Shown in pieces: positions 1-64,000 of a stretch of DNA of 64,000 nucleotides (the stretch's first letter is position 1; every line of letters begins with the position of its first letter). Below the pieces are notes generated by a model. That model did no database searches and was not told the origin of the DNA. It saw only the letters and a program-made list of their open reading frames with translations. Source of the DNA: Streptomyces soli (GTDB lineage: Bacteria > Actinomycetota > Actinomycetes > Streptomycetales > Streptomycetaceae); contig NZ_RJVR01000311.1 in NCBI RefSeq assembly GCF_003999195.1, positions 1 through 64,000 on the forward strand, in the 5' to 3' direction. Made by a program: the position numbers and the translations under genes.

Positions 1-537
1 CGCGCCGCACGGCGCCGTGCCGAGCAGCGCGGCGGCGGCAGACCGTCGCGCGGTTCCCGCCGGGCGCGGGGGCGCAGCAGGTCGCGGCTGGTCGTCGGCT
101 CGGTGGTCGGCGCCGGGATCGCGCTCCTCGTCGGCGTGAGCGTCACCGAACTGCCCATCGTCAGCTACGTCAGCGGTGCCACCGGCACGAACTCCTCGGC
201 GGACACCGGTGCCGCCAAGGGCAAGGACAGCGCCAGCGCTTCGCCGGGGGCCTCCGGCAGCGCGGGCAGCAAGACGTCGGCCGATCCCCTGTCCGACGTG
301 TCGGCCTCCGCCTCCGCCAGTGCCAAGAAGAAGGCCAAGGCATCTGCCAGCGCCTCCGCGTCCGCCACCGGCACGGCCACCGCCTCCGGCGACATCACCA
401 CCGCCCCCGCGACGACCTCCTCCGCCACGTCCGGCCCCTCTGCCACGTCCGACCCCACTTCGGCGGATCCGTCGCCCACCACGGAGTCCCCGTCGCCCTC
501 GGCGACGTGCAAGCGTGTGCTGTGGTGGTGCGGCTGA
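1..537 (+). CDS. Membrane-anchored Ser/Ala-rich protein, C-terminal part
   Basis: The reading frame is open from the left edge, so the N-terminus lies outside the window. The visible part starts with about 30 Arg/Gly-rich residues, followed by one hydrophobic segment of about 20 residues (positive-inside topology). About 110 residues of low-complexity Ser/Ala/Thr/Pro with repeated SAS triplets come next. The protein ends in a short motif with two cysteines and two tryptophans (CKRVLWWCG). This fits a cytoplasmic domain joined through one membrane span to a flexible extracellular stalk. The missing part could be a regulatory or kinase domain, but nothing here shows that. Function unknown. Confidence 0.6.
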   Translation, partial: RAARRRAEQRGGGRPSRGSRRARGRSRSRLVVGSVVGAGIALLVGVSVTELPIVSYVSGATGTNSSADTGAAKGKDSASASPGASGSAGSKTSADPLSDVSASASASAKKKAKASASASASATGTATASGDITTAPATTSSATSGPSATSDPTSADPSPTTESPSPSATCKRVLWWCG

Positions 538-717
538 GGGGTGTCCCCTCAGCTGGGGGGCGTCCCCATCGATAGGTCCCGCAGGGCCGCTCCATCGTCC
601 GCGCTCGACGCGCGATCCCGGGGCATGCACCGGTGGGTTCCGATTTATTTGACATCATGAAACATCAAGGGCACCGTTTGTTAAGAACCTCAACCTTTCG
701 AAAGGCGTCATCCCCTC

Positions 718-1719
718 ATGCCGAAGAGCCGTGAATGGCACCTGGTCTCCCGCCCCCACGGGTGGCCCAAGCCGGAGGACTTCGCCCTGCGCGAGACCGA
801 GGTCGGCGAGCCCGGCCCGGGTCAGCTCCTGGTGCGCAACGAGTACGTCTCCGTTGACCCGTACATGCGCGGCCGGATGAATGCCGGCAAGTCCTACGCG
901 GCGCCGTTCGAGCTGGACCGGCCCATGCAGGGCGGCGCGGTCGGCGAGATCGTCGCCTCGAACGCGGAGGGCTTCGCGCCCGGCGACCATGTGCTGCACT
1001 TCGACGGGTGGCGCGAGTACGCCCTCGTCAACGCGAAGTCCGCGGTCAAGGTCGACCCGTCGGTGGCGCCGCTCAGCACGTACCTCGGCGTACTCGGCAT
1101 GACCGGCCTGACGGCGTACGCGGGTCTGCTGCGGGTCGCGGCCTTCAAGGAGGGCGACGCGGTCTTCGTCTCCGGCGCGGCCGGCGCGGTGGGCAGTCAG
1201 GTGGGCCAGATCGCCAAGCTCGAGGGCGCGTCGCGGGTCATCGGCAGCGCGGGCTCCGACGAGAAGGTCAAGCTGCTCGTCGAGGAGTACGGCTTCGACG
1301 CGGCCTTCAACTACAAGAACGGCCCCGTCGCCGAGCAGCTCGCGGCGGCCGCGCCCGACGGCATCGACGTCTACTTCGACAATGTCGGCGGCGAGCACCT
1401 CGAAGCGGCCATCGGCGCGCTCAACATGCGCGGCCGCATCGCCATCTGCGGCCTGATCGCCCAGTACAACGACACCGAGCCCAGCTGCGGCCCGCGCAAC
1501 ATGGCCAAGGTCCTCCAGAACCGGCTGCGCATCGAGGGCTTCCTGGTCGGCGACCACTACGACCTCCAGCCGCAGTTCGTCCAGGAGGTCGGCGGCTGGC
1601 TCGCCGAGGGCAAGCTGCACTACCGCGAGACGGTGGTCGAGGGCATCGAGAACAACCTGGAGGCCTTCTTCGGCCTGCTGCGTGGCGAGAACACCGGCAA
1701 GATGATCGTCAAGCTTTGA
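718..1719 (+). CDS. NADP-dependent medium-chain reductase (CurA/PTGR-like)
   Basis: Encodes 333 residues of the zinc-free medium-chain dehydrogenase/reductase family, which reduces the alpha,beta double bond of enals and enones with NADPH. The leukotriene B4 dehydrogenase/curcumin reductase-type opening is present (SVDPYMRGRM near residue 45). The Rossmann loop GAAGAVGS lies near residue 153, and DVYFDNVGG comes later. Length is normal for the family. The ATG follows a weak AAAGG. A strong terminator lies directly downstream and a TetR gene converges on it; that regulator may or may not control this gene. Substrate cannot be told from sequence. Confidence 0.85.
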   Translation: MPKSREWHLVSRPHGWPKPEDFALRETEVGEPGPGQLLVRNEYVSVDPYMRGRMNAGKSYAAPFELDRPMQGGAVGEIVASNAEGFAPGDHVLHFDGWREYALVNAKSAVKVDPSVAPLSTYLGVLGMTGLTAYAGLLRVAAFKEGDAVFVSGAAGAVGSQVGQIAKLEGASRVIGSAGSDEKVKLLVEEYGFDAAFNYKNGPVAEQLAAAAPDGIDVYFDNVGGEHLEAAIGALNMRGRIAICGLIAQYNDTEPSCGPRNMAKVLQNRLRIEGFLVGDHYDLQPQFVQEVGGWLAEGKLHYRETVVEGIENNLEAFFGLLRGENTGKMIVKL

Positions 1720-1734
1720 CGTCCGTCTGACCAA

Positions 1735-1774
1735 GAGGTAAGGACCGCCCTCCCAAGAGGGCGGTCCTTACCTC
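1735..1774 (+). terminator. Intrinsic terminator of the reductase gene
   Basis: A perfect 18-bp inverted repeat (GAGGTAAGGACCGCCCTC and its complement) with a CCAA loop begins 16 bases after the reductase stop codon and is followed by CTTTTA. The convergent TetR gene may also end here. A tandem 10-mer CGCCTTGTTA (1781-1800) follows and contains the TetR stop codon. Confidence 0.9.
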
Positions 1775-1797
1775 CTTTTACGCCTTGTTACGCCTTG

Positions 1798-2409
1798 TTA
1801 CGTCTTCGGCAGGTCATCCGGCGTCAGCAGCTTGACGAAGTCGCGGAAGGACGCCGGCATGTCCACCGCTTCCGGGTCGTGCAGCCACTGGACCTGGAGG
1901 CCGTCCATGATAGCGATCAGCAGGGGCGCGGCCTGCTCGGGGGTGAGGCCGCCGGGGAGTTCGTCGCCGTATTCGTTGCGGAGGGACTCGACCGCGTTGT
2001 GGCGGACCCAGCGGTAGCGGTCCTTGAAGTACTCGCGGGCTGGGTGGTCCTCGGTGACGCTGTCGCCGGCGAGGACGGTGAAGACCTGGACGATGCCGGG
2101 GCGGGTGGCGTTGTACTCGACGAGGCTGGCCATCATCTCCATCGGCCAGGCACTGCCGGCCAGGGCAGCGGAGGCCATGTCCCACTGGTCCCGGATCTCC
2201 AGCACGGCGATGAGCAGCGCTTCCTTGGTGGGGAAGTAGTGCAGCAGACCCTGCTGGGTGAGGCCCACGCGTTCGGCGACCGCCGCGAGGGAGGCCCCCC
2301 GGTAGCCGCGCTCGGCGATGACCTCCAGGGCGGCCTGGATGATCTCCGCCTTGCGGTCCTCGTTGCGCGTCGCGCGCCCGAGTCTGCGGCCGCTGTCGTG
2401 TGCTGTCAC
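1798..2409 (-). CDS. TetR family transcriptional regulator
   Basis: A 203-residue one-domain repressor type. The N-terminal helix-turn-helix lies at about residues 25-66, with the typical GLTQQGLLHYFPTKEALL recognition segment. The C-terminal ligand domain is divergent, as usual in TetR proteins. It converges on the medium-chain reductase and is divergent from the GH3 beta-glucosidase across a 360-bp gap. That gap has AT-rich direct repeats close to this start, a likely autoregulatory site. Ligand and targets unknown. Confidence 0.88.
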   Translation of the reverse strand: MTAHDSGRRLGRATRNEDRKAEIIQAALEVIAERGYRGASLAAVAERVGLTQQGLLHYFPTKEALLIAVLEIRDQWDMASAALAGSAWPMEMMASLVEYNATRPGIVQVFTVLAGDSVTEDHPAREYFKDRYRWVRHNAVESLRNEYGDELPGGLTPEQAAPLLIAIMDGLQVQWLHDPEAVDMPASFRDFVKLLTPDDLPKT

Positions 2410-2449
2410 GTTCGTGAGCCTAGCTTGCGCGTTCGGGCTGCGGAGATTT

Positions 2450-2469
2450 AATTATAACGAAATTATAAC
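2450..2469 (-). promoter_or_regulatory. AT-rich direct repeats upstream of the TetR gene
   Basis: AATTATAAC occurs twice with an 11-bp period (2450-2458 and 2461-2469). On the minus strand this gives two TATAAT-like hexamers about 45-55 bases before the TetR start, a striking AT island in GC-rich DNA. It may be the promoter -10 region, an operator or both. No convincing -35 box at ideal spacing was found. Confidence 0.45.
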
Positions 2470-2517
2470 AACCCCTACCGATCAATAGGTCGCCCGGTTC
2501 AGGATGTCCACCAAGTA

Positions 2518-2708
2518 AGAGGCCGCGCGAATAGGTGGGGCGGGTGAAGGAGCGGGGCGAGGGGCAAGTCTGGCAAGGCGGAGGAGGGAGGCGACGCGGT
2601 GGGGGCACCTCCCAGCCGCCAGGCTGGGGGACGTCATCGACCGACGACAACGCCGCCAGGCGCCGCTCATCGGCACGCGACGCCGCCCCACCTATTCGCG
2701 CGGCCTCT
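2518..2708. repeat. 191-bp element bounded by 26-bp perfect inverted repeats
   Basis: Bases 2518-2543 and 2683-2708 are perfect reverse complements (AGAGGCCGCGCGAATAGGTG at the outer end). The 139-bp interior includes one copy of the GC-rich CCCAGCC...GGCTGGGGG palindromic repeat (about 2600-2630). No ORF was recognised inside. It lies between the divergent TetR and GH3 genes. It resembles a small non-autonomous mobile element, or alternatively a very large hairpin. No target-site duplication is obvious. Confidence 0.65.
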
Positions 2709-2769
2709 AACACGGGCGTTTCTCCGCTCGGCCCTGCTTTCGCCCACCCTCATATAGGGAGTTGGCTCC

Positions 2770-5226
2770 ATGACCACCAGTCCTGACATCGAGCGCGCGA
2801 ACGCCGTAGAGGCCGCGCTCGGCAAGCTCGACCTCGACACCAAGGCAGGACTGCTGGCCGGGCAGGACATGTGGTCGCTGCCCGCGGTGCCCGAGATCGG
2901 ACTGGGCTCGCTGGTGATGTCGGACGGTCCGATCGGCGTGCGCGGTGTGCGCTGGACGGCGGACGACCCCTCGGTTGCGCTGCCCAGCCCCACCGCCCTC
3001 GCCGCCACCTGGGACCCCGAGCTGGCCCGCCGGGCCGGCCACCTGCTCGCCCAGGAGGCCCGCCGCAAGGGGGTCCACGTCCTGCTCGCGCCGACCGTCA
3101 ACCTGCACCGGTCGCCGCTGGGCGGACGGCACTTCGAGGCGTACTCCGAGGACCCGTATCTCACCGGCGAGATCGGCGGCGGATATGTCGCCGGCGTCCA
3201 GGACGGCGGAGTCGGCACCACCGTCAAGCACTTCGTCGCCAACGACGCCGAGACCGACCGCTTCACGGTCGACAATGTCGTCGGCGCGCGGGCTCTGCGC
3301 GAGCTCTACCTCGCCCCCTTCGAGGCCATCGTCAAGAACGCCCACCCCTGGGGCATCATGGCCGCCTACAACTCGGTCAACGGCTACACCATGACCGAGC
3401 ACCGCTACCTCCAGAACGAGGTCCTGCGCGGCGAATGGGGCTTCGACGGCTACATCGTCTCCGACTGGATGGCCGCGCGGGACACCGTCGGTGCCATCGT
3501 GGGTGGGCTCGACGTCGCCATGCCGGGCCCGATGACCGTCTATGGCGAGGCGCTCGCCGCGGCCGTACGGGACGGGCTGGTCGAGGAGGCGGTCGTCGAC
3601 GACGCCGTGCGGAATGTGCTGCGGCTGGCGGCGAGGGTCGGGATCCTCGACAGCGCCCCTGCCGCCGTCGCCGAGGCCGACCGCCCCGCGGGCATCGACG
3701 GCGACGCCCTCGCCCGGGAGATCGCCCGCCGCTCCTTCGTCCTCGTACGCAACGAGGACGCGGCTCTGCCGCTGGACGCCGCCCGGACCCGCAAGGTCGC
3801 CCTCATCGGCGCGGCCGCGCGCGACGCCCGTGTGCTCGGCGGCGGCTCCGCGCAGGTCTTCCCCGATCACGTCGTGTCGCCGCTCGACGGCCTCACCGCG
3901 GCGCTGCCCGAGGGCGCGCTGACGTACGCCGTCGGCGCCGACCCCAGCGAGGAACTCGGCACGGCCGGGCAGGGCTTCGAGCTGCGGGCCGTCTGCCGGG
4001 ACGCCGACGGCCAGGTCCTCGGCACGTCGAGCCTGCCGGGCGGCCAGGTGCAGTGGATGGGCAACGACCTGCCGGCTGGTGTGACGTACGAAGCGCTGTA
4101 CAGCGTCGAGATCAGCGGCACCTTCACCCCGCGCGAGTCCGGCGCCCACCACTTCGGGACCCGGGGGCTGGGTGGGTTCAAGCTCGTTGTCGATGGTCAA
4201 GTCGTCTTTGACGGCGTCCAGGAACTCGGCCCTGAGACGGATCCTTTCGAGGCGTTCTTCGGTGCCCCGCTGGACCGGGGTGAGGTCACGCTCGAAGCCG
4301 GAAAGACGGTCGAGGTGTCGCTTCACTACGTCGTCTTCAAGATCGAGGACATGCCGATCCGCGCCGTCGCCTTCTCCCTCGTCCACGGCAATCCGCCGCG
4401 GGACGGGGACGAGCTGATCGCCGAGGCCGTGGAGGCCGCGCGCGCCGCGGACACCGCGATCGTCGTGGTCGCCACCACCGAGCGGGTCGAGTCCGAGGGG
4501 TTCGACCGCAAGGACCTGCGGCTGCCGGGCCGTCAGGACGAGCTGGTCGCGGCGGTCGCCGCGGTCAACCCGCGGACGGTGGTGATCGTCAACTCCGGCT
4601 CGCCGGTGGAGCTTCCGTGGCGGGAGGAGGTGGCGGCGGTGCTGCTCAGCTGGTTCGCCGGGCAGGAGGCGGGTGCGGCGCTGGCGGATGTGCTGCTGGG
4701 GGAGGAGGAGCCCGGGGGACGGCTGCCCAGTACGTGGCCGGTGCGGTTCGAGGACGTGCCGGTGAGTGAGGTCGTCCCGACGAAGGGTGAGCTGTCGTAC
4801 GACGAGGGCGTCTTCATCGGCTACCGCGCGTGGGAGCGGGCCGGTGTCGTTCCTGCGTACGCCTTCGGGCATGGGCTCGGGTACACGGACTGGGCCTACG
4901 AGTCCATCGAGCTCACCGGGACCACGGTGCGGGTGCGGGTGCGCAACGCGGGGGCGCGGGCCGGTCGTGAGGTCGTCCAGATCTACGTCGCGCCGGCGGG
5001 TGCGTCTGCTGAAGCGGTGGAGCGGCCGGCCCGCTGGCTCGCCGGTTTCGCCTCCGTCCAGGCCGCGCCCGGCGAGACCGTCGAGGCGGAGGTCGTCCTC
5101 CCCGAGCGCGCCTTCCAGGTCTGGGACGAGGCCGCCTCCGCCTGGGCCACCGTCCTGGGTACGTACGCCGTCGAGGCCGGGCGCAGCGTCGCCGACCGGC
5201 GCGTCGGCGTTCCGCTGACCATCTGA
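2770..5226 (+). CDS. Beta-glucosidase, GH3 family with PA14 insert
   Basis: Encodes 818 residues. The N-terminal GH3 barrel carries KHFVANDAETDR (transition-state and substrate contacts) and the nucleophile motif IVSDWMAARDT, with the Asp at residue 232. The second GH3 domain follows, interrupted at about residues 400-540 by a PA14 carbohydrate-binding module. The C-terminal fibronectin III-like domain is present. No signal peptide is visible, so the enzyme should act in the cytoplasm on imported oligosaccharides. Length and domain order match known GH3-PA14 enzymes. The gene is single, with a long non-coding region behind it. Precise sugar specificity is not visible. Confidence 0.92.
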   Translation: MTTSPDIERANAVEAALGKLDLDTKAGLLAGQDMWSLPAVPEIGLGSLVMSDGPIGVRGVRWTADDPSVALPSPTALAATWDPELARRAGHLLAQEARRKGVHVLLAPTVNLHRSPLGGRHFEAYSEDPYLTGEIGGGYVAGVQDGGVGTTVKHFVANDAETDRFTVDNVVGARALRELYLAPFEAIVKNAHPWGIMAAYNSVNGYTMTEHRYLQNEVLRGEWGFDGYIVSDWMAARDTVGAIVGGLDVAMPGPMTVYGEALAAAVRDGLVEEAVVDDAVRNVLRLAARVGILDSAPAAVAEADRPAGIDGDALAREIARRSFVLVRNEDAALPLDAARTRKVALIGAAARDARVLGGGSAQVFPDHVVSPLDGLTAALPEGALTYAVGADPSEELGTAGQGFELRAVCRDADGQVLGTSSLPGGQVQWMGNDLPAGVTYEALYSVEISGTFTPRESGAHHFGTRGLGGFKLVVDGQVVFDGVQELGPETDPFEAFFGAPLDRGEVTLEAGKTVEVSLHYVVFKIEDMPIRAVAFSLVHGNPPRDGDELIAEAVEAARAADTAIVVVATTERVESEGFDRKDLRLPGRQDELVAAVAAVNPRTVVIVNSGSPVELPWREEVAAVLLSWFAGQEAGAALADVLLGEEEPGGRLPSTWPVRFEDVPVSEVVPTKGELSYDEGVFIGYRAWERAGVVPAYAFGHGLGYTDWAYESIELTGTTVRVRVRNAGARAGREVVQIYVAPAGASAEAVERPARWLAGFASVQAAPGETVEAEVVLPERAFQVWDEAASAWATVLGTYAVEAGRSVADRRVGVPLTI

Positions 5227-5263
5227 CACCCCGGGGTTCCGCCGGTCCGGGGCCTGCGGGGCT

Positions 5264-5359
5264 GGGGGTCCTGGACCGACATATTTACGTGCGTGACGGG
5301 CCGTCCGTTGCCTTGCCCGGCACGCCGCACACAAATATGCGGAGCGTCCAGAACCCCCA
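5264..5359. repeat. Imperfect inverted repeat behind the GH3 gene
   Basis: The left arm (5264-5293) and right arm (5326-5359) pair imperfectly. Shared segments are GGGGGTC/TCTGGAC, then ATATTT and GTGCG. The arms flank about 30 bp. This could be a large terminator-like hairpin or a decayed mobile element end pair. Confidence 0.5.
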
Positions 5360-5395
5360 CCCCTCCGACCCCGGACCTCCCAACGTCGTTGCCTG

Positions 5396-5438
5396 CCTGA
5401 CTGCCTGACTGCCTGACTGCCTGACTGCCTGACTGCCT
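5396..5438. repeat. Tandem 8-mer repeat (CCTGACTG)
   Basis: Five perfect copies of CCTGACTG (5396-5435) plus three more bases form a simple microsatellite-like array in non-coding DNA. Copy number probably varies between strains by slippage. It has no spacers, so it is not a CRISPR array. Confidence 0.9.
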
Positions 5439-5750
5439 CCTGGAGTTGGGGTGGGGCAGGGGCGGTGCGGGTGCGGGTGCGGCATTGTCAGCCGTGATGA
5501 CCTTGGTTTGATGTGTGCGCGACAACAAGACCTGAAGGGGAAAGCAAACCGCTGCTTAGCCGCGTCAAGACCCTTGCGAGGGGCTTCGATTGCCCCTCCG
5601 TGGCGCAACTCACAGAAATGTCAGAGGCCTTTGGATTCCCTTTGGGTGCCAATGCGACGCCCTGCGGCTGCCGCTGCGGCCGTCCTGCGGGTGCGACCAG
5701 TCCTGCCGGCTCGACGGGCCGCCGCTCGCCCGGCCGCTACGCTTCCGCCC

Positions 5751-6545
5751 ATGCGAGATCTTGCGGCAGGCATACGACACCTGGCGGGCGGCCAGCGCTG
5801 GGTCCTCCGGCACGGCCGGTGGTTCGGCTTCGGACTGCTGCCCGCCCTGATCACCCTCGTCGGCTACGCGGCGGCTCTGGTCGCCCTCGCCTTCTGGGCC
5901 GACGACGCCACCATCTGGGCCACGCCCTTCGCCGACGGCTGGAGCTCACCCTGGCAGGGCCTCTTCCGCGGCCTGCTCACCGCCGTGGTCTTCGGCGGCG
6001 GGCTGCTGATCGCGGTGATCTCCTTCACCGCCGTGACCCTGCTGGTCGGCCAGCCCTTCTACGAGTCCCTCGCCGAGCGCGTCGACGAGACGGAGGGCAG
6101 GGCCCCGGACGTCCCCGAACTGCCGTGGTGGCGCGAGCTGTGGCTCTCCGCGCGCGACAGCGTCCGCGTACTGCTGCGCGTCGCCGCCTTCGGCATCGTC
6201 CTCTTCGCCCTGGGCTTCATCCCGTTCGTCGGCCAGACCGTCGTCCCCGTCGTCGGCTTCTGCGTCTCGGGCTTCTTCCTCGCCCTGGAGCTGACGGCGG
6301 TCGCCTTCCAGCGCCGGGCCGTGCCGCTGCGGGAGCGGCTGCGGCTGCTGCGCGGGCGGCTGATGCTGACGCTGGGCTTCGGCGTACCGCTGGTGCTGCT
6401 CTTCCTGGTGCCGCTGGTGGCCGTCTTCGCGATGCCGGGGGCGGTCGCGGGCGCCACGCTTCTCGTACGGGACCTGCTGCCGGAACCGCAGGTGGCCCCG
6501 GAGCCAGAACCGGCTCCGGGGCCACCCAGCCTGCGTAAGGACTGA
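5751..6545 (+). CDS. EI24 domain-containing membrane protein
   Basis: Encodes 264 residues with several hydrophobic spans. It starts with MRDLAAGIRHLAGGQRWVL, followed by membrane segments near residues 25-50, 65-100, 140-185 and 210-245. The pattern and the GQPFYESLAERVDE segment match the EI24/CysZ-like family. CysZ members take part in sulfate uptake, but the actinobacterial members are uncharacterised. I chose the ATG at 5751 rather than the longer frame upstream because homologues begin at this amphipathic start and the upstream extension is low-complexity. Confidence 0.8.
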   Translation: MRDLAAGIRHLAGGQRWVLRHGRWFGFGLLPALITLVGYAAALVALAFWADDATIWATPFADGWSSPWQGLFRGLLTAVVFGGGLLIAVISFTAVTLLVGQPFYESLAERVDETEGRAPDVPELPWWRELWLSARDSVRVLLRVAAFGIVLFALGFIPFVGQTVVPVVGFCVSGFFLALELTAVAFQRRAVPLRERLRLLRGRLMLTLGFGVPLVLLFLVPLVAVFAMPGAVAGATLLVRDLLPEPQVAPEPEPAPGPPSLRKD

Positions 6546-6830
6546 TCAGGCGTCGACGCCCAGGGTGAGCGTGCCGGTGTAGCCGACGGTGGCCGAGCCG
6601 CTGAGGGTCGGCAGTCCGTCCTGGGCGCTGCCGCCGCCGTAGATCGAGTCCTGGCTGAGGGTGGTGCGGGTGGCGGTGCTGGTCGGGTACGGCGAGACCT
6701 TCGTCGTGGCGGTCTCGTCGGTGGCCGCCACCTCCCAGGACAGCAGCCGTCGGTAGAAGTCCGCGAGGGCATGGGCGTCCGGGCCGTCCAGGACCACCGA
6801 CGTGAGCGAGAACCGAGGAGCCCGGGCCAC
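6546..6830 (-). pseudogene. VOC/glyoxalase fragment joined to an unrelated tail
   Basis: A GTG-started frame of 94 codons. The first 34 residues (FSLTSVVLDGPDAHALADFY region) match the start of actinobacterial VOC-superfamily proteins, normally 120-140 residues long. After WEVAATDE the similarity stops. A Thr/Ser/Gly-rich stretch ending GYTGTLTLGVDA resembles the end of a secreted or surface protein. The simplest reading is a deletion junction joining two genes. It lies just beyond the guide end of the IS605 element. It may be non-functional. Confidence 0.5.
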
Positions 6831-6886
6831 GCCGCTTCCAGGCGTGAGGGTGCCGGTTCAGCGTATGCGGCCTATGCGTCCTGCCA

Positions 6887-7060
6887 TTGAAGTGCTCTCC
6901 CGGCTGAAGCCGGGAGATTCCTGCTTACCTTGCAGCAGCGGGCTTGACGCGCTTCGCGCGCCTGACGACTGCCCTCCCGGCAGCCGGGATGAGCGCGGGG
7001 CCCATCCGGTACAGGTGCAAGACGTTCCGGGCTGCGTTGTGGTCGGCATTGCCCGACCAG
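6887..7060 (-). ncRNA. Predicted omega (right-end) RNA of TnpB
   Basis: In IS605 elements the guide RNA scaffold overlaps the 3' end of tnpB and runs to the right end of the element; the guide is whatever DNA flanks it. Here the scaffold would end in the hairpin at 6896-6917 plus GCACTTCAA. The guide would start at 6886 and run downward on the minus strand (TGGCAGGACGCATAGGCC). The 5' boundary is a guess. Confidence 0.4.
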
Positions 7061-8217
7061 CCGCAGTCGGGGTTCTTGCACACGAACACGGCCTGGCTCT
7101 CCCGGTTGCCGGGCGTGGTGAAGCCGCACGCTGAGCAGCGCCTGGAGGTGCCGGGGGCGGGGACCTTGTGCAGGGCGCCGCCGAGCTGGGCGGTCTTGTA
7201 CGTCAGCATGGTGACCGTCCGGCCCCATGCCTCCCCGCTGATGGAGCGGTTCAGCCCGGACTTCTGGGCAACGTTCTTCCCCGGCTCCTCGATGGTTCCC
7301 CTGGCCGACTTGACCATGTTCGTGATGGTGAGTGCTTCCACCACCACGACGCTGTACGTGCAGGCGATGTCGGTGGTGGTCTTGTGCTGCCAGTCCAAGG
7401 CCCGGCGCTTGGCTTTCGCGCGGAGTCCTGCGATCTGGTCGTAGGTGCGGTGCAGACGGCGGCTGGTGCGCTCGCCGGGCTTGCGGTGCTGCTTACGCTG
7501 CGCGGCGCGCTGCTCCAGGTGCCAAAGCCTGGCCTTCTCCTTGCCGGTCAGCCATTCGCCGTGCTCGTACGTTTCGCCGTCCGAGAGGGCGATGGGAACG
7601 GTGACGCCGACGTCGATGCCGACCTCAGGGCCGGTGTGCGGCTGCGGCGCGGGCTCCAGGCTCTGGACGCGGAATGCGATGTGCCAGCCGAGCGAGTCCT
7701 TGATCAGTCGTGCCCCGGTGATCCGGTTCTCCGCGCCTGCACGCTTGCCGACCGGAAGGTCTTTGGTCCACCGGAAGCGGACCCGGCCCACCTTGGGAAT
7801 GTTGACCATGCCCCAGCGTCGGTGCACGCGGGTGATGTTCAGGTCGCGGCCCTGCGGGATGTCCACGGACATCACCGTGCGGAACCGGCCCTTGAAGTTC
7901 GGGGCGTCGGCGCGGCCCTCCCAGCAGTTCTTCCATGCCTGGAAGTACGTCTTGAGTACCGCTTGCGCGGCCTGGGCGGGGAGGACGGCCAGGAAGTCGA
8001 TGTCCTGGCGGGCTTGCCGGATCGCGGCGTCCGCGTTCGGATGAGTCCGCATGTGCTTCGGCATCATCCGCCACCACGCGTGGAGAAGATTCCACATCGT
8101 GCGGGCCGCGTGCGCCTGATCATCCGCCGTGCGAACCCCGGCAGGAGACAGCGAAAGCCGGGCACGGTGCCCGAACTGCCGCTTGACCAGGGTGTCTTGA
8201 CTCACAACCGAGAGCAT
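6925..8217 (-). CDS. tnpB: TnpB, RNA-guided nuclease of IS605 family
   Basis: Encodes 430 residues. RuvC catalytic residues are all present: Asp202 (GIDVGVT), Glu294 (VVVVEALTI) and Asp392 (GNADHNAARN). A four-Cys zinc finger (CSACGF...CKNPDCGW) sits just before the last Asp. The N-terminal helix-turn-helix-like region is intact. TnpB proteins cut DNA matching the omega RNA guide next to a short motif and so help keep the element in place. It is divergent from tnpA, and the ATG at 8217 lies 12 bp from the tnpA start. No frameshift was seen, so this nuclease may still be active although its transposase is not. Confidence 0.92.
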   Translation of the reverse strand: MLSVVSQDTLVKRQFGHRARLSLSPAGVRTADDQAHAARTMWNLLHAWWRMMPKHMRTHPNADAAIRQARQDIDFLAVLPAQAAQAVLKTYFQAWKNCWEGRADAPNFKGRFRTVMSVDIPQGRDLNITRVHRRWGMVNIPKVGRVRFRWTKDLPVGKRAGAENRITGARLIKDSLGWHIAFRVQSLEPAPQPHTGPEVGIDVGVTVPIALSDGETYEHGEWLTGKEKARLWHLEQRAAQRKQHRKPGERTSRRLHRTYDQIAGLRAKAKRRALDWQHKTTTDIACTYSVVVVEALTITNMVKSARGTIEEPGKNVAQKSGLNRSISGEAWGRTVTMLTYKTAQLGGALHKVPAPGTSRRCSACGFTTPGNRESQAVFVCKNPDCGWSGNADHNAARNVLHLYRMGPALIPAAGRAVVRRAKRVKPAAAR

Positions 8218-8229
8218 AACAATTGGTTT

Positions 8230-8687
8230 ATGTCACCGCGCTGGAATCCTGATCCCGACGTACGCACCGGACGTCACGTCGTCTGCAACCTGCATGTTCA
8301 CTTGGTTTTTGTCACGAAGTACCGGCGGAAGGCGTTCACCGACGCCATGCTGACCCGCACCGAAGAGATCATGCGAGAGGTCTGCGCCGACTTCGAGGCC
8401 GAGCTGAAACAGTTCAACGGCGAACAGGACCACGTCCACCTGCTCGTGCACTACCCGCCCAAGGTCCAGCTCTCCAAGCTGGTCAACTCCCTCAAGGGCG
8501 TCAGCTCCCGCAGGCTCCGCCTGGGGGCACCTCCCGGCCGAAGGCTGGGGGAGAGTACGACAGCCACGTCCGCCGGTACCTGTGGGGCGGACACTTCTGG
8601 TCCGGCTCCTACTTCGCAGGATCATGCGGCGGGGCACCCCTGACCGTCGTCAAGCAGTACATCGAAAACCAGCCGCGTCCCGTCTGA
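8230..8687 (+). pseudogene. tnpA: TnpA (IS200/IS605 Y1 transposase), interrupted
   Basis: The first 97 codons encode a normal Y1 HUH transposase, with the metal-binding His68-Val-His70 in DHVHLLV. After SSRRLR, 32 bases of a GC-rich palindromic repeat are inserted (8521-8552) and the frame changes. Translation then ends at 8643. The proper C-terminus, including YDSHVRRYLWGGHFW and the catalytic tyrosine in VVKQYIENQ, continues in another frame from 8553 to the TGA at 8685. The encoded protein lacks the nucleophile and should be inactive. Confidence 0.88.
8521..8552. repeat. GC-rich palindromic repeat inside tnpA
   Basis: A 32-bp insertion with the core CCCGGCCGAAGGCTGGGGG splits the tnpA codons for Arg97 and the following Glu. 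The same repeat type occurs near 2600, 22840, 45500-45730, 57573 and 59150. Because 32 is not a multiple of three, it shifts the frame. Confidence 0.85.
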
Positions 8688-8783
8688 CCGTCACCCCGAA
8701 GACGCAGAGCACTCCGGCGCTTCGCGCCTCCGGGCCAAGGATGGCCTTCACCCCCGCCCTGAAGGGCGGAGCACTGGCCAAGA

Positions 8784-10562
8784 TCAGAGGTAGAGGGCGG
8801 GCTTGACGCCGCTGGTGGTGCGCTGGGCTGGGAAGAAGGCCGGGGGCACGTCGGCGGCCTGGTCGGGATAGAAGACGGCGGTCTCCTGGACGGGCTGGGT
8901 GGCGGGCTGCGCCCGGGGCGGCTGCTCCATGCCCTGGGTCATGTACGCCGCCTGGGCCGGGTACGCCTGGGGCGGGGATTGGGGCTGCTGCGGCTGGGCT
9001 TGGGCCTGGGGCTGGTACTGCGGCTGCTCCGGTGGGGCCTGGAACTGCGGCTGCTGCTGGCGCTGTTGCTGCGGCTCGGGCTGGTACTGGGGTGGTTGCA
9101 GCTGTTGTTGCTGCTGCAGTTCCTCGGGGGCGGGCTGCTGCTGGGCGGCGTATGGCTGGGCGTACTGGACCTGGGGCTGCTGCTGCGCCGGCTGGGCGAT
9201 GTAGATGGGCGCGGCGGGCTGTTCCTGCGCGGGCTGGGGTGCGTAGAGGGGGGCGGCGGGCTCCGGTTGGGCCGGCTGGGCGGCGTACAGGGCGGGAGGC
9301 TCGGGGGCAGGCGGGGCGGCTGGGTAGGCCGGGGACTCCTGGCCGACGACCTGGGCGTGGTACTGGGGGCCGACCGGCGGTGGCGGTGCGGCCGCGGCGG
9401 CGGGCGGGGCGGCGTACCAGGTGCTGCCGTAGATGACGGTGCTGAGGCCGGTGAGGAGGCGCTGGACGTCGGGCTGGGAGCGGACGACCAGCCGCATGAA
9501 GCGGCTGCTGCTGCCCAGTTTGTTGCCGCATTCGCGGACGAGGACGCCGTGTTCGGCCAGCAGGCGGTCGCGCAGGATGCCGCCTTCGACGCCGTCGGGC
9601 AGCTTGACGAAGACGAAGTTGCCCTGAGAGGGGAAGACGGTCATGCCCGGGAGGGCAGCGAGCTGCCAGGTCATCTCCTGGCGGTCGCGGCTGAGCATGC
9701 GCAGGCTCTGGGCGTACTCCTGGCGATACTCCTTGATCATGAAGACGACGACTTCGGCGAAGGAGTTGAGGTTCCACTTGGGGAGCGCTCTGCGGACCTT
9801 CCCGGCGATGGCGGGGTTGGCGACCATGTAGCCGAAGCGGATGCCGTGGAGGCCGAAGTTCTTGCCGAGGCTTCGCAGGACGACGACGTTGGGGCGCAGG
9901 GCGGCCTCGTCGGCGACGCTGGGGTTGGCCTCGGTGTCGACGAAGTCCATGAAGGACTCGTCAACGATCACGAGGTCCAGGTCGGAGAGGGCGTCGAGCA
10001 TGCCGATGACAGCGTGCCGGGGGAGGTAGCCGCCGTCGGGGTTGTTGGGGTTGCAGATCACGGCCGTACGTGAGCCCCGGGCCCGTATGAAGGAGACGAA
10101 GGCGGCCGGGTCCAGGGCGAAGCCCCCGGCCTCCGGCAACAGGAACATGTCAACCCGCTTGCCGGTTTCCATGGGCTGGTCCGTCCAGCGGCCGAAGGTG
10201 GGGATCGGGACTGCCAGGCTGTCGCGGACCAGCAGGTGGTCGATCCAGGTGATGAGTTCGGTGGAACCGTTGCCCATCGCCACCGTCTGCGGATTGAGCC
10301 CGAGCGTGCTGCTGAGCTCGGCGATGACGGTCTCCGCGCTGCTCGGGTAGTACGTGAGGATGTCGCGGAGCATGCCCGTGAGGCGGTCGAACATCTCCGG
10401 GGTGGGGAAGTACGGGTTGCAGGGGATGCAGAAGTCCACGATGTCGCTGTTGCCGCCGCCCGCGCGGCCGAGCGCGAAGCAGGACGGGGTGTGCGCGGCG
10501 CTGGAGCGGAAGAGCTCCAGAGCACTCGCGGCACCAACGGCGTTGCCGACTGCGACAGTCAC
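8784..10562 (-). CDS. Class I/II PLP aminotransferase with Gln/Pro-rich tail
   Basis: Encodes 592 residues from a GTG preceded by GAGGAGG with 7-base spacing; a longer frame to 10607 has no ribosome site. Residues 1 to about 370 form a fold-type I aminotransferase related to histidinol-phosphate and threonine-phosphate (CobC-like) enzymes: NPNNPDGG, VDESFMDF, and the PLP lysine Lys234 in SLGKNFGLHGIRFGY. About 210 further residues are a low-complexity tail of Pro, Gln, Ala and Tyr with no catalytic look. Such a tail is unusual for the family and is probably disordered. The stop codon abuts the IS605 left end, so the last residues could have been altered by the insertion. Substrate unknown. 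Confidence 0.85.
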   Translation of the reverse strand: MTVAVGNAVGAASALELFRSSAAHTPSCFALGRAGGGNSDIVDFCIPCNPYFPTPEMFDRLTGMLRDILTYYPSSAETVIAELSSTLGLNPQTVAMGNGSTELITWIDHLLVRDSLAVPIPTFGRWTDQPMETGKRVDMFLLPEAGGFALDPAAFVSFIRARGSRTAVICNPNNPDGGYLPRHAVIGMLDALSDLDLVIVDESFMDFVDTEANPSVADEAALRPNVVVLRSLGKNFGLHGIRFGYMVANPAIAGKVRRALPKWNLNSFAEVVVFMIKEYRQEYAQSLRMLSRDRQEMTWQLAALPGMTVFPSQGNFVFVKLPDGVEGGILRDRLLAEHGVLVRECGNKLGSSSRFMRLVVRSQPDVQRLLTGLSTVIYGSTWYAAPPAAAAAPPPPVGPQYHAQVVGQESPAYPAAPPAPEPPALYAAQPAQPEPAAPLYAPQPAQEQPAAPIYIAQPAQQQPQVQYAQPYAAQQQPAPEELQQQQQLQPPQYQPEPQQQRQQQPQFQAPPEQPQYQPQAQAQPQQPQSPPQAYPAQAAYMTQGMEQPPRAQPATQPVQETAVFYPDQAADVPPAFFPAQRTTSGVKPALYL

Positions 10563-10742
10563 GGCGGGACCTCCTCGGTCACGTGGGCCGTGCTGCTGTG
10601 AACACACGACCCGTTGCTTCCCCCGCCCTCGAAAGAGGGTGCACCATGGTCACCCACACGTGGGGCCTAAGTTGCGTTTGGGAGACAGGGGAAGCACGGA
10701 CCGGCTACAGTCCCGCCTCTAGATCTCCTCCTTATTCCATCT

Positions 10743-10927
10743 TTACGCGGAGGCGGAGGCGGAGTCCGATGCGGACGCGCTCGCGCTGGGTGTGTCGGTG
10801 GGGGCGCCGGACGGCGGCTCGCCGGTGGGCGCGACGACCTCGGACTGTGTGACCCACACCGCGCCGTTTCCATGGCAGGGCAGGCGACGAGGTCGACAAG
10901 ATCGGCTTCATCTACACCCAGCGGTAG
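10743..10927. pseudogene. Overlapping 3' ends of two lost genes
   Basis: On the minus strand a protein-like end runs from about 10874 to a TAA at 10743: GNGAVWVTQSEVV, then a Pro/Thr and (SA)n tail. On the plus strand another protein-like end, DEVDKIGFIYTQR, stops with TAG at 10925. Neither has a plausible start or upstream body. Both look like gene debris in the 461-bp gap upstream of the aminotransferase. The part next to 10563 probably holds that gene's promoter, but no clear box was seen. Confidence 0.4.
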
Positions 10928-11023
10928 GAAACAACGCCCTGGGCCTGTTGGACCGTTGCGGCCGTTGGACCGGGCGGGCCGGTGAGGGGGGAATGTTCAC
11001 CGGGCCGCCCGGGGTCAGGGCTC

Positions 11024-11404
11024 TTACTTCGCGTCCAGCGTGACCTTGGTGACCTGGCTCTTGGAGGCCGGGGCGACGACCTTCACATCGCCGGTGGGGA
11101 GGTTGTCGATGATCCAGGTCTTCGACTTGTCCTTGTCCGTGTAGGACTTGGCGGAGAACTTCTTGCCGTCCACATAGAGGGTCCAGGTGTGCTTGGCGGT
11201 GCTGGTGCCGGTGGCGTCGACGGTCACGGCCAGATCGCCGCGCTTGGAGTGGGTCAGCTGGGCCGAGACGCTCTGGCCCTTCTTCGAGGTCTCGGTGACG
11301 TGCGTGGCGCTGCGGGGGGTGGCCGACGCTGACGCGGCACCCGCCACGAGCGTGGAGGCGGCGACGGCGGCTATGGCAGCGGCTTTGAGTGAAACGGAAC
11401 GCAT
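11024..11404 (-). CDS. Small secreted protein, function unknown
   Basis: Encodes 126 residues. A Sec signal peptide (MRSVSLKAAAIAAVAASTLV, then AGAASASA) is followed by about 95 polar residues that look beta-rich, with KHTWTLYVDGKKF and a Lys-rich C-terminus. There are no cysteines in the mature part. The start is the ATG at 11404 with GGGAG nearby. Neighbours are gene debris on one side and a decayed MFS transporter on the other, so context gives no hint. I do not recognise the family. Confidence 0.7.
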   Translation of the reverse strand: MRSVSLKAAAIAAVAASTLVAGAASASATPRSATHVTETSKKGQSVSAQLTHSKRGDLAVTVDATGTSTAKHTWTLYVDGKKFSAKSYTDKDKSKTWIIDNLPTGDVKVVAPASKSQVTKVTLDAK

Positions 11405-11739
11405 TGTGAGCTCCCTTGGATGGGGAAGGATTCAAGGACGTTCACATATTAGGAGTCGGCAGGGGCTCCGTAAATGCGCGAAGGTTTTGACGGCGAGATA
11501 TCAAGACGGTCTTCCTTGGAATTCTCAGTGGATCATTTGAATTTCTCAGAGGCGCCTCATCTGCGGTGAGGGAGGGCGAGAATCTCCCGGTCCAATTCGG
11601 ACAGGCCGGAGCGGGCGGGAGGCCTGGATAAAATCCTCATGATTTTCTCTCAGCCTCCCGCCGGCATTCCGGATACTAGCGGCCCGCCGTCACGCGACAG
11701 CGGGTTCCGCTCCGCCGCCTCGGCCGAGGCTGAATTCCC
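11405..11739. other. 335-bp non-coding region
   Basis: This gap lies between the secreted protein and the MFS pseudogene. It is noticeably richer in A and T than its surroundings around 11440-11640 and should carry the promoter of the secreted-protein gene. No ORF, repeat or clear operator was recognised. Confidence 0.5.
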
Positions 11740-13020
11740 CTACGGGCGGGCCGCATTGGGGAGCCAGAAGTTGATCAGGAAGGCCGCCGCGATCATCCCG
11801 ACCGTGCACAAGGCGGTGATCCTCGCCCCATCGAGGGCGGCGGCGACATGGGTGGCCGTGCCGGGCGCCGCGTCGCCGAGGATGCCGAAGAAGAGGGTGC
11901 CGAAGAAGAGGGTGCCGAGGATGGCGATGCCCAGGGTGAAGCCGAGCTGCTGCAGGGCCGGCCTGGAGGGCGCCGGAGGCGGAGCCCATCTCGTGGCCGT
12001 CGACACCGCTGAGGATGATGTCGAAGAGCGGTACGAAGATCATGCCCATCCCGGCGCCGCCGACCAGCAGCGGCGCGGTGAAGTCCCACTGCGTGATCCC
12101 CGCGCCGGCCCACTGGAAGACCCCGTACAGGGCGAGCATGCCGCCGCCCATCAGCAGCAGGCCGAGGTGCAGGACGCGGCGGCCGAGCTGCTGCATCCGC
12201 ATCCCGCCGAAGGCCGAGCCGAAGAGCGCGCCCAGCGCCCAGGGCGCGGTGGTGAGGCTGGAGTGCAGCGCCGAGTAGCCCAGGCCGACCTGCAGGAAGA
12301 GGCCGAGGGTGAGGATCGTGCCGCCCATCGCGGCGGCGAAGGCGATGGCGAAGACCACCCCGGAGACGTACGCCCGCTTGGTGAAGACGCTCGGCTCGAT
12401 CAGCGGTGTACGCCCCGAGCGCTTGCGCAGCACCTGGTAACGGGCGAAGCCGGCCAGGACCGGTAGCGAGGCGCGAGCATCGCCTTGACCCACAGCGGCC
12501 AGCCCAGTTCACGCCCCTGCACCAGCGGGAAGACCAGCAGGAAGGCACCGACGGCCGCCAACAGCACGCCCGGCAGGTCGAGTCGGGTCGTGCGGGCGGA
12601 GGGTGCGACGTCGGGGAGGTAGCGGCGGCCCATGACGAAGGCGAAGATCCCGATCGGCAGATTGATACCGAAGATCATGCGCCAGCCGGTGCCGAAGACG
12701 TCCGCACTGATCAGCAGCCCCGCCACGATCGGCCCGAGCACCGCCGAAAGCCCCATCAGCGGCCCGAAGATGCCCCAGGCCTTCTTGATCTCCTCCCCGG
12801 GGAAGAGATCCTTGGTCAGCCCGAAGCCCTGCGGGATCATCACCGCGCCGGACGCGCCCTGCAGCAGCCGCGCCACGATCAGCATCTCCGGCGACACCGC
12901 CGTCGCGCAGGCCAACGAGGTCAGCGTGAAGCCCGCGATCCCGGCCAGCAGCACCCGCTTGCGGCCGAACATGTCGCCCAGCCGCCCACCGGTCAGCAGC
13001 GCGATCGCCATCGCGAGGGC
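11740..13020 (-). pseudogene. MFS drug transporter (DHA2/EmrB type), broken
   Basis: Three reading frames together encode most of a 14-helix drug:proton antiporter. The first starts at ALLTGGRLGDMFGRKR (motif A) and runs to about 12475. A second runs from SLPVLAGFARYQVL to ASGALQA near 11955. The third covers LQQLGFTLGIAILG to NAARP and the stop. Thus there are at least two frameshifts, and the first helices are missing. The N-side is fused to a LysR fragment. No functional protein is expected. Confidence 0.85.
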
Positions 13021-13305
13021 CTTGCGGTCAGCTTCTGTCCGCTGTCGCGGGCGGGTTTCGCGGGCCGTCGCAGCAGGTCGGAGGGCCCTCAACTCCCCTA
13101 CGAGATCCCGTACGGCGGTGCTCCGGGCCAGCCCCGCCGTGGTCACGTAGCCGACCGTGCGGGTCGGTGGCGGCTCGCTGCCGGTCAGGTCCGCGGCGAC
13201 CTGGGGTGGGGCGTCGGCCGCTGTGAGGCGTGGGACGACGGCCATGCCCATGCCATGGGCGACCATCGACAGGACGACGCTGTCGTCAGCGAAGGCGAGG
13301 CGTTG
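13021..13305 (-). pseudogene. LysR-type regulator, C-terminal fragment
   Basis: About 90 residues matching the end of a LysR substrate-binding domain: DDSVVLSMVAHGMGMAVVPR, then TRTVGYVTTAGLARSTAVRD. The DNA-binding half is absent. The frame runs straight into the MFS fragment, so one deletion may have fused a regulator to its divergently placed transporter gene. Confidence 0.75.
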
Positions 13306-13475
13306 GCCGTCCTCATCCAGCGGCTCACCGCCCGGCACCTGCTGCGGACGTCGGCCCGGCTGCGCGAGGGCGAGTCGGTGGTCGTCAACGCGGCTGCGGG
13401 CGGGGTGGGTTCGCTCGCGCTCCAGCTCGCCCGTGAGTTCGGCGTCGGTGGGCAAGGTCGTACTGCGGCCTTAGG
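13306..13475 (+). pseudogene. Quinone oxidoreductase fragment
   Basis: About 55 codons encode IQRLTARHLLRTSARLREGE followed by the nucleotide-binding loop AAAGGVGSLALQLAREFG of a zinc-free quinone reductase (about 320 residues when intact). There is no start, no C-terminus, and the frame leads into non-homologous sequence. It faces the LysR fragment head-on and marks a recombination scar. Confidence 0.75.
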
Positions 13476-13483
13476 CGCGGCGC

Positions 13484-14419
13484 TCAGTGCGGGATGCCAT
13501 CGATCAGCTCGCGCGCGCCCTGCCGCAGCAGGGCCACCGCCACCGAGGTGCCGAGGGTCGCCGGGTCCAGGGGGCCGGCCCATTCGTGGGCGTCGAGGAC
13601 GGTCTTGCCGTCGGGGGTGAAGACGCGGGCGCGTAGGGAGAGGCGGCCGTCGCGCTCGGCGCGGGCGTAGCCGGCGATGGGGGAGTTGCAGTGGCCCTGG
13701 AGGACGTGGAGGAGCATTCGCTCGGCGGTGATCTCGCGCCAGGTGTTCGGGTCGCCCAGCGCGGAGACAGTCTCGATGACGGCGTCGTCGTCCTCCCGGC
13801 ACTGCAGTGCGAGCACACCGGCGCCGATGGGCGGGCACATCGTCTCCACCGAGAGGATCTCGGTGATCCGCCCGGCCTCCCCGATCCGCTCCAGGCCCGA
13901 CGCGGCCAGCAGCAGCGCGTCGGCCTCGCCCGCCTCGAGCTTGGCCAGGCGGCGGTTGGCGTTGCCGCGCATCGGTACGCACTGCAGCTCCGGGTGCGAG
14001 ATCGCCAGCTGGGCGACCCGCCGCACCGAGGACGTGCCGATCCGCGAACCCGCCGGCAGCTCGTCCAGGGTGAGGCCGCCGGGGTGGACCAGGGCGTCGC
14101 GGATGTCGTCGCGCCGCAGGAAGGCGGCGAAGACGGTGCCGGCCGGCAACGGGCGGTCGGCGGGCACGTCCTTGACGCAGTGCACGGCCAGGTCGGCCTC
14201 GCCGGCCAGCAGTGCCGCGTCGACCTCCTTGGTGAACGCGCCCTTGCCGCCGAGCCGGGCCAGGTCGCCCATCCAGCGGTCGCCGGAGGTGGTGACGGGC
14301 ACGACCTCCGTACGGATCTCCGGCCGCAGCGCGGCCAGTTCGGCGCGAACCCGCTCCACCTGGGCCAGGGCCATGGGCGAGGAACGGGAGACGATACGGA
14401 TCAGCTCAGGGGAAGCCAT
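13484..14419 (-). CDS. hemC: Hydroxymethylbilane synthase (porphobilinogen deaminase)
   Basis: Encodes 311 residues. It joins four porphobilinogens into the linear tetrapyrrole hydroxymethylbilane for heme, siroheme and cobalamin. Motifs present are [33 protein letters not shown] and [12 protein letters not shown]. The dipyrromethane cofactor Cys is Cys244 in [13 protein letters not shown]. The ATG at 14419 gives the normal N-terminus [14 protein letters not shown]. No other heme genes are beside it. Streptomycetes usually also have a hemC in the hemA-hemC-hemD operon, so this is probably a second copy; that cannot be tested in this window. Confidence 0.9.
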
Positions 14420-14472
14420 GCGTACACGATAGGGCCTCCAACTCGTGCGGTGCCGCAGCCCCGGCAGCGCAC

Positions 14473-15065
14473 CTAGAAGCTCCCGTACGACGGCCGCCCG
14501 TCCGGCCGGTAGACGTGCACGGCGACCCCCGTGCTGGTGACCCGGTGGTCCACCAGTTTCAGCGCCGTCGGCACCGCGCCCTCGGCGAACAGCCGCCGGC
14601 CCTTGCCCAGCACGACCGGGTAGATCCACAGCCGGTACTCGTCGATCAGGTCGTGCGCCATCAGGCTCTGCGCCAGCCGCCCGCTGCCGTGGATCTGCAA
14701 GTCCCGGCCGGGCTGCTTCTTCAGCTCCGCCACCGCTGCGGGCACGTCCCCCTGGATCAGGGTGGAGTTGTTCCACTCCGCCTTGTCCAGCGTCGTGGAC
14801 GCCACGTACTTCGGCAGCGAGTTCAACCCCGACGCCACCGGGTTGTCCTCGTCGGTGACCTTCGGCCAGTACGAAGATCTCGTACGTCCGCCGCCCCAAC
14901 AGGAAGCCGTCACCATTCGGACACGTACCGCCCCATGTCCTCGTCGCTGTACGGCACCAGCCATCCGCCCAGGTCGAAGCCCCCGCTGGGGTCCTCCTCC
15001 GGGCCGCCGGGGGCCTGCATGACCCCGTCGAGGGTGAGGAATGTGGTGAGGGCGATCTCGGTCAT
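14473..15065 (-). pseudogene. Dihydrofolate reductase/RibD-like protein, frameshifted
   Basis: From an ATG at 15065 with a good GGAGG, the frame gives [20 protein letters not shown] and continues to MGRYVSEW, then a stop. The family's next segment [13 protein letters not shown] lies in a second frame. The body [18 protein letters not shown] to the end (SYGSF) lies in a third. This shows two breaks within about 60 bp (14870-14940). The fragment covering the C-terminal two thirds might still be translated from an internal start, but it lacks the cofactor-binding N-terminus. Sequencing error is possible for either break. Confidence 0.8.
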
Positions 15066-15182
15066 GGTGTGCCTCCGGGGCGCTGGGTCCGTGTACTTGC
15101 CTTCACCACCTCAGACTGGCCGCCGGAGTTAAACTCATCGCCCCCGCGTGACCCCGTACGATGCGCGCGTGCCTCGCCAGAG

Positions 15183-15219
15183 GGACAGGGCCGCCGGCGG
15201 GTCGCCGGTGGCCCTGTCC
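15183..15219 (-). terminator. Terminator behind the collagen-like gene
   Basis: The arms GGACAGGGCCGCCGGC (15183-15198) and its near-perfect complement (15204-15219, one G-T pair) enclose a 5-base loop. It lies 16 bases past the stop of the minus-strand collagen-like gene. There is no strong T-run, as is common in Streptomyces. Confidence 0.7.
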
Positions 15220-15234
15220 GTGCGGAGCGGAGCG

Positions 15235-15891
15235 TTAGGGCAGCGGGGCCTGCAGCGCCACCCAGGGGCCGAGGCAGGTGAGAGTCGGCCCGGTGATGCC
15301 GCATCGCGTCTCGTACGCGACCCCACCTGGGGTGACCACCTTGAATGACAGGACACTTCCACGGGCGTTCACACTGCCGGCGCATGCGCCATCCGTCGGG
15401 TAACCCCTCAAGGTCGAGAGGGGCTGCCAGGTGTACGTGGGCGTGACCACATTGTTCGTCCGATGACCGCCAAACGTGAGGCCGTTCTTGACCGCGATGG
15501 CGAATTCTTCGTTGGCCCCAATAGAAAGGGCGTCGATCTCGACGCACGGTCCGGGTGGGCCCTGCTCTCCGGTGTCGCCCTTGTCGCCCTTGGGTCCCTG
15601 CTCTCCGGTGTCGCCCTTGTCGCCCTTGTCGCCCTTCGGGCCCTGAGGACCGGGAGGGCCCTGAGGGCCGGGCCTGCCGTCATGGCACGACTTCGGGTGC
15701 CGTCCGTCGGTGGTGCGGACGCAGTGGTTGTCGCCTCCGGACGGGGGCTGGACGGCGGCGGCCGGCCCGGCGAAGGCGATCATGGAAATGCCTGTGGCGA
15801 CGACCATTGGCGCGAGAAAGCTGCTGGTCAGCCGCCCGTGCCGTATGAGGAACGGCTTGGGCGGCACCGGGGTCCTGTTGTCAGGACGCAT
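15235..15891 (-). CDS. Secreted collagen-like protein
   Basis: Encodes 218 residues from an ATG with GAGGAG 7 bases upstream. An N-terminal hydrophobic segment (about residues 22-48) acts as signal peptide or anchor and ends in AGPAAA. A Cys-rich patch follows, then about 13 Gly-X-Y triplets (GPQGPPGPQGPKGDKGDKGD and onward). The C-terminal globular domain of about 90 residues has four more cysteines and Thr/Gly-rich strands. This is the layout of bacterial collagen-like proteins, in which the triplets form a triple helix and the C-domain caps or binds. The repeated triplets are also nearly identical in DNA, so their number can change by slippage. Confidence 0.8.
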   Translation of the reverse strand: MRPDNRTPVPPKPFLIRHGRLTSSFLAPMVVATGISMIAFAGPAAAVQPPSGGDNHCVRTTDGRHPKSCHDGRPGPQGPPGPQGPKGDKGDKGDTGEQGPKGDKGDTGEQGPPGPCVEIDALSIGANEEFAIAVKNGLTFGGHRTNNVVTPTYTWQPLSTLRGYPTDGACAGSVNARGSVLSFKVVTPGGVAYETRCGITGPTLTCLGPWVALQAPLP

Positions 15892-16118
15892 GCGGTACTC
15901 CTCGTCGATTCGGGCCAGAGCTTGACGGAAAGGCATTCCGCCTTTACTCCAGCTTTATCGACGAATTCGTACCCGCGTCCGCACATGCTCCCCGCCGGTA
16001 TCATCCCGGTGGCCCAGCATTTTCCCGGATGGCCCAAAGGGAACTACCCGTAATCGCCCAATGAATTCGACAGGCGGGGGTGTTCCGGGTGAGAATCCCG
16101 GTCACCCGCCCGCAGGGC

Positions 16119-16623
16119 TCAGCAGGTGCCGAAGGTGTGCACGGTCGTCGTACGGTACGTCTGCCCCGGCCGCAGCACCGTCGAGGGGAAGGACGGCTGG
16201 CTCGGGGAGTCCGGGAAGTGATGGGTCTCCAGGCAGAAGGCGTCGCCCCGGCGGTAGACGCGGCCCGAGGTGCCGGGGAAGGAGCCGTCGAGGAAGTTGG
16301 CGGTGTGGTACTGCACGCCGGGCTCAGTGGTGGCGACCCTCATTACCCGCCCGGAGGCGCAGTCGGTGACCCGCCTGCGATGCGGTTGCCGTACCGCCCG
16401 ATCAGCGCGCCGAAGTACGGGCTGTGCGCGACGTAGTCCTCGAGGTTGCCGAAGCCGAGCGAGACGTTGGCGGTGCGGCCGTCCCGGTCTGGCACTTCGA
16501 GCGTCTGGACGACGCCGCCGTACGACAGGACCTTCAGCGTGATGCCGCCGTTCGACATCGTCCAGATGTCGGCCTTGGCCCCGTCGTCCAGCGTGCCGAA
16601 GTGTTCCTTGCTGATGACGCTGA
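16119..16623 (-). pseudogene. Aldose 1-epimerase, internally deleted
   Basis: The N-terminal part (KEHFGTLDDGAKADIWTMSN to YFGALIGRYGNRIAGG) is a normal aldose 1-epimerase opening. About 80 residues in, it jumps to the family's last part in another frame (VATTEPGVQYHTANFLDG to TVHTFGTC). About 180 residues, including the catalytic His and most active-site strands, are absent. No ATG or GTG is visible at its front; it follows the permease stop directly. It would have been the last gene of the sugar operon, interconverting anomers of the imported sugar. Confidence 0.82.
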
Positions 16624-16626
16624 TGG

Positions 16627-17865
16627 CTACGAACCAACCTTGCGCTTGTTGTAGATGTCGAAGCCGACGGCGGCCAGCAGCACCAGGCCCTTGATGACCT
16701 GCTGCCAGTCGCTGCCGACGCTCAGGATCGACATGCCGTTGTTGAGCACGCCCAGCACCAGGCCACCGATGATGGCGCCCAGTACGGTGCCGACGCCGCC
16801 GCTGGAGGAGGCGCCGCCGATGAAGGCGGCGGAGATCGCCTCGAGTTCGTAGTTGGTGCCGGCGCCGGGGGTGGCGGAGGTCAGGTGGGCGGCGGTGACC
16901 AGACCGGCCAGGGCCGCCAGCACACCCATGTTGACGAAGATGAGGAAGACGACGCGCTTGTCCTTGACGCCCGAGAGCTTGGCCGCGGACTGGTTGCCGC
17001 CGAGGGCATAGACATGGCGGCCGATGACGGTGTTGCGCATCGCGAAGCCGAAGACGATCAGCAGTGCGGCCAGGATGAGCAGCACGATCGGGAAGCCCTG
17101 GTAGCTGGCCAGGATGAGGGTGAAGGCGATGACGGCGGCGGTGATCGCGACGCACTTCATGACGAACAGGCCGAAGGGCAGCACGTCGAGGTCGTACGCG
17201 ATCTGCTGGCGACGGCCGCGCCACTCCTGGAACAGGGTCCAGGCCAGCAGGGCCAGGCCGAGGAGCAGGGTGAGGTTGTGGTAGTTGGTGTGCGGGCCGA
17301 CCGCCGGGAGGAAGCCGCTGCTGATCTTGATGAAGCCGTCGGGGAACGGCGCCAGGGACTGGCCCTTCAGCAGGATCTCGGTGGCGCCGCGGAAGACCAG
17401 CATTCCGGCGAGGGTCACGATGAAGGACGGGACGCCGATGTACGCGATCCAGAAGCCCTGCCAGGCACCGGCGAGGGCGCCGATCAGCAGCGCGACCACG
17501 CAGGCCAGCGGCCATGACCAGTGATGGGTGATGATCAGTACGCCCGCGAGGGCACCGACGAAGGCGGCGAGCGAGCCGACCGAGAGGTCGATGTGCCCGG
17601 CGATGATGACGATCATCATGCCGATGGCCAGAATCAGCACATAGCCGTTCTGGGTGATGACGTTCGTGAGGTTGAGCGGGGTGACGGTCCGGCCGTTGGT
17701 CCAGATCGCGAACAGCACGATGATCAGCCCGAGGGCGACGATCATTCCGTACTGCCGCAGGTTGCTGCGCATCGCCTGGAGCAGGATCGGCGCCCAGCCG
17801 CCGGGCCCGTCCTTGGGGGAGGCGCCCGGCGCGTCCTGTATGTCGGTCTTCACCGGGCTGCTCAT
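16627..17865 (-). CDS. Sugar ABC transporter permease (XylH/MmsB type)
   Basis: Encodes 412 residues with ten or more hydrophobic segments, of the ribose/xylose permease family. Conserved [16 protein letters not shown] lies near residue 100, and [20 protein letters not shown] lies near the end. The ATG at 17865 overlaps the stop of the ATPase gene by four bases (ATGA), so the two are translationally coupled. With the binding protein and ATPase upstream it forms a ChvE/XylF-type importer. It is followed directly by the broken epimerase. Confidence 0.92.
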
Positions 17866-19442
17866 GATCCGGCCCCTACTCCGTTGCTGGTCTTGTCCAT
17901 GGTCATGTGGCGCATCAGTAGTTCCTGTGTGGCGTCCTCCCGGGGGATCTCCCCCGTGAGCCGTCCGGCGGACATGGTGTAGATCCGGTCGCACATCCCG
18001 AGCAGTTCAGGCAGCTCGGAGGAGATGAAGACGACCGCCTTGCCCTCGGCGGCAAGCTGGTTGATGACCGTGTAGATCTCGAACTTCGCGCCGACGTCGA
18101 TGCCTCGGGTCGGCTCGTCGAGGATCAGCACATCCGGCCCGGCGAAGATCCACTTGCTGAGGACGACCTTCTGCTGGTTGCCGCCGCTGAGCTTGCCGAC
18201 GCCCTCGAAGACCGTCGGGGCTTTGATGTTCATGGTCTTGCGGAAGGACTCCGCGACCCGCGTCTCCTCGTGCTCGTTGATGACGCCGCGCCGGGCGACC
18301 TTCGGCAGAGCGGTGAGCGAGATGTTGCGGTTGATGTTGTCGATCAGGTTGAGGCCGTAGCGCTTGCGGTCCTCGGTGACGTACGCGATGCCGTGGCCGA
18401 TCGCCTCGGGCACGGTGCGGGTACGGATCTCCTTGCCGTCCTTGTGGACGGTGCCGCTGATGTCGCGGCCGTAGGAGCGCCCGAAGACGCTCATCGCGAG
18501 CTCGGTGCGGCCGGCGCCCATCAGGCCGGCGATACCGACGATCTCGCCCCGGCGCACGTTGATCGAGACCCCGTCGACGATCTTGCGGTGCTGGTCGATG
18601 GGGTGGTGAACGGTCCAGTCCTCGACGGCGAAGGCGATCTCGCCGGAGTCCGGGCCGGTGTACTCCTCGCGGTCGGGGAAGCGGTTCTCGAGGTCGCGGC
18701 CGACCATGCCGCGGATGATGCGGTCCTCGCTGACCTCGCCGTCGCTGACGGAGAGGGTTTCGATGGTCCCGCCGTCGCGCAGGATGGTGATGGAGTCGGC
18801 GACCCGGGTGATCTCGTTGAGCTTGTGCGAAATGATGATGCAGGAGATCCCGGCGGCCTTGAACTCCAGGATGAGGTCGAGGAGTTTGCGGCTGTCCTCG
18901 TCGTTGAGCGCGGCTGTCGGCTCGTCGAGGATGAGCAGCTTGACCTCTTTGGACAGCGCCTTGGCGATCTCCACGAGCTGCTGCTTGCCCACGCCGATGT
19001 CGGCGACCCGGGTGGTGGGCCGGTCGGGCAGGCCGACCCGCTTGAGCAGCTGCTTGGCGTGCCGCAGGGTCTCGTTCCAGCTGATCACGCCACGGGTGGC
19101 GTGCTCGTTGCCGAGGAAGATGTTCTCGGCGATGGAGAGGTAGGGCACCAGGGCGAGTTCCTGGTGGATGATGACGATGCCGCGGCTCTCGCTCGCCCGG
19201 ATGTCCTTGAACTCGCAGAGTTCGCCCTGGAAGTAGATCTCGCCGTCGTACGAGCCGTGCGGGTAGACGCCGCTGAGGACCTTCATCAGCGTCGACTTGC
19301 CGGCACCGTTCTCGCCGCAGATGGCGTGGATCTCGCCCTGCTTGACGGACAGGGTGACGTCGGACAGCGCCTTGACCCCGGGAAAGGTCTTGGTGATCGA
19401 GCGCATTTCGAGGACGGGCTTGTCGAGAGCCGGTTCGCCCAT
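17862..19442 (-). CDS. Sugar ABC transporter ATPase (XylG/MmsA type)
   Basis: Encodes 526 residues with two nucleotide-binding domains. The first has Walker [10 protein letters not shown] near residue 42 and Walker [12 protein letters not shown]. The second has a degenerate Walker A ([10 protein letters not shown]), signature [14 protein letters not shown] and [13 protein letters not shown] weak second ATP site is the rule in monosaccharide importers. The ATG at 19442 was chosen over an upstream frame that lacks a ribosome site. It is the middle gene of the binding protein-ATPase-permease operon. It powers uptake of a pentose or hexose. Confidence 0.93.
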
Positions 19443-19530
19443 GGTGGTGCTTCCGTTCTGACGAGTTGGGTGGCGGGCCGGCGGCGGGCTCGTCAGGTGT
19501 CCCGCCGCCGGGCCGCCGGTAAGGGAGGGG

Positions 19531-20637
19531 TTACTTGAGGTCGGAGGCCTTGTAGTAGCCACCGCCGACCAGGACCGACTCGTAGTTGGACTTGTCGACG
19601 CTGACCGGCTGCAGCAGGTAGGTCGGCACGGTCTTCTTGCCGTTGTTGTACTGCTTGGTGTCGTTGACCTCGGGCTTGCCGCCGGTGAGTTCGGCGTTCA
19701 CCATCTGGACCGCTACCTGAGCGAGCTTGCGGGTGTCCTTGTAGATCGTCGAGGTCTGCTCACCCGCGATGATCGACTTGACCGAGGCCAGCTCGGCGTC
19801 CTGGCCCGTGACGATCGGCAGCGGCTTGGACTTGGTGCCGTAACCGCCGTTCTTGAGCGAGGCGATGATGCCGATGGAGATGCCGTCGTACGGCGAGAGC
19901 ACCGCGTCGACCTTGGCGGAGCCGTAGTTGGCGCTCAGGATGTCGTCCATGCGCTTCTGGGCGGTGGCACCGTCCCAGCGCATCGTGGTGACCTGGTCGA
20001 GCTGGGTCTGGCCCGACTTGATGACCAGCTTCTTGGAGTCGATGTACGGCTTCAGGGTGTCGTAGGCACCGTTGAAGAAGTACTTCGTGTTGTTGTCGTC
20101 GGAGGAACCGGCGAACAGCTCGATGTTGAACGGGCCCTTGCCGTTCTTGAGGCCGAGCTTGTCGACGATGTAGCCGCCCTGGAGCTGGCCGACCTTGTAG
20201 TTGTCGAACGTCGCGTAGTAGTCGACGTTCTTGGTGCCGAGGATCAGGCGGTCGTAGGAGATGACCGGGATCTTGGCGTCGGCGGCCTGCTGGAGCACCG
20301 AGCTGAGGGCGGTGCCGTCGATGGCGGCGATCACCAGGGCCTTGTCGCCATTGGTGATCATGTTCTGGATCTGGTTGACCTGCTGGCTGGTGTCGTTGTT
20401 CGCGTACTGCAGGTCGGCCTTGTAACCCAGCTTCTCGAACTGCTTCTTCATGTTGCTGCCGTCGGCGATCCAGCGCTCGGACGACTTCGTCGGCATCGCG
20501 ATGCCGATGGTGCCGCCCTTGGAGCCAGTGCTTCCGGAGCTGGAGCTCTGCCCGCAGGCGGACACGCCGGCGCCGAGGGTGAGGGTAGCCGTCACTGCCG
20601 CGGCGGTACGCAGGAGAGCGGCCCTGGCTATGCGCAT
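19531..20637 (-). CDS. Sugar-binding lipoprotein (ChvE/XylF type)
   Basis: Encodes 368 residues. A lipoprotein signal ends in the lipobox GVSAC (Cys near residue 28), followed by a Ser/Gly linker and a periplasmic-binding-protein type 1 fold: [19 protein letters not shown], then [20 protein letters not shown], later [19 protein letters not shown]. This is closest in style to the multiple-monosaccharide-binding ChvE and to XylF. It captures the sugar outside the membrane and feeds the permease and ATPase. The ligand is probably a pentose or galactose-like sugar, judged from neighbours. Confidence 0.92.
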
Positions 20638-20640
20638 GGA

Positions 20641-21699
20641 TCAGATCCTTTCAGGGGTGAAGCGTGGGTCGGTCTCGTCGCTGCCCGTGGGTGCGGCAGC
20701 GGACGGGGAACTGTCGGAAACGTCGAGGGGAAAGCGGTTCAGCGGCCCAGGAAGCCGGGTGCCGAGGGGCGACATGCCGCCGTCCGCGCCCAGCCGGGCC
20801 AGCAGGTCCAGCACGAGCCGGCCGCGCCGGACGCGCTCGCGGGCCGTCTCCAGGGCGACGTCGCGCAGATGCCGGCCGTAGGGGTAGATACCGGGGGCCT
20901 TGCTCAGCCCGAACTTGAGGTAGATCGGGGCGCCCCGCCGGATCAGCTCGGCGGTGTCGTACAGCCGGACGAAGCCGCCGAGGTCGTCGGGGGCCTCGAC
21001 GTAGAAGTCCATCGGGGCGCGGCTGACCCGGCGGATCTCGGTGATCTGCTGGAGAGTCAGGTCGGACGGGATGTTGATCGAGTCGCCGCCGAGCCGCTCC
21101 CAGACGCTGTAAGCAGCCGGGTTCACCGGGCTGACCAGGGCTGACACCTTGAACGTGGTGTCGGCAGGGAGCACCCCCTGCTGCCGGAGCTGGTTGAGCA
21201 GCCACAAGACTCCCTCGTCGGCGACGAGTAGGCAGCGTACGCCAAGTGCCGTAGCCCGCAAGGCATCTTCTACGCAGCCCGCTACCTGATCGTGACCTCG
21301 GGCCCGTAGCCCGCCGCCGCCTGACTGGGTACGGGTCGCGGCGCCGATGTCCCAGGTGCCGCGCGGGCCGGTGAACAGGCAGAGTTCGATGTTCCGGTCT
21401 GCGGCGGCCTGGACCATTTCGGTGATCTCGGCGTCGGTGAGCATCCAGATGCCGCTGCCCTGGCTGATCCGGTGCACCGGTACGTCGAGGCGCTCGCTTT
21501 CCTCCAGGACGGTGAGCAGCGCCTCCGGGCCCTCCACTGAGGGGATCTCGGTGCGCCAGCCGCCGCCGTCGGGGAAAAAGTGCGGCGACGCGTCCGCCGG
21601 GTTGTTGGCCGGCGTCCCCTGACCGAGCAGCGTGAGGGCGTACTCGCCGGGGCGGCGGGGGCCGCGAGTCTCCGGGCTCTGGGTGCCTGCGTCGGTCAC
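20641..21699 (-). CDS. U32-peptidase-like TIM-barrel protein
   Basis: Encodes 352 residues from a GTG with AAGGAG just upstream; a longer frame begins at 21747 but has no ribosome site. The middle has ALRATALGVRCLLVADEGVL, then SPVNPAAYSVWERLGGDSIN and APMDFYVEAPDDLGGFVRLY. These strand-helix repeats recall U32 peptidases and related barrels, but I see no certain catalytic motif. It ends 3 bp before the binding-protein gene and is the first gene of that operon. A role in processing the imported sugar compound is inferred from position only. The C-terminal 30 residues are low-complexity. Confidence 0.6.
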   Translation of the reverse strand: MTDAGTQSPETRGPRRPGEYALTLLGQGTPANNPADASPHFFPDGGGWRTEIPSVEGPEALLTVLEESERLDVPVHRISQGSGIWMLTDAEITEMVQAAADRNIELCLFTGPRGTWDIGAATRTQSGGGGLRARGHDQVAGCVEDALRATALGVRCLLVADEGVLWLLNQLRQQGVLPADTTFKVSALVSPVNPAAYSVWERLGGDSINIPSDLTLQQITEIRRVSRAPMDFYVEAPDDLGGFVRLYDTAELIRRGAPIYLKFGLSKAPGIYPYGRHLRDVALETARERVRRGRLVLDLLARLGADGGMSPLGTRLPGPLNRFPLDVSDSSPSAAAPTGSDETDPRFTPERI

Positions 21700-21718
21700 G
21701 GTGCTCCTTGGTTCGAGA

Positions 21719-21737
21719 TTCCGGACACTGTCCGGAA
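21719..21737. promoter_or_regulatory. Perfect palindrome upstream of the sugar operon
   Basis: TTCCGGACACTGTCCGGAA is a 19-bp perfect palindrome centred on one base, 20 bp before the first GTG of the operon. A related site TTCCGAACAGCGTCCGATA occurs at 24248-24266. It is likely the operator of a repressor of the GntR or LacI type encoded elsewhere. Confidence 0.65.
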
Positions 21738-21772
21738 AAGTACCCATGCCTTACGGCTCGTGGACTTGGCGC

Positions 21773-22795
21773 TCATGAGGCCGGCGTCAACAGCACCTTG
21801 CCGACCTTCGGGTCGCCGCTGCCGACCAGGTCGATCGCGGCGGCGAAATCGGCGAGCGGGAGCTGGTGCGTGATCAGTGGACCGGGGGCCAGCAGTCCCG
21901 CGCCGAAGACCCGTACCGCGTGCGCCCAGGCGGCGGGCGCCGCGCCGAACACCGTGTGCACGGTGAGCTGCCGGACCACCAGGTCCGTCGGGTCCAGGCC
22001 CAGCGCTCCGGGCGCCGGAATGCCGGTGAGGACGAGCCGTCCGCCCCTGCGCAGCAGCGCGGCCGAGGCACGGGCGGCCGAGGCCGAGCCGGCGGTCTCG
22101 ATGACCACGTCGTAGCCGGCGGTCGTGGCGTCGAGCCGGTCGCGGGTACGGAAGCCGGTGGCCCCGAACTCCAGGCTGAGCCGCTCCCGGTCCGGCCGGG
22201 TGCCCACCACGAGCAGCTCGGCGGGGGAGGCGGCCGCCAGGAACTGCACCGCCAGCATCCCGAGCGTGCCCGTGCCGACGACGGCGACGCGCTCGCCGGG
22301 CTGGGCGTTCGCCTTGAGCGCGGCGGCGGCGATGCAGGCCGCGGGCTCCAGGAGCGCGGCCTCGGTCAGGTCCGCGTCGTCCGGCAGCGGGTGCAGCAGC
22401 CTGGCGGGCAGCGTGAGCGTGTCCGCCATCGCCCCGGGCTGTGTGAACCCCGTTTCCTCGTACCCGGCGCCGCACAGCGTGGTGTCCCCGGCGTGACACC
22501 GGTCGCAGACCTGGCAGTTGCGGAACCCCTCGCCCACGACCTTCCGGCCCACCAGACTCCCGGGCACGCCCGCGCCGACCGCCTCCACGGTCCCGGACCA
22601 CTCGTGGCCGGGCGTGACGGGGTAACGGACGTACCCCTCGGGGCGGTTGCCCTGGTAGATCTCGCGGTCGCTCCCGCAGATCCCGCTCGCATGCACGCGG
22701 ACCCGGGCATCGCCGGGTCCCGGTGCGGCTTGCTCGCGCTCGACCAGGCGATGGGCGCCCGGCGCGTCGAGGACGAGGGCCTGCTCGGTGCTCAC
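21773..22795 (-). CDS. Zinc-dependent alcohol/sugar dehydrogenase
   Basis: Encodes 340 residues of the zinc medium-chain dehydrogenase family. The catalytic zinc site is in HASGICGSDREI and TPGHEWSG. The structural zinc loop has four cysteines (CQVCDRCHAGDTTLC). The NAD(P) loop is VVGTGTLGMLAVQF near residue 165. It resembles sorbitol, galactitol and L-threonine dehydrogenases, which oxidise a secondary hydroxyl. It lies between the uptake operon and a sugar-acid dehydratase, so oxidation of the imported sugar or polyol is likely. The GTG at 22795 has a weak ribosome site; a long upstream frame is antisense noise. Confidence 0.85.
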   Translation of the reverse strand: MSTEQALVLDAPGAHRLVEREQAAPGPGDARVRVHASGICGSDREIYQGNRPEGYVRYPVTPGHEWSGTVEAVGAGVPGSLVGRKVVGEGFRNCQVCDRCHAGDTTLCGAGYEETGFTQPGAMADTLTLPARLLHPLPDDADLTEAALLEPAACIAAAALKANAQPGERVAVVGTGTLGMLAVQFLAAASPAELLVVGTRPDRERLSLEFGATGFRTRDRLDATTAGYDVVIETAGSASAARASAALLRRGGRLVLTGIPAPGALGLDPTDLVVRQLTVHTVFGAAPAAWAHAVRVFGAGLLAPGPLITHQLPLADFAAAIDLVGSGDPKVGKVLLTPAS

Positions 22796-22830
22796 GTCTG
22801 GCTTCCGTTCACTAGTGTCTGTCCGGGCCG

Positions 22831-22884
22831 GGAGGTGCCCCCATCTCGCTCCGCTCGCCTTGCGGAACGTACTCCCACAACCCG
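22831..22884. repeat. GC-rich repeat between dehydrogenase and dehydratase
   Basis: Contains GGCCGGGAGGTGCCCCCAT and then GCGGAACGTACTCCCACAAC. The second part recurs with one change at 59341-59363, far away in non-coding DNA. It is a scattered intergenic repeat and belongs with the palindromic repeats listed elsewhere. Confidence 0.65.
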
Positions 22885-22895
22885 GCTGACGCCGC

Positions 22896-24053
22896 TCACC
22901 GGGCGCCCTTCGGGCGGCGCTGTTCCCAGCCGTCGGCCCAGAGGTCGAAGCGGGCCTGTTGTTGGGGGAATTCGGCGGCTGCGTCGACGTCGAACTCGAC
23001 GCCGAGGCCGGGGGCGTCGGAGATCTCGAAGTAGCCGTCGACGACTTTGGGGGCGCCCTTGACGACCTTCTTGATGTCGGAGTCCGCGAAGTCGTTGAAG
23101 TGCTCGAGGATCTTGAAGTTCGGGGTGCAGAAGCCGACTTGGAGCGAGGCCGCGGTGAGGACGGAGCCACCCACGTTGTGCGGGGCGACCAGGACGTAGT
23201 GGGTCTCGGCGGTGGCGGCGAGCTTGCGGGTCTCCAGGATGCCGCCGATGTGGCCGACGTCGGGCTGGATGATGTCGGCGGCCTGGGACTCGAAGAGCTC
23301 GCGGAACTCGATCCGGTCGTGGATGCGTTCGCCGGTCGCGACGGGCAGGTCCACCTTCTCGGCGACCTTCGACAGGGCCTTCAGATTCTCCGGCGGGACC
23401 GGCTCCTCCAGCCAGGCCGGGTGGAAGGGTGCCATCTCCTTGGCGAGCCGTACGGCGGTCGGGGGGCTGAAGCGGCCGTGCATCTCCAGCATCAGCTCGG
23501 TCTCCGGGCCGATCGCGTCCCGTACGGCCTCGATGAGCGAGACGGCGTAGTTCGTGGCGGCGTGGTCCAGTTCGAAGTGGCCGGTGCCGAAAGGGTCGAT
23601 CTTCAGGGCGCGGTAGCCGCGCTCGACGACCGTGGTGGCGGCCTTGTGGTAGGCCTCGGGGGTGCGTTCGGTGGTGTACCAGCCGTTGGCGTACGCCTTG
23701 ATCCGGTCGTGGACCTTGCCGCCGAGCAGTTGCCAGACGGGGACGCCCAGCGCCTTGCCCTTGATGTCCCAGCAGGCCATCTCGACAACGGCGATGCCGG
23801 ACATGACGATCTCTCCGGCGCGCCCGTAGTCGCCGTACTTCATTCGCCTGACGAGGTCCTCCACCGCGAACGGATCGGAACCGCTGATGTGGTTGGCCTC
23901 GGCCTCGCGGAGATAGCCGATCAGCGCGTCGGTGTGCCCGAGCATGCGGGTCTCGCCAACGCCGGTGATGCCCTCATCGGTATGCACCAGTACGTAGGTG
24001 AGATTGCGCCACGGGGTGCCGACCACGTGGGTGCTGATGCCGGTGATGCGCAC
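22896..24053 (-). CDS. Sugar-acid dehydratase, enolase superfamily
   Basis: Encodes 385 residues of the mandelate racemase/muconate lactonizing enzyme superfamily. The N-terminal capping domain includes GVGETRMLGHTDALIGYLRE. The barrel has YRALKIDPFG, metal-ligand segments LEMHGRFSP, WLEEPVPPENL and ATGERIHDR, then IIQPDVGHIGG and the catalytic-His segment VAPHNVGG. The pattern suits acid-sugar dehydratases of the galactonate/gluconate/arabinonate group. With the neighbouring dehydrogenase it suggests a non-phosphorylating route: sugar to lactone or acid, then dehydration. The lactonase and keto-acid steps are not in the window. Confidence 0.85.
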   Translation of the reverse strand: MRITGISTHVVGTPWRNLTYVLVHTDEGITGVGETRMLGHTDALIGYLREAEANHISGSDPFAVEDLVRRMKYGDYGRAGEIVMSGIAVVEMACWDIKGKALGVPVWQLLGGKVHDRIKAYANGWYTTERTPEAYHKAATTVVERGYRALKIDPFGTGHFELDHAATNYAVSLIEAVRDAIGPETELMLEMHGRFSPPTAVRLAKEMAPFHPAWLEEPVPPENLKALSKVAEKVDLPVATGERIHDRIEFRELFESQAADIIQPDVGHIGGILETRKLAATAETHYVLVAPHNVGGSVLTAASLQVGFCTPNFKILEHFNDFADSDIKKVVKGAPKVVDGYFEISDAPGLGVEFDVDAAAEFPQQQARFDLWADGWEQRRPKGAR

Positions 24054-24082
24054 GGAAACTGCCCCTTACGATCTCGTTCGAG

Positions 24083-24103
24083 ATTTCGTAACGCGTTCGA
24101 AAT
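24083..24103. promoter_or_regulatory. Inverted repeat upstream of the dehydratase gene
   Basis: ATTTCG and CGAAAT are separated by 9 bases, about 30 bp before the dehydratase start on the minus strand. An adjacent palindrome TCTCGTTCGAGA lies at 24072-24083. It could be an operator for the sugar-pathway regulator. It differs from the TTCCG-type site. Confidence 0.4.
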
Positions 24104-24247
24104 GCAGAAGGGAACGTAATGACGCGCTCCCGGTGGTGTCAACGGTTGTGGGGATAACGGATCTAGCGGCGTGTCCGCGCTGCGAGCCAGGCTGGTTCCC
24201 GGTGTTGACGGGGTGATGGAAGTGGCCCCATACTCCTTCGGACGAAA

Positions 24248-24266
24248 TTCCGAACAGCGTCCGATA
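24248..24266. promoter_or_regulatory. TTCCG-type operator-like site
   Basis: TTCCGAACAGCGTCCGATA resembles the perfect palindrome at 21719-21737. It lies 34 bp before the ATG of the broken arabinofuranosidase gene and between it and the divergent dehydratase. The two sites suggest one shared regulator for the whole cluster. Confidence 0.5.
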
Positions 24267-24299
24267 TCTCGAACATGACTTCGAGTTGGGGAGCACATC

Positions 24300-24656
24300 A
24301 TGGCGAATTCCGGCACGAACCCATCCACCAAAGGCATGGTCGGCCGTCGCGCCGTCATAGCCGCACTCGGTGCCGTACCCCTGGTCGAAGGCCTGAGAAT
24401 CGGCACCGGCCGGCCGGCTCTGTGCGGCCGTGGTCAACGTCGGCAGCGTCGCCCGCACCGCCGCCGTGAGGATGAACGGCGTGTCGAAGGTCGGGCCAAG
24501 GCCGTCATCACCGGGCCGGGCGTCAAGGCCACCAACACCCTCGCCGACCCGACCGCAGTCGTCCCGGTGACCACCGCCCTTACCGGCCTCGGCACGTCCT
24601 TCTCGTACACCTTCCCGCCCTACTCGGTGACCCTGCTGGAGGTGAACGCCTCGTAG
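24300..24656 (+). pseudogene. Secreted alpha-L-arabinofuranosidase (GH51-like), gutted
   Basis: The frame starts with MANSGTNPSTKGMVGRRAVI, a Tat/Sec-like export signal behind a GGGGAG. After about 40 residues it reads nonsense (Arg-rich). Another frame there reads AAVVNVGSVARTAAVRMNGV. It returns to VITGPGVKATNTLADPTAVV and ends SVTLLEVNAS, which matches the last strand domain of extracellular arabinofuranosidases. The whole catalytic barrel is missing, so about 500 residues were deleted. An arabinose-releasing enzyme would fit the pentose-type uptake system next door. Confidence 0.65.
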
Positions 24657-25483
24657 GCGATCCGGGCCAGCCGGCTCTGCCCCTGGGTGCTCGGGTGGAA
24701 GTAGTCCCAGGGGCTCAACTCGGCCGCCGTGAAGCGGTAGCCGAAGACCGCGCCGCCGTCGTCGCGGCAGCGGTCGTACGTCCCGCACACCTGCGCCAGC
24801 ACCTTGTTGTACGCGACCACCCGGTCCCGTACGGTCGTACGCCGCTGCTGTGAGGCGAGGGTCATCGAACTCGCGTCGCGCAGCATCGACGGGCAGATCC
24901 CGAGGTTCCAGACGTCCCGGGTCAGTGAGTTGTCCTTGCCGACCTCCCACAGCCGCTGGAGGTCGGGCACGCTCAGCACGAACACCTGTGCCTTGGGCAG
25001 CAGCTGGTGCAGCGTCCGCATGGCGGCGGTGAACTCACGGCGGTATTCGGCCACCGAGGTCATGTCGGTGGTGCCGGTCCGGCAGGCGTCGTTGGCGCCC
25101 ATCAGTATGGTGACCTGGTCCGGCTTGTGGGCCGCGGCCTGCCGCGCCTGGCCCTCCAGGTCGGCCATGGTCGCGCCGCTGCGGGCCAGATTCCAGTTCT
25201 TGGCCTTGAGCTGGGTGGCGAGGTCCTTCGTCCAGGACACGTCCGGGCAGTCCTTGAGGATCCCGCAGGCGTCGAAGCCGCGCGTGATGGAGTCACCCAG
25301 AGCGGCGAGCGATGCCGGTGTCGTGTCCCACGTTGGAGTGGTGGCCTTGGGGGCGGCCTGCCGGGTGGCCCGCTGAGTGGCCGTCGAAGCGGCCGGCGAA
25401 CTGCTGTGCGAGGGCGAGCCGCCGGAACAGCCCGCCAGCAGGGCCAGGGCGGCGGTGACCACGATGGCCGGGCCGTGTCGCAT
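24620..25483 (-). CDS. SGNH/GDSL-family lipoprotein hydrolase
   Basis: Encodes 287 residues. The signal ends in lipobox LLAGC (Cys about residue 19), followed by a Ser/Thr/Ala-rich linker. The SGNH fold shows LGDSITRGF (nucleophile Ser65), GATMADLEGQA, GANDACR and the C-terminal DYFHPSTQGQ with Asp and His. It hydrolyses esters outside the membrane; substrate unknown. The ATG at 25483 has GGGAG 8 bases upstream. Its 3' end overlaps the arabinofuranosidase remnant by 37 bp in convergent orientation, which fits the remnant being decayed. Confidence 0.88.
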   Translation of the reverse strand: MRHGPAIVVTAALALLAGCSGGSPSHSSSPAASTATQRATRQAAPKATTPTWDTTPASLAALGDSITRGFDACGILKDCPDVSWTKDLATQLKAKNWNLARSGATMADLEGQARQAAAHKPDQVTILMGANDACRTGTTDMTSVAEYRREFTAAMRTLHQLLPKAQVFVLSVPDLQRLWEVGKDNSLTRDVWNLGICPSMLRDASSMTLASQQRRTTVRDRVVAYNKVLAQVCGTYDRCRDDGGAVFGYRFTAAELSPWDYFHPSTQGQSRLARIAYEAFTSSRVTE

Positions 25484-25728
25484 CGGGCAACTCCCGCCTT
25501 CCGGCTCTCGGACGAGTGGGTGACATATCGGTGAGCCCGACAGTACGTCACTCCTCCGATGACGCGGCGCGGTAGCTTTTTCCCAGACAGTGCGCCGGCA
25601 GAAGGAGCGTTTGGAGTTTGGCTCATATGTGGTGACTGGTACAGAATGACCAACGATGTCCCGGATCGCTTCGGTACGGGCGTGAGGCCGCTGGGGAAGG
25701 CGAACCTCGTCCCACACTGGAGGTCCCG

Positions 25729-26223
25729 GTGACGACACGTGGAGTTCTGTACGTGCACTCCGCACCGCGCGCGCTGTGCCCGCACGTCGAATGGGCCGTC
25801 GCGGGCGTCCTCGGCGTGCGCGTCAACCTCGACTGGATCCGCCAGCCCGCCTCACCGGGCACCTGGCGCGCCGAGTTCTCCTGGCAGGGCCAGGTCGGCA
25901 CCGCGTCCAGACTGGCGTCCGCGCTGCGCGGCTGGCACCTGCTGCGCTTCGAGGTCACGGCCGAGCCCTGCGCCACGGCCGAGGGCGAGCGCTACAGCAG
26001 CACGCCCGAGCTCGGCATCTTCCATGCCGTCACCGGAATGCACGGCGACATCCTCATCCCCGAGGACCGCCTCCGCGCCGCCCTGGCCCGGGCCCGCAAG
26101 GGCGAGGCGGACCTGGAGGCCGAGGTCGCCAAACTGCTCGGCAAGCCCTGGGACGACGAGCTCGAACCCTTCCGCTACGCGGGCGAGGGCGCGCCCGTAC
26201 GGTGGCTCCACCAGGTCGTTTGA
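25729..26223 (+). CDS. DUF3145 family protein
   Basis: Encodes 164 residues from a GTG behind a good GGAGG. It is the conserved actinobacterial DUF3145 protein, typically starting TTRGVLYVHSAPRALCPHVE, with RLASALRGWHLLRFEVTAEP in the middle and a C-terminal helix with LGKPWDDELEPFRYAGEG. It is predicted cytosolic. No function has been demonstrated to my knowledge. It stands alone in front of an oxidoreductase gene 25 bp downstream and is perhaps cotranscribed with it. Confidence 0.88.
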   Translation: MTTRGVLYVHSAPRALCPHVEWAVAGVLGVRVNLDWIRQPASPGTWRAEFSWQGQVGTASRLASALRGWHLLRFEVTAEPCATAEGERYSSTPELGIFHAVTGMHGDILIPEDRLRAALARARKGEADLEAEVAKLLGKPWDDELEPFRYAGEGAPVRWLHQVV

Positions 26224-26248
26224 CCGCCGGACGTCGTAGCCTGAGGCT

Positions 26249-27121
26249 ATGGCAGACAACATCAGCGTGAGTGTGCTTGGCACCGGCATCATGGGCGCGG
26301 CGATGGCCCGGAACCTCGCCAGGGCCGGCCTGGACGTCCGGGTCTGGAACCGTACGAAGTCCAAGGCGGAGCCCCTCGCCGCGGACGGCATCACCGTCGC
26401 CGACACCCCCGCCGAGGCGGTGGCAGGCGCCTCCGTCGTCCTCACCATGGTCTACGACGGGTCCGCCGCCCTCGACGCGATCCGCCAGGCGGCACCGGGG
26501 CTCGGGGCCGGCACCGTATGGGTGCAGTCCACCACCGTCGGGGTCGACTCGGTCGCGGAACTCGCCGCGCTCGCCGACCACCTGGGCCTGCGAATGGTCG
26601 ACGCCCCCGTCCTGGGCACCAAGCAGCCCGCCGAGAACGGCCAGTTGATCATCCTCGCGGCCGGCCCGGCCGAGCTGCGCGACGCCGCGGCACCCGTCCT
26701 CGACGCGATCGGCCGCCGCACACTCTGGGTCGGCGACGACGCCGCGTCGGGCGCCGCCACCCGCCTCAAGCTCGTCGCCAACAGTTGGGTCATCGCCGCC
26801 ACCAACGGCACGGCCGAGGCCCTGGCCCTGGCGAACGGACTCGGTGTCGACTTCCAGCACTTCCTCGACGCCATCGAGGGCGGCCCCCTCGACATGCCCT
26901 ACCTCCGGACGAAGGCCTCGGCCGTGCTCTCCGGCAACCTGGAGCCCAACTTCGCCGTGAAGACGGCCGCGAAGGACGCCCGCCTCATCGTCGAGGCCGG
27001 CCAGCGGGCCGGCGTCCGACTCGACGTCGCCGCGGCCGGCGCCGAGCGCCTCCGCCGCGCGGCGGACCTCGGCCACGGCGACGAGGACATGGCGGCCTCC
27101 TACTTCGCCAGCTTCAGCTGA
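26249..27121 (+). CDS. Beta-hydroxyacid dehydrogenase (3-HIBADH family)
   Basis: Encodes 290 residues. The Rossmann loop VLGTGIMGAAMARNL is at the start and VWNRTKSKAE follows, suggesting NADP preference. Family signatures are MVDAPVLGTKQPAENGQL and the catalytic-lysine helix RLKLVANSWVIAATNGTAEA (Lys near residue 173). It oxidises or reduces a beta-hydroxyacid or aldehyde such as succinic semialdehyde or 3-hydroxyisobutyrate. It sits 25 bp behind DUF3145, and its stop overlaps the convergent DUF4239 gene by 8 bp. Confidence 0.88.
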   Translation: MADNISVSVLGTGIMGAAMARNLARAGLDVRVWNRTKSKAEPLAADGITVADTPAEAVAGASVVLTMVYDGSAALDAIRQAAPGLGAGTVWVQSTTVGVDSVAELAALADHLGLRMVDAPVLGTKQPAENGQLIILAAGPAELRDAAAPVLDAIGRRTLWVGDDAASGAATRLKLVANSWVIAATNGTAEALALANGLGVDFQHFLDAIEGGPLDMPYLRTKASAVLSGNLEPNFAVKTAAKDARLIVEAGQRAGVRLDVAAAGAERLRRAADLGHGDEDMAASYFASFS

Positions 27122-27875
27122 CGCCGGGGAACAGGGCCAGGAAGGCTGAGGTGGAGTCCGACGGCGAGTGGCCGAAGGGCGCGTCGAGGTCCCAGATGAG
27201 GAAGAGGAGGAAGGCGATCAGCGCACTGTAGAGCCCGGCCAGCAGCAACTCGCGCGGCGACCGGCGGATCTGCAGCGTGAAGATGAGGCCGATCGACACC
27301 AGCGCCCCCACGATCAGGCCGAACCAGACGACCCCCGGCATGGTCGGCCCCGCGTTCTGCCCGCGCGCGTTGCGGGCGTCGTCGGCGACGGCCACCTGGT
27401 CGACGACGGGCTGGTACGCCTGGCTCTCCAGGTTCGTGCGCGGTGTGAAGTCCGTGACGTCGCGCCGGACCTTCTCCAGCAGCGCCCCGCCCTGCGGCCT
27501 GAGTTCGGCCTCGTCGAGCATCACCGGCCACTCCTTGTGGATGACGTAGGTGACGTACGAGTCGATGTCGGCGCGGGTGCGCTGCCGTACCGCCGCTGGA
27601 TACACCTGCACGCGCTCACTGACCTCGTGCAGGGCCTGAGCCTCGTGCCGGACGTCGTCCTGGGCGGCGCCGCGCGCCTCCCAGACGCCGGCGATGGCGA
27701 GGCCGAGGACGATGGCGTAGATCACGCCGAACATCATGGTCATGTACTCGATGACGTCCGGCGTCTCCGACGGGTCGTCATCCTCTCCGATACGGCGGTG
27801 GTTGAGCAGGACGATGGTGAGGACGACCGCGCACGCGGCGGCCATTCCGAGCGCCAGGACGAGCCATTGCGACAT
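27114..27875 (-). CDS. DUF4239 membrane protein (bestrophin-like)
   Basis: Encodes 253 residues. It has an N-terminal helix, a second helix near residue 50 in MMFGVIYAIVLGLAIAGVWE, a soluble middle of about 100 residues, and two closing helices near residues 170-225. The family is conserved in actinobacteria and cyanobacteria and is distantly like bestrophin channels. No activity is known. Its 3' end overlaps the convergent dehydrogenase gene slightly. The next upstream gene (27895) is in the same direction, 19 bp away, so the two may be one operon. Confidence 0.8.
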   Translation of the reverse strand: MSQWLVLALGMAAACAVVLTIVLLNHRRIGEDDDPSETPDVIEYMTMMFGVIYAIVLGLAIAGVWEARGAAQDDVRHEAQALHEVSERVQVYPAAVRQRTRADIDSYVTYVIHKEWPVMLDEAELRPQGGALLEKVRRDVTDFTPRTNLESQAYQPVVDQVAVADDARNARGQNAGPTMPGVVWFGLIVGALVSIGLIFTLQIRRSPRELLLAGLYSALIAFLLFLIWDLDAPFGHSPSDSTSAFLALFPGVS

Positions 27876-27894
27876 GCAACCTCCGAAGGATGGA

Positions 27895-28533
27895 TCAGCG
27901 GGAGCGCCGCCGGCTGCCGCCCTGCGGCCGCAGCGTGGCTGCCGCCAGGACGGCGGGCGCGGTGATCAGCAGCGTCAGAGTGACCAGCGACGGCCCCCCG
28001 GCGACCGGGGTGCTCGGCGGCCCTGCGTACGCCTGGATCCGCGTGCGCGCGGCTGGGCTGGGCGAGGGAGTGGGGGTCGGCGTCGGGGACGCCTTGGGGG
28101 TCGGCCTCGCGGCCTGCGCTACGGGACGCTGCCGTACCGGAGGCGGATCGGGCCTGGGCGCCGGCTTCGGCCGCGCCCCGCAGGGGCTCCGCCAGGACAC
28201 CGACCCCCGCGCCCCGGACCCGGTCACCGAGCCGCTGACGCTCGACGAGTAGCGCGGACAGTGCCGCGTCTCCACCCTCGCCGAGGCTCCGCCCGGCCCC
28301 CGCCGGGCCGTGACAGTCGTCCCCCTGGTCCTCACCCGCGCCCTGACGCCCCCGCCCCCGTCAGGGTCCGTCTCCACCCGGATCGCACCACCCCCCACCT
28401 CGATCCGCACCCGGCCGCTGTGCGGATCCACCCGCACCACCGGCCGGTGACCGTCCGCCACCGCCACCGCCGCCCCCGCCGGGCACAGAAACAGCGCCAC
28501 GGCGGCGACTCCTCCCCAGAGCCATCGATTCAC
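27895..28533 (-). CDS. Secreted or anchored Pro-rich protein, unknown
   Basis: Encodes 212 residues from a GTG at 28533; a TTG further upstream (28581) is less likely because it extends beyond the signal peptide. A signal peptide (VNRWLWGGVAAVALFL region) is followed by a short beta-like domain with VRVDPHSGRVRIEVGGGAIR. A Pro/Thr/Lys linker follows, then one C-terminal hydrophobic span near residues 175-200 and a basic end. The topology suggests a surface protein anchored at the C-terminus. No family recognised. Confidence 0.6.
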   Translation of the reverse strand: MNRWLWGGVAAVALFLCPAGAAVAVADGHRPVVRVDPHSGRVRIEVGGGAIRVETDPDGGGGVRARVRTRGTTVTARRGPGGASARVETRHCPRYSSSVSGSVTGSGARGSVSWRSPCGARPKPAPRPDPPPVRQRPVAQAARPTPKASPTPTPTPSPSPAARTRIQAYAGPPSTPVAGGPSLVTLTLLITAPAVLAAATLRPQGGSRRRSR

Positions 28534-28607
28534 GTTCGGAGCCTGCGCCGACACGCCCGACGAAATGCGCGGGAGGGGCAAAACCTACCGTTCGGGTGAA
28601 ATGCGAA

Positions 28608-28640
28608 GGGCCGGACACCGCGTGAAGCGGTGTCCGGCCC
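28608..28640 (-). terminator. Terminator of the fab operon
   Basis: A perfect 14-bp stem GGGCCGGACACCGC with loop GTGAA lies 26 bp past the fabF stop on the minus strand. It is the only strong hairpin after the four-gene fab cluster and has no T-run. Confidence 0.85.
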
Positions 28641-28665
28641 TCAGCCGGGTTCGTGCGTCGGTGCG

Positions 28666-29928
28666 TCAGACCGTGCGGAACGCCAGGACCACGTTGTGGC
28701 CACCGAAGCCGAACGAGTTGTTCAGCGCCACGACCGGCCCCTCGGGGAGGGGACGGGCCTCGGGGGAGACCAGGCCGGGCTCGACCTCGTCATCGAGGTC
28801 GGTGAGGTTGATGGTGGGCGGGGCGAGGCGGCGGTGGAGCGCGAGAACGGTGGAGACGGTCTCGATGCCGCCGGCGCCGCCGAGGAGGTGACCGGTCATC
28901 GACTTGGTGGCGGAGATGGCCACATGGTCGAGGTCGTCGCCGAGCACCTTGCGGAGCGCCTTGACCTCGGCGACGTCACCCTGAGGGGTGGAGGTCGCAT
29001 GGGCGTTGAGGTGGACGATCTCGGCCGGCTTGATGTCGGTGAAGGACAGCAGCTGCTCCAGCGCGGCGGCGATACCGCGGCCTGTCGGCTCGGGCTGGGC
29101 GATGTGGTGGCTGTCGGCGGACAGACCCTGGCCGATGGCCTCGCAGTAGACCCTGGCGCCGCGCTTGGCGGCGTGCTCGGCCGACTCCAGGACGATGACG
29201 CCGGCGCCCTCGCCGAGGACGAAGCCGTCGCGGGCCTTGTCGTACGGACGGGAGGCGCCCTGCGGGTCGTCGTTGTGCTTGGACATCGCCATCATGTTGG
29301 CGAAGGCGACGATCGGCAGCGGGTGGATGGCCGCCTCGGTGCCACCGGCGACGACCACGTCGGCGCGGCCGGAGCGGATCATCTCGATGGCGTAGCCGAC
29401 CGCCTCGGCGCCGGAGGCGCAGGCGCTGACCAGGGAGTGCACACCGGCGCGGGCGTTGATCTCCAGGCCGACGTTGGCGGACGGGCTGTTGGGCATGAGC
29501 ATCGGCACGGTGTGCGGGGAGACCCGGCGTACGCCCTGCTCCTTGAGCACGTCGTACTGGTTGAGCAGCGTCGTGACACCGCCGATGCCGGAGGCGACGA
29601 CCGCGCCCAGGCGGTCGGCGTCGACCGAGTTGTCCTCGCCGGCGCGGGCGGTGAAGCCGGCGTCGGCCCATGCCTCGCGGGTGGCGATCAGCGCGAACTG
29701 CGCCGAGCGGTCCAGCTTGCGGGCGAGCGGGCGGGGCAGGACCTCGGTCGGCTCGACAGCGATCTGGCCGGCGATACGGACCGGCAGCTCGGCTGCCCAG
29801 TCCTGCTCCAGGGTGCTGATACCGGAACGTCCGGCGATCAGGCCGTCCCAGGTCGACGCGCTGTCCCCACCCAGCGGAGTGGTTGCGCCGATACCGGTGA
29901 CGACCACGGTGCGATTGGTCGGGCTCAC
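28666..29928 (-). CDS. fabF: Beta-ketoacyl-ACP synthase II
   Basis: Encodes 420 residues. It condenses malonyl-ACP with acyl-ACP in the elongation cycle of type II fatty-acid synthesis. The active-site Cys is in VSACASGAEAVGYAIEM; catalytic histidines are in LNAHATSTPQGD and MTGHLLGGAGG; the C-terminal NNSFGFGGHN loop is intact. It is the last gene of fabD-fabH-acpP-fabF, 75 bp behind acpP, and is followed by the operon terminator. In Streptomyces this cluster makes membrane lipids and is essential. Confidence 0.97.
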   Translation of the reverse strand: MSPTNRTVVVTGIGATTPLGGDSASTWDGLIAGRSGISTLEQDWAAELPVRIAGQIAVEPTEVLPRPLARKLDRSAQFALIATREAWADAGFTARAGEDNSVDADRLGAVVASGIGGVTTLLNQYDVLKEQGVRRVSPHTVPMLMPNSPSANVGLEINARAGVHSLVSACASGAEAVGYAIEMIRSGRADVVVAGGTEAAIHPLPIVAFANMMAMSKHNDDPQGASRPYDKARDGFVLGEGAGVIVLESAEHAAKRGARVYCEAIGQGLSADSHHIAQPEPTGRGIAAALEQLLSFTDIKPAEIVHLNAHATSTPQGDVAEVKALRKVLGDDLDHVAISATKSMTGHLLGGAGGIETVSTVLALHRRLAPPTINLTDLDDEVEPGLVSPEARPLPEGPVVALNNSFGFGGHNVVLAFRTV

Positions 29929-30003
29929 AGGGATTGTCTCTCCACGTCTAGAAGGGCGGGCGACAGACGCGTCGTCCCACGGGGTGCCCTCAGGGGCTCA
30001 GGC

Positions 30004-30249
30004 TCAGGCCTGGGCCTTGAGGATGTAGTCGACGGCGTCGCCGACGGTCTTGAGGTTCTTCACGTCGTCGTCCGGGATCTTGACGTCGAACTGCTCTTCG
30101 GCGGCCACGACGACCTCGACCATGGACAGCGAGTCGACGTCCAGGTCGTCGGTGAAGGACTTGTCGAGTTCGACGTCCTCCACCGGGATTCCGGCGATCT
30201 CGTTCACGATGTTCGCGAGACCCTCGACGATCTCTTCCTGGGTGGCCAT
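30004..30249 (-). CDS. acpP: Acyl carrier protein of fatty-acid synthase
   Basis: Encodes 81 residues. The phosphopantetheine attachment serine is in DVDSLSMVEVVVA (near residue 41). It carries growing acyl chains between FabD, FabH, FabF and reductases. It is acidic and helical as usual. It lies between fabH and fabF in the same direction with a GGAGCG ribosome site. The fab context and the DSLSMVE motif separate it from polyketide carrier proteins. Confidence 0.97.
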   Translation of the reverse strand: MATQEEIVEGLANIVNEIAGIPVEDVELDKSFTDDLDVDSLSMVEVVVAAEEQFDVKIPDDDVKNLKTVGDAVDYILKAQA

Positions 30250-30297
30250 TCGGCGCTCCTTGTGTGCGATGTGTTGCTGGGGACTGAACGGGTGTGA

Positions 30298-31347
30298 CTA
30301 GGGGAGGGTAACGACAGTGGCGGCGTAGACGAGACCCGCCCCGAAGCCGATGACCAGGGCAGTGTCACCGCTCTTGGCCTGACCGGTGGCGAGCAGCCGC
30401 TCCATGGCGAGCGGAATGGAGGCGGCCGAGGTGTTGCCGGTGGTCTCGATGTCGCGGGCGACCGCGACATGCTCCGGCAGCTTGAGGGCCTTGATCATCG
30501 AGTCGATGATCCGCATGTTGGCCTGGTGCGGGATGAAGGCGTCGAGCTGGTCGGCGGTGATCCCGGAGGCGTCCAGCGCCTGCTGGGCCACCTTGGCCAT
30601 CTCGAAGACCGCCCAGCGGAAGACTGCCTGGCCCTCCTGCGTCAGGGCCGGGAACTTCACCTCGCCGCGCGAGTCGACCGGCAGCTGCGACACGTCGCCG
30701 ATCCGGAAGCGGTCCCAGTTGACGGTCTGCTTGATGGTCTCGGACTTGTCGCCCTCCGACCCCCAGACGGTGGGCCCTATAGCCGGTACGTCGGACGGGC
30801 CGACGACGACCGCGCCCGCGCCGTCACCGAACAGGAAGGCCGTCGCACGGTCCTCCTTGTCGGTGAGGTCACTCAGCCGCTCCACGCCGATCACGAGGAC
30901 GTACTTGGCGCTGCCCTCGACGACCATGCCCTTGGCGAGGGTCAGCCCGTAGCCGAATCCCGCGCAGCCCGCCGACACGTTGAACGCGGCGGGCTTGCCG
31001 GCCCCGATCCGGTAGGCGATCTCGGTCGCCACCGCGGGGGTCTGCTTTAGGTCCGAGACGGTGGCGACGATCACGCCCTCGATGTCCTCGGCGGCGATCC
31101 CGGCGTCAGCCAGCGCCTTTCCGGCCGCCGCGATCGACATCTCGGCGACGGTCTCTTCCGGGCCCGCCCAGTGCCGGGACGCGATGCCCGAACGGGAACG
31201 GATCCATTCGTCGCTGGAGTCGATGTGCTCAAGGATCACCTCGTTGGGCACCACCCGGACCGGACGGTAGCCGCCCACGCCCATGATGCGTGCGTACGGG
31301 GCGCCCTTGCTGGGCTGGATCTTCGCTGGCTGACGCTGCGCGGTCAT
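30298..31347 (-). CDS. fabH: Beta-ketoacyl-ACP synthase III
   Basis: Encodes 349 residues. It starts each fatty acid by condensing an acyl-CoA (branched starters in Streptomyces) with malonyl-ACP. The catalytic triad is Cys in NVSAGCAGFGYGL, His in PHQANMRI and Asn in ETTGNTSAASI. The ATG at 31347 lies just behind fabD; the frame upstream of it is noise. Its specificity shapes the iso/anteiso lipid pattern. The gap to fabD is 14 bp. Confidence 0.96.
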   Translation of the reverse strand: MTAQRQPAKIQPSKGAPYARIMGVGGYRPVRVVPNEVILEHIDSSDEWIRSRSGIASRHWAGPEETVAEMSIAAAGKALADAGIAAEDIEGVIVATVSDLKQTPAVATEIAYRIGAGKPAAFNVSAGCAGFGYGLTLAKGMVVEGSAKYVLVIGVERLSDLTDKEDRATAFLFGDGAGAVVVGPSDVPAIGPTVWGSEGDKSETIKQTVNWDRFRIGDVSQLPVDSRGEVKFPALTQEGQAVFRWAVFEMAKVAQQALDASGITADQLDAFIPHQANMRIIDSMIKALKLPEHVAVARDIETTGNTSAASIPLAMERLLATGQAKSGDTALVIGFGAGLVYAATVVTLP

Positions 31348-31361
31348 GTCTGCGGGGGCTC

Positions 31362-32297
31362 CTATTCGTGGGTGCCGTGCTCGGCGATGATCGCGCGGGC
31401 CGCTTCGAGGTCGTCCGGGGTCTTCACTGCGAGCGTCTTGACGCCCGGCAGCGCGCGCTTGGCCAGTCCCGTGAGGGTGCCACCGGGGACCACCTCGATG
31501 ATCGCGGTGACGCCCAGCTGCGTAAAGGTCTCCATGCACAGGTCCCAGCGGACGGGGTTGGACACCTGGGCCACCAGCCGCCGGACGATCTCGGCGCCGC
31601 TGTCGACGACCTGGCCGTCGGTGTTCGATACATACCGCGTACCCGGGTCGTTGATCGTCAACTCCGGTACGAGGGCGTCGAGCTCGGCAACCGCCGGGGC
31701 CATGTGCTCGGTGTGGAAGGCGCCCGCCACCTTCAGCGGGATGACCCGGGCCTTCTCGGGCTTGTTCTCGGTGAGCGCGGCGAGCTGCTCCGACGTACCG
31801 GCCGCGACGATCTGGCCGGCGCCGTTGATGTTCGCCGGGGTCAGGCCGAGGCCGGTGAGGTGGGCGACGACGCCTTCGGGGTCGCCGCCGAGCACGGCGG
31901 ACATGCCGGTCTCGGTGACGGCGGCTGCCTTGGCCATGGCGCGGCCGCGGGCGGAGACGAAGCGCAGCGCCGTACGGGCGTCGAAAACACCCGCGGCAGC
32001 GGATGCCGTGATCTCGCCGACGCTGTGGCCGGCGACGGCGGAAACGACGCCGCGCGCCGCCACCTCGTCGGGGAACAGCTCACGCGCCGACAGCAGGCCC
32101 GCGGCCACCAGCAGCGGCTGGGCCACGGCGGTGTCGCGGATCTCGTCCGCGTCGGCCTTCGTGCCGTAACGGGCAAGGTCGAGGTCGGCGGCGTCGGACC
32201 AGCCTGCGAGGCGGTCCGCGACACCGGGGAGTTCGAGCCAGGGAGTCAGGAAGCCGGGGGCCTGGGCGCCCTGGCCGGGAGCGACGATTACGAGCAC
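31362..32297 (-). CDS. fabD: Malonyl-CoA:ACP transacylase
   Basis: Encodes 311 residues. It moves malonyl groups from CoA to ACP. Motifs are GQGAQ near residue 9, the catalytic serine in GHSVGEI (near residue 90) and the catalytic His in VAGAFHTEHM (near residue 200). First gene of the fab operon and 99 bp from fasR. The gap holds the candidate FasR site. In streptomycetes this one enzyme also serves type II polyketide synthases. Confidence 0.96.
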   Translation of the reverse strand: MLVIVAPGQGAQAPGFLTPWLELPGVADRLAGWSDAADLDLARYGTKADADEIRDTAVAQPLLVAAGLLSARELFPDEVAARGVVSAVAGHSVGEITASAAAGVFDARTALRFVSARGRAMAKAAAVTETGMSAVLGGDPEGVVAHLTGLGLTPANINGAGQIVAAGTSEQLAALTENKPEKARVIPLKVAGAFHTEHMAPAVAELDALVPELTINDPGTRYVSNTDGQVVDSGAEIVRRLVAQVSNPVRWDLCMETFTQLGVTAIIEVVPGGTLTGLAKRALPGVKTLAVKTPDDLEAARAIIAEHGTHE

Positions 32298-32364
32298 CTT
32301 TTCACTCTCTCGTGTGCAAGGTGGTCCACGCCCGTGGGGACAGGGACCAAGAACCGACGGGTGA

Positions 32365-32383
32365 TTTGTTGGTGTCCCACAAA
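32365..32383. promoter_or_regulatory. Candidate FasR operator
   Basis: TTTGTTGGTGTCCCACAAA is a near-palindrome (TTTGTTGG/CCCACAAA) in the fasR-fabD gap, 68 bp before fabD. FasR is known in S. coelicolor to bind upstream of fabD and activate the operon. Equating this exact sequence with the binding site is my inference. Confidence 0.5.
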
Positions 32384-32396
32384 CGACTGGATTTAC

Positions 32397-33620
32397 TCAG
32401 GGTGTCTGACCGGCGTCGGAGAGTCGTCCCAGGATAAGCGCGATGCGCAGCGTGAACGCAGAGCGTACATCCGAGGGCGACCATCCGGTGACGTCCGTCA
32501 CACGTCGGAGCCGGTAGCGAACGGTGTTGGGGTGAACGAACAACATCCGCGCGGCTCCCTCCAAGGACGAAGCCTGCTCCAGGTAGACGGAGAGCGTCTC
32601 GAGCAGCGCTGAGCCCGCTTCCTCCAGCGGGCTGTAGATCTCCTCCACCAACTGCTCCCGGGCGGCCCGGTCCCCGGCCATCGCCCGCTCGGGCAGAAGA
32701 TCGTCCGCCAGTACCGGGCGCGGCGCGTCCGGCCACGCGGCGCACGCCCGCAGCCCGGCCGCCGCCGCCTGTGCCGACTTGGTGGCCGAGAGCAGGTCCC
32801 CGACCACCGGCCCGGCCACCACCGGGCCGGCGGCGAACGGCCCGATCAGGGACTTGGCTACCCTCATCGGATCCCCGTCGCCGCCCGCGACCACGATCAG
32901 CTTGTCGCCCAGCACCCCGGTGAGGACCTGAAGCTTCGCGTGCCGCGAGGCCCGCCGGATCGCCTCGACGGTCAACTCGCTGTCCCCGTTGGGCGCGGTC
33001 CCGAGTACGACGACGATCTTGTCCGGCGAGCCCCAGCCGAGCGCCGCCGCCCGGGACAGCACGCCCTCGTCGGCCTCGCCGGACAGCACCGAGTTGACGA
33101 CCAGCGACTCCAGCCGCGCGTCCCACGCGCCCCGGGCCTCCGCCGCCTGCGCGTACACCTGGGCCGTCGCGAAGGCGATCTCCCGTGCGTAGACGAGCAG
33201 CGCCTCGCGCAGCACCGCCTCGTCGCCCGGGGCCGCGACCTCGTCTATCGCGGCCTCCATCACCTGCATGGTGACCCGGACCATCTCCACGGTCTGGCGC
33301 AGGGAGATCGCCCGGGTCAGTTCGCGCGGGGCCGTCCCGAAGACGTCGGTGCTGATCGCCTGAGGCGTCTCGGGGTGCCGGAACCACTCGGTGAACGCCG
33401 CTATGCCGGCCTGGGCCACCAGTCCGATCCACGACCGGTTCTCCGGTGGCATCGCCCGGTACCAAGGCAGTTGCTCGTCCATCCGCGCGATCGCGTTCTG
33501 GGCCAGCCGCCCGGACGACTTCTCCAGTCGCCGGAGCGTCGCCGCGTGCGGATGCGACGGTGCGGCGGACGTGACTGTCGGTCCGGGGTCGCCGTGATCG
33601 TTTCGAGAGGATTCGGGCAC
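32397..33620 (-). CDS. fasR: FasR, activator of fatty-acid synthesis
   Basis: Encodes 407 residues of the PucR/CdaR-like family. The N-terminal part (RLEKSSGRLAQNAIARMDEQ onward) is a sensory helix bundle. A GGDEF-like middle follows. The C-terminal helix-turn-helix has SSLEGAARMLFVHPNTVRYR and ALILGRLSDAG. In S. coelicolor FasR activates fabD-fabH-acpP-fabF directly. It sits just upstream of fabD in the same direction, as in other streptomycetes. Its ATG at 33620 is 38 bp from the next pseudogene. Confidence 0.92.
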   Translation of the reverse strand: MPESSRNDHGDPGPTVTSAAPSHPHAATLRRLEKSSGRLAQNAIARMDEQLPWYRAMPPENRSWIGLVAQAGIAAFTEWFRHPETPQAISTDVFGTAPRELTRAISLRQTVEMVRVTMQVMEAAIDEVAAPGDEAVLREALLVYAREIAFATAQVYAQAAEARGAWDARLESLVVNSVLSGEADEGVLSRAAALGWGSPDKIVVVLGTAPNGDSELTVEAIRRASRHAKLQVLTGVLGDKLIVVAGGDGDPMRVAKSLIGPFAAGPVVAGPVVGDLLSATKSAQAAAAGLRACAAWPDAPRPVLADDLLPERAMAGDRAAREQLVEEIYSPLEEAGSALLETLSVYLEQASSLEGAARMLFVHPNTVRYRLRRVTDVTGWSPSDVRSAFTLRIALILGRLSDAGQTP

Positions 33621-33657
33621 GGCCCAAGCCTCTCAGATGCCAGGACGCGACTTGCGC

Positions 33658-34204
33658 CTACCCCGCGACGGCAGCCGACACGGGCGCCCGGTCGGCCTCG
33701 GTGACGTGTTCTTTCGGCCGCATGACGAGCAGGTGGAGCACCCCGACCGCGGCGACGATGCCGACCGACAGCGGCACCATCCACCGGTCGAAGAAGGAGG
33801 TCCCGTTGACCGGGGTCTTGACCGACAGCACAACGATCGCGGTGACGCCGTAGACCAGTGCGGCGACGTTGACAGCCCAGCCGAAGCGCCCGAGGCGGAA
33901 GCTCCCGGCGGGCTGCCAGCCCCTGGCGCGGCCGATGACGGAGGCCAGCACGACCGACTGGAAGCCGACGTAGATGCCGACCACGGCGAAGGTGATGATC
34001 CGGGTCACCGTCGCCGAGGGCAGGAAGGCGATGCCGGCGGGGACGACAGCGGTGACCGCGAGAGCGGCCGGCGGCATGTGGGTGGTGGCCCTGGCTGGAC
34101 AGCCGCTTGGCGCCGACGATGGCCCCGTCGCGGCCGAAGGAGTGGACGAGCCGGGCGGCCGCGGCCTGGATGGCGAGGACGGGGTGTCGACCTGGGCCAT
34201 GGGG
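33658..34204 (-). pseudogene. Amino-acid permease (APC family), truncated
   Basis: Only the last 40 percent of an APC permease remains. The first part, VLAIQAAAARLVHSFGRDGA, lies in one frame and then breaks near 34080. The rest (PPAALAVTAVVPAGIAFLPS, RLGRFGWAVNVAALVYGV, and a final hydrophobic segment) continues in another frame to 33658. The N-terminal seven helices are absent; the cut is right at the end of the polyamine transporter operon. Such permeases often accompany amine uptake genes, so the neighbours may once have formed one cluster. Confidence 0.8.
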
Positions 34205-34213
34205 ACGGCCCTT

Positions 34214-35029
34214 TCAGATCCGGCCGCCGGACGCGGTGTCCGCCGATAGCCGTTGAGCGAGGTAGATGGGGATCACAGACAGCAGGATCAGAACGGCGGC
34301 CACCACATTGACCACCGGGGCCTGTTGGGGGCGGGCCATGTTGCTGAAGATCCAGATGGGGAGGGTCTGCACGCCCGGACCCGCGGTGAAGGTCGTCACG
34401 ACGATCTCGTCGAAGGACAGCGCGAACGCGAGCAGACCGCCCGCCAGCAGTGCGGAGCGCACCAGCGGGAAGGTGATGTCCCGGAAGACCTGGAAGGTGT
34501 CGGCGCCCAGGTCCATGGCCGCTTCCTCGTACGAGCCCGAGGTCCGTCGTAGCCGGGCGATGACGTTGTTGAAGACGACGACGATGCAGAAGGTGGCGTG
34601 TCCGACGATGACCGTGAAGAGTCCCAGCCCGACGCCGAGCGGCTGAAGAACCGTACGGAAGGCGGTGTTGAGGGCGATGCCGGTGATGATGCCGGGCAGC
34701 GCGATCGGCAGGACGACCACGAAGGACAGGGCCTCGCGGCCGAAGAACCGGTAGCGCTGCACGGCGAAGGCGATCAGCGTCCCGAGGACCAGCGAGATCG
34801 CCGTGGCGCCGAGGCCGGCCTTGACCGAGGTCCACAGGGCGTCGCGGGCGCCGGAGCTGTGCCAGGCGTCCGTCCACCAGTGGAAGGTGAGGCTGGAGGG
34901 TGGCCAGCCGAAACCGCGGTCGGCGTTGAGGGAGTTGACCAGGACCAGCAGCAGCGGCACGTAGATGACGGCGAAGCCGAGGGCGGCGGCGGTCCGTAGG
35001 GCTATGCGTGCGGGACGGGAGAGGTGCAT
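34214..35029 (-). CDS. Polyamine-type ABC transporter permease (PotC-like)
   Basis: Encodes 271 residues with six membrane spans. The EAA loop is EEAAMDLGADTFQVFRDITFP near residue 155, contacting the ATPase. It resembles PotC of spermidine/putrescine importers. It is the last intact gene of an ATPase-binding protein-permease-permease operon, 13 bp behind its partner. The transported amine cannot be named from sequence. Confidence 0.88.
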   Translation of the reverse strand: MHLSRPARIALRTAAALGFAVIYVPLLLVLVNSLNADRGFGWPPSSLTFHWWTDAWHSSGARDALWTSVKAGLGATAISLVLGTLIAFAVQRYRFFGREALSFVVVLPIALPGIITGIALNTAFRTVLQPLGVGLGLFTVIVGHATFCIVVVFNNVIARLRRTSGSYEEAAMDLGADTFQVFRDITFPLVRSALLAGGLLAFALSFDEIVVTTFTAGPGVQTLPIWIFSNMARPQQAPVVNVVAAVLILLSVIPIYLAQRLSADTASGGRI

Positions 35030-35042
35030 GGACCCGGGCCTC

Positions 35043-35912
35043 TCAGATGGCGGCGAGCGCGCCGCTGCGGCGGACGGCGAGCAGATAGAGGACGATGATC
35101 GCCACCGGCACGGTGCCCAGGGCCGCGGCCAGCGGCAGGTCGAGGGTGATGTTGGAGTAGACGAGGTTGCCGATGAGCTGGGTCTTGCCGCCGACGATCT
35201 GGACGGCGATGTAGTCGCCCAGGCTCAGCGAGAAGGTGAAGACCGATCCCGCCGCGATCGACGGGAAGACCATCGGCAGCACCACGGACCGGAAGGTCCG
35301 CCAGGTGCGGGCACCCAGATCGGCCGACGCGTCAAGGAGGTTGGCGGGCAACTGCTCCAGGCCCGCGTGGATCGGCAGGATCATGTACGGCAGCCACAGA
35401 TACGCCAGCACCATGATGACGGCCGGCAGTCCGTAGCCGGGGCCGTGCAGCCCGAGCGGCTTCAACAGCCAGTCGAGCGGGCCGCCTTCGGAGAGCATGA
35501 TCCGCCAGGCGTACGCCTTGACCAGATAACTCGCCCACAGCGGGGTGAGGATGGCCACCACCAGCAGATGGCGGTACCTGGGACTGGCCACCCGGGCCGT
35601 GTAGAAGGCGATGGGGAAGGCGATGACGGCGTCGATCACGGTCACCGCGACGGCGACGGCGAGACTGCGCAGGGCGACGTCCCGGTATACCGAAGTGGTG
35701 AGGAGCGTACGGAAGTTGTCCGGGCTCCAGGACTTCACCACATCGGAGGTGAAGGGGTCGGTCGTCCAGAAGGCGGAGAGGAAGAGCGCGGCCAGCGAGC
35801 CCAGATAGGCCAGCACCAGCCACAGCAGCGGGGCGGAGAGCAGCAGGGAGAGCCGGAGCCGCGGGCGGCGGTGCAGCATGCCTGCGATCCGCCGCCCGAA
35901 GGTGTCGTTCAT
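35043..35912 (-). CDS. Polyamine-type ABC transporter permease (PotB-like)
   Basis: Encodes 289 residues with six hydrophobic spans and the coupling loop LLDASADLGARTWRTFRSVV near residue 200. It pairs with the PotC-like permease. Start chosen at the ATG at 35912, 8 bp behind the binding-protein stop; a slightly longer frame exists but reaches into that gene. Same operon as its neighbours. Confidence 0.87.
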   Translation of the reverse strand: MNDTFGRRIAGMLHRRPRLRLSLLLSAPLLWLVLAYLGSLAALFLSAFWTTDPFTSDVVKSWSPDNFRTLLTTSVYRDVALRSLAVAVAVTVIDAVIAFPIAFYTARVASPRYRHLLVVAILTPLWASYLVKAYAWRIMLSEGGPLDWLLKPLGLHGPGYGLPAVIMVLAYLWLPYMILPIHAGLEQLPANLLDASADLGARTWRTFRSVVLPMVFPSIAAGSVFTFSLSLGDYIAVQIVGGKTQLIGNLVYSNITLDLPLAAALGTVPVAIIVLYLLAVRRSGALAAI

Positions 35913-35920
35913 GGTCGTGT

Positions 35921-37111
35921 TCAGCCCTTGATCTCGGTCCAGGCCTGGACCCACTTGGCGTACGGCACGCACGTCACGTTCGTACGGCCGTCCAGGCACT
36001 GCGGGATGGGCGTGTTCCAGAAGTGGACCTTCTTCCAGTACGGCTCGTCGGCCGCGTGGTACGTGGCGCAGAAGGTCTTGTCGGCGGTGTAGTCGCAGGA
36101 CTTGGAGTCGGACGGGGCCTCACCGAACCACTCGGCGACCTGGGCGTTGACCTTGGGGGAGACGATCCAGTCCAGCCACTTGTAGGCGCAGTTGGGGTGC
36201 TTGGCCTTGGCCGAGATCATCCAGGTGTCGGACCAGCCGGTGGAGCCCTCGCTCGGCAGGATCGCCTTGACCTTGGCCTTCTCGGACTGCGCGAGGTTGG
36301 CGATGACCTGCCAGGTGGTGCCGATGACGGAGTCGCCGCTCTTGAAGGCGGAGATCTCCTTCAGGTAGTCGCTCCAGTACTCACCGACGTTGGCGTTCTG
36401 CTCCTTGAGCAGGGCCACGGCCGCGTCGAACTGCTTCTGGTCGAGGGCGTACGGGTTCTTGATGCCCAGCGACGGCTTGCTCTTCATCAGGTAGAGCGCG
36501 GCGTCCGCGATGTAGATGGCGGAGTCGTAGGCGGTGACATGGCCCTTGTACGCGGACGACTTGTCGAAGACCGCCGACCAGGACGTCGGGGCGGGGGAGA
36601 CCTTGTCGGTGCGGTACATCAGGAGGTTGGCGCCGCGGCCGTGCGGGATGCCGTAGGCGACCCCGTTGACGGAGTTCCACTTCTGCAGCTTGAGGCTGGA
36701 GAAGATGTTCTTGTAGTTGGGGACGAGATCGGTGTTGACCGGGGTGGCGTCGCCGGAGGCGATGAGGCGCAGCGAGGCGTCGCCGGAGGCGGAGACGGCG
36801 TCGTACTGGCCGGTCTTCATCAGGCTGACCATCTCGTCCGAGGTCCCGGCGACCTTGGTGTTGACCTTGCAGCCGGTCTGCTTCTCGAAGGGGGTCACCC
36901 AGTCGACGGACTTGTCGTTGGAGCCGTCCTCGGCGTAGCCGGCCCAGGCGATCAGGTTGACCGTGCCCTCGGTCTTGCCGAGGGTCTTCTGAGCGCTGAG
37001 CTTGGGCGGGGTGAAGGCGCCGTTGGAGCTGTCGGTACTGCTGCCGGACGATCCGCAGGCGGTGGCGAGGGCCAGCACCGTACAGGCTACGAGGGTACGG
37101 GTCAGACGCAC
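35921..37111 (-). CDS. Polyamine-type ABC substrate-binding lipoprotein (PotD-like)
   Basis: Encodes 396 residues from a GTG that overlaps the ATPase stop by 10 bp, with GGAG upstream. The lipoprotein signal ends in LATACGSS (Cys near 19). The type 2 binding fold contains [48 protein letters not shown] and [10 protein letters not shown], as in PotD/spermidine-binding proteins. Four cysteines near the end may form disulfides. It delivers the solute to PotB/PotC-like permeases. Confidence 0.9.
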
Positions 37112-38154
37112 GTGGACTCCGTTTCCGGGGCTTCGGGGGCTTCGGGGGATTCCGGGGTGGTGACGATGACGTTGTGGCGGCGGTGCCACTGGAGGCGGAT
37201 GCGGGTGCCGCGGTAGGCGGCGACCTCTTCGGAGGAGGTCTCGTGGTTCTGCTGGAGGGCGGTGAGCCGGCCGCCCTCGTCGAGGGCGACCAGGAAGCGG
37301 GTGGAGTCGCCGCGGTAGACGACCTCGGCGACGGTGCCGGTGACGGTGCGCAGGTCGTCGCCGGTGCCGGCCGGTGCTTCCTCGTCGAGCAGGCGGATCT
37401 TCTCGGGCCGGATGCTGTACGTACCGCCCTCGTCGGTCAGCAGATTGGACGTACCGACGAAGCCGGCGACGAAAGGCGTGGCGGGCCGTTCGTACACCTC
37501 GGCGGGTGTGCCGACCTGCTCGATCCGGCCGCGGTTGAACACCGCGATCCGGTCGCTCATGGTCAGCGCCTCCACCTGGTCGTGGGTGACGAAGACGAAG
37601 GTGATGCCGACCTCGCGCTGCAGGGCCTTCAGCTCGACCTGCATCTGCTCGCGCAGCTTCAGGTCCAGGGCGCCCAGCGGCTCGTCGAGCAGCAGCACCT
37701 TCGGCCGGTTGACCAGGGCGCGGGCGAGCGCGACGCGCTGCCGCTGGCCGCCGGAGAGCTGGGCGGGGCGGCGCTTGCCGAAGTCGGCCAGCTGGACGGA
37801 GGCGAGCGCCTCGCGGGCGCGCTCGGCGCGCTCGGCCTTGGGGACCCGGCGGATCTTCAGTCCGTACGCGACGTTCTGCTCGACCGACATGTGCGGGAAG
37901 AGGGCGTAGTCCTGGAACACGGTGTTGACGTCCCGCTCGAAGGGCGCGAGCCGGGTCACGTCCTGGCCCGCCAGCTCTACGGTGCCTGCGGTCGGGGCCT
38001 CGAACCCGGCGATCATGCGCAGCACGGTGGTCTTGCCGGAGCCGGACGGGCCCAGCATCGAGAAGAACTCGCCGTCGCCGATCTCCAGGTCGACCCCGGC
38101 GACCGCCTCGACCTGGCCGAAGGACTTGCTCAGGCCGCGCAGGCGTATGGCCAT
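37102..38154 (-). CDS. Polyamine-type ABC transporter ATPase (PotA-like)
   Basis: Encodes 350 residues. Walker A is GPSGSGKTT near residue 36, signature [15 protein letters not shown], Walker [13 protein letters not shown], switch His in FVTHDQ. The C-terminal TOBE domain (about 280-340) is typical of PotA and related ATPases; the last residues are Pro/Glu-rich. First gene of the operon. Its promoter lies in the 106-bp gap shared with the divergent GntR gene. Confidence 0.93.
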
Positions 38155-38199
38155 GGGCGGGGAACCTTTCTGTTCGGTCGAGCGTTGACCGCAAACATA

Positions 38200-38214
38200 T
38201 GAAGTTATATTTCA
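38200..38214. promoter_or_regulatory. AT-rich inverted repeat between potA-like and GntR genes
   Basis: TGAA and TTCA (7 bases apart) lie in the AT island ATGAAGTTATATTTCAA, in the middle of the divergent promoter region. It is a plausible operator for the adjacent FadR-type GntR regulator. A TTGACC that could be a -35 box lies at 38185-38190. Confidence 0.45.
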
Positions 38215-38260
38215 AAGGACAAGATCCGGCTGGGGTAAAGCTTTTGTCAAGTGAGAAGGT

Positions 38261-39049
38261 GTGCTTGTGCTCGTGAACAAGCTTTCGGGTGGCGCCCTGC
38301 ATGCGGTCTTCGCTCCGGTCGGCAACCTGGCCAGGGTCGACGCCGTCGTACGGCGGCTCGCCGACGCCATCGACCTCGGCCTGCTCGCCGACGGGGAGCA
38401 ACTCCCCGGCGAGAGCGAGCTCTCCGCCCGCCTCGGCGTCTCCACCGTGACCTTGCGCGAGGCGCTCATGGCACTGCGCCAGCAGGGCCTGGTCACCACC
38501 CGGCGCGGCCGCGGCGGCGGCAGCTTCGTCACCGTCCCCGACCAGCCACCCGCGGCCCGGCTCGGGCACCGCCTCGCCGACTGGAGCACGGAGGAACTGC
38601 GCGACCTCGGCGACCACTGGGCCGCCATCTCCGGCACCGCCGCCCGGCTCGCCGCCGAACGCACCGAACCCGGCGACCTCGCGGCGCTGCTGCGCTCCCT
38701 GGACGAGTTCGAGGCAGCGGAGGATCTGGCCGCCCGGGGGCGGATATACGGGCGCTTCCATGTCGAACTGGCCGCCGCCGCGCAGTCCGCCCGCCTCACC
38801 AAGGAAGAGATCCGTATCCAGGCGGAGATCGGGGCGCTAATCTGTCTCGCACTCGGGGAGGACGACGGCCTCGCGTCCGTGGCCCGGCTGCAGCGCGCTC
38901 TGATACGCGCCGTACGGGACGGCGACGCGGAGCAGGCCGGATCACTGGCCGAGCGGCGCGTAAGGGACGCGATGGCGCGTCTGATCGAACTGCGCCTTGC
39001 CGACTCCGGCCAGGGCCTGTCCGGCCCTGATCCGCCGGGCAGGCCCTAG
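38261..39049 (+). CDS. GntR family regulator, FadR subfamily
   Basis: Encodes 262 residues. The winged helix at about residues 25-90 shows LPGESELSARLGVSTVTLRE and GLVTTRRGRGGGSFV. The C-terminal FCD ligand domain follows, with metal-site style histidine in YGRFHVELAAAA. It is divergent from the polyamine-type transporter operon and presumably represses it. The start is the GTG at 38261; an internal GTG 12 bases later is possible. The last 11 codons and the TAG stop come from a mobile-element hairpin (39014-39045), so the native C-terminus was replaced. Confidence 0.87.
   Translation: MLVLVNKLSGGALHAVFAPVGNLARVDAVVRRLADAIDLGLLADGEQLPGESELSARLGVSTVTLREALMALRQQGLVTTRRGRGGGSFVTVPDQPPAARLGHRLADWSTEELRDLGDHWAAISGTAARLAAERTEPGDLAALLRSLDEFEAAEDLAARGRIYGRFHVELAAAAQSARLTKEEIRIQAEIGALICLALGEDDGLASVARLQRALIRAVRDGDAEQAGSLAERRVRDAMARLIELRLADSGQGLSGPDPPGRP
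39014..39045. repeat. Minimal mobile-element hairpin at the GntR 3' end
   Basis: GGCCTGTCCGGCCCTGATCC with its partner CCGCCGGGCAGGCC is the joined pair of ends of the element seen whole at 45459-45767, here without interior. It is followed by CTAG (39046-39049), which supplies the GntR stop codon TAG. It looks like a deletion relic of a CTAG-targeting element. Confidence 0.7.
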
Positions 39050-39089
39050 GAGGCAACCACCGTGGCGCTAGGAGGCAACCACTGTGGCG
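39046..39089 (+). repeat. Tandem duplication of a ribosome site and start codon
   Basis: Two 22-bp copies (39046-39067, 39068-39089; one mismatch) of CTAGGAGGCAACCAC-GTGGCG. Copy 2 gives the AGGAGG and GTG (39084) of the cache-domain gene. Copy 1 gives an equally good AGGAGG and GTG (39062) but in another frame, opening a 14-codon peptide that stops at 39104-39106, inside the real gene. Confidence 0.85.
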
Positions 39090-39803
39090 CTCACCACTTC
39101 CGTTGACGTGGCCGATGTCGTCGACCGGGTGCGCGACACCCTGGAGGACGTCTTCGAGGCCGTCGCCCGGGTCCGCGAGCGGACGGTCGCCATCGCTGCC
39201 GTGCGGGCCGCCGGCCGGCCTCTCACCACGGTCGACCTGGCCGGCCTGCGGCCGCTGCTCCACGACCGCCTGCGGCGGCACCGGGACCTCATCTCCGGCA
39301 TCGGCTTCATCGCCGAGCCGGGACTGCTGGGCGACGCGCCGGCCTGGCTGGAGTGGTGGCAGACCAGCCGGGACGGCGAACTGCGGCCGCTGCTGCTCGA
39401 TCTGGACCCGCATACGTCGGCGTACTCCGACTACACGCACTGGGACTGGTTCGCGCTGCCGAGGGAGACCGGGCAGCGGGCGTGCGCCGGCCCGTACGTC
39501 GACTACCTCTGCTCCGACGAGTACAGCCTCACCCTGTCCGTGCCCGTCCACCACGGCGACCGCTTCCTGGGTGTCGCCGCCGCCGACGTCTACCTCCGGC
39601 ACTTCGAGGCCGCCGTCATCCCGCTCCTGCGGGTCCTGCCGGGCCCCGCGTGCCTGGTGAACGCCCGGGGCCGGGTCGCCGCGTCCACCGACGCCCGGCA
39701 CCTCGCGGGGTCGCTGCTCAAGAGGCCCGACGCCGCGGATGAGGTCAGGCGGTGGCCCTGCGGCGACATCCCGCTGGTGCTGGCGCAGATGCGGTCGGCC
39801 TAG
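39084..39803 (+). CDS. Cache-domain sensory protein, soluble
   Basis: Encodes 239 residues. The segment of about residues 60-180 shows the cache (small-ligand sensor) pattern: ISGIGFIAEPGLLGDAPAWL, SDYTHWDWFALPRETG, PYVDYLCSDEYSLTLSVPVH and GVAAADVYLRHFEA. There is no signal peptide or membrane span. It is placed directly behind the GntR regulator and across from the transporter operon, so it may sense or bind the same amine. The stop TAG (39801-39803) is part of the CTAG that borders a mobile element. Confidence 0.75.
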   Translation: MALTTSVDVADVVDRVRDTLEDVFEAVARVRERTVAIAAVRAAGRPLTTVDLAGLRPLLHDRLRRHRDLISGIGFIAEPGLLGDAPAWLEWWQTSRDGELRPLLLDLDPHTSAYSDYTHWDWFALPRETGQRACAGPYVDYLCSDEYSLTLSVPVHHGDRFLGVAAADVYLRHFEAAVIPLLRVLPGPACLVNARGRVAASTDARHLAGSLLKRPDAADEVRRWPCGDIPLVLAQMRSA

Positions 39804-39958
39804 TAGTGCTTGGTCAGGTCGGCCTGACCTGCGGCGATTGCCTCTCGATGTGCCCGGTCGGCAAAGATCGTCAGAATCGTCCGCCCTGGTCAATGACGCC
39901 TGTCCGGCGAGGACATCTCCCGAGCGCGCCGAGTCCAACCGGACCTGACCAAGCGCTA
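39804..39958. mobile_element. CTAG-flanked MITE-like element 1
   Basis: A 155-bp sequence with terminal inverted repeats TAGTGCTTGGTCAGGTC (one mismatch) flanked by CTAG on both sides (39800-39803 and 39959-39962). No coding capacity was seen. The CTAG duplication is typical of IS5-type transposases, which could mobilise it from elsewhere. Confidence 0.72.
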
Positions 39959-39962
39959 CTAG

Positions 39963-40124
39963 GAGCGCACCGAAGATCTATGCCGGGCTCGCGACGCCCC
40001 GCACGCACATCTGCCGCGTTGGCCGGATTCCCGGATAGAACACCACTATCCGGGAATCCGTCCGCCTTGCAGCTGCACGCACCGGACGCCGCTCGCTGAT
40101 CCGGCCCAGATCTTCCGCACACTC
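39963..40124. mobile_element. CTAG-flanked MITE-like element 2
   Basis: A 162-bp sequence between CTAG at 39959-39962 and CTAG at 40125-40128. The ends match over 18 of 24 bases (GAGCGCACCGAAGATCTATG against the right end). The centre holds a perfect 15-bp hairpin CGGATTCCCGGATAG (40024-40038/40046-40060). It is adjacent to element 1 and shares one CTAG with it. No ORF recognised. Confidence 0.65.
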
Positions 40125-40940
40125 CTAGGTGCGCAGTTCCGCCAGGACCGCGTCCGTTAGCGCCGGCCACAACGGCAGGGCCCAGGGCCCGAAGTCACGG
40201 TCCGTCAGGACGACGCAGGCCGCGCCGGCGTCCGGGTCGGCCCACAGGAAGGTGCCGGACTGGCCGAAGTGGCCGTACGTACGGGGCGAGGACGAAGCGC
40301 CGGTCCAGTGCGGGGACTTGCCGTCCCGCAGCTCGAAGCCGAGCCCCCAGTCGTTGGGGTTCTGGTTGCCGTAGCCGGGCAGGACGCCCCTCAGCCCGGG
40401 GAAGACGACCGAGGTCGCCTGCGCCAGCGTCGAGGGATGCAGCAGGCGCGGCGCCTGGACCTCCGCTGCGAAGAGGGCGAGGTCGGCGGCGGTGGAGATG
40501 CCGTCGGCGGCGGGGGAGCCGGGCAGGGAGGTCGCGGTCATGCCCAGCGGCTCCAGGACGGCCTGGCGCAGGTACTCGGGGAAGGGGATCTCGGCGGCCT
40601 TGGCGATGTGGTCGCCGAGCGCCTCGAAGCCGGCGTTGGAGTAGAGCCGCCGGGTGCCCGGTGCGGCCATGGCGCGGGGCTCGTCGAAGGCCAGCCCAGA
40701 GGCGTGCGCGAGCAGGTGCCGCACGGTCGAGCCCTCCGGCCCTGCGGGGTCGTCCAGCTCGAAGACACCCTCCTCGTACGCGACGAGCGCCGCGTACGCC
40801 GTGAGGAGCTTGGTGACCGAGGCGAGCCGGAAGGGCCGCGCCTGGGGTCCGTACGTGCCGGCCACCGTGCCGTCGCGGCGGATGACGGCCGCCGCCGCAT
40901 CGGTAACGGGCCAGGTCTCGATCAGGCTGAGGCTCTCCAT
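40125..40940 (-). CDS. Serine hydrolase, class C beta-lactamase fold
   Basis: Encodes 271 residues. Catalytic SVTK (Ser41, Lys44), YSN near residue 98, and HFGQSGTFLW as third motif. No signal peptide is seen, so it is cytosolic, unlike resistance beta-lactamases; most such actinobacterial proteins are esterases or peptidases. The ATG at 40940 is the first good start. Its stop TAG falls in the CTAG bordering MITE-like element 2. Confidence 0.87.
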   Translation of the reverse strand: MESLSLIETWPVTDAAAAVIRRDGTVAGTYGPQARPFRLASVTKLLTAYAALVAYEEGVFELDDPAGPEGSTVRHLLAHASGLAFDEPRAMAAPGTRRLYSNAGFEALGDHIAKAAEIPFPEYLRQAVLEPLGMTATSLPGSPAADGISTAADLALFAAEVQAPRLLHPSTLAQATSVVFPGLRGVLPGYGNQNPNDWGLGFELRDGKSPHWTGASSSPRTYGHFGQSGTFLWADPDAGAACVVLTDRDFGPWALPLWPALTDAVLAELRT

Positions 40941-40964
40941 GGCAGCGAGCCTAGCGGTGGCGGT

Positions 40965-41150
40965 GCCGCCATCCCCAAAAGCAATGACTTCCTGATGCTC
41001 GGCACCCAGTTCCAGACCAGCCCCGGCGGGACTCGCGGGTGACATGTTCAAGGCGCTGCGCGCCGCTGGCGTGAAGAAGCTGCCGGACGCCGCCGAGATT
41101 GTGGACCACGACGTCCTCGACGCCTTCTTCGGCGGTAAGGCAGTGATCTG
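40965..41150 (+). pseudogene. Gene remnant, C-terminal part of an unknown protein
   Basis: Two frames make one protein-like end: KSNDFLMLGTQFQTSPGG in one, then MFKALRAAGVKKLPDAAEIV and ending DAFFGGKAVI before a TGA at 41148. The codon use looks coding. No start and no body upstream. I do not recognise the family. Confidence 0.4.
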
Positions 41151-41176
41151 AGAGCCCACGGATTGAAATGTGGTTG

Positions 41177-41194
41177 CTTGGAGTGTGCTCTAAG
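41177..41194. promoter_or_regulatory. MerR-type operator-promoter
   Basis: CTTGGAG-tgtg-CTCTAAG is an imperfect palindrome lying 17 bp before the merR-like ATG, in the position of the spacer between promoter boxes. This suits autoregulation by a MerR protein and control of the coupled aldo/keto reductase. Confidence 0.65.
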
Positions 41195-41211
41195 GTTCTA
41201 GCGTTGAAGAC

Positions 41212-41655
41212 ATGACCGTGACGCAGGTGGCGAAGAGCAGGCCCGGCAGCGTACGAAGCTGCGAGGACGGTACGGCACGCCCGCTCCCGGACGGCAGAGA
41301 CCAGTACACGATCAGTGAGGTCGTCGCCTGCACCGGGCTCAGCGCGCACACCCTGCGCTGGTACGAGCGGATCGGGCTGATGCCGCACATCGACCGCTCC
41401 CACACCGGCCAGCGCCGCTTCACCAACAAGGACCTCGACTGGCTGGCCTTCGTCGGCAAGCTGCGGCTGACCGGGATGCCGGTCGCGGACATGGTCCGTT
41501 ACGCCGAGCTGGTGCGCCTCGGCGACCACACCCGGGCAGACCGGCGCGAGCTGCTGGAGGGCACCCGCGTGGACGTGCTGCGCCGGATCGCCGAGCTCCA
41601 GGACACCCTCGCGGTCCTTGACTACAAGATCGACATGTACGCGGAAAGGGCTTGA
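41212..41655 (+). CDS. MerR family regulator
   Basis: Encodes 147 residues. A winged helix at about 27-75 has YTISEVVACTGLSAHTLRWY and ERIGLMPHIDRSHTGQRRFT. A dimerization helix follows and ends IAELQDTLAVLDYKIDMYAE. There are no paired cysteines at the end, so a metal sensor is unlikely. The gene is followed 5 bp later by an aldo/keto reductase, a common pair in Streptomyces in which MerR controls the reductase. Confidence 0.92.
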   Translation: MTVTQVAKSRPGSVRSCEDGTARPLPDGRDQYTISEVVACTGLSAHTLRWYERIGLMPHIDRSHTGQRRFTNKDLDWLAFVGKLRLTGMPVADMVRYAELVRLGDHTRADRRELLEGTRVDVLRRIAELQDTLAVLDYKIDMYAERA

Positions 41656-41660
41656 CCCCC

Positions 41661-42677
<1,017 letters not shown>

Positions 42678-42696
42678 CGGGCGCGGCTGCTGCGAG

Positions 42697-43974
42697 TCAG
42701 GAAGAGGTGACGCCTGCCGTGCAGGCCGCGCCCGTGGCGCAGCGGATGGAGCTGTAGGTGCCGAGCGCTATGCGGGTGAAGTTGGCGAGGCTGCCGGTGC
42801 CTTCGCGGAAGTAGCCGGTGTGGCCCTGGGCGCCGGTGGCGTCGATGACGCGGGCGCCGAAGGCGTGGGAGACGGGGTCGGCGCCGTGGCCCAGGCCGGC
42901 GAACTCCAGGTGGGGGACGTCGCTGATCCAGTCGGTGGCGTCCCGGGTGGCCCAGACGTGGGCGGTGGTGTGCAGGTCGGATGCCCGCTGGACGCGCATG
43001 CCGGGGCTGCCGAAGACCGCGATGTCGGAGACGGTGGCCCCGGTGCCGGGCAGCGAGGGCGCGGCCACGCCGCACAGCACGGAGCCGTACGAGTGGCAGA
43101 AGAGCGAGACCTGGGAGCCGGCCGGAAGCGAGGACAGCAGGGAGTTGAGCCGCTTCGCGCCGAGCTCGGCCAGCTCACCGGTGGAGGCGTCCAGGCCGAC
43201 GCCCGAGGGCGTGGTGTAGTCGGCCCAGGCGATGACGGCGGTGTGGGCGGACGGCTGGGCGGCCTGCTCGGCGGCGTAGAGGGAGCGGGCCATGCCCACC
43301 GGGGACGAATAGGCCTTGACGGTGCGTTCGAACGTCAGGATGTCGGTGTCGACTCCGGGGACGACCACCGAGATCCGCTTGGCGGTGCTCAGGTTCCCGA
43401 AGACCTCGGCGGCCCGGCCGCGCCCGGTGGGGTCGAAGGCGAGGATCTGCCGGCCGTCGCTGAGCAGCGAGGCGTAGCGGTTGGCCAGGTGCCCCGCCTC
43501 CTGGCGGCCATCGGCGGTGAGCAGGGTGCTGTGCGAGCGTTCGGCCTGTGCGGCCTCCTCGGCGGCCAGCGCGATGCGGTTGGCCTGATAGCGCAGCGAT
43601 ACCGGCGCGCCGTTGAGGTTGCCCACGACGAGCGGGTAGCGGGCCGCGAGGCCTTGTCGCTGGGCGAGGGTCAGCGTGGCGAAGAAGTGCGCTACGGCGT
43701 CAGCTCCGGCCTCGGGGCTCGGCAGGTGTCTGCCGCCCACCGACCCCTTGAGCCAGGAGGCTGCGGCGGCGGTCCTCGGGTCGGTGTAGCCCTTGGAGTG
43801 GTGCAGGGCCGTCCAGCCGGTGGTCGCCAGCATCACAAAGACCACGGCCAGGGCCAGCAGGGCCCGTAGGGAGGGCGAACTGAAGCGCTCGTCGACAAAG
43901 CCCAAGGATTTCGCCTCGCGGTGTACGTGGGGAATAAAGGGGTAGCCCCGGGGAAACGCGGTACGGGCAACCAT
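42697..43974 (-). CDS. Alpha/beta hydrolase (DUF1023 type), membrane-anchored
   Basis: Encodes 425 residues. One N-terminal span (LRALLALAVVFVMLATTGWT) anchors the protein. The catalytic domain has FCHSYGSVLCGVAA (nucleophile Ser in a G/C-H-S-Y-G elbow), DWISDVPHLEF and a late His. Four cysteines suit an extracellular location. It matches the actinobacterial DUF1023 hydrolases. The start is the ATG at 43974, without a good ribosome site; a later GTG is possible. A Crp-like site lies 31 bp upstream. Confidence 0.8.
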   Translation of the reverse strand: MVARTAFPRGYPFIPHVHREAKSLGFVDERFSSPSLRALLALAVVFVMLATTGWTALHHSKGYTDPRTAAAASWLKGSVGGRHLPSPEAGADAVAHFFATLTLAQRQGLAARYPLVVGNLNGAPVSLRYQANRIALAAEEAAQAERSHSTLLTADGRQEAGHLANRYASLLSDGRQILAFDPTGRGRAAEVFGNLSTAKRISVVVPGVDTDILTFERTVKAYSSPVGMARSLYAAEQAAQPSAHTAVIAWADYTTPSGVGLDASTGELAELGAKRLNSLLSSLPAGSQVSLFCHSYGSVLCGVAAPSLPGTGATVSDIAVFGSPGMRVQRASDLHTTAHVWATRDATDWISDVPHLEFAGLGHGADPVSHAFGARVIDATGAQGHTGYFREGTGSLANFTRIALGTYSSIRCATGAACTAGVTSS

Positions 43975-44004
43975 AGGAGACGCGGAGCCTCTCCCGAGCC
44001 TGTG

Positions 44005-44018
44005 GTGACTCAAGTCAC
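44005..44018. promoter_or_regulatory. Crp-type site upstream of the hydrolase
   Basis: GTGACTCAAGTCAC fits the streptomycete Crp consensus GTG(N6)GNCAC and is almost a perfect palindrome. It overlaps the end of the TetR gene and lies 31 bp before the hydrolase start on the minus strand. Binding is inferred. Confidence 0.5.
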
Positions 44019-44719
44019 GTTTGGGACGGGGGGATTCCCGCGTTTCGCGTACGGTGACCCCAGTCCTGTGTAAGTACCGGTGCGAGCAAGGCCAGATGCT
44101 CCTCGACGGTGCGGCGCAGCGACTCCACGCTCGTCTCCTCGCCGTGACTCCATTCACACCGCGCCGACCGCACTACGCCGACGAACGCGGCGACCAGCAC
44201 CCGGGCTCGCGGATCGGTACTCGGGTCCAGGCCCTCGCGACGGGCGATCACCTGGGCGAGGCGTTCCTCCATCGCGGCCGAGCGCCGCATCTGCGCGGCG
44301 AGCAGCGCGGGCGTCGACTCCATCAGTCGATACATCCGCATATGCACCGGTATTGGGACAATCTCACCGATCGCGGCACTGATGTGGCCCCATGACTCGA
44401 CCAGCGCCCCGCGCAGTGCCTCGAAGGGCGCCTCGCCGGCCGGCCGGGTGGTCACGGCGGTCACGAACTGCTCCTCCGAGGTCTCCTCCAGGGCGAGCGC
44501 GACTTCCTCCTTGTTGGCGAAGTACCGGAAGAAGGTGCGCTGGGAGACATCGACCGCCGCCGCGATCTCGTCGACGGTGGTGCGCTCGTAGCCCTTTCGG
44601 ACGAACAGCTCGACCGCGGCGCGGACCAGGGCATCGCGGGTGCGCTGCTTCTTGCGCTCGCGCAGACCGACCGAAGATGGCGTCTCGATCACTGGAATCC
44701 CTGGGTCCGGATTGCACAT
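44015..44719 (-). CDS. TetR family transcriptional regulator
   Basis: Encodes 234 residues. The helix-turn-helix at about residues 30-75 reads YERTTVDEIAAAVDVSQRTF and FRYFANKEEVALA. The C-terminal domain has helices with PVHMRMYRLMESTPALLAAQ. ATG at 44719 lacks a ribosome site; a GTG nine codons later has GGGA upstream and may be the real start. It is in front of the hydrolase in the same direction and faces the I36 inhibitor gene divergently. Confidence 0.87.
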   Translation of the reverse strand: MCNPDPGIPVIETPSSVGLRERKKQRTRDALVRAAVELFVRKGYERTTVDEIAAAVDVSQRTFFRYFANKEEVALALEETSEEQFVTAVTTRPAGEAPFEALRGALVESWGHISAAIGEIVPIPVHMRMYRLMESTPALLAAQMRRSAAMEERLAQVIARREGLDPSTDPRARVLVAAFVGVVRSARCEWSHGEETSVESLRRTVEEHLALLAPVLTQDWGHRTRNAGIPPSQT

Positions 44720-44866
44720 TGGAGGCCACACGATACCGCCGCGTAACGCGAGCGTTGTCAACTCCCTATCAGGGTGAAATAGCACTCATCCCCTTTTACC
44801 GGTTGCGTGACCCGACGAAGCTGATCAACGCCTCTTACGGCTCATACGACACGGGGAGTGATCCAC

Positions 44867-45229
44867 ATGCGCAAGATCCTGACCGCCGCCGCCCTCACCG
44901 CGGCCGCCGCCATCGTCCCGGCCACCGCAGCGCCCGCCACCGCCGCCCCCGCGGGCGACTGCTCGCCGGGCGAGCTGTGCCTGTGGGTCAAGCCCGGCTA
45001 TCAGGGAGCCCGTACGGTCCACGAGCTGGCCGACACCGACGTGAACTCGTGCGTGCCGCTGCCGGAGGGGGTGAGCGCGAAGTCCTTCGTCAACCGCACG
45101 GGACGGCTGGTGACGACCTATCAGAGCCGGGAGTGCGCCACCGAGGGCGACTTCGTGACCTTCCCGTCCGGGAGTTGGGTGCCGGAGTCCCGCCACACCG
45201 TCAGGGCGTTCCAGATCGTCGACCAATAA
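44867..45229 (+). CDS. Secreted peptidase-inhibitor I36-like protein
   Basis: Encodes 120 residues from an ATG with GGGGAG 8 bases before it. The signal peptide (MRKILTAAALTAAAAIVPAT) is followed by a beta-gamma-crystallin-like domain: CSPGELCLWVKPGYQGARTV, then three more cysteines. Such proteins are annotated as family I36 inhibitors, after the Streptomyces metalloproteinase inhibitor SMPI. Inhibition of a metalloprotease outside the cell is possible, not shown. Confidence 0.8.
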   Translation: MRKILTAAALTAAAAIVPATAAPATAAPAGDCSPGELCLWVKPGYQGARTVHELADTDVNSCVPLPEGVSAKSFVNRTGRLVTTYQSRECATEGDFVTFPSGSWVPESRHTVRAFQIVDQ

Positions 45230-45276
45230 TCCGTGCGACACGGGGCAGGCGGACAGACGACACCGAGGGAGGTGCC

Positions 45277-45840
45277 ATGCCGGTCCGAAAGTCTACCCGT
45301 ACCGATACCGGAACCCTGGCCATCATCGGCGTGATCTGCGCCATCGCGAGCTGCTTCGTCCTGGGCATCGTGCTCGGCCCGGTCGCCGTCATCTGCGGCT
45401 GGCTCGCCATGGGCCGCACCTGGGGCGGCAGCAAGTCCATCCCGGCGGTCGTCGCTCTAGGGCCTGTCCGGCGGATCATGGCCGGGGCCACGACGCTCCC
45501 CCAGTTGGACGCTGGGTGGGGGTCCTCCCCAGCCTGGCGGCTGGGTGGGGGTCCCCCCGGCCGAAGGCTGGGGGAGTGCCCCCAGACGGAGTCTGGGGGA
45601 GAGTGCCCCCATGTACGGCACCTCGCTGCGTTGCCGAAACGCCCGGATAGCTCCGCAATCAGGACGCTCTCCCCCAGCGCCTTGCGATGCACCGCACCTC
45701 GGGGTCCCCCCGGCCGAAGGCTGAGGGAGCCGCGGCCTATCCGACCCTGATCCGCCGGACAGGCCCTGGTCCTGGGCGCCATCGACACGATCGTCGCCCT
45801 GCTGTGGCTCACCGGCGCGGGCTGGGGCAGCGGCCTCTGA
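45277..45840 (+). pseudogene. DUF4190-like membrane protein, interrupted by a mobile element
   Basis: The frame starts with MPVRKSTRTDTGTLAIIGVI behind GAGGGAGG and has two hydrophobic spans up to VVAL. There a 309-bp element enters and the frame stops at 45750 inside it. Beyond the element the same protein resumes: VLGAIDTIVALLWLTGAGWG and a stop at 45840. Removing exactly 45459-45767 restores an 84-residue protein with no other change. The interrupted product lacks the last membrane segment. Confidence 0.88.
45459..45767. mobile_element. 309-bp MITE-like element with nested repeats
   Basis: The ends are perfect 20-bp inverted repeats AGGGCCTGTCCGGCGGATCA. Flanks CTAG (left) and CTGG (right) could be a 4-bp target duplication with one change. 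The interior carries several GC-rich palindromes (CCCCCAGACGGAGTCTGGGGG type). The same ends without interior occur in the GntR gene (39014-39045). No ORF for a transposase. Confidence 0.85.
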
Positions 45841-45845
45841 ACGCC

Positions 45846-45880
45846 CCGGGCCCCCGCCGCGCCTGCGCGAGGGGGCCCGG
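45846..45880. terminator. Terminator between DUF4190-like gene and aceE
   Basis: CCGGGCCCCC (45846-45855) pairs perfectly with GGGGGCCCGG (45871-45880) across a 15-base GC-rich loop. It lies between two convergent genes and probably serves both. Confidence 0.75.
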
Positions 45881-45904
45881 CTTGGCAGTACGGCGACGTA
45901 GCCG

Positions 45905-48637
<2,733 letters not shown>

Positions 48638-48825
48638 GCTGTTCCTTCGCTACTAGGGTCTTGCTCTGCTGGGTCGCGCCGCCTCCATCGTGTACCGCGT
48701 CACTCGAAATCGTCATCTCTACTGAGCGGTAACCGCCACGGAGTGAGACAGACCCCTTACAGGTTCGTACATGTCCCTTGCGCGACGCCGGTGGCCCGAC
48801 GGCCAAATCTGAACTCTACGCCCAC

Positions 48826-48841
48826 TCGGTCGTACGACCGA
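48826..48841. promoter_or_regulatory. Perfect palindrome in the aceE-DUF3052 gap
   Basis: TCGGTCGTACGACCGA is a 16-bp perfect palindrome, 189 bp upstream of aceE and 198 bp upstream of the DUF3052 gene. It has the size of a repressor operator. The rest of the 401-bp gap has a Crp-like site and otherwise nothing recognised. Confidence 0.5.
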
Positions 48842-48879
48842 CCGGGGCACCGATTAGGGTGGAACCCTCGCAAAGTGGC

Positions 48880-48893
48880 GTGATCTGCGTCAC
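48880..48893. promoter_or_regulatory. Crp-type site in the aceE-DUF3052 gap
   Basis: GTGATCTGCGTCAC fits GTG(N6)GNCAC exactly. A global Crp input at aceE or DUF3052 would link carbon state to pyruvate flux. Inferred from motif only. Confidence 0.45.
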
Positions 48894-49038
48894 GATTTGA
48901 CGTGCGGGTTGCGGTGACACGTCAACGTATGGGCGTGATGGGCGGCTGGGTACTTGCGCGATCCGCCGCGCCCGTGTGGACTACCGCCAATAACCCGCGC
49001 AGTGGCGGGAAGGTATCCCCCATGACAGGAGGCAAAAC

Positions 49039-49479
49039 GTGAGCGCGACCGCGGACCACGCGGAGGAGCGGACCAACCCGGCTGGCCGGCTTGGTTTCGA
49101 GCCCGGACAGGTGGTCCAGGAGCTGGGTTACGACGATGACGTCGACCAGGAGCTCCGCGAGGGTATCGAGGAGATCACGGGCGAGGAGCTCGCCGACGAG
49201 GACTACGACGACGTCGCGGACGCCGTCATTCTGTGGTTCCGCGATGACGACGGCGACCTGACCGACGCCCTGGTCGACGCCACGTCCGCCGTCGACGACG
49301 GTGCCCAGATCTGGCTCATGACCCCGAAGACCGGCCGCGACGGACACGTCGAGCCGAGTGACATCGGAGAGGCCGCGCAGACCGCCGGCCTGGCTCAGAC
49401 GAGCAGCGTCAATGTGACCAAGGACTGGACCGCCAGCCGACTGGTCACCCCCAAGACCGCTCGGGCGGGCAAGAAGTAG
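49039..49479 (+). CDS. DUF3052 family protein
   Basis: Encodes 146 residues from a GTG behind AGGAGG. The core GFEPGQVVQELGYDDDVDQE and DVADAVILWFRDDDGDLTDA to WLMTPKTGRDGHVEPSDI matches the conserved actinobacterial DUF3052. It is very acidic and has a basic C-terminal end (PKTARAGKK). Function unknown; the fold is small and cytosolic. It lies between aceE and the Ter cluster and has its own terminator. Confidence 0.9.
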   Translation: MSATADHAEERTNPAGRLGFEPGQVVQELGYDDDVDQELREGIEEITGEELADEDYDDVADAVILWFRDDDGDLTDALVDATSAVDDGAQIWLMTPKTGRDGHVEPSDIGEAAQTAGLAQTSSVNVTKDWTASRLVTPKTARAGKK

Positions 49480-49499
49480 GTTTGGACCGCACTTCACGG

Positions 49500-49530
49500 C
49501 GCCCCCGCAGACCCCTGGTCTGCGGGGGCG
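49500..49530 (+). terminator. Terminator of the DUF3052 gene
   Basis: A 14-bp perfect stem CGCCCCCGCAGACC with loop CCT lies 20 bp after the stop codon. A short T-containing stretch follows. Confidence 0.88.
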
Positions 49531-49694
49531 TGCTGCGTTCATCTGCGGTGGGCGTCGCGAGGCCACCTCGTGCCGCGTGCGTCTGCCGCCGTCGCGGAGG
49601 TCGCCGTGTCTTCGGGGCGGCTGGGTGCGGCGAAGTCGCGGGTGACAGACTTGGGCTGCGCGACAGGCTTCCGTGACCAGAGAGGTGTGTTTCC

Positions 49695-50153
49695 ATGGCG
49701 ATCGCCGCAGGCGAAAACGCTCCGGACTTCGAGCTCAAGAACCAGCACGGCCAGACCGTCCGGCTCTCCGACTTCCGCGGTGAGAAGAACGTCGTACTGC
49801 TGTTCTACCCCTTCGCTTTCACCGGTGTCTGCACGGGCGAGCTGTGCGCGCTGCGCGACGAACTGCCCACTTTCCAGAACGACGACGTCCAGCTGCTCGC
49901 GGTCTCCAACGACTCGCCGTTCACGCTGCGCGTCTTCGCCGAGCAGGAGGGCCTGGACTACCCGCTGCTCTCCGACTTCTGGCCGCACGGCGAGGCCTCG
50001 CGGGCGTACGGCGTCTTCGCCGAGGACAAGGGCTGCGCGGTGCGCGGCACCTTCGTCATCGACAAGGAGGGCGTGGTCCGCTGGACCATCGTCAACGGCC
50101 TCCCGGACGCCCGCGACCTCAAGGAGTACGCAAAGGCGCTCGAAGCGCTGTAG
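49695..50153 (+). CDS. Peroxiredoxin (AhpE/bacterioferritin-comigratory type)
   Basis: Encodes 152 residues. The peroxidatic Cys46 is in [17 protein letters not shown], and Cys51 follows closely. The C-terminal part has [20 protein letters not shown]. It reduces hydrogen peroxide and alkyl peroxides using thiols. It lies just in front of the TerD genes, 70 bp away, and may share stress induction with them. Confidence 0.93.
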
Positions 50154-50223
50154 CGATCGGGAACCGCTCACTAAGCTCGGTGCGTTGTCCTGGAACAAGG
50201 CAAGTGACCATTTGGGAGGACTC

Positions 50224-50799
50224 GTGGGAGTCAGCCTCAGCAAGGGTGGCAACGTATCGCTGACGAAGGAGGCCCCTAACCTCACGGCCGTCGTCGTCGG
50301 CCTCGGTTGGGATGCCCGCACAACCACGGGCGCGGACTTCGACCTCGATGCCAGCGCTCTCCTGACGGGCGCGGAGGGCAAGGTCCTCTCCGACCAGCAC
50401 TTCGTGTTCTTCAACAACCTCAAGAGCCCCGACGGCTCCGTCGAGCACACCGGTGACAACATCACCGGTGAGGGCGAGGGCGACGACGAGCAGATCAAGG
50501 TGAACCTGGCCGGGGTCCCGTCCGAGGTCGCCAAGATCGTCTTCCCGGTGTCGATCTACGACGCCGAGACCCGGCAGCAGTCCTTCGGCCAGGTCCGCAA
50601 CGCGTTCATCCGCGTCGTGAACCAGGCCGACGACCGGGAGCTGGCGCGCTACGACCTGACCGAGGACGCCTCCACCGAGACCGCCATGGTCTTCGGCGAG
50701 CTGTACCGGCACGGCGCGGAGTGGAAGTTCCGCGCCATCGGCCAGGGCTACGCGTCGGGGCTGCGCGGCATCGCGCAGGACTTCGGCGTCAACGTCTGA
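50224..50799 (+). CDS. TerD family protein 1
   Basis: Encodes 191 residues from a GTG behind GGGAGGA. TerD signatures are [20 protein letters not shown], the calcium-site loop [12 protein letters not shown], and [20 protein letters not shown]. The family forms a beta sandwich binding two calcium ions and acts in tellurite and general stress responses and in Streptomyces development. Close paralogue (about 70 percent identical by eye) of the next gene. Named gene copies cannot be assigned here. Confidence 0.94.
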
Positions 50800-50866
50800 T
50801 TCATCAGTACGGCACCGCGCCCCTGTCGGCGCGGTGCCGTACGTCTGTCGGGGAGGAACGGAAGAC

Positions 50867-51442
50867 ATGGGCGTCACGCTCGCCAAGGGGGGCAACGTCT
50901 CCCTCACCAAGGCCGCGCCGAATCTCACCCAGGTGATGATCGGACTCGGCTGGGACGCGCGCTCCACCACCGGAGCGCCCTTCGACCTCGACGCCAGCGC
51001 CCTGCTGTGCGCCTCGGGACGGGTGCTCGGCGACGAGTACTTCGTCTTCTACAACAACCTCAAGAGCCCGGAGGGCTCGGTCGAGCACACCGGCGACAAT
51101 CTGACCGGTGAGGGCGAGGGCGACGACGAGTCGATCCTGGTCGACCTCACCAAGGTCCCGGAGCACGTCGACAAGATCGTCTTTCCGGTCTCGATCTATG
51201 ACGCCGACACCCGAGGCCAGACCTTCGGCCAGGTCAGCAACGCCTTCATCCGCGTCATCAACCAATCCGACCAGGCCGAGCTGGCCCGCTACGACCTGTC
51301 CGAGGACGCTTCCAGCGAGACCGCGATGATCTTCGGCGAGCTCTACCGCTACAGCGGGGAATGGAAGTTCCGTGCAGTGGGACAGGGGTACGCGTCCGGT
51401 CTGCGGGGCATCGCCCTAGACTTCGGGGTCAACGTTTCGTAA
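50867..51442 (+). CDS. TerD family protein 2
   Basis: Encodes 191 residues. Same fold and motifs as the preceding gene: [40 protein letters not shown] and the [14 protein letters not shown] calcium loop. The two are tandem duplicates. ATG at 50867 follows GGGAGG. The gene is 28 bp before the DUF475 membrane protein, so they are likely coexpressed. Confidence 0.94.
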
Positions 51443-51470
51443 AGCGCGCCTATAGGGATTGGGTTTACCA

Positions 51471-52616
51471 GTGCTCCTGAGAACATTCGGCTGGTCGTTC
51501 GGCATCACCGCCGCCGGCCTGGCCTTGGCCGGCGTCCTCTGGGGCGTGCAGGGGCTCGCGATCGTCGCGATCCTCTCCGTTCTGGAGATCTCGCTATCCT
51601 TCGACAACGCGGTGATCAACGCCGGCATCCTCCGGAAGATGAACACCTTCTGGCAGAAGATCTTCCTGACCGTCGGCGTCCTGATCGCCGTCTTCGGCAT
51701 GCGACTGGTCTTCCCGGTCGTGATCGTCGCCATCACGGCGAAGATCGGCCCCATCGAGGCCGTCAAGGTCGCGATCCAGGATCCGACCCGCTACGAGCAC
51801 CTGGTCACCGCCGCCCACCCGGCGATCGCCGCCTTCGGTGGCGTCTTCCTGCTGATGATCTTCCTCGACTTCATCTTCGAGGCGCGCGAGCACCAGTGGC
51901 TGGCCTGGTTGGAGAGGCCGCTGGCCAAGCTGGGCAAGCTCGACATGCTGTCGGTCGTCATCGCGCTGGTCGCGCTGCTGGTCACCTCCATGACCCTCGC
52001 CACCGACGTCGCCCACGGCGGCGGCGACAAGAGCGCCACCGTGCTGCTGTCCGGCGTCGCCGGCCTGATCACCTACCTGGTCGTCGGCGGCATCTCCGGC
52101 TACTTCGAGGACCGCCTGGACGAGGACGAGGAGGACGCCTCCGACGAGGCGGGAGCGGCCGAGAAGGCCTCCCGGAGAGGCAACGGCGGGGCAGTGTCCG
52201 CCGTCGGCCTGGCCGGCAAGGCCGCGTTCTTCATGTTCCTCTACCTTGAGGTCATCGACGCGTCCTTCTCCTTCGACGGGGTCATCGGCGCCTTCGCCAT
52301 CACCAACGACATCTTCGAGATGGCGCTCGGCCTCGGCATCGGCGCGATGTACATCCGGTCGCTGACCGTCTACCTGGTCCGCAAGGGCACCCTGGACGAC
52401 TACGTCTACCTCGAGCACGGCGCGCACTACGCGATCGGTGCCCTGGCCGTCATCCTGCTCGTCACCATCAAGTTCCAGATCAACGAGGTCATCACGGGCC
52501 TCGTCGGCGTCGTCCTGATCGCCGCCTCCTACTGGTCGTCGGTGGTGCGAAACCGCCGCGAAGGGGAAAGCTCAGGAGAGTCGAACGACAAGGCGGAAGT
52601 CACCTCCGGGGTCTGA
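51471..52616 (+). CDS. DUF475 integral membrane protein, TerC-like
   Basis: Encodes 381 residues with about nine hydrophobic segments. Metal-site-like acidic motifs SLSFDNAVINAGILRKM and DASFSFDGVIGAFAITND repeat the TerC signature, each with Asp in the membrane. An acidic loop (EDRLDEDEEDASDEAGAAEK) lies in the middle. TerC-like proteins are proposed metal exporters that work with TerD. The GTG at 51471 is chosen over a TTG 12 bases upstream. A strong hairpin follows. Confidence 0.9.
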   Translation: MLLRTFGWSFGITAAGLALAGVLWGVQGLAIVAILSVLEISLSFDNAVINAGILRKMNTFWQKIFLTVGVLIAVFGMRLVFPVVIVAITAKIGPIEAVKVAIQDPTRYEHLVTAAHPAIAAFGGVFLLMIFLDFIFEAREHQWLAWLERPLAKLGKLDMLSVVIALVALLVTSMTLATDVAHGGGDKSATVLLSGVAGLITYLVVGGISGYFEDRLDEDEEDASDEAGAAEKASRRGNGGAVSAVGLAGKAAFFMFLYLEVIDASFSFDGVIGAFAITNDIFEMALGLGIGAMYIRSLTVYLVRKGTLDDYVYLEHGAHYAIGALAVILLVTIKFQINEVITGLVGVVLIAASYWSSVVRNRREGESSGESNDKAEVTSGV

Positions 52617-52642
52617 CCCCGGTCGACGGCAGAGCCCAGCTG

Positions 52643-52664
52643 CCCCCCGCCGACCGGCGGGGGG
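52643..52664 (+). terminator. Terminator after the DUF475 gene
   Basis: CCCCCCGCC and GGCGGGGGG enclose a 4-base loop 26 bp past the stop. It separates the TerD-TerD-DUF475 unit from the TerA-like gene, though readthrough is possible. Confidence 0.75.
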
Positions 52665-52693
52665 CGGTTCGCGTCCAGGGGAGGGGTAGCGGT

Positions 52694-53437
52694 ATGTGGC
52701 AGTTCCCGAGTTTCCTGCGGCCCAGTGGTGCCGCGCAGTTCGACGTCGCGAACGCGCACACCGTCGAACTGACCCGGCGGCATCCGGTGGTGTCCCTGAC
52801 CAAGCAGGGCGCCGCGTCGGGCAATCTGCGGATCAACCTGTCGTGGTCCATGCGCACCTCCGACACCGGCGCCTTCGGCAAGCGCGGCGGCACCTGGCTC
52901 GGCCGCCAGCTCTCCCTCTTCAAGCCAGAGCCCGTCCAGGCCGCCGGCCCCGCCATGGTCAACGTCGACCTCGACCTGGCCTGCATGTACGAGCTCACCG
53001 ACGGCACCAAGGGCGTCGTCCAGCCGCTCGGCAACTTCCTCGGCGACCTCGACGCGCCCCCCTGGATCCAGATGAGCGGCGACGACCGCTTCGGCGGCTC
53101 GTCGGGCGAGACGCTCTACATCAACTTCGACAAGCGCGACGAGTTCAAGCGCCTGCTCGTCTTCGTCTACATCTACGACGGAACGCCTGCGTTCGACCGC
53201 ACCCACGCCAAGGTCGAGATCTTCCCGACCTCCGGCCCCCGGATCGAGATCCCCCTCAGCGAGCGCGAGCCGCAGGCCCGTTCCTGCGCGGTCGTCCTCA
53301 TCGAGAACAAGAAGGGTGAGCTGCTCGTCCGCCGCGAGGTCAAGTACGTGTACGGCTTCCAGGCCGAGCTCGACCGGCTCTACGGCTGGGGCCTGCACTG
53401 GGGCCGGGGCTACAAGGCGAACAACGCCGTGCGCTAG
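52694..53437 (+). CDS. TerA-like tellurium resistance family protein
   Basis: Encodes 247 residues. The N-terminal part (VELTRRHPVVSLTKQGAASG) recalls the TerD core, and the central MVNVDLDLACMYELTDGTKG to PPWIQMSGDDRFGGSSGETL is typical of TerA-like proteins. It ends GLHWGRGYKANNAVR. Cytosolic, no signal. It forms a convergent pair with the tailed TerD gene, sharing a palindromic terminator. Confidence 0.85.
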   Translation: MWQFPSFLRPSGAAQFDVANAHTVELTRRHPVVSLTKQGAASGNLRINLSWSMRTSDTGAFGKRGGTWLGRQLSLFKPEPVQAAGPAMVNVDLDLACMYELTDGTKGVVQPLGNFLGDLDAPPWIQMSGDDRFGGSSGETLYINFDKRDEFKRLLVFVYIYDGTPAFDRTHAKVEIFPTSGPRIEIPLSEREPQARSCAVVLIENKKGELLVRREVKYVYGFQAELDRLYGWGLHWGRGYKANNAVR

Positions 53438-53460
53438 CTGCCGGCGGCCGGCAGCTAGCG
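53432..53460. terminator. Palindrome holding both convergent stop codons
   Basis: A 29-bp perfect palindrome (14-bp arms starting CGCTAGCTGCCGGC, single G centre). It contains the last Arg codon and TAG stop of the TerA-like gene on one strand and the same CGC TAG of the tailed TerD gene on the other. It must act as a bidirectional terminator. Confidence 0.85.
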
Positions 53461-54378
53461 GCGCTCCTGGAACTGCGGGCCCTGCGGCGGAAGCGCGAAC
53501 GCGGTCGGTGAGGCGAGCGGCTGCGAGGGCGGCGGAGGGGCCTGCGGGTAGCCGTACGCCGGGACGGTGAGCGGCGCCTGCTGGGTCTGCGGATAGCCGT
53601 AGGCCGGGGCCGGCGCGGGAGCCGGGACGGTCGGGGGCTCGGCGGGCGGGTAGCCGTAGGCGGGCGGGGCGAGCGGGCGCGCGGGCACCTGCGTGGGCGC
53701 GGGCAGCGGGTAGCCGTCGGGCGCGGCCGTGGGTGCAGGCACCGACACCGACTGCGGGACGGACGTGGGCTCCCCGGCGGTCTGCCGGGCGTGCGACGCC
53801 ACCGGATCCGGGCCGGGGGCGTCGGGCGCGGGCCCGTCCTCGTCCACCGAGATGCCGAATTCCGTGGCGAGGCCGATCAGCCCGTTCACGTACCCCTGGC
53901 CCAGGGCGCGGAACTTCCACCCCTCGCCCCGCCGGTACAGCTCGCCGCAGATCAACGCCGACTCGCTGCCGGTGTCCGGAACCACGTCGAACACCGCCAG
54001 GGGCTCGCCGCCGGCGTCGTGCAGCGTCAGCCGCAGGTCCGAGACCAGCCCGAAGGGGCTCTCGTCGGCGGACGCGCAGATGGCCACCCGGTCCACGCCG
54101 GCGTCCAGCGCCGCGAGGTCCACCTCGACGCTGTCGGCCAGGCCCTCGGCGACACGCTGCTTGGGCAGATGGCGCACCAGCCCCGAGGGATGCCTCGGCT
54201 GGTTGTAGAAGACGAAGTCCGCGTCCGAGCGGACCCGCCCGTCAGGCCCGAGCAGCAGTGCCGACGCGTCGACGTCCGGCACGCCTGCGACGGGGCTCCA
54301 GCGCAACACCGCGCGGACCCCGGAGGCGTTCAGGGGGATGTTCGAGCCCTTCACCATCGCGTGCGTCATGTCCGTCAT
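53455..54378 (-). CDS. TerD family protein with Pro/Tyr-rich tail
   Basis: Encodes 307 residues. Residues 1-180 are a divergent TerD domain: MTDMTHAMVKGSNIPLNASG, PDVDASALLLGPDGRVRSDA, YNQPRHPSGLVRHLPKQ, and the C-terminal GYVNGLIGLATEFG. The rest is a disordered tail with repeated AYGYP units (PAYGYPPAEPP type, four copies). Tailed TerD paralogues occur in actinobacteria. The tail may drive assembly or binding to membranes or partners. The gene is opposite in direction to the rest of the cluster. Confidence 0.88.
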   Translation of the reverse strand: MTDMTHAMVKGSNIPLNASGVRAVLRWSPVAGVPDVDASALLLGPDGRVRSDADFVFYNQPRHPSGLVRHLPKQRVAEGLADSVEVDLAALDAGVDRVAICASADESPFGLVSDLRLTLHDAGGEPLAVFDVVPDTGSESALICGELYRRGEGWKFRALGQGYVNGLIGLATEFGISVDEDGPAPDAPGPDPVASHARQTAGEPTSVPQSVSVPAPTAAPDGYPLPAPTQVPARPLAPPAYGYPPAEPPTVPAPAPAPAYGYPQTQQAPLTVPAYGYPQAPPPPSQPLASPTAFALPPQGPQFQERR

Positions 54379-54576
54379 CCTGCCCGTTCGGGCGCCGCGG
54401 CCACAACGCGGGCGCGAACGCGGTCGAGACGACACGCCGAGGACTTGAGGGGGTTACCTGATTTTCACGCACGGCGGGAACGCAGGTTGTATACCCACAC
54501 GTACGATAATCGGCCAATGGTGTACGTCGGGGGACGATGCTCGCCACACTTTCCATCACAGACCACGGGGATACGC

Positions 54577-55743
54577 ATGCGCCACTTCGGGCACCTCCCA
54601 CCAGACGTACGCAGTGAGCTGTTCCACTGCGAGCCGCAGGAGTTCACCTCCAACTCGCCGACGCGCACGCTCTCCGTGGCCCTGGGCGCCACGCTCTACA
54701 GCCCGGCCACCCGGGCGAGCCTCGCCGACGACGTCATCAAGCAGGCCGGGCGCGGCGTCGTCTCCATGGTGCTCTGCCTCGAGGACTCCATAGACGACCG
54801 CGAGGTCGAGGGCGCCGAGCAGAACCTCGTCCGCCAGTTCGCCGACCTCGCCGCCCGAACCGACCGAAACGAACCGCCGCTGCTCTTCATCCGGGTCCGC
54901 ACCCCCGGCCAGATCACCGACCTCGTGCGGCGCCTCGGCGAGGACATACGGCTGCTGTCGGGCTTTGTCCTCCCCAAGTTCACCGAGGAGACCGGCGTCC
55001 CCTTCCTCGAGGCCCTCACCGCCGCCGAGGCCGCCTGCGGGCGGCGGCTCTTCGCCATGCCGGTCCTCGAGTCCCCGCAGCTCCTGCACCTGGAGACGCG
55101 CACCGAGACCCTGTACGGGATCGCCCGCACCGTCGACAAGTACCGCGAGCGGGTCCTCGCCCTCCGGCTCGGCGTCACCGACTTCTGCTCCGCCTACGGG
55201 CTGCGCCGCTCGCCAGACATGACCGCGTACGACGTCCGCATCGTCGCCTCGGTCATCGCGGACGTCATCAACGTGCTCGGTCGGGCCGACGGCACCGGCT
55301 TCACCGTCACCGGGCCCGTGTGGGAGTACTTCAGGCACTCCGAGCGGATGTTCAAGCCGCTGCTGCGGCAGAGCCCCTTCGTCCCCGAGGCGGTCGACCT
55401 GCGCCAGTCCCTCATCCAGCACGACATGGACGGGCTGCTGCGGGAGATCGAGCTCGACCGCACGAACGGACTGCAGGGCAAGACCTGCATCCACCCATCG
55501 CACGTCCTGCCGGTGCACGCGCTCAACGTCGTGTCCCACGAGGAGTGGAGTGACGCCGTCGACATCCTCCACGAGGACCGCAGCGGCGGCGGTGTCCTGC
55601 GCTCCGCGTACACCAACAAGATGAACGAGGTGAAGCCCCACCGCGCCTGGGCCGAGCGCACCCTCCGGCGGGCCGAGGTCTTCGGCGTCGCCCGCGAGGA
55701 AACCGGCTTCGTGGAGCTTCTCGCGGCATGCGTGCCGGCGTGA
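54577..55743 (+). CDS. CitE-like lyase of the Ter cluster (HpcH/HpaI family)
   Basis: Encodes 388 residues. It has a TIM-barrel lyase fold with LYSPATRASLADDVIKQAGR, SMVLCLEDSIDD, LRLGVTDFCSAYGLRRSP and GKTCIHPSHVLPVHAL. CitE-like enzymes of Ter operons are proposed to act in making a nucleoside-like small molecule with the PRTase next door (comparative genomics by Anantharaman and colleagues). The ATG at 54577 starts the conserved N-terminus. Its TGA overlaps the GTG of the next gene, so the two are coupled. Confidence 0.88.
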   Translation: MRHFGHLPPDVRSELFHCEPQEFTSNSPTRTLSVALGATLYSPATRASLADDVIKQAGRGVVSMVLCLEDSIDDREVEGAEQNLVRQFADLAARTDRNEPPLLFIRVRTPGQITDLVRRLGEDIRLLSGFVLPKFTEETGVPFLEALTAAEAACGRRLFAMPVLESPQLLHLETRTETLYGIARTVDKYRERVLALRLGVTDFCSAYGLRRSPDMTAYDVRIVASVIADVINVLGRADGTGFTVTGPVWEYFRHSERMFKPLLRQSPFVPEAVDLRQSLIQHDMDGLLREIELDRTNGLQGKTCIHPSHVLPVHALNVVSHEEWSDAVDILHEDRSGGGVLRSAYTNKMNEVKPHRAWAERTLRRAEVFGVAREETGFVELLAACVPA

Positions 55744-58241
55744 CCGACAGCGTGACGACAGAACGGAACACCCACCGCATGACGCACACCTGGACCGGCC
55801 AGTGGGTTGCCGACCGGCTCGGCATCGAGCTGCACGGGGACGGCCTCACCGACGTCCTCGGCCTCGCCGTACGCCGCAACAAGAAGCGTGCGCACCTCCT
55901 GGTCTCCAACGTCCTGGGCAAGCACGTCCCCCAGCGCCCTGCGGTCGTCTACGACGCCGGCCACAGCCTCGGCCTGCGCGTACGCGCCCTCCTCGGCGAC
56001 GCGGCCGCCGCGCGCTCCGTCGTCCTCGGCTACGCAGAAACCGCCACCGGCCTCGGCCACGCCGTCGCCGACGGCCTCGGCCTCGCCCCCTACCTGCACT
56101 CCACCCGCCGCCCCGTGGCGACCGTCACCGCCGTCGGCGGCTTCGAGGAGGAGCACAGCCACGCCACCTCTCACCTCCTCCTCCCCGAAAACCCGGCCCT
56201 CCTCGCCGGTGACGGCCCCCTGGTCCTCGTAGACGACGAGTTCTCCACCGGCCGCACCGTCCTCAACACCGTCCGCGCCCTCCACGCCCGCTACCCGCGT
56301 GAGCGGTACGTCGTCGTCGCCCTCGTCGACGTCCGCTCCGCCGCCGACCGCGCCCGGCTCGACGCCTTCGCGGTCGACCTGGGCGCCCGGGTGGACCTGG
56401 TGGCGTTGGCCTCGGGCACGGTCGTCCTGCCGGAGGGCGTGCTGGAGCGGGGGCAGGAGCTGGTGGCCGAGCACGCTTCAGCCTCGCCGGCCCACCCAGC
56501 CCGTCCGGCGTTCGGGGTGGGGGAGGCAACCGCCCGCGTCGACCTCGGCTGGCCCGCCGGCCTGCCGGACGGGGGCCGCCACGGCTTCACGCCCGCGCAC
56601 CGCCTCCACCTCGAAACCTCGCTCCCCGGCATGGCGGCCCGCCTGGCCGCCGCCCTCCCGCCCGCGGCGCGCAGCGTCCTCGTACTCGGCAACGAAGAGC
56701 TGATGTACGCCCCGCTGCGGCTCGCCCGCGCCCTGGACGAGGCCCTCGCCGACACGGCAGACGTCCGGTTCTCCACGACCACGCGGTCACCCGTGCTTGC
56801 CGTGGACGACCCGGGATATGCGATACGTACCCGTATCGTTTTCCCTGATCACGACAATCCGGCCGATGGCGACGGCGAACGCTACGCGTACAACGTCGCA
56901 GGCGGGGGCTTCGACGCGATCGTCGCCGTCGTGGACTCGGCGGGGGACACCCCCGCCCTGCATGCCCCCGGCGGGCTGCTCGCGCAGCTTGCCGAACACA
57001 CAGAAAGGCTGCTGCTCGCCGTGGTGCCTTCGTACGAACCCAGCACGCTGCCCGAGCCCCTGCGCGGCCCGGCCTTCTCCTCCTACGCACCGGAAGAGGT
57101 CGGCTGGCTGCTGAAGGACCTCTCGGACGTGGAGCTGGAGGCGCCGACCGAGGAGCGCGAGGAGGCCATCCAGAGCGGCGGGGCGCACTACGCGGAGTCG
57201 CTGCCGGTGGAGTACCAGCCCAGCGCCGACTATCAGGCCCTCTTCCGGGCCGCCCTGGAAACCTCGGCGACCCGGATAGCGCGGGCCGTGGGCGCGGTGA
57301 CCGAGCTGGTGCTCGCCGAGCGCGGCCCGGACGCGGTCCTGGTGTCGCTGGCCCGGGCCGGAGTCCCCGTGGGCATCCTGATGCGCCGCTGGGCGCGCCA
57401 CGCGCACGGCCTGGAGCTGCCGCACTACGCCGTCTCCATCGTGCGCGGCCGCGGCATCGACACCACCGCCCTGCGCTGGCTTGCCGCCAACCACGACCCC
57501 AAGCAGGCCGTCTTCGTCGACGGCTGGACCGGCAAGGGCGCCATCACCCGCGAGCTGGCCGAGGCCGTCAAGCCGTGGGGGTCCTCCCCCAGCCTGGCGG
57601 CTGGGAGGTGCCCCCACCGGACGGAGTCTGGGGGAGGGTTCGACCCCGAGATCGCCGTCCTGGCCGACCCGGGCGGCTGCGTACGCACCTACGGCACCCG
57701 GGACGACTTCCTCATCCCCTCCGCATGCCTCAACTCGACGGTCTCCGGGCTGGTTTCGCGCACCGTGCTGCGGGCCGACCTGATCGGGCCGGACGACTTC
57801 CACGGCGGAAAGTTCTACCGCGAGCTGGCCGGCGCCGACGTCTCCGGACTGTTCCTCGACGCGGTCGAGGCGCGCTTCGCGGAGGTGGCCGAGGAGGTCG
57901 CGTACGACGTGAAGGTGCTGCAGGCCGCCGACCGCTCGCCCACCTGGGAGGGCTGGGCGGCGGTGGAGCGGATCAGCGAGGAGTACGGCATCGGCGACGT
58001 CAACCTCGTCAAGCCCGGCGTCGGCGAGACCACGCGCGTGCTGCTGCGCCGCGTGCCCTGGAAGATCCTCGCCCAGCGCGGCGCCGGATCCGACCTCGAC
58101 CACGTACGGCTGCTCGCCGAGCAACGCGGCGTCCCGGTCGAGGAGGTGGACGGCCTGCCCTACTCCTGCGTCGGGCTCATCCACCCCCGCTTCACCCGCG
58201 GCGCGACCGGCACCGACGGCAAGGCGGTGGCGGCCAAGTGA
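55740..58241 (+). CDS. PRTase-TRSP-StiP fusion protein of the Ter system
   Basis: Encodes 833 residues. The N-terminal phosphoribosyltransferase domain has the PRPP loop VLVDDEFSTGRT (Asp165, Asp166, Glu167). A TRSP domain follows with its name-giving Thr-Arg-Ser-Pro at 348-351. From about residue 470 there is a StiP-type cysteine-protease-like domain with VFVDGWTGKGAI, RDDFLIPSACLNSTVSGLVS and KFYRELAG. Elsewhere these occur as separate Ter-operon proteins. Start chosen at GTG 55740 (coupled GTGA overlap); an ATG at 55779 is an alternative. Residues 612-633 come from an in-frame palindromic repeat. Its stop overlaps the HAD gene start (GTGA). Confidence 0.87.
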   Translation: MTDSVTTERNTHRMTHTWTGQWVADRLGIELHGDGLTDVLGLAVRRNKKRAHLLVSNVLGKHVPQRPAVVYDAGHSLGLRVRALLGDAAAARSVVLGYAETATGLGHAVADGLGLAPYLHSTRRPVATVTAVGGFEEEHSHATSHLLLPENPALLAGDGPLVLVDDEFSTGRTVLNTVRALHARYPRERYVVVALVDVRSAADRARLDAFAVDLGARVDLVALASGTVVLPEGVLERGQELVAEHASASPAHPARPAFGVGEATARVDLGWPAGLPDGGRHGFTPAHRLHLETSLPGMAARLAAALPPAARSVLVLGNEELMYAPLRLARALDEALADTADVRFSTTTRSPVLAVDDPGYAIRTRIVFPDHDNPADGDGERYAYNVAGGGFDAIVAVVDSAGDTPALHAPGGLLAQLAEHTERLLLAVVPSYEPSTLPEPLRGPAFSSYAPEEVGWLLKDLSDVELEAPTEEREEAIQSGGAHYAESLPVEYQPSADYQALFRAALETSATRIARAVGAVTELVLAERGPDAVLVSLARAGVPVGILMRRWARHAHGLELPHYAVSIVRGRGIDTTALRWLAANHDPKQAVFVDGWTGKGAITRELAEAVKPWGSSPSLAAGRCPHRTESGGGFDPEIAVLADPGGCVRTYGTRDDFLIPSACLNSTVSGLVSRTVLRADLIGPDDFHGGKFYRELAGADVSGLFLDAVEARFAEVAEEVAYDVKVLQAADRSPTWEGWAAVERISEEYGIGDVNLVKPGVGETTRVLLRRVPWKILAQRGAGSDLDHVRLLAEQRGVPVEEVDGLPYSCVGLIHPRFTRGATGTDGKAVAAK
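57573..57638. repeat. In-frame GC-rich palindromic repeat inside the fusion gene
   Basis: A 66-bp block with CCTCCCCCAGCCTGGCGGCT and CGGACGGAGTCTGGGGGAGG encodes 22 extra residues (from PWGSSPSLAAG to RTESGGG) between ELAEAVK and FDPEIAVLADPG. The length is a multiple of three and no stop is created. It is the same repeat family that breaks tnpA. Confidence 0.85.
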
Positions 58242-59059
58242 CCAGCAACGTGACCCGCAAGCTGGTCGCCAGCGACCTCGACCGCACCCTCATCTACTCG
58301 CCCTCCGCCCTCGCCCTCACCATGCCGGACGAGTACGCCCCCCGGCTGCTCTGCGTCGAGGTCAACGAGGCCCGCCCGCTCTCCTTCATGACCGAGACCG
58401 CCGCCGGGCTCGTCCAGGAGCTCGCCTCGGTGGCGGAGTTCGTGCCCGCGACTACGCGTACGCGCAAGCAGTACCGGCGGATCAATCTGCCAGGGCCCGT
58501 GCCGCGCTTCGCTATCTGCGCGAACGGTGGCCACATCCTGGTCAAGGGCCACACCGACCACGACTGGAACACCGAAATGCGGCGCCGCCTCGCCGACGGC
58601 TCCGCGCCCCTCGCGGAGGTCCGCGACCACCTCGCCCTCACCGTCGACCCGGCCTGGCTGCGCAAGGAGCGGGTCGCCGAGGAGCTCTTCGTCTACCTCG
58701 TCGTCGAGCGCTCCCTCGTACCCGAGGGCTGGGTCAAGGAACTGGCCGGCTGGGCCGACGAGCGCGGCTGGACCGTGTCCATGCAAGGCCGCAAGATCTA
58801 CGCCGTCCCCAAGCCCCTCACCAAAAGCGCCGCCCTCGCCGAAGTCGTCCGCCGAACCGGCGCCCACCGCGTCTTCGCCGCCGGCGACTCCCTCCTCGAC
58901 GCCGACCTCCTCCTCGCCGCGGACGCCGGGTGGCGGCCCGGCCACGGCGAGCTCTTCGACACGGGCTGGGCTGCGCCCCACGTCGAAGCGCTCGGCTGCG
59001 CCGGCGTCGCCGCGGGGGAGGAGATCCTCCGCCGCATGGTGGCTGTCGCCACGGCCTGA
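58238..59059 (+). CDS. HAD-family hydrolase of the Ter cluster
   Basis: Encodes 273 residues from a GTG overlapping the stop of the fusion gene. HAD motifs are DLDRTL (nucleophile Asp13, acid Asp15), the Lys in PKPLTKSAALAEV, and AAGDSLLDADLL. The capped Cof-like middle is present. It likely removes a phosphate from the product of the PRTase and lyase. Third gene of the tightly coupled CitE-like/PRTase/HAD set. Confidence 0.9.
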   Translation: MTSNVTRKLVASDLDRTLIYSPSALALTMPDEYAPRLLCVEVNEARPLSFMTETAAGLVQELASVAEFVPATTRTRKQYRRINLPGPVPRFAICANGGHILVKGHTDHDWNTEMRRRLADGSAPLAEVRDHLALTVDPAWLRKERVAEELFVYLVVERSLVPEGWVKELAGWADERGWTVSMQGRKIYAVPKPLTKSAALAEVVRRTGAHRVFAAGDSLLDADLLLAADAGWRPGHGELFDTGWAAPHVEALGCAGVAAGEEILRRMVAVATA

Positions 59060-59593
59060 GCCCCTTCTTTTGCCCCTCGCCCGATTCGTCACGCCGTGCT
59101 CGCACCGCTCGGCCCCGGGGGGCCTCACCGGCGCCCCCGGCTGCGCCGGACTCTCCCCCAGACTCCGTCTGGGTGGGGGTCCTCCCCCCGGACGGAGTCT
59201 GGGGGAGAGTGCCCCCCTCCGTCGGGCCGGGGGTGCCGGCGTGCTCCTGCCGGGTGGCTGGGGGCGTGTTGTCGGGTGCGGGTCCGTGGCCGGGTTGTGC
59301 CAGCCCGTTCCTCCCCCAGACTTCGTCCGGGGGGACCCCAGCGGAACGTTCTCCCACAACCCGGTGGGCCAGGCCCGTCCGGCGTGCGAGGACCTGGGGG
59401 CGGGCCCCCAGCGGGGTCCGGGGCGGAGCCCCGGTTTCGGGAAGGGGCGGGGTGGGGGAAACGACGTCAGCCCCCGGGGCGTAGCAGCGCAACCGGACCG
59501 GTCGGTGTATTCGTCTCGGGTGGGTGGGAGACTGGACCGGAAAACGGGAAAAGCATGGTGCGCAGCGGCGCGGCGGAGCGGGAGAGAGCGACT
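59060..59593. other. 534-bp non-coding region dense in GC palindromes
   Basis: Contains inverted CCCCCAGACTCCGTCTGGG units at 59153-59172 and 59189-59213. A CCCCCAGACTTCGTCCGGGG unit lies near 59313, followed by the GCGGAACGTTCTCCCACAAC repeat shared with 22862. No gene recognised. The promoter and ribosome site of the coiled-coil gene lie at its right end. Confidence 0.65.
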
Positions 59594-60835
59594 GTGACGA
59601 CGGCACGCTCGTGGTGGCGGCGCGGAGACAACCTCCGCGCCGACGCGCAGGCCGCGAAGGACGCCGCCGCCGAGGCGTTCTATGAGCTGGACAGCGCGCA
59701 GCGGGATCTGGTGATCTCGATAGAGACGATCACGGCGGTGGACAACTCCCCGGCCGCGCAGCGCGCCCGCGCGGACTTCCGGGCGCTGGGCGAGCGCATC
59801 GACCAGGTCAGCGGTGCCTACATCGCGGCGGTCGACACCCACGACCTGGACCGGGACGAGCTGGACGCCTCAGCCGCGGCGCACGCCCGGAGCGAGCTGA
59901 CCAAGGCGAAGGACGACCTGGTCAGGGCGAAGGCGGACCTGGATCGGTTCGGGGAGAGCCTGGGGCCGTTGCTGGGGAAGGCGGAGACGCAGCTGGCCCG
60001 GCTCGCGCCCGCCGTGGAGCGGGCCCGGCAAGGGCTGCTGGCGGCGAGCAACGCGCTGGACGCCGTACGGGCCTCCGGCCTGAGGGCGGACGACCTGGCG
60101 GGGCGGCTGGCGGCCCTGGCGCCGGAGCTGACGAAGCTGAACCAGGGCGCGGGCACGCACGGGGTGCAGGCGACCATCCAGCGAGCGGACGAGGTGGCGC
60201 GGGCCGCCGAGGCGATCCGTGCCGAGGCGGAGCGGCTGCCGGAGCGGGCCCAGGAGATCAACAAGCGGCTGGTCAGCCTCCGTACGCGTACGCAGGCGCT
60301 GGCGACCCGGGCGGAGGGCGTGGACCCGATCCTGAGCGAGCTGCGGCGGCGCTTCAGCCTGGCCTGCTGGGAGGACCTGCAGCAGGTCCCGGCCCACGCC
60401 CGCACCGTGCTCCCGCAGGCCGAGGCGATGCTCGCGGAGGCGGCGAAGGCCCGCGACGAGCAGCGCTGGCCGGACGCGACGTCACGGCTGAGCACGGTAC
60501 GGGCGCTGCTCGACGAGCTGGACGGGGCGGTGTCCGCGGCCGGTGACCGGCTGCGGCGGCTCAACGAGGTGCAGAAGGACCCGGGGGCCGAGGTCGAGAA
60601 GACCCGCTTCGCGATCCGCGACGCCCAGCGCCTCGTCATGCAGGGCCGCTCCACCCCCGAGCCTCGCCACGCCCGCCCCCTCGACGAAGCCGTGGCCCGC
60701 CTCGACCGCGCAGTCGCCGGTCTGGAGGGCCGCCACCCCGACTACTGGCACTTCCTCACCGAGACCGCCGCCGTACGCGAGACGGCGGCCCGGGTCGTCG
60801 CCAACATCCGCGAGGAACGCGCCGCCCACCACTAG
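59594..60835 (+). CDS. Coiled-coil protein linked to the Ter cluster
   Basis: Encodes 413 residues from a GTG with GGAGAG about 9 bases before it. Almost the whole chain is Ala/Glu/Arg/Leu-rich heptads, predicted long coiled coil: DNLRADAQAAKDAAAEAFYE, AKDDLVRAKADLDRFGESLG, AAEAIRAEAERLPERAQEIN. No signal peptide. It recalls chaperone-like or TelA-like helical proteins found with Ter genes but I cannot assign it. It follows the HAD gene after the repeat-filled gap. Confidence 0.7.
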   Translation: MTTARSWWRRGDNLRADAQAAKDAAAEAFYELDSAQRDLVISIETITAVDNSPAAQRARADFRALGERIDQVSGAYIAAVDTHDLDRDELDASAAAHARSELTKAKDDLVRAKADLDRFGESLGPLLGKAETQLARLAPAVERARQGLLAASNALDAVRASGLRADDLAGRLAALAPELTKLNQGAGTHGVQATIQRADEVARAAEAIRAEAERLPERAQEINKRLVSLRTRTQALATRAEGVDPILSELRRRFSLACWEDLQQVPAHARTVLPQAEAMLAEAAKARDEQRWPDATSRLSTVRALLDELDGAVSAAGDRLRRLNEVQKDPGAEVEKTRFAIRDAQRLVMQGRSTPEPRHARPLDEAVARLDRAVAGLEGRHPDYWHFLTETAAVRETAARVVANIREERAAHH

Positions 60836-60838
60836 GCC

Positions 60839-61057
60839 CTAACCGCAGCAACCTCCACCGCAGCAGCCACCGCCCCCACCCCCGGAAGCGGGGCGCGACG
60901 GCGCGGAGGCCATGCCGCCGACCGCGACGGTCGAGAGCAGCTTGACGGTGTCCTCGTGGCCGCCGGGGCAGGTCGCGGGGGCGGAGGACTCGGCCATCGG
61001 CCGGTTCAGCTCGAAGGTGCTGCCACAGGACCGGCAGCGGTACTCGTAACGGGGCAT
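60839..61057 (-). CDS. FmdB-type zinc ribbon protein
   Basis: Encodes 72 residues. The opening MPRYEYRCRSCGSTFELNRP, then CPGGHEDTVKLLSTVAVGG, is the FmdB zinc ribbon with paired cysteines. The C-terminus is a glycine run followed by CCGGGCCG. The family is linked to regulation but its function is unclear. It is 9 bp behind the frameshifted O-methyltransferase in the same direction and converges on the coiled-coil gene. Confidence 0.85.
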   Translation of the reverse strand: MPRYEYRCRSCGSTFELNRPMAESSAPATCPGGHEDTVKLLSTVAVGGMASAPSRPASGGGGGGCCGGGCCG

Positions 61058-61066
61058 GGGGTCAGC

Positions 61067-61731
61067 TTACGGACGACGACGCGCGAGCGTGAGGCCGTCC
61101 GCGACGGTCAGGAGCACCGCCTCGACGCGGTCGTCGGCGTGGACGCGTTCGTTGAAGGCCTGGATGCCGGCGGTGGAGCCGGTGGCGTGGGGGTCGAGGA
61201 CGCGGCCGTGGAAGAGGGTGTTGTCGGCGGCGATGACACCGCCGGGGCGCATGCGGGGGACGAGCTCTTCCCAGTAGTTGACGTAGTTCTCCTTGTCGGC
61301 GTCGAGGTAGGCGAAGTCGATCACGGGTCGGTGGGCAGGGCCCGAAGCGTGTCGAGGGCGGGGCCGATGCGGAGGTCGATGCGGTCGGCGACGCCGGCCT
61401 TGGCCCAGGCGCGGCGGCCGTAGGCGGTCCACTCCTCGGAGATGTCGCAGGCGATGAGCTTGCCGTCGGCGGGCAGGGCCTGGGCCATCGACAGGGCCGA
61501 GAAGCCGGTGAAGGTGCCGACCTCGATGATGCGGCGGGCGCCGACGAGGCGTACGAGGAAGGCCAGTAGCGGCCCCTGCTCCTCGGCGGACTGCATGCCG
61601 GCGGCGTCGCCGAGCTGCTTGTGGGTGATCTCGACGAGCTCGCGCTGCACGGGGTCGAGCGGCGGATTGTGCTGGAGCACGTACTCGTACAGCTCGGGAG
61701 TGAGCGGGGGGTTCTTGGTCTCGTACAAGGC
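61067..61731 (-). pseudogene. Class I O-methyltransferase, frameshifted
   Basis: Two frames together make one caffeoyl-CoA-type O-methyltransferase. The first, from a TTG at 61731 with GAGGAG before it, gives YETKNPPLTPELYEYVLQHN and the SAM loop IIEVGTFTGFSALSM, up to LRALPTDP, then stops at 61321. The second begins VIDFAYLDADKENYVNYWEE and ends LTLARRRP. The junction GACCCGTGATC needs one extra C to be in frame. So a single-base deletion in a C-run splits the gene; sequencing error is quite possible. If real, the metal-binding half is lost. Confidence 0.8.
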
Positions 61732-61752
61732 TTCTCCTCTTAAGGTGGCGGC

Positions 61753-62382
61753 ATGTTCGTGGATGACGCCATCGCCCTCGTGCCCAGCATGCCAACCAGG
61801 CGCGCGCTGCTCGGGCTGGCAGGCGCTCCCGCCGCCGGCAAGTCGACGCTCGCCCGGTCCCTGGTCGACGGGGTCAACGCCCGGCTGGGCGCGGGCATGG
61901 CGGCGTACGTCCCGATGGACGGCTTCCATCTCTCCAACGCGCAGCTGGACCGGCTCGGCCTGCGCGACCGCAAGGGCGCGCCGGAGACCTTCGATGCCGA
62001 TGGCTACGTCCACCTGCTGCGGCGGCTGCGAGCGTGGCACGGGCGGCCGGTCTACGCACCCGATTTCGACCGGGCGCTGGACGAGCCGGTCGCGGCGGGC
62101 ATCGTCGTGCCGCCGGAGGCCCAGCTCGTGGTGACCGAGGGCAACTACCTCGCCGACGACGCCCCGGGCTGGAACGCCGTACGGGATCTGCTGGACGAGC
62201 TGTGGTTCGTCGACGCCCCGCCCGCCGTCCGGGAGGAGCGGCTGCTGGCGCGGCATGTCGCGGGCGGTCGTACGGAGGCGGAGGCACGAGCCTTCATAGA
62301 GGCCAGCGAGCGGCCCAACGCGGCGCGTGTGGAGGCCGCGCGCGCCGCGTGCGGGCGGGTCGTACGGATGACCGCGACCTGA
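61753..62382 (+). CDS. P-loop kinase, uridine kinase/FrcK-like
   Basis: Encodes 209 residues. Walker A is GAPAAGKST near residue 24; the substrate lid has YVPMDGFHLSNAQLDRLGLR and GAPETFDADGYVHLLRRLR. The family is annotated as nucleoside/nucleotide kinase-like and includes pantothenate- or fructose-type kinases. VTEGNYLADDAPGW is the second nucleotide motif. It phosphorylates a small alcohol; substrate unknown. The stop touches the end of the convergent DUF4097 gene. Confidence 0.85.
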   Translation: MFVDDAIALVPSMPTRRALLGLAGAPAAGKSTLARSLVDGVNARLGAGMAAYVPMDGFHLSNAQLDRLGLRDRKGAPETFDADGYVHLLRRLRAWHGRPVYAPDFDRALDEPVAAGIVVPPEAQLVVTEGNYLADDAPGWNAVRDLLDELWFVDAPPAVREERLLARHVAGGRTEAEARAFIEASERPNAARVEAARAACGRVVRMTAT

Positions 62383-63141
62383 TCACAGGCCCCGGACCGT
62401 CACCGAGCCGTCGTTCGTGTGGACGGTGACCTGGTGGGCGCTCGAGGAGTCGCGCGGCACCGCGACCGTGACCTGGCCGTCGCCCGTGGTCGTGGACACG
62501 TCGTACCGCTCGTCCGGCAGCTCGACCGTGACCTTGCCGTCCGAGGTGGTGGCGAGCACCTGGTCCGGCACCGTCGTGAAGCGCAGCCGTACCGCGCCGT
62601 CGGAGCTGTGGGCGGTGACCCGGCGCGAAGTGACGCCGGTGGCCTCGACCTTGCCGTCGCCGGTGGAGATGTCCAGGGGGCCGCTGATGTCCCGGATCAC
62701 GACGGAGCCGTCCTTGGTCGACACCTTGAGTGCGGTGTCGAAGCCGCTTGCCTCGACCTTGCCGTCGCCGTTGGCGACGGTCACGGCGACACCGCGCGGC
62801 ACCAGCACCTCGTGGCGGGAGGCGCAATTGGTCACCATGCCCCGGCAGGTGACCCGGAGCTTGAGGGTGTGGCCGTCCTCCATCGACCAGGTCGTGCGGG
62901 TGCTGCCGCCCACCGCCCAGGCGTCGAACCACCGGGTGACCTTCACGTCCTTCACGTCGGCCGGCTTCACCACCACCTTCGAGTCGCTGGCGTCGATGGT
63001 GAGTTGCTTGCCGCTGATCGCGAAGTCGCGCTTGTCCGGCTTGGCGTCGTCCGAGACGTCGGCGCATCCGGCGACCGTGCCGAGCGCGAGCACCGCCCCG
63101 GACGAGGCGAGCAGTAAACGGCGGAATGTGTTTGTGCTCAA
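62383..63141 (-). CDS. DUF4097 lipoprotein (beta-helix repeats)
   Basis: Encodes 252 residues. The lipobox is GTVAGC (Cys near residue 26), followed by a short linker. Then repeated short strands with Asp-Gly turns (NGDGKVEASG, KDGSVVIRD, GDGKVEATG, SDGAVRLRF, SDGKVTVEL) form the DUF4097 beta-helix, with about eight rungs. It is surface-attached; function unknown. Single gene between the P-loop kinase and the encapsulin. Confidence 0.88.
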   Translation of the reverse strand: MSTNTFRRLLLASSGAVLALGTVAGCADVSDDAKPDKRDFAISGKQLTIDASDSKVVVKPADVKDVKVTRWFDAWAVGGSTRTTWSMEDGHTLKLRVTCRGMVTNCASRHEVLVPRGVAVTVANGDGKVEASGFDTALKVSTKDGSVVIRDISGPLDISTGDGKVEATGVTSRRVTAHSSDGAVRLRFTTVPDQVLATTSDGKVTVELPDERYDVSTTTGDGQVTVAVPRDSSSAHQVTVHTNDGSVTVRGL

Positions 63142-63261
63142 CGGGGTCGCCTCCAGCGGGCGTCATGGGCAGGTCGCGGAACGTACCCATGACGCTACGA
63201 AGAGGCGCCCGACCCCGGAATCCGGGCGGCCCCCGGGGCCGGGGTGGGGGTAGCCCCCCGG

Positions 63262-64000
63262 TCAGCCCCTGGGGCGGGCGATCTCGACGTTCTCCAGGAC
63301 GCCGAGCGCATCGGGGACGAGGACGGCGGCGGAGTAATAGGCGCTGACGAGATACGAGATGATGGCCTTGTCGTTGATGCCCATGAAGCGCACCGAGAGC
63401 CCCGGCTCGTACTCGTCCGGAATTCCGGTCTGGTGCAGACCGACGACGCCCTGATTGTCCTCGCCGGTGCGAATCACGATGATGGAGCTGATGTTCTCCC
63501 TTGTGATCGGAATCTTGTTGCAGGGCAGAATGGGAATTCCGCGCCAGGCCGGGACCCGGTCGCCGTGGAGATCGACGTGGTCGGGATAGAGGCCGCGGCT
63601 GTTGAGTTCGCGGCCGATTGCCGCGATCGTCCTCGGATGGGCGAGCAGGAAACGCGAATCGCGGCGCCGGGTGATCAGCTCGTCCAGGTCGTCTGGGGTC
63701 GGCGGGCCGGAATGCGTGTTGATCCGCTGGGTGTAGTCCGCATTCTGCAGCAGGCCGAATTCCCGGCTGTTGATGAGCTCGTGCTCCTGGCGTTCGCGCA
63801 GCGCCTCGACGGTGAGCTTGAGCTGCTGCTCGATCTGGTTCATCGGCTGGTTGTAGAGGTCGGCGACCCGGCTGTGCACCCGCAGCACGGTCTGCGCCGC
63901 GCTCAACTCGTACTCGCGGGGCGAGAGTTCGTAGTCCACGAAGGTGCCGGGCAGCCGCGCCTCACCCTCGTGGCCGGCGGACAGCGCGATCTCGGCCTGG
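63262..64000 (-). CDS. Encapsulin shell protein, family 2B, C-terminal part
   Basis: The frame continues through the right edge, so the N-terminus is missing; 245 residues are seen. [20 protein letters not shown] to [60 protein letters not shown], and [20 protein letters not shown] match the HK97-type shell of family 2B encapsulins (EshA-like), which also carry a cyclic-nucleotide-binding domain in the unseen or inserted part. These shells hold cargo such as terpene cyclases or cysteine desulfurases. Cargo should be encoded beyond the window. Confidence 0.85.

Follow-up and report, generated by a model that had tools for sequence, protein, structure and literature searches.

Two unrelated MITEs (elements A and B) fill the space between two convergent genes in the window, i.e., the whole 64-kb stretch of DNA that was analysed, and they very probably arrived in two successive insertions, catalysed in trans by DDE transposases. 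The insertion site was very probably a CTAG tetramer in which two convergent TAG stop codons overlapped by 4 bp. The ancestral CTAG would have been the shared stop of the two facing genes. Every insertion would have regenerated CTAG at either end of the element. The left and right genes would thereby each have retained a complete TAG stop, and the fresh CTAG would have allowed the next insertion, resulting in a tandem. In a genome in which CTAG is rare and often a stop, such a site would be a harmless niche, and the insertions were presumably neutral.

Three CTAGs and the gene ends in relatives

The three CTAGs that the first-pass annotation had placed at 39800, 39959, and 40125 were all found by a sequence search of the window (Table 1). 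It had also ascribed the stop of the cache-domain gene to the left CTAG and that of the serine hydrolase gene to the right one, and the ORF coordinates agreed: the TAG of the former (39801–39803) lies within the left CTAG, and the minus-strand hydrolase gene ends in the CTA of the third CTAG, which reads TAG on that strand. CTAG was about four times rarer than expected in the window, with 21 occurrences compared to 92 expected from the dinucleotide content. When a detector for CTAG-bounded blocks with ends matching at at least 12 of 16 positions was applied to 324 kb of sequence, made up of the window and 13 randomly chosen 20-kb segments from relatives, blocks A and B were the only two found. 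Regarding the terminal inverted repeats, the 18 of 24 matches reported for B were reproduced, whereas the perfect 17-bp repeat reported for A was not, as the ends of A inside the CTAGs match at 16 of 17 positions with one T/C mismatch.

Table 1. Coordinates of the genes, CTAG tetramers, and elements at the site in the window.
Feature	Position	Strand	Remarks
Cache (PDC-sensor) domain gene	39084..39803	+	ORF; Pfam PF22673, 9.5e-8
Left CTAG	39800..39803	.	Target-site copy of element A and cache gene stop
Element A	39804..39958	.	155-bp IS701-type MITE without transposase gene; ends TAGTGCTTGGTCAGGTC / GACCTGACCAAGCGCTA
Middle CTAG	39959..39962	.	Common to A and B; target copy where the second insertion would have happened
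Element B	39963..40124	.	162-bp palindromic MITE-like element; block with CTAGs 39959-40128
Conserved core of B	39982..40094	-	Common to elements with other ends; reverse complement ..GGCGTCCGGTGCGTGC..GCAAGGCGG .. CAACGC..GTGCGTGC..
Right CTAG	40125..40128	.	Target-site copy of element B and hydrolase stop
Serine hydrolase gene (beta-lactamase / D-Ala-D-Ala carboxypeptidase fold)	40125..41159	-	ORF; Pfam PF00144, 1.8e-37

Orthologs of the cache-domain gene were found in 80 loci of other genomes. In the window, it belongs to a cluster (35921–39803) that also contains polyamine-type ABC transporter genes and a gene for a GntR/FCD regulator, and at many Streptomyces loci the cache gene likewise has transporter genes of a similar kind as neighbours.

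The genome clusters with Actinacidiphila, which was separated from Streptomyces as a genus, and A. glaucinigra (G012) and A. oryziradicis (G028) are in the same genus. In A. glaucinigra and another genome, G001, the cache-domain and hydrolase genes are adjacent with neither block present, and the window flanks joined at one CTAG, with the blocks excised, align collinearly with both. The gene ends in these two genomes differ from those in the window, with overlapping frames and TGA stops, and in A. oryziradicis (L042) a different short gap with another GC-rich hairpin lies between the genes. The expectation that relatives would have the two genes ending at one shared CTAG was borne out in part. 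Such a CTAG was not found at the cache/hydrolase junction in any relative, and the ancestral single CTAG at this junction is therefore inferred. However, it was found at the orthologous hydrolase gene with another neighbour gene in G033, where one CTAG provides both convergent stops (..RDPA* / ..AELRA*). At the same place in G027, the sister of G033, there is a half-deleted B-family element of which the right side is left, and the hydrolase stop is still the right-hand CTAG. This insertion is independent of that in the window.

Six B-family insertions in G033 were excised by a script, and the joined flanks were searched for in G027. An empty orthologous site was found for all six, and five of these sites contained exactly one CTAG, which the adjoining gene uses as its stop; the remaining site contained ATAG. 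Together with the block-free relatives and the multi-copy nature of the CTAG-bounded elements, these mostly one-CTAG empty sites support the first-pass proposal of two successive insertions that left both genes unharmed.

Elements A and B and their families

Block A with its flanking CTAGs spans 39800–39962, and its terminal arms of 22 nt, including CTAG, are 95% complementary. The search of the genome for other copies of each block, which had been recommended in the first pass, revealed three more copies of A (C344, C51, and C357; 100%, 99%, and 99% identity, respectively) and four more copies of B (C20, C316, C144, and C23; 96%, 96%, 93%, and 87%, respectively). Two of the A copies have CTAG on either side, and one has ATAG/CTAG. 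Element A is classified as a MITE because it is short, has terminal inverted repeats and dispersed copies, and contains no transposase ORF. That two A copies are 100% identical suggests recent movement, and because the A copies are 99–100% identical compared to 87–96% for the B copies, A was probably inserted second.

The ends of A are those of a full-length 1450-bp IS701-family element in the same genome (L010), whose transposase ORF is broken (NF033540, 6.7e-69). A full-length IS701 element in G001 (L069) encodes an intact 421-aa transposase (DDE_5) and is identical to A over 23–24 bp at one end. Since A has its ends in common with L010 and L069, its transposase family is IS701 and not IS5, the type that had been suggested in the first pass; A would have been mobilized by an IS701-family transposase. 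Element A resembles IS701 insertion sequences and the MITEs derived from them in having IS701 ends, CTAG on both sides, and several near-identical copies, but the match is confined to the ends, and simple deletion of the IS would not yield the interior of A. A 42-bp palindrome consisting purely of two IS701-type ends of A was also observed in the same genome (L009:2157-2199; C195:98957-98998), and a second short CTAG palindrome was located at about L009:2383-2405.

Element B is also short, lacks a transposase gene, and has ends matching at 18 of 24 positions and dispersed copies at a fixed target, which are the features of a MITE. In a search that required only TA at the borders, 49 of 54 sites were flanked by CTAG on either side. 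Two copies in the same genome, L014 (CTAG/CTAA) and L015 (CTAG/CTAT), fit a 2-bp TA duplication and a mutated 4-bp duplication alike. The B core has matches with 70–75% identity in many members of the genus, with 20–40 copies per genome in some, and the B family is a large family of CTAG-bounded hairpin blocks, mostly of 130–220 bp, in Actinacidiphila and Streptomyces. The ends vary by subfamily (CTAGGGCCTGTCGTYYGGATC, CTAGGGCCTGTCCGGCGGATC, CTAGGCCGTGTTTTGGAAG, and CTAGGCCGTGTCTGACAAAT), and those of B itself are CTAGGAGYRYRCTGAAGATC. The 58-bp CTAG-bounded elements L212, L213, and L214 in G033 and L215 in G031 are made up solely of the two terminal repeats found in the CTAGGGYCTGTCGTYYGGATC subfamily. 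In two Streptomyces species, B-family elements were observed downstream of the orthologous cache gene at non-identical positions (L132:3800-3990 and L099:3770-4060).

Most B-family elements have IS5-like ends (CTAGGGCCTGTY / CTAGGGCGTGT), and the same genomes contain full-length, CTAG-bounded DUF4096 (IS5) elements with ends like these (L279, L293, L297, and L302). The IS5 type anticipated in the first pass fits the wider family of B, whose ends (CTAG plus GGGCCTGTY/GGGCGTGT) resemble those of the full-length DUF4096 elements, but no parent was found for B itself. The own ends of B, GAGYRYRCTGAAGATC, match no full-length element found; no autonomous element with them was detected in the same genome or in 120 genomes of the family; and the IS5 elements of these genomes showed no long conserved hairpin core. 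L053 was considered as a parent of B and was rejected, as it has one such end only, plus a fragment of another transposase gene. Judging from the wider family, B would most likely have been moved by an IS5-type transposase recognising CTAG. The B core had no match in the phage collection searched, and parts of it are carried by six Streptomyces plasmids (L309–L314); large Streptomyces plasmids with B-core elements are a possible route of spread.

Stop-codon CTAGs as insertion sites

The use of stop codons was analyzed for 73 distinct elements, including A and B of the window, and for background CTAGs sampled from four genomes. With the genes around the elements called by GC-frame bias, not by annotation, the bounding CTAG was a gene stop in 51 of the 73 elements and in 17 of the 56 background CTAGs (Fisher p=1.5e-5), and the flanking genes both converged in 34/73 and 9/56 cases, respectively (p=3e-4). 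None of the elements in this test was located within an open frame. For two plasmid copies, L309 and L312, RefSeq annotation confirmed that a gene stops in the bounding CTAG. Sites at which both flanking genes have their stop in a CTAG were rarer (the window, L063, and L161). The excess at stop-codon CTAGs is compatible with target choice and with removal of harmful insertions. As the related genomes show, elements of this large family have repeatedly jumped into the CTAG of a stop codon.

Tandems sharing a CTAG were found elsewhere at L236 (1497–1826) and L216 (G028 C68) and probably at L175 and L235, and such recurrence is expected because every insertion leaves a fresh CTAG. In a tandem of this kind in G028, a B copy lies beside an element with the ends CTAGTGCCGCGACCGGC.

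These results provide a simple reason why some transposons are harmless: their target is a stop on both strands and is rebuilt at either end of the insert. Gene ends thereby turn into safe landing places that can be used again, leading to tandem stacks. IS5/IS701-type elements are usually described as targeting YTAR. Convergent stops can overlap by 4 bp in four tetramers, CTAA, TTAA, CTAG, and TTAG (PMC2174442), and because these are exactly YTAR, the idea is testable in any genome with such elements.

RNA folding, alternative origins, and known systems

As RNA, the minus strand of B was predicted to fold into one hairpin of about 70 bp with a free energy of -110.8 kcal/mol (z -10.1), compared to -75.5 kcal/mol for the plus strand. 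The asymmetry was present in all full-size B-family elements, in which the sense RNA was 10–42 kcal/mol more stable, and arises because the positions at which the arms differ can pair as G.U on one strand. It was absent from element A, with a strand difference of just 3–5 kcal/mol. An Rfam search with B gave nothing above the gathering score, only sub-threshold matches to generic miRNA hairpins. The hairpin sense strand was randomly oriented (25:21) with respect to the gene that ends in the bounding CTAG. The folding asymmetry of B would fit selection on an RNA and strand-biased mutation alike.

We tentatively suggest that B may belong to a so far undescribed superfamily of mobile hairpins that extends across the Streptomycetaceae and lands on overlapping convergent stop codons, regenerating both stops, and whose conserved, strand-specific core under varied ends might reflect a selected RNA-level role, in the life cycle of the element or in 3′-end formation. 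A further step, that hosts retain B-family elements at gene ends as mobile hairpins whose strand-specific RNA would be an RNase III site or a bidirectional terminator, is compatible with successive insertion and would account for the sense-strand advantage seen throughout the family and absent from A, and for the conservation of the core under different ends. We regard it as rather improbable, since the orientation relative to the gene is random, strand-biased C-to-T mutation could yield the same G.U pattern, and the copies of any one subfamily do not count as independent. The strand-specific core is a question apart from the stop-codon niche.

Both blocks fold strongly and are located between convergent genes, where terminators occur, and the gap in A. 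oryziradicis contains a hairpin of its own (L042), as would be expected if A and B were ordinary intergenic terminators or regulatory hairpins of the two genes with fortuitous CTAG flanks. This is very unlikely: as an origin it is refuted by the dispersed, identical or near-identical copies at unrelated loci, and each block ends in CTAG on both sides, relatives show empty sites, the ends are common with a transposase-bearing element, and there is no T-run. Once inserted, A and B may nevertheless act as terminators. Insertion of a single composite element, to which the common middle CTAG might point, has almost no likelihood, because A and B each occur alone with their own boundaries elsewhere in the genome, are never joined, and differ in their ends and copy divergence.

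Successive insertion of two MITEs into a shared stop is related to several known phenomena. Convergent gene overlaps of 4 bp (PMC2174442) and the convergent 3′-overlapping RNAs (cutoRNAs) of Streptomyces (PMC3765725) explain how CTAG can be the shared stop of two convergent genes, but they are not mobile elements and describe the target, not the insertion. We found no description of these elements in open-access papers on MITEs of Streptomyces, on CTAG as a target, and on convergent stops, and an absence from open-access papers is weak evidence. The separate pieces are of known kind, and in the open-access texts searched, neither the niche of regenerated stops nor the family of hairpins appears to have been described. 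Correia (NEMIS), ERIC, and RUP repeats are dispersed palindromic sequences of 100–200 bp that are often located near gene ends and give long RNA hairpins. The elements described here are similar to these in size, palindromy, dispersal, gene-end location, and RNA hairpin potential, but differ from them in their CTAG target, mostly at stops, in their occurrence in high-GC actinomycetes, and in the combination of several end types with one core.
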